From DAOVGU01 sp030637775 [NCBI: bacterium] (GTDB taxonomy: Bacteria; Ratteibacteria; UBA8468): a stretch of 12,935 nucleotides of DNA. A program made the translations under genes and the position numbers. Of this stretch, positions 1 through 12,935 are shown one piece after another. The stretch is from assembly GCA_030637775.1 (NCBI GenBank), contig DAOWFY010000145.1, positions 1 to 12,935 on the forward strand, given 5' to 3'. Positions within the stretch are counted from its first letter, which is position 1. Each line of letters opens with the position of its first letter. The notes under the pieces are model-generated. The model had not been told where the DNA came from. It saw only the letters and a program-made list of their open reading frames with translations, and made no database searches.

Positions 1-214
1 GACGAAGGTCTCCTTCAATCTTACAGGTCTTCTGAATTGCGCTACTAATACTGGAAATCTCTTCACCCCCTAAATCCTTGACGCGTTTATCCGGGTTAAC
101 CCTGGACATCGCAAGAATCTTCCGGGAAAGATTTATCCCGATACCGTAAATATAAGTTAAACCAATTTCTACTCTCTTCTCATTTGGAATTTCCACTCCT
201 AAAATTCTTGCCAT
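1..214 (-). CDS. rpsM: 30S ribosomal protein S13, 5' part (runs off left edge)
   Basis: Reading the minus strand from the ATG at 214 gives [18 protein letters not shown] followed by LTYIYGIG and a DKRVKDLG stretch. This is the characteristic N-terminus of ribosomal protein S13, the small-subunit head protein that contacts the P-site tRNA and the subunit bridge. About 71 codons are present with no stop before the window edge, so the C-terminal part is missing only because the window ends. An AAGGAT sequence about 8 bases upstream of the ATG is a fair ribosome binding site. The context is unusual: rpsM normally follows infA/rpmJ in the ribosomal alpha operon, but here the gene upstream is ftsL, with a hairpin-rich element between them. 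I see no convincing -35/-10 pair of its own. Identity is very secure. Confidence 0.95.
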
Positions 215-261
215 AATATTATATCCTTATATTTTACCACTAAAACGAGAAAAGTTTCTGT

Positions 262-347
262 AGCGGCATTTGGCAACGGATGAATGCCCGGACAGAGAGT
301 TGCCTATAGCGAGCATCACTGCGAGCGTGCCGCTGGAGGAAACCTCC
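262..347. repeat. Hairpin-rich structured element between ftsL and rpsM
   Basis: Several inverted repeats are packed together. AGCGGCA (262-268) pairs with TGCCGCT (328-334). Inside it GGCAAC (272-277) pairs with GTTGCC (299-304), and directly beside it GGAGG-AAA-CCTCC (335-347) forms a third hairpin. A GCGAGC direct repeat occurs at 309-314 and 321-326. By eye the stretch is much more GC-rich than its surroundings. It covers the last codons and the stop of ftsL and ends about 50 bases before rpsM. It could be a palindromic repeat element, a terminator or processing structure, or a small structured RNA. The sequence does not match an RNA family I recognise. Confidence 0.55.
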
Positions 348-630
348 GAGCCTCCTTTATAATAATAACATCCGTTTCCCCAGGGACTCTAAGAGGAAGA
401 TGATGCCGGCGGAGACTCTGCTTGATTCTATAGGGGGATTTCAGACTAATGACTTTAAGGTTCAGTTCCCGATAAAGGGTAAGAAGCGCTTCTTTTTCCT
501 CCCTTTTCTTCTCAAGCGCATAACCTAAATGGACGATGGTATTATGTTGCCATACATAGCATAAAAGGAGAGTGAAGACAATGATAATTATCGGGATAAA
601 ATAAGAATTATTCCGCTTTTTCCTTTTCAT
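316..630 (-). CDS. ftsL: FtsL-like cell division protein (short bitopic coiled-coil protein)
   Basis: This 104-residue protein has a basic N-terminus (MKRKKRNN), one hydrophobic membrane span at about residues 9-28 (PIIIIVFTLLLCYVW), then a charged heptad-like stretch (about 38-70) and a short LPLRVPGE segment. The last resembles the 'LGLVKPGE' end of FtsL proteins. FtsL sits in the inner membrane and, with FtsB/DivIC and FtsQ/DivIB, forms the divisome subcomplex that recruits and activates FtsW/FtsI. FtsL sequence is poorly conserved, so the call rests on architecture and position directly after mraZ-rsmH. Its ATG overlaps the rsmH stop as ATGA, implying translational coupling. The final residues (about FPPAARSQ) are encoded by the hairpin element, so the native C-terminus may have been replaced. 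The expected next gene, ftsI, is absent. Confidence 0.75.
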   Translation of the reverse strand: MKRKKRNNSYFIPIIIIVFTLLLCYVWQHNTIVHLGYALEKKREEKEALLTLYRELNLKVISLKSPYRIKQSLRRHHLPLRVPGETDVIIIKEARRFPPAARSQ

Positions 631-1502
631 AATTTTTCTGCTACCCGTAATTTAGCGCTCCGAGAGTGGGGATTGATACAGCGTTCCATCTGTGCAGGAA
701 CCACGGGTGAGCGGGTAATAATCTTTATTGATTTAGACTGAGCAAATTTTTGAAATGTGTGCTTGGTGATGCGATCCTCCAAGGAGTGAAAAGAGATTAC
801 CGCAATTCTTCCCCTCTTTTTTAGAAGATTAATTGCTTTAGGCAAACTCTCCTCCAAAGCCTCCAATTCTCTATTTATCGCAATCCTTAAGGCCTGGAAG
901 GTCTTTGTTGCCGGATGAATCCTTTTTCTTCTTTTGGGGACGGTATGAGCAATTACCCTTTTCAACTGGAAAGTAGTAGAAATAGGAGAGAACTTCCTTT
1001 CCTTGATGATGGCGGTGGCAATTCTTTCCGCATAATACTCCTCTCCATACTCTCGTAAGATTTGACATAGTTCCTCTTTAGATGCCTCATTTACTATCTG
1101 CTCCGCGGTAAGCTTCTGCTGCCGGTCCATCCGCATATCTAAAGGACCATCAACCGAGAAAGAAAACCCTCTTTCTTTTTTCTGAATCTGCAAGATTGAT
1201 AATCCCAAATCATAAAGGACCCCATCAAACCTTTCTTTTCCGGGGATAATCTTCTCCAGGTTGGCAAAGTTCTCTTGTATCAACTCTAAATTTTTTCTAT
1301 AATTTTTTAATCTTTCCTTGGCTAAATTTAGCATCTCCCCATCCCGATCAATCCCGAGAAGCTTTCCCCCGGGAACAATCCTCTTTAGGATTGCCTGGCT
1401 ATGGCCACCGGCTCCGATGGTACAGTCTAAATACATCCCGCCTGCCAGAGGATGAAGAAAATCAATTACCTCATCGGCCAGTACCGGAATATGCGCGGTT
1501 AT
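627..1502 (-). CDS. rsmH: 16S rRNA m4C1402 methyltransferase RsmH, apparent ATA start
   Basis: RsmH (MraW) methylates N4 of C1402 in 16S rRNA using S-adenosylmethionine. The SAM-binding motif DCTIGAGGHS, the internal DGVLYDLGLS and RGFSFSVDGPLDMRMD motifs, the VISFHSLEDR segment and the NPHSRSAKLRVAEKL end are all diagnostic. The first in-frame ATG (1436) lies just before DCTIGAGGHS and would delete the family's conserved N-terminus. Reading upstream in frame gives TAHIPVLADEVIDFLHPLAGG, the normal RsmH beginning. Between the upstream in-frame TGA and CTG codon 8 there is no ATG, GTG, TTG or CTG. The codon in the expected position is ATA (1500-1502). It overlaps the mraZ stop as ATAA and follows AAGGAG by 7 bases. 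With that start the protein is 291 residues, near the usual ~300-310. Identity is certain; the start is inferred, and a base error (ATGA read as ATAA) is the alternative. Confidence 0.93.
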   Translation of the reverse strand: MTAHIPVLADEVIDFLHPLAGGMYLDCTIGAGGHSQAILKRIVPGGKLLGIDRDGEMLNLAKERLKNYRKNLELIQENFANLEKIIPGKERFDGVLYDLGLSILQIQKKERGFSFSVDGPLDMRMDRQQKLTAEQIVNEASKEELCQILREYGEEYYAERIATAIIKERKFSPISTTFQLKRVIAHTVPKRRKRIHPATKTFQALRIAINRELEALEESLPKAINLLKKRGRIAVISFHSLEDRITKHTFQKFAQSKSIKIITRSPVVPAQMERCINPHSRSAKLRVAEKL

Positions 1503-1945
1503 TTTTCCTCTCCTTGGGTAACTAATTTTTCGGCAATCTCCTCAAAAGAGGCAAGGGAATTTTGAAGATAGCCTTGCCAATTTTTCTCTGACCAGATCTC
1601 AATCCGGTCGGAAACCCCGATAAGAACAATTTTCTCCCTAATCTGAGCAAAGCCAAGCAGATATGATGGAATAGCAATTCTTCCCTGCCTATCCGGGATA
1701 CAGAGCGCAGCCCCGGAGAAGAAGAGCCGACTGATGGCTCGGGGATTACCTCTGGTAAATGGCATATTTCTTAATCTCTCTTCCTGTTTCTTCCAGTCCG
1801 CTTCAGCAAAGAGAAAGAGACATCTCTCCAGACCCCGGGTAATAATGAGATGCTTTTTATACTTGATCAGTGCGTGGCGGAATTTTGCCGGAATGACCAG
1901 TCTTCCTTTCTTGTCTATCTTATACCTGTATTCCCCGTAAAACAT
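1499..1945 (-). CDS. mraZ: Transcriptional regulator MraZ
   Basis: This 148-residue protein has two SpoVT/AbrB-like half-domains with the diagnostic loops DKKGRLVIP (residues 11-19) and PDRQGRIAIP (84-93), exactly as in MraZ. MraZ assembles into ring-shaped oligomers and binds direct repeats ahead of its own gene to control the division and cell wall cluster. It is the first gene of that cluster here. The stop overlaps the start region of rsmH by 4 bases, and rsmH in turn overlaps ftsL, so the three form one transcriptional unit. Length is normal. Three MraZ boxes and a sigma-70-type promoter lie directly upstream, so autoregulation is well supported. Upstream of the ATG there is only weak Shine-Dalgarno potential (GTGGTAAAG), which overlaps the proximal MraZ box. 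Confidence 0.95.
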   Translation of the reverse strand: MFYGEYRYKIDKKGRLVIPAKFRHALIKYKKHLIITRGLERCLFLFAEADWKKQEERLRNMPFTRGNPRAISRLFFSGAALCIPDRQGRIAIPSYLLGFAQIREKIVLIGVSDRIEIWSEKNWQGYLQNSLASFEEIAEKLVTQGEEK

Positions 1946-1950
1946 TCTTT

Positions 1951-1976
1951 ACCACTTTCTTCCACTTTTTCCCACT
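1951..1976 (-). promoter_or_regulatory. MraZ operator: three direct repeats with 10-bp period
   Basis: On the minus strand the core AGTGG occurs three times, at 1976-1972, 1966-1962 and 1956-1952, exactly one helical turn apart. The last copy ends 6 bases from the mraZ start codon. Known MraZ sites are TGGG-type direct repeats with this spacing upstream of mraZ. The first copy (AGTGGGAAAA) fits best; the other two read AGTGGAAGAA and AGTGGTAAAG. The boxes lie at and just after the predicted transcription start, a position suited to repression. Confidence 0.85.
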
Positions 1977-1984
1977 AAAAGTAA

Positions 1985-2013
1985 AGTATATTCCATCCCT
2001 AAAGATCTGTCAA
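1985..2013 (-). promoter_or_regulatory. Sigma-70-type promoter of the mraZ-rsmH-ftsL unit
   Basis: Minus strand: a perfect -35 TTGACA (2013-2008), a 17-base spacer and a near-consensus -10 TATACT (1990-1985). Transcription would begin around 1978, just before the three MraZ boxes. This is the clearest promoter in the window. Confidence 0.85.
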
Positions 2014-2028
2014 ATCTTCCTCTTTATC

Positions 2029-2057
2029 TTGCTAAAATAGGTTAAATATTATATAAT
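2029..2057 (+). promoter_or_regulatory. Promoter of the plus-strand two-gene module
   Basis: Plus strand: TTGCTA (2029-2034), a 17-base spacer and a consensus TATAAT (2052-2057). Initiation would fall about 2063-2068, at or within a few bases of the ATG at 2068. The AGAAGG there abuts the ATG with no usable spacing, so the message may be leaderless or nearly so. The promoter diverges from that of mraZ. Confidence 0.6.
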
Positions 2058-2067
2058 TTAAAGAAGG

Positions 2068-2280
2068 ATGGAGAAGAAAGAGATAGTGGACCATCTTAAG
2101 GGGCGATGGGAAAGGATTAAGGAAAGAGAAATAGCTGAATTACAGCGGACCCCATTCAGGGCTCGTTTTGTTCAAACAGCTACCTTAATGCAGTTTGCTA
2201 AATCTTTAAATTGGCAAAAAGACCAAAAGGAACAGGAGAATATTCGTCATTCTTGGAAAAAACTGAGAGATAACAATTGA
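2068..2280 (+). CDS. Small charged helical protein paired with a nucleotidyltransferase
   Basis: A 70-residue, strongly charged, probably all-helical protein (MEKKEIVDHLKGRWERIKER, then an RTPFRARFVQTATLMQFAKS segment, ending WKKLRDNN). It has no signal peptide, membrane span or recognisable catalytic motif. The pattern of a Trp-rich helical end (LNWQ, then RHSWKKLRD) resembles small uncharacterised proteins I recall encoded directly before MNT-fold nucleotidyltransferases, but I cannot confirm a family name. Its stop overlaps the TTG start of the next gene (TTGA), so the two are translated together and likely work together. Together with the downstream gene it is the only plus-strand unit in the window. 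An antitoxin or cofactor role is possible but is only inference from gene layout. Confidence 0.7.
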   Translation: MEKKEIVDHLKGRWERIKEREIAELQRTPFRARFVQTATLMQFAKSLNWQKDQKEQENIRHSWKKLRDNN

Positions 2281-2855
2281 ATAAAAAACTATCCTTGGAG
2301 CCTTTGTATTCCGCCCTGAAAGACCTCGTTGGCTGGCTTCAAGAAGGTAATTCTTCGGGTATCATTATTGGTGGCGTAGCAGTTTCTCTTTTAAGCCAGC
2401 CGAGAACCACCCGCGATATTGACGCACTTGCTTTTCTTGACGAAGCAGAATGGCCAGCGTTTCTGGAATCAGGCAAAAAATTTGGATTTCAACCCCGCCA
2501 AAAAGATGCCTTAAAGTTTGCTCAGCAAAACCAAGTTTTATTAGTAAGGCATCAACCAACCCTAACAGACGTAGACGTTTCCTTTGGTGCATTGCCCTTT
2601 GAAAGAGAGGTTCTTAAGCGAGCAAAAAAAATAAAGATAAGTAACTTTACAATTTCTCTGCCAACCCCGGAAGATTTAATTATCATGAAAGCGGTTGCTC
2701 ACCGACCGATAGATCTGGAAGATATTCGCTCCATTTTAGAGGTTAATCCAAACCTCGACTTCAAACGCATTAAACGCTGGGTTAAAGAATTTGCTGAGGT
2801 TCTGGAGATGCCAGAGATATGGACTGACCTGAAAAAACTCCTGCCAAAAAAGTAA
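2277..2855 (+). CDS. MNT-fold nucleotidyltransferase, AbiEii-like
   Basis: This 192-residue protein carries the polymerase-beta-type nucleotidyltransferase signature. IIIGGVAVSLL (about residues 29-39) supplies the GG substrate loop, RTTRDIDALAF (43-53) the two metal-binding Asp residues D47 and D49, and TDVDVSF (97-103) the likely third Asp. A PEDLIIMKAVAHRPIDLEDI segment (131-150) is typical of AbiEii/AbiGii and related stand-alone nucleotidyltransferases. Such enzymes transfer nucleotides to proteins or tRNAs and in several systems act as toxins or anti-phage effectors; a resistance-type role is also possible. The catalytic residues look intact. The start is TTG, overlapping the stop of the small partner gene as TTGA. 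The pair sits between mraZ and gatA on the opposite strand, suggesting an inserted accessory module. The target is unknown. Confidence 0.75.
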   Translation: MNKKLSLEPLYSALKDLVGWLQEGNSSGIIIGGVAVSLLSQPRTTRDIDALAFLDEAEWPAFLESGKKFGFQPRQKDALKFAQQNQVLLVRHQPTLTDVDVSFGALPFEREVLKRAKKIKISNFTISLPTPEDLIIMKAVAHRPIDLEDIRSILEVNPNLDFKRIKRWVKEFAEVLEMPEIWTDLKKLLPKK

Positions 2856-2934
2856 TACCAATATGGGAAAACTATATTTTAGTCGAAAATTAGGAGCAAA
2901 TATCCTGCTCACCGAGTTGCATTCTCCAGGTAAT

Positions 2935-4374
2935 CTAACATTGGTAGGTCGATTCTAAGGTAAAGGCGAGCTGAAAGATTTTCTCTTCGCAAAAGGCAGG
3001 AGCAAGAATCTGCAGGCCAATGGGTAGTTTCTCCTTTGAGAAACCGCAAGGAATACTGATTCCGGGGATACCGGCAAGGTTTGCCGAGATGGTGAAGACA
3101 TCGGAGAGATACATCTTCAAAGGGTCCTCCATCCTTTCCCCAATCTTAAAGGCGGTGCTCGGAGAAGTAGGAGTGAGAATAACATCTACTTTCTTAAATG
3201 CTTTCTCAAAATCCTCTCTCATCAGAGTTCTTACTCTTTGCCCCTTTAAGTAGTAGGCATCGTAGTAACCGGCAGAGAGCACATAGGTGCCTAACATAAT
3301 TCTTCTCTTGGCCTCGGCACCAAACCCTTCCGCGCGGCTATTCTCATAAAGTTCAGCCAAAGTTTTGCTATTTTTACTGCGATAGCCATAACGGACGCCA
3401 TCAAAACGGGCTAAATTGGCACTGGCCTCGGCGGTGGCAATAACATAATAGGTGGCAATTCCATAATCGGTATGGGGAAGGGAAATTTCCTCTATTTCTG
3501 CTCCCCGCTCTTCCAATAATTTAACGCTCTTTTTTACATACTCTCCCACCTCCTGCTCGATACCGGAAACAAAGTATTCTCTGGGTAACCCAATTTTCAA
3601 GCCCTTAATCTCAGAAATTAAGCTTTTGGTAAAGTCAGGGAGAGGAACATCTACTGAAGTGGAGTCCAGAGGATCATACCCGCCAATAATATTGAGGAGG
3701 AAAGCGCTATCGGTAACATCCTTAGTAATCGGACCGATCTGGTCTAAGGAGGAGGCAAAGGCAACCAGCCCAAAACGGGAGACTCGGCCATAGGTTGGTT
3801 TTAACCCCACCACACCGCAGAAAGCCGCGGGTTGCCGGATGGAGCCACCAGTATCTGAGCCCAGGGCAAGAGTTGCTTCGCCGGCGGCTACGGCGGCGGC
3901 TGAGCCCCCACTGGAACCACCAGGAACACGCTGTAAATCATAAGGATTATGCGTTGGCCCAAAATAGGAATTTTCTGTAGAGGAGCCAAAGGCAAACTCA
4001 TCCATATTTGTCTTGCCCATAAATATCAGGCCATTTTTCTTTAATCTTTTAATCACCGTAGCATCATAGGGGGAGATAAAGTTCTCCAGGATACGGGAGG
4101 CGCAGGTTGTCGGCTCTCCGCAGATAACAATATTATCTTTGATCGCAATCGGAATCCCTTCTAAGGGAAGAAGAGCCTCTCCTCTTTTTATCTTCTCATC
4201 GATAGTTTTAGCTTCAAGAAGTGCCTTTTCTTTAGTTAAGGAAAGATAGGCATGAATCCTTTTTTCTTTTTCCTCAATTACGTTAAAGATCTCCGAGACA
4301 ACTTCCTCGCAGGAAATTTCTTTCTTGACCAATAACTTATGGATCTCATGAGCCGTTAGCTTATTTAAGTTCAT
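2935..4374 (-). CDS. gatA: Aspartyl/glutamyl-tRNA amidotransferase subunit A
   Basis: GatA is the glutaminase subunit of GatCAB. It releases ammonia from glutamine to amidate misacylated Glu-tRNA(Gln) and/or Asp-tRNA(Asn). The 479-residue length is normal. The amidase-signature triad is intact: K79 in PIAIKDN, S154 in VPGGSSGGS and S178 in [11 protein letters not shown], numbering that matches well-studied GatA proteins. The N-terminal helix region ([20 protein letters not shown]) and the [25 protein letters not shown] block are also diagnostic. The ATG overlaps the leuC stop as ATGA, with GGGAG about 6 bases upstream as ribosome binding site, so it is coupled to leuC. No gatC or gatB is adjacent, so the other subunits must be encoded elsewhere. 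The gene ends 79 bases from the convergent nucleotidyltransferase gene. Confidence 0.97.
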
Positions 4375-5624
4375 AAAAACTCCCTGGGGTCGGTGATTTC
4401 CCCTTTAATTGTTGAAACAGCAACCGTTGCGGGGGATGCCAGATAAATAAAGCTATTGGGATTTCCCATTCTTCCTTTGAAGTTACGGTTGGCGGTAGAG
4501 ATAACAACCTCCCCATCTGCAGGTACGCCCTGGTGTGTACCCACACAGGGACCGCAGCCAGGGGGCAGCACCGCTGCTTCCGCTTCGATGAATATCTCAA
4601 TGAGACCTTCGAGAAGAGCATCCTGAAAAATTTTACGGGAGCCAGGGACAATAATCAGGCGACTATTTTGGTGAACCTTTTTCCCTTTTAGAATAAGGGC
4701 GGCAATCCTCAAGTCCTCCAATCTTCCGTTGGTGCAGGTTCCCAAAAATGCCTGATCAATTCTTTTCCCTTCTATTTTTTTTATTGATACAACATTATCA
4801 ACCCGATGTGGTTTGGCAATCTGGGGCTCTAAATCAGAAATATTAAATTCCAAAAGTTGGGAGTACTGAGCATTGGCGTCGGGAAAAACAGGGTTTATCT
4901 CTTTTACCCTATACTCCTTCAACCACTTTTTTGTCTTATCGTCCGCCTCTAAAATAGCACTTTTCGCCCCCGCCTCTACCATCATATTACATAAAGTAAA
5001 GCGACTCTCCATACTTAAAGAGTTAATTACCTCTCCCTTTAATTCAACTACCTGATAATTTGCTCCATCTGCTCTTAATTTCTTAATTAAGAAAAGGGCA
5101 ATGTCCTTGGCAAAGACCCCTTGAGGTAGTTTTCCAAGAAGAGAAATCTTAATTGTCTCCGGCACCTTAAACCAGAGCTTTCCCGTATAGAGGCTGGCAG
5201 CAACATCGGTCGAACCCATACCAACAGCAAAGGCATTCAATGCCCCATAGGTAGGGGTATGGGAGTCAGCACCAATGATGAGGTCTCCTGGTTTTACATA
5301 GCCTTTTTCTGGAAGGACAATATGGCAGATTCCCTGACCAACATCACTGAAGTTTATCCTCTGCTTCTTGGCAAAATTTCTCATTAATTTATGCAATTGG
5401 CTAACACCAATACTGGGACTGGGGCTATTGTGGTCAATAACAAAAACAGCTCTTTCTGGATGGGAAACCTTTTTCCCGCCCATTTCCTCAAAGGCCTTAA
5501 TCGCTAAAGGAGCGGTGCCATCCTGCGCCATCACTAAATCAATCTCGGCAATGCAGATATCCCCGGCAGTAACCCTCTTCCCGCTATGATCGCTTAATAT
5601 CTTTTCGGCAATTGTCTGTTTCAT
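4371..5624 (-). CDS. leuC: 3-isopropylmalate dehydratase / homoaconitase-type large subunit
   Basis: Aconitase-superfamily large subunit of 417 residues, the length of the short LeuC2/HacA type. The three Fe-S cluster cysteines are present: C297 in GTCTNG, and C357 and C360 in [28 protein letters not shown] and the [11 protein letters not shown] block are also typical. The enzyme isomerises 2-alkylmalate-type hydroxy acids (isopropylmalate, citramalate or homocitrate series) and needs a separate small swivel-domain subunit (LeuD). No leuD is in the window; gatA overlaps the 3' end instead. The upstream synthase of the acyl-transfer family at 7215-8444 would make its substrate, so the two likely serve one pathway. 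An aconitase-like role in citrate metabolism is an alternative if that synthase is a Re-citrate synthase. No clear Shine-Dalgarno is visible; the ATG lies 2 bases after the stop of a degraded aminotransferase frame, which may once have provided coupling. Confidence 0.88.
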
Positions 5625-5626
5625 AA

Positions 5627-5773
5627 TTAGCGCAGACAGTGTTCTTCCACTTTTTGTAATGCTTTAACTGTATCTTCAATCTCCTTTTCTGTCCAGCATT
5701 CATGGATGTATAAGGTCATATGGTCGGCAAGGGCTTTCTCGGCAACTGGGCAGGAGTTCCGGAAGCAGATTGC
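5627..5773 (-). pseudogene. C-terminal remnant of a DegT/DnrJ-type aminotransferase
   Basis: The minus-strand frame ending in TAA at 5629-5627 is open for 48 codons back to a TAG at 5776-5774. It encodes CPVAEKALADHMTLYIHE, then WTEKEIEDTVKALQKVEE. The CPVAE motif followed by a 'T-E-x-(D/E)-I-(D/E)-x-x-V-x-A-L-x-K-V' helix is the usual end of DegT/DnrJ/EryC1/StrS PLP-dependent sugar aminotransferases. The rest of that gene (about 330 residues) is missing, and the frame runs straight into the dppA remnant. Nothing indicates it is still translated. It lies 2 bases upstream of leuC, so it was probably leuC's original upstream neighbour. The family call is by motif recall only. Confidence 0.6.
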
Positions 5774-6063
5774 CTAAAAGTTCCTTTGCCTCCTGACAGC
5801 CTGCTTTATCACTGCTCACAAGGATTATCGGTACACCAAATGTCCTGCTATAACTGCGCTCTATTTCTCCCACCACCATGGCCATCCAGAACAACTATTT
5901 TCTCTGCTCCCGCTTTTAGACATCCTTCTACAGCAGAATTGACATCCTCGGTTAAAAGGTGGCAAGCCTTTTCATAATCTTTCCCTTTCTCATCCCTTCC
6001 TGTCTGCTTAAAATCTACAACCCCACTTATCCCTTCCAAATCCGTTGTTATATATATCTTCAT
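5774..6063 (-). pseudogene. dppA: Decayed D-aminopeptidase (DppA, M55 family) gene
   Basis: From the ATG at 6063 the frame reads MKIYITTDLEGISGVV, then YEKACHLLTEDVNSAVEG and KIVVLDGHGGG. This is the start of a zinc-dependent D-aminopeptidase of the DppA/M55 family, including the metal-binding D8xE10 and the DGHG motif. It stops at residue 71. A second frame (from about 5894 down) continues with VVGEIE, then FGVPIILVSSDKAGCQEAKELLG, which belongs far downstream in an intact DppA of roughly 265-280 residues. A third frame between them supplies AVIAGH. So there is a large internal deletion at the GGTGGTGG-like sequence near 5880, at least two single-base frameshifts, and loss of the 3' end where the DegT remnant begins. 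A good ribosome binding site (AAGGAG) still precedes the ATG. It is not a working peptidase gene. Confidence 0.8.
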
Positions 6064-6085
6064 TTTGACTCCTTTTTATTCACAT

Positions 6086-6142
6086 TGTGGGAAAGGTCTC
6101 CAGACCTTGATATTGTATCAACATCAGGAGATGTTTCCCACA
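6086..6142. repeat. Compact cloverleaf-like palindromic element
   Basis: TGTGGGAAA (6086-6094) pairs with TTTCCCACA (6134-6142). Three small hairpins fit almost end to end inside: GGTC-TCCA-GACC (6095-6106), TGATA-TTG-TATCA (6108-6120) and AACATC-AGGA-GATGTT (6120-6135). Neighbouring stems share one or two bases, so they compete at the edges. The element covers the last six codons of the oxidoreductase gene (VGNIS plus stop) and ends 22 bases before the dppA remnant. It contains AGGTCTCCA, shared with the repeats at 7194-7214 and 10272-10293. It may be a small mobile palindrome or a transcript-end structure; no T-run follows it. Confidence 0.55.
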
Positions 6143-7167
6143 TAAAAACCGGAAATCTTTTTTGCCTCATTAATCAAGCGAATCTGTTCACGAATATCCT
6201 CAAGAGGAACTCTTAATTTTTCCTTACCATAAATGGCAGCAACCAAATTATCGTAAAAGTCAAGGCTCTTCGTCTGGTCAAGGGGGATAGTCTCTTCCTG
6301 CCAGGGAATACGATCCTTGTTATCGTATGTCCTTCCTTTCACTGCCAGTGAGTCATCAGCCGAGAGAGGCATCAATTTATCCGGGTTAAAATGTTTTATA
6401 CGAAAGGTGCTATCCTGGTAGATAAGTGTCCCGGACTCTCCCATAATATACCAGTTTGGTTCCGGGAAGGCGGCGGCGCTATTCGATTCAAACTCCACCA
6501 ATTCCCCTTTTTCTCCTTTGAAAAGAAGGATTACTACATCTTCCGCATCACCCACGGTAGCAACCTTTCGCAAATCGGCGAAGAGCAATTCCGCCTTTCC
6601 CCCGAGAATTCCCAGGAGCATATCAATTCCATGAGGTCCGGTATTACTTAATGTTCCGCCTCCCATCCGTTTCAGGCTCTGCCAATCACTTCTCCGAGCA
6701 AACCGGTAGCTTCTATAGACGATGCGGTAAATCTTGCCTAAAATTCCTGAATCTAAAATTTCCCTAAGTTGAATGTAATCGGCGGCAAAGTGGTGCTGCT
6801 GGTGCACCGCTAAAACCTTTCCTTTCTTTTTAGATATTGCAATCATTTCATCTACTTCCTTTAATGTTTCCGCCATCGGTTTTTCCACTAAAACATGAAT
6901 TCCCGCATTTAAAGCCTTGATTGTCTGCTCGGCATGAAATTTAGAAGGAGAGGCAATCACTAAAAGGTCTAAATTAAGATTACCTATTGCCTCCTCAATT
7001 GTAGAGAATACTTTTGTTTTAAATGTTGTTATCGCCTCTTCTCGGCGTTCAGCAAGTGGATCTACCACACAGACAAGTTCCAGATCCTCCCTTTCCTGAA
7101 TCTTTTTGCAATGAGTACTCCAACCAATCCGCCCCAGACCCACAACCCCACATTTTAATCTTTCCAT
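6124..7167 (-). CDS. Gfo/Idh/MocA family NAD(P)-dependent oxidoreductase
   Basis: This 347-residue protein begins with a Rossmann dinucleotide-binding motif, VVGLGRIG (residues 8-15), and has the family's EKPMAET lysine motif (95-101, K96) and the catalytic GGGTLSNTGPHGID block (169-182, with H179). The family oxidises or reduces sugars, inositols and related hydroxy compounds with NAD(P); sequence alone does not give the substrate. Length is normal and the frame intact. AAGGAGA precedes the ATG by about 9 bases. It lies downstream of the acyl-transfer synthase, separated by a 21-bp repeat, and upstream of the decayed dppA and degT remnants. DegT aminotransferases often accompany Gfo/Idh enzymes in amino-sugar pathways, so this may be the surviving member of such a cluster. 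The last codons overlap a palindromic element. Confidence 0.92.
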   Translation of the reverse strand: MERLKCGVVGLGRIGWSTHCKKIQEREDLELVCVVDPLAERREEAITTFKTKVFSTIEEAIGNLNLDLLVIASPSKFHAEQTIKALNAGIHVLVEKPMAETLKEVDEMIAISKKKGKVLAVHQQHHFAADYIQLREILDSGILGKIYRIVYRSYRFARRSDWQSLKRMGGGTLSNTGPHGIDMLLGILGGKAELLFADLRKVATVGDAEDVVILLFKGEKGELVEFESNSAAAFPEPNWYIMGESGTLIYQDSTFRIKHFNPDKLMPLSADDSLAVKGRTYDNKDRIPWQEETIPLDQTKSLDFYDNLVAAIYGKEKLRVPLEDIREQIRLINEAKKISGFYVGNIS

Positions 7168-7193
7168 TTTTCCATTCTCCTTTTTATCTTTGT

Positions 7194-7222
7194 CAAATGT
7201 GGAGACCTGACCCCTTAAGGGG
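7194..7222. repeat. GGGGTCAGGTCTC repeat plus CCCCTTAAGGGG palindrome
   Basis: The minus strand of 7194-7214 reads GGGGTCAGGTCTC followed by CACATTTG. The same 21 bases with one change occur on the plus strand at 10072-10092, and a close copy lies on the minus strand at 10272-10293. Bases 7211-7222 form the perfect 12-bp palindrome CCCCTTAAGGGG, which contains the TAA stop of the upstream synthase gene. The repeat lies exactly in the junction between the synthase and the oxidoreductase. Such short dispersed palindromic units are typical of REP/RAYT-type or MITE-type elements; no transposase is in the window. Confidence 0.7.
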
Positions 7223-8444
7223 CGACGGTCATAATTTGGCGGGCCTCTTCCGGGTATTGAGCAATAAATTTTAATTCATCCTCGGTAAGAGGCTTCTGGG
7301 TGTGAACATTGGCATATCTGGCTAATTCAAGAATTTTCCGCGCTTCTTTATCACCCTTAAACTCTATTTCTAACTTTCCATAGATATTGCGGAAACCTTT
7401 AATACCGCTATATTCCCCAACGGTTATCATTCTTCCCGTCTCAATGATTTCCGGCTCACCTCTTCCTAAATCCTCAAAGTCATAGAGCTCATAATTCCTT
7501 CTGTCCTTTAAGGCACCATCGACGTGTATCCCGGATTCATGGGCGAAGGCATTGGCTCCCACCCCAACCTGATTGATAGGAATGGGAACATCAAAGGCAT
7601 AGGAGGCATAATGCGCCAATTTCCAGGCTTTTCTTAGATCAATTTTTTTATCGAGTTTATATTTGTCAGAGATGCCGGAGGATTTCTGTACCGCCAGGAT
7701 TACTGAGACCAAATCGGCGTTTCCGGTTCTCTCGCCCATTCCGTTAATGGTGGTATTGATATAGGCATTAAATCCAGCATCAAGCGCTCCCTTTGCTCCG
7801 GCAAGGCTACTGGCTACTGCCATCCCTAAATCATTATGGCAGTGAAGCTCTATCGATATCCTCACCTCCTTGGCCAACTTATATATCCTCTCATAGATAG
7901 TAAAGGGAGAGTCATATCCAAGGGTATCACAGTAGCGTATCCGGCTCGCTCCATTCTCTTTAGCCAGAGAGGCAAATTCTATTAAATAGTCCAACTCGGT
8001 GCGGGAGGCATCCTCCGCATTAACCCCGATTGATTTTGTTCCTTTCTCTTTAGCCAATACTACGCTATTTTTCATCAACCTCAAGATATCCTTTTTGCTC
8101 TTTCTGCCCTGAAATTTGCCCAAAATCATCTGTTTAGAGGTAGAGATGGAGAGGTTGAGATGCTTGATTTTGATATTTTTGAATGTTTCTCTAACATCAG
8201 CATTTATTGCGCGAATCCAGCCCGAAAGCCTGATGGGAGAAAGCACTTTTTTCTCGGCCAAGCGCAGGTTTCCTTTCAGATAATTGATTTCATGTCTGGT
8301 TACGGGAAAACCCATCTCACTCTGAAAGATACCCATGTCGTTAAGATAGAGATTAATCAGGGTTTTTTGCAGTTTTGCCAATCCCAATCTTGAGGTCTGG
8401 ACCCCATCCCGATTGGTAACGTCAATAATATAAATTTTAGGCAT
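7215..8444 (-). CDS. DRE-TIM acyl-transfer enzyme, Re-citrate / homocitrate / isopropylmalate synthase family
   Basis: This 409-residue enzyme condenses acetyl-CoA with a 2-oxo acid in a (beta/alpha)8 barrel. DVTNRDGVQ (residues 8-16) carries the catalytic Arg and metal Asp of the 'DxTLRDG' motif, here with Asn for Leu. HCHND (201-205) gives the metal-binding HxH, NGMGERTGNADL (234-245) is the family signature, and AHESGIHVDG (301-310) the lid region. It lacks the C-terminal regulatory domain of typical LeuA (about 500 residues). The 'DVTNRDGVQTSR' start and SISTSKQM segment are close to what I recall of clostridial Re-citrate synthases and NifV-like homocitrate synthases, but substrate cannot be fixed by eye. 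AAGGAGAG lies 5 bases before the ATG. The LeuC-type hydratase two intact genes downstream would take the next step. It follows rplM, where rpsI would be expected. Confidence 0.85.
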   Translation of the reverse strand: MPKIYIIDVTNRDGVQTSRLGLAKLQKTLINLYLNDMGIFQSEMGFPVTRHEINYLKGNLRLAEKKVLSPIRLSGWIRAINADVRETFKNIKIKHLNLSISTSKQMILGKFQGRKSKKDILRLMKNSVVLAKEKGTKSIGVNAEDASRTELDYLIEFASLAKENGASRIRYCDTLGYDSPFTIYERIYKLAKEVRISIELHCHNDLGMAVASSLAGAKGALDAGFNAYINTTINGMGERTGNADLVSVILAVQKSSGISDKYKLDKKIDLRKAWKLAHYASYAFDVPIPINQVGVGANAFAHESGIHVDGALKDRRNYELYDFEDLGRGEPEIIETGRMITVGEYSGIKGFRNIYGKLEIEFKGDKEARKILELARYANVHTQKPLTEDELKFIAQYPEEARQIMTVAP

Positions 8445-8462
8445 TTTCTCTCCTTTTTTTAT

Positions 8463-8521
8463 CCCCCCCCTCCTTTAATCCTCTAATCCTCCCCATTGAT
8501 GGGGGAGGAGATAGGTGGGGG
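8463..8521. repeat. GC-rich imperfect inverted repeat between rplM and the synthase gene
   Basis: CCTCCCC (8488-8494) and GGGGAGG (8502-8508) form a 7-bp hairpin. Outside it the C-rich run at 8463-8474 is roughly complementary to AGGTGGGGG (8513-8521). An AATCCTC unit is directly repeated at about 8478-8490. The element fills the gap between the rplM stop and the synthase ribosome binding site. It has no T-run on either side of the hairpin in the minus-strand direction, so a classical terminator is doubtful. The eight consecutive C bases (8463-8470) could also hide a sequencing length error. Confidence 0.5.
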
Positions 8522-8523
8522 TT

Positions 8524-8919
8524 TCATTTCAGTAGTTGTAGTTTCTGTGCTTGATGGGGATGCTTCTCCTTAGAATAGACCTTCAATCTTTTCATCCTTT
8601 TTGCCTGAAGTTTATTCTTGGGCAACATCCCTTTTACCGCCAATCTGATAATCGTTTCCGGGCTTTTTTTCTGTAATCTTTCAAAGGTTATCATCTTTAA
8701 GCCGCCGGGATAACCGGAGTGTTTATAGTAAAGCTTATCCTTTCTCTTTTCTCCCGTAACCTTTATCTTTTCGCTATTGATAACAACCACAAAATCCCCT
8801 CCATCCAGCCAGGGACTATAAGAGGGTTTGTTCTTCCCGGAAAGCACAGTGGCAATTTTTGTGGCGAGCCTGCCCAAAATTTTATCCTGAGCATCAACCA
8901 AGAACCAGTTTCTTTCCAT
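8524..8919 (-). CDS. rplM: 50S ribosomal protein L13
   Basis: Ribosomal protein L13, an early-assembling large-subunit protein. It is recognised by [19 protein letters not shown], then [38 protein letters not shown] and the [14 protein letters not shown] end. The frame is open from an ATG at 8940 that overlaps the dnaJ stop as ATGA. The family's normal N-terminus, however, begins at the second ATG (8919, [10 protein letters not shown]), which has AAAGGAGA about 10-11 bases upstream, so I prefer it (131 residues); the upstream ATG would add MKGEKSK. L13 is nearly always followed by rpsI (S9), because the two proteins are co-transcribed. Here rpsI is missing and a GC-rich inverted repeat and a metabolic gene follow. 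Coupling to dnaJ is also unusual. Confidence 0.95.
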
Positions 8920-8936
8920 CTTTGATTTCTCTCCTT

Positions 8937-10061
8937 TCATTTTTTCTTAAACCTTTCCCAGAATTTTTTTACCTCGGGGCTGGCACGCTCCCCAGAGATA
9001 TCTCTAAACTGCTCTAATAGCCTTCTTTCCTCTTTATTCAGGTTTGTTGGTATCTCCACCAAAATCTTTACCAATTGGTCCCCCTTCCCATAGCCACGGA
9101 GATTAGGAATTCCCTGACCCCGCAGCCTAAAAATCCTGCCACTCTGAGTTCCCGGCGGTATCTTCATTTCCACTCTTCCAAAGAGAGTTGGTACCCCAAT
9201 CTCTGCTCCTAAAGCAGCCTGAACAAAGCTAATGGGAACCTCGCAGATAATATCATCCCCTTCCCGATGAAAAAGCTCATCCTCCTCCACATAGATGAGG
9301 ATATAAAGATCCCCGGGGGGAGTTCCCCTTAATCCGATATCGCCCTTTCCCGGAATGCGCAGGGTAGAACCTTTATCCACTCCCGCGGGAACCTTTACCG
9401 CAATCTTATGCATTTTTCTAACTCTACCTGAACCCCGGCAGTTCCGACAGGGGGAGGCAATAATCTCCCCTTCCCCTTTACATCTCGGGCAGATGCGAGC
9501 AAAACTGATGAAGCCCGAGCCATAACTTACCTGACCGGCTCCCTGGCATTGCGGGCAGGTTTTCTTTCCGGTTCCTTTGCTCATCCCGCTTCCATTGCAG
9601 GTGGGGCATTTGTCCAACCGGGCAAGGTTAATGTACTTTTCTATTCCGGTAGCCGCCTCCCTTAAGCTGATGGAAAGATTGTATTGAAGGTCAGAACCCC
9701 TCTGATAAACCTTTTCCCTTCCTCCGAATCCTTCTCCGAAGAAATCGCTAAAAAAGGAGTTCTCGAAGAGATTGCCAAAAAGGTCACCAAAATCTGTTCT
9801 GACCCGGGAAAAATCTTGTGTCCAGTCAAAGCCAGCGCCAAAACCGCGATGGCCAAACTGGTCGTAGGTAGCCCGCTTCTTTGAATCGGTTAAAACCTCG
9901 TAAGCCTCGGTTGCCTCCTTAAACCTCTCCTCCGCCTGCTTATCTCCGGGATTATGATCGGGGTGGTGTTTCAAAGCAAGCTTCCGATAGGCCTTTTTAA
10001 TCTCTTCAATGCTGGCATTCTTAGGAACGCCCAGAACCTCGTAGTAGTCACGCTTCGCCAT
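8937..10061 (-). CDS. dnaJ: Chaperone protein DnaJ (Hsp40, type I)
   Basis: This 374-residue DnaJ is complete in all domains: a J-domain (about residues 4-70) with the HPD motif H33-P34-D35 that stimulates the DnaK ATPase; a Gly/Phe-rich linker (about 72-118); a zinc-finger domain with four CxxCxGxG repeats (C152/C155, C169/C172, C191/C194, C205/C208); and the C-terminal substrate-binding domains ([15 protein letters not shown], then [14 protein letters not shown]). It acts with DnaK and GrpE in protein folding and disaggregation. Neither dnaK, grpE nor hrcA is adjacent; upstream is a repeat-filled gap and then ntpI. I see no CIRCE element or heat-shock promoter in that gap. The ribosome binding site is weak (AAGATAAAG next to the ATG). 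The stop overlaps the upstream ATG of rplM. Confidence 0.97.
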
Positions 10062-10071
10062 CTTTATCTTA

Positions 10072-10293
10072 GGGGTCAGGTCTCAACATTTGGGAGTGTA
10101 TTCCTAAAAATAGTGTGGACTCTCCAGATTCCTACTGAAGATAACGTGATTAGCAAGTAACGGAATTTGACAATTTACCATATAAATATTTTGTCAAATT
10201 GCGCCACTATCCTATCAGCTTACTTTAGTAGCAATATGCGAGTAGGTTAACTTCCCAGAAATTACTCACAGCAACTGTGGAGACCTTGACCCC
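10072..10293. mobile_element. MITE-like element with terminal inverted repeats, ~222 bp
   Basis: The two ends are inverted copies of one sequence: GGGGTCAGGTCTCAACA on the plus strand at 10072-10088 and GGGGTCAAGGTCTCCACA on the minus strand at 10293-10276. Inside, AATTTGACAA (10164-10173) and TTGTCAAATT (10191-10200) form a perfect 10-bp inverted repeat around a 17-base loop. Around that core the arms CTACTGAAGATA (from 10132) and, inverted, CTACTAAAGTAA (from 10231) extend the symmetry imperfectly to about 40 bp per arm. There is no coding frame of note. The element fills the dnaJ-ntpI gap and supplies the last codons of ntpI. No clear target-site duplication is visible, so mobility is inferred from the terminal repeats only. 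Confidence 0.55.
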
Positions 10294-12275
10294 TTTATGA
10301 TTGTATATTTCCTCTCAATCCTGAAGGGCTTAAACACCCTTCCTCCGGCCTCATAGAACTTGGTAAAGAACTCTAAATATTGCAACCTGCTGGTATGAAC
10401 ATAGGCACTCAGAACATTAATACCGAGATTAAAGAGATGTCCAAAACAAAAGATAAGGATCCCTAAAATAACGCCGAGATAGGGAATGGGAAGGGCAAGG
10501 GAAACCAGTTGATTCATCACAATGGCTAAAAGTGCGGTGGTCATCCCCAGAGCAAAGAGCCGGGAGTAACTCAAGGTATCGGACAAAAGATTTCCGACAA
10601 CCATTCCGTAAATAGAATACCCCGCCCAGAAGAGTTTCATAAACACTCCTTTCTGCTCTCGGAGCTGCTGAAGGATAACCGAGACAAAAGCAAAGATTAA
10701 AAGACCGCTTAAGCAATAGAAGAAAGAATCTCCTAAAAAGGAAAATGGCAAAATTTCTCTCCGGGATAAAAGAGCAAGAATCCAGAGGGGCAGTCCTAAT
10801 TGGATTAAAAAAGGAGCAAGATTTTTAAATCCGGCTACTCCAAAATCCTTGATACTCTTTGCCAACTTTATCATCACCCCAGAGGAAACCTGGAGATACC
10901 CAAACAAAAGCGCAAAATAAAAGAACCTCATCATATCCTGAGGGTCTTTGACCGGAGAAAGAAAGGTTACCCTTTCATTTAATCTCTTTAAAGGAGAAAA
11001 TGGTATTCTCTCAAGGAGGTCACCGAAACAACTACCGGTCATCGCCCCGACTACAATGCTGGCTAAACCACAAAAAAGAAACAACCGACAGAGCCTTTTG
11101 CCCATCTCCGAGAGATGCAGTTTTTTCAGTAAAATAAAGGAAAAAATGACCAAAAGAAGTCCGTAGCCGCTATCCGAGAGACAGGTAGCAAAGCAGAAAA
11201 TGAAAAAAATAGAAAGGAGAGCGCTGGGATCCATCCCTTTATAGAGAGGTCGGCCATACAAATCGGTCACCGCCTCAAATGGTTCAATTAAGGCCCTATT
11301 CTCTAGGACGGTAGGCACCTCCTCCCCCTTCTTTGGATCCCGAAAATACAGGGCAACGACGGGAAATCTTTCCTTCAAGTGCCTTTTTAAATTTGGCAGA
11401 GTTCTTTCCGTAATCCAGCCCGTGAGAAGGAAGGCCCTCTTCGTCTCTCCAAAGGAACTCTGAATATCCTCCTGTTCCTTAAGGGAAGAATAGTAATCGA
11501 GAAGAACCAAAATTTTATTTCTTTCCAGGACAAATTCTCTCATTTCATTATTTAATTGAGAGATGTCCTCCTCTGTTATAGCTAATCTTTCTTTAATAAA
11601 GGAAAGAGTTGCTGCTGCCGTTGAATGAAAAGGAAGGAATTTTTGAGAAGCAGCATTATATCTACTTAGAAGTAATAAAAATTCCTTTTCCTTCTCCTGA
11701 TGATAAATTATAAGAAACAGGGTCTCTTTTTTATCCTTTTTAATTGCCTCTAAATGAAAATATGGACTCACCTTCCCCATTTCCCTGAGAAGACCATTGA
11801 ATTGAAGCGAAGGAACCTTATAGATGCCAATTTTGGTGAAGGCGGTGGAAAGAAGCTGGTAAAGGGGTAGGCTCACTTTTCCAAGGGGAAGAAGTTCTCC
11901 CTGCAATTCCTTTAATCTTCTTTTTAGGCGATCCCTTTTCTTTATTCTTTCATTTAGCGCTTTTACCCTTTCATAGAAGGAATCAAGGTCAAAATCCTCC
12001 ACGATGCTCAGAAGTTCTGCCCGGGAAAGCCGAATCTTCCCTGGACTTCCTTTTTCCAAAGAAAAGAGAATCTCCTTAAGGTAATAAAGCCTTCTAATCT
12101 TTTCCTCCAATTCTTTATCGGACAGAACCTTTTTTGGCGAAAGTTCCTTTAAGGTAGGTTCCTCTCTAAAATGGGTAATCTCTAAAAGAGCCTTTTCCTG
12201 TAAGAATCTGGTAAGTTTTTTCCCTTCATCCTCTGGACCAATGAGGGTAATTTTCTTCATCCTGCCAATTGCCAT
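10266..12275 (-). CDS. ntpI: V/A-type ATP synthase subunit I (a-subunit)
   Basis: This 669-residue protein is the membrane stator subunit of V/A-type ATPases, which forms the ion half-channels beside the c-ring. The N-terminal half (about 1-335) is soluble with coiled-coil stretches (EKIRRLYYLKEIL; ALNERIKKRDRLKRRLKELQ). The C-terminal half has about seven or eight hydrophobic spans beginning at DPSALLSIFFIFCFATCLSD. The essential channel arginine is present in SYSRLFALGM (about R572). The start MAIGRMKKITLIG is typical, with AAGGAG 8 bases upstream. No other ATPase subunit gene is adjacent, although ntpI normally sits with ntpK, E, C, F, A, B and D. The native end (FKPFRIERKYTII) is extended by KGSRSPQLL, encoded by the flanking repeat. 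The gene is bracketed by an 80-bp inverted repeat. Confidence 0.93.
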   Translation of the reverse strand: MAIGRMKKITLIGPEDEGKKLTRFLQEKALLEITHFREEPTLKELSPKKVLSDKELEEKIRRLYYLKEILFSLEKGSPGKIRLSRAELLSIVEDFDLDSFYERVKALNERIKKRDRLKRRLKELQGELLPLGKVSLPLYQLLSTAFTKIGIYKVPSLQFNGLLREMGKVSPYFHLEAIKKDKKETLFLIIYHQEKEKEFLLLLSRYNAASQKFLPFHSTAAATLSFIKERLAITEEDISQLNNEMREFVLERNKILVLLDYYSSLKEQEDIQSSFGETKRAFLLTGWITERTLPNLKRHLKERFPVVALYFRDPKKGEEVPTVLENRALIEPFEAVTDLYGRPLYKGMDPSALLSIFFIFCFATCLSDSGYGLLLVIFSFILLKKLHLSEMGKRLCRLFLFCGLASIVVGAMTGSCFGDLLERIPFSPLKRLNERVTFLSPVKDPQDMMRFFYFALLFGYLQVSSGVMIKLAKSIKDFGVAGFKNLAPFLIQLGLPLWILALLSRREILPFSFLGDSFFYCLSGLLIFAFVSVILQQLREQKGVFMKLFWAGYSIYGMVVGNLLSDTLSYSRLFALGMTTALLAIVMNQLVSLALPIPYLGVILGILIFCFGHLFNLGINVLSAYVHTSRLQYLEFFTKFYEAGGRVFKPFRIERKYTIIKGSRSPQLL

Positions 12276-12333
12276 ATAAATTTCTCCTTATAAGTGATGT
12301 ACTATATGCTTAATCTGAAAGACTAATTACGTA

Positions 12334-12451
12334 TATTACTACTGAAGATAGTGTAGAGTGTAGTATCGTAAGTTGCTGTGAGTAATTTCTTGGAAGTTGC
12401 TCTACTCGCATATTACTACTAAAGATAGCGTATAGTTTAGTAGCGTAATTT
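12334..12451. repeat. Repeat cluster upstream of ntpI, inverted copy of the sequence downstream of ntpI
   Basis: Bases 12372-12451 match the minus strand of 10275-10196 over 80 ungapped bases with 13 differences. The first 53 bases differ at only 5 positions (GTTGCTGTGAGTAATTTCT is identical). In addition, 12334-12371 and 12411-12448 are direct repeats of each other (TATTACTACT, then AAGATAG; 33 of 38 identical). The same CTACTRAAGATA-type motif also starts at 10132 (plus) and 10231 (minus). The gap between ntpI and folE (12276-12508) holds this cluster and the ntpI ribosome binding site; I see no gene and no strong promoter in it. Confidence 0.75.
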
Positions 12452-12508
12452 ATTATATTACTTACTATCAGGAAGGTCAACTCAAAAATGGATATGGTAT
12501 GGCAGGAA

Positions 12509-12935
12509 TTACTTATTGATTAAGGATAGGGCTTCGTTTCTGGTGCGAATATCTTTCAGGAAGATTCCTCGCATCGCAGAGGTGACGGTAACCGAGCCCG
12601 GTTTCTTTACTCCGCGCATCGTCAAACAAAGATGCTCGGCCTCAATCACTACCAAAACTCCTTTTGGTCTAAGGATCTCCATAATGGCATTGGCAATCTG
12701 GGTGGTGAGCCTTTCCTGCAACTGAAGTCTTTTAGCGAAAATATTAATTACCCGCACCAACTTGGAAAGACCTACAACCCTATTCTTCTCCGGAATATAA
12801 GCAATATGAACCCTCCCTAAGAATGGAAGAAGATGGTGCTCGCAGATGGAGAAAATTGGAATGTTACGAATCAGGACAAGTTCATTATAGTCTTCTTTAA
12901 AGATTGGTTTTAGCTCTTCCCTGGGATTCTTTCCC
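12509..12935 (-). CDS. folE: GTP cyclohydrolase I, 3' part (runs off right edge)
   Basis: GTP cyclohydrolase I converts GTP to dihydroneopterin triphosphate, the first step of folate (and pterin) synthesis. The visible 141 residues, from the right edge inwards, include [20 protein letters not shown] with the zinc-binding Cys and catalytic His residues, [20 protein letters not shown], then [19 protein letters not shown] with the second zinc-binding Cys, and a normal end. An intact FolE is about 185-220 residues, so some 45-80 N-terminal residues lie outside the window. An internal TTG at 12760 is not the start: the CEHH region upstream is in the same open frame. It is separated from ntpI by a repeat cluster and shows no functional link to it. 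Confidence 0.96.

What the first reader, a model, noticed from the sequence alone, without database searches (positions are those of the whole stretch)
1436..1510. rsmH appears to start at ATA, overlapping the mraZ stop as ATAA
The conserved RsmH N-terminus (TAHIPVLADEVIDF) is encoded in frame upstream of the first ATG. Between the preceding in-frame TGA (inside mraZ) and the CTG of codon 8 there is no ATG, GTG, TTG or CTG. ATA at 1502-1500 occupies exactly the place of the usual initiator, 7 bases after AAGGAG, and overlaps the mraZ stop as ATAA where ATGA overlaps are normal. A single G-to-A change would convert ATGA to ATAA, keeping the mraZ stop (TGA to TAA) but making the rsmH start non-canonical. 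Either AUA initiation is used, perhaps with coupling to mraZ, giving low RsmH synthesis, or the base is an error or strain variant. The in-frame ATT codon 18 bases upstream is a weaker alternative start.
Basis: partly seen in the sequence, partly recalled or inferred. Interest (0 to 1): 0.72.

Follow-up and report, generated by a model that had tools for sequence, protein, structure and literature searches.

The report
Conserved AUA start codon on rsmH
In a little-known group of bacteria the gene for a ribosome-modifying enzyme (RsmH) begins with the almost never used start codon AUA instead of AUG, and relatives share this, which suggests that the cell really starts the protein there, probably at low level.

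Summary
RsmH (TIGR00006, twice its cut-off) has ATA where its initiator belongs (window 1502-1500, minus strand), 7 nt after AAGGAG, overlapping the mraZ stop as ATAA; no ATG/GTG/TTG/CTG lies between the upstream in-frame TGA and codon 8. One detail is wrong: the in-frame ATT lies 24, not 18, bases upstream.

It is not a base error or strain variant. All three other family genomes held (RsmH 85, 74, 69% identical; one is Candidatus Ratteibacteria) have ATA there; none has the ATG at 1436. RsmH is under purifying selection. Best reading: true AUA initiation, SD-driven, probably coupled to mraZ termination. Upstream ATT, -1 frameshifting and internal starts fit worse.

One genome of a second family of the class has the same ATAA, and two Nitrospirota families contain rsmH genes without a canonical start. 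mraZ at the same loci never lacks one (0 of 150 against 9 of 178), but counted by lineage this is not significant.

Loss of RsmH is reported to raise initiation at AUU, so an AUA start could let rsmH regulate itself, as infC does. That is untested. A second ATA gene here, not conserved in relatives, suggests AUA may simply be tolerated.

The parts
1500..1502 (-). AUA start codon of rsmH, overlapping the mraZ stop (ATAA)
   Evidence: same codon in G001, G002, G003
1510..1515 (-). Shine-Dalgarno AAGGAG, 7 nt before ATA
   Evidence: purine-rich stretch at the same place in the three relatives; 16S 3' end of the relative G003 carries CACCTCC
627..1502 (-). rsmH (mraW), 291 codons from ATA plus stop
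   Evidence: TIGR00006 332.7 bits (cut-off 154.3), matching from residue 3; PF01795 359 bits
1499..1945 (-). mraZ, 148 aa, stop TAA 1501-1499
   Evidence: TIGR00242 137.1 bits (cut-off 98.35), PF02381
1524..1526 (-). in-frame ATT, alternative start judged unlikely
1434..1436 (-). first in-frame ATG (codon 23), absent in all three relatives
316..630 (-). next gene (ftsL would be expected here; no family search was made), ATGA overlap with the rsmH stop

Best explanation
rsmH is really translated from AUA at 1502-1500. Shown: the codon, its SD, the ATAA/ATAG overlap and their conservation in four species. Inferred: initiator fMet-tRNA pairs with AUA (third-position mismatch), helped by the strong SD and by ribosomes that have just ended mraZ at the overlapping stop; yield is well below that of AUG. 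It probably arose once in the family's ancestor by G to A in an ATGA overlap, a change that leaves the mraZ stop working (TGA to TAA) and so costs only rsmH start strength.
For: ATA in 4 of 4 family genomes held: ATAA, ATAA, ATAG, ATAA, despite NG86 dS of 1.27-2.18 in five of six rsmH pairs and 0.41 in the closest. The profile match of RsmH begins at residue 3 after ATA. Purifying selection: rsmH dN 0.08-0.26, so the protein is presumably made. In G001 no ATG/GTG/TTG follows before codon 57, past the G.GGH motif. In the 39 nt upstream of ATA the pairwise codon differences among G000, G001, G002 (4, 2, 2) are all silent in mraZ and all change residues in the rsmH frame (G003, whose mraZ end differs more, was not in that count), so coding in the rsmH frame begins downstream. 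One genome of another family of the class, G022, has ATA AGG TCG CAT, again as ATAA. Precedent: AUA is the start of infC and ccpN in S. aureus; reporters gave about 10% of AUG in poor medium and up to 30% for ccpN in rich medium (PMC13009471, passages).
Against: No expression data. Retention of A at this base is not unusual by itself: of 19 conserved Lys/Glu/Gln codons ending in A in G000, 12 end in A in all four genomes. G002 and G003 have GTG at codon 7. All are metagenome assemblies and no reads were seen. Residues 2-3 after ATA vary. An in-vitro survey found that weak third-base pairs are disfavoured by IF3 (medians 0.0 for expanded wobble and mismatch; PMC10158994, passages). The initiator tRNA of this family was not found or examined.
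Confidence: 0.77

Rival explanations
1. Internal start: RsmH begins at a downstream codon (CTG codon 8 or ATG codon 23 here; GTG codon 7 in G002 and G003).
For: CTG at codon 8 in G000 and G001 and GTG at codon 7 in G002 and G003 exist.
Against: No such codon is shared by all four; G001 has no ATG/GTG/TTG until codon 57. These starts would remove the conserved HIPV in whole or part and lie 25 nt or more from the SD.
Confidence: 0.08
2. Upstream start at the in-frame ATT (1526-1524), read through the mraZ end.
For: ATT is present in all four and AGGAG lies 11 nt before it.
Against: The ATT lies within mraZ codons. The pairwise codon changes in the 39 nt upstream of ATA among G000, G001, G002 (4, 2, 2) are all silent in mraZ and all change residues in the rsmH frame; the SD spacing is long.
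Confidence: 0.05
3. Programmed -1 frameshifting at the end of mraZ gives a MraZ-RsmH fusion; ATA is then just the first codon after the shift.
For: rsmH is in the -1 frame; G000 ends mraZ with GAA AAA TAA after an SD-like AAGGAG.
Against: G001 and G003 end GAG AAA TAA and would re-pair poorly after slipping; G022 ends ACA TAA. No fusion is needed when an SD stands at start distance. No fusion was looked for in data.
Confidence: 0.05
4. Assembly error or strain variant; the real base gives ATGA.
For: All data are metagenome assemblies; no reads were available.
Against: Four species, five of six pairs with dS above 1, have the same codon.
Confidence: 0.01

Closest known systems
infC (IF3) with AUU/AUA start
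   Same: Near-cognate AUH start on a gene whose product controls start-codon fidelity; S. aureus infC starts at AUA (PMC13009471, passages). In this family infC itself may start at ATT/ATC.
   Different: RsmH acts by methylating C1402 of 16S rRNA, not as a factor; feedback has not been shown; here the start overlaps the stop of the gene before.
S. aureus ccpN (AUA) and cvfC1 (AUU)
   Same: Conserved non-canonical starts that lower yield (PMC13009471, passages).
   Different: Different genes and phylum; start shown by Ribo-Ret there, inferred here.
Ordinary mraZ-rsmH ATGA junction of the dcw cluster
   Same: Gene order, 4-nt overlap, SD; ATGA is seen in three genomes (G009, G010, G016) of another family of the class.
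   Different: G to A turns the AUG into AUA while keeping the mraZ stop.

Membership tests
RsmH / MraW 16S rRNA m4C1402 methyltransferase | Full-length match above the curated cut-off | tested here: met
   TIGR00006 332.7 bits against 154.3, residues 3-290 of 291; PF01795
RsmH / MraW 16S rRNA m4C1402 methyltransferase | Target site present in 16S rRNA | tested here: inconclusive
   ACACCGCCCGTC present in relatives G003 and G022; no 16S match in G000 or G001 and only a partial one in G002
RsmH / MraW 16S rRNA m4C1402 methyltransferase | Methylates C1402 | not testable with these tools
   needs biochemistry
Genes with a conserved near-cognate (AUH) start | Same non-canonical codon at the homologous place in relatives | tested here: met
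   ATA in 4 of 4 family genomes
Genes with a conserved near-cognate (AUH) start | No usable canonical start nearby | tested here: inconclusive
   No ATG/GTG/TTG upstream in 4 of 4; downstream none before codon 23 in G000 and codon 57 in G001, but GTG at codon 7 in G002 and G003
Genes with a conserved near-cognate (AUH) start | Initiation at that codon measured | not testable with these tools
   needs proteomics, ribosome profiling or reporters
infC-type autoregulation by start-codon discrimination | Product lowers initiation at its own start codon | not testable with these tools
   More mis-initiation at AUU in E. coli lacking MraW is reported (PMC13317604, passages; non-AUG in general, PMC6821322); not for AUA or this gene

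The most novel reading that the evidence does not exclude
rsmH is a second infC: in several lineages it has given up AUG for a near-cognate start (AUA in this family and once in a sister family, perhaps AUU/AUC and ACG in two Nitrospirota families) so that 30S subunits lacking m4C1402, which start more readily at such codons, make more RsmH. RsmH thereby senses its own product, the methylated P site, through its start codon.
Probability: 0.2. Interest if true: 0.82.

Novelty: new variant of a known kind. Interest (0 to 1): 0.56.

Why it matters
Gene finders that allow only ATG/GTG/TTG would start this RsmH at codon 23 (G000) or 57 (G001), the latter past the cofactor motif. More widely, RsmH modifies a nucleotide that touches the start codon, and its loss is reported to loosen start selection at AUU and weaken GUG and UUG (PMC13317604, passages), so a near-cognate start on rsmH itself makes a feedback loop directly testable with a few reporters in E. 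coli K-12. The listings of seven searches (open-licence PubMed Central only) and the passages I opened mention no AUA or AUU start on rsmH; most listed papers were not opened.

Tried and rejected
Sequence error (rejected by relatives). Upstream ATT. Frameshift fusion. Genome-wide AUA starts: not supported. Among codons overlapping an upstream stop 120 are ATG, 12 GTG, 3 TTG and 29 ATA; 26 of the 29 ATA have a canonical start within 8 codons (22) or upstream in frame (4), leaving rsmH, the MMPL gene and L127 (L127 not followed up). RNA structure at the junction: the four sequences fold no better than shuffles (z 1.55, 0.06, 0.36, 0.01). Selection for A at the base: not shown (12 of 19 comparable sites also keep A). 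rsmH against mraZ as control: 9 of 178 against 0 of 150 (176 and 147 distinct junctions). Leaving out L029, which looks frame-broken, 8 of 178, Fisher P 0.009; with the rsmH cases collapsed to 4 lineages P 0.13. Not used in those counts: 4 of 182 loci for rsmH (L057, L234, L295, L297); for mraZ 26 without a match, 4 partial, 1 with its N-terminus outside and 1 with an open frame end. A pattern search for initiator tRNA matched in 0 of 4 genomes and says nothing, as the pattern may not suit this phylum; one tRNA-Met (CAT) gene was found and not shown to be the initiator.

Twelve of the 15 ORFs flagged by the looser scan and three of the five of the strict scan were not followed up. Passages of PMC8475190, PMC8266586 and PMC11497404 were seen and decided nothing.

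Full report
WHAT IS THERE. On the minus strand the window carries mraZ (1945-1499), rsmH (1502-627) and a third gene (630-316), each overlapping the one before by four bases. MraZ and RsmH are clear by profile: TIGR00242 at 137.1 bits and TIGR00006 at 332.7 bits (cut-offs 98.35 and 154.3). The mraZ/rsmH overlap is ATAA. The rsmH frame is open from a TGA at 1544-1542; its 13 codons before ATA and codons 2-7 after it hold no ATG, GTG, TTG or CTG. AAGGAG stands 7 nt before ATA. The in-frame ATT is 24 nt upstream (1526-1524), not 18 as first written.

NOT AN ERROR. The genome (G000, a draft of 1.40 Mb in 177 contigs) has three other family members among the genomes searched, the four making up three genera: G001 (RsmH 85% identical), G002 (74%) and G003 (69%). 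The G003 locus (3,870 bases) is identical to that of PFWI01000157.1, Candidatus Ratteibacteria CG_4_9_14_3_um_filter_41_21. All three have ATA at the same place, as ATAA, ATAG and ATAA. The ATG of codon 23 is AAG, AGA and ACG in them. NG86 dS of rsmH is 0.41 for G000/G001 and 1.27-2.18 for the five other pairs; dN is 0.08-0.26. The protein is therefore under constraint and presumably made, and the codon is old.

WHERE TRANSLATION STARTS. In the 39 nt before ATA the codon differences among G000, G001 and G002 (4, 2 and 2, pairwise, so not independent) are silent for MraZ and change the residue in the rsmH frame, without exception (G003 not counted). That segment is not read as RsmH, which counts against the upstream ATT. 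Downstream, no canonical start is shared before codon 57: G000 has ATG at codon 23, G001 nothing before codon 57, G002 and G003 GTG at codon 7. A -1 shift would need a slippery mraZ end; G001 and G003 (GAG AAA TAA) and G022 (ACA TAA) do not offer a good one. ATA with its SD is the start at the right place that all four share.

GENOME CONTEXT. In 625 5'-complete ORFs (841,940 bases, 101 stretches) the strict scan flagged five, three of them with only 9-13 extra codons. The two clear ones are rsmH and a PMT_2-type membrane protein with ATT after AAGGAGG. The G001 relative of the latter keeps that ATT but also has an in-frame TTG two codons before it, next to its AGGAGG. The looser scan (855 ORFs, 1,020,397 bases) flagged 15, among them an MMPL-family gene in L184 with AAGGAGG, 7 nt, ATAA. 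This is an instructive contrast: G001 (95% identical) and G002 (83%) have ATG there, and no match was found in G003. So ATGA-to-ATAA changes seem to occur in this lineage without being shared by relatives; of these two only the rsmH one is family-wide. This counts against reading every ATA as regulation. infC of G000, G001 and G003 has ATT, ATC, ATC in a common place after a G-rich stretch, though GTG codons are also in frame in G000 and G003; suggestive of the usual non-AUG infC start. No infC was found in G002.

OUTSIDE THE FAMILY. I examined 182 loci: 109 from the searches (L032, a duplicate of L005, and L001, the window again, were dropped beforehand), 13 and 60 fetched junctions. rsmH was usable in 178 (176 distinct); 9 had no ATG/GTG/TTG between the upstream stop and the HxPV motif: the four family genomes, G022, L058, L220, L083 and L029. 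L029 looks frame-broken, as an ATG stands just upstream in another frame. mraZ, treated the same way, gave 0 of 150. By genome P is 0.009, by lineage 0.13, so recurrence is suggested, not proven. G022 belongs to another family of the class; of its genus-mates with a readable start, four have ATG (G009, G010, G016, G021), G030 has TTG, and G024 has CTG at that place with its only upstream ATG 25 codons before HxPV. L058 (Nitrospirae JdFR-85) and L220 have ATT and ATC 7 nt after GAGGAGG, or CTG/GTA over the mraZ stop; the other genomes read in that family have a canonical start. L083 and five family members share an ACG two bases after the mraZ stop (6 of 6). Of the five tested for canonical starts, three have none, one has an ATG 32 codons before HxPV, and one has a TTG two codons before the ACG and ATGs further up. 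These starts are less certain than the AUA.

MECHANISM. Shown: codon, SD, overlap, conservation, constraint on the protein. Inferred: initiator tRNA reads AUA with a third-position mismatch, aided by the SD and by arriving mraZ ribosomes; low yield. Precedent: in S. aureus AUA starts infC and ccpN, giving about 10% of AUG in poor medium and up to 30% for ccpN in rich medium (PMC13009471, passages). Against easy AUA initiation stands an in-vitro survey in which weak third-base pairs gave median 0.0 (PMC10158994, passages). The feedback idea rests on reports that loss of RsmH raises mis-initiation at AUU and weakens GUG and UUG in E. coli (PMC13317604, outline and passages) or raises non-AUG initiation (PMC6821322 and PMC7600485, passages). 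The original study (Kimura and Suzuki 2010, by recall and as cited in PMC8475190) was not held. AUA was not among the codons named in the passages. The same preprint also reports that ribosomes from B. subtilis lacking MraW translate about twofold less efficiently, which would work against derepression. The C1402 region and the anti-SD are normal in G003 and G022; RsmI is over the cut-off in G000 and G003, in two pieces below it in G001, not found in G002.

VERDICT. A real, conserved AUA start on rsmH: rare, but of a known kind (near-cognate starts), with an unusually apt gene. That it is regulatory is possible, not shown.

Noticed in passing
L184:163-2490 (G000:C73), minus strand: MMPL-family gene with ATA start, AAGGAGG 7 nt upstream and ATAA overlap; G001 and G002 have ATG at the aligned codon.
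   Followed up: yes
L123:6745-8661 (G000:C12), plus strand: PMT_2-type membrane protein that seems to start at ATT after AAGGAGG; ATT kept in G001 (L216), which also has an in-frame TTG two codons earlier.
   Followed up: partly
L319-L324: Six genomes of a Nitrospirota family share an ACG two bases after the mraZ stop, a possible rsmH start.
   Followed up: partly
L058/L218 and L220: rsmH without canonical start; ATT/ATC 7 nt after GAGGAGG inside mraZ in both.
   Followed up: partly
L214, L213, L212: infC of G000, G001, G003 may start at ATT/ATC.
   Followed up: partly
L234/L233 (G103:C123): rsmH reported as two adjacent pieces, perhaps a frameshift.
   Followed up: no
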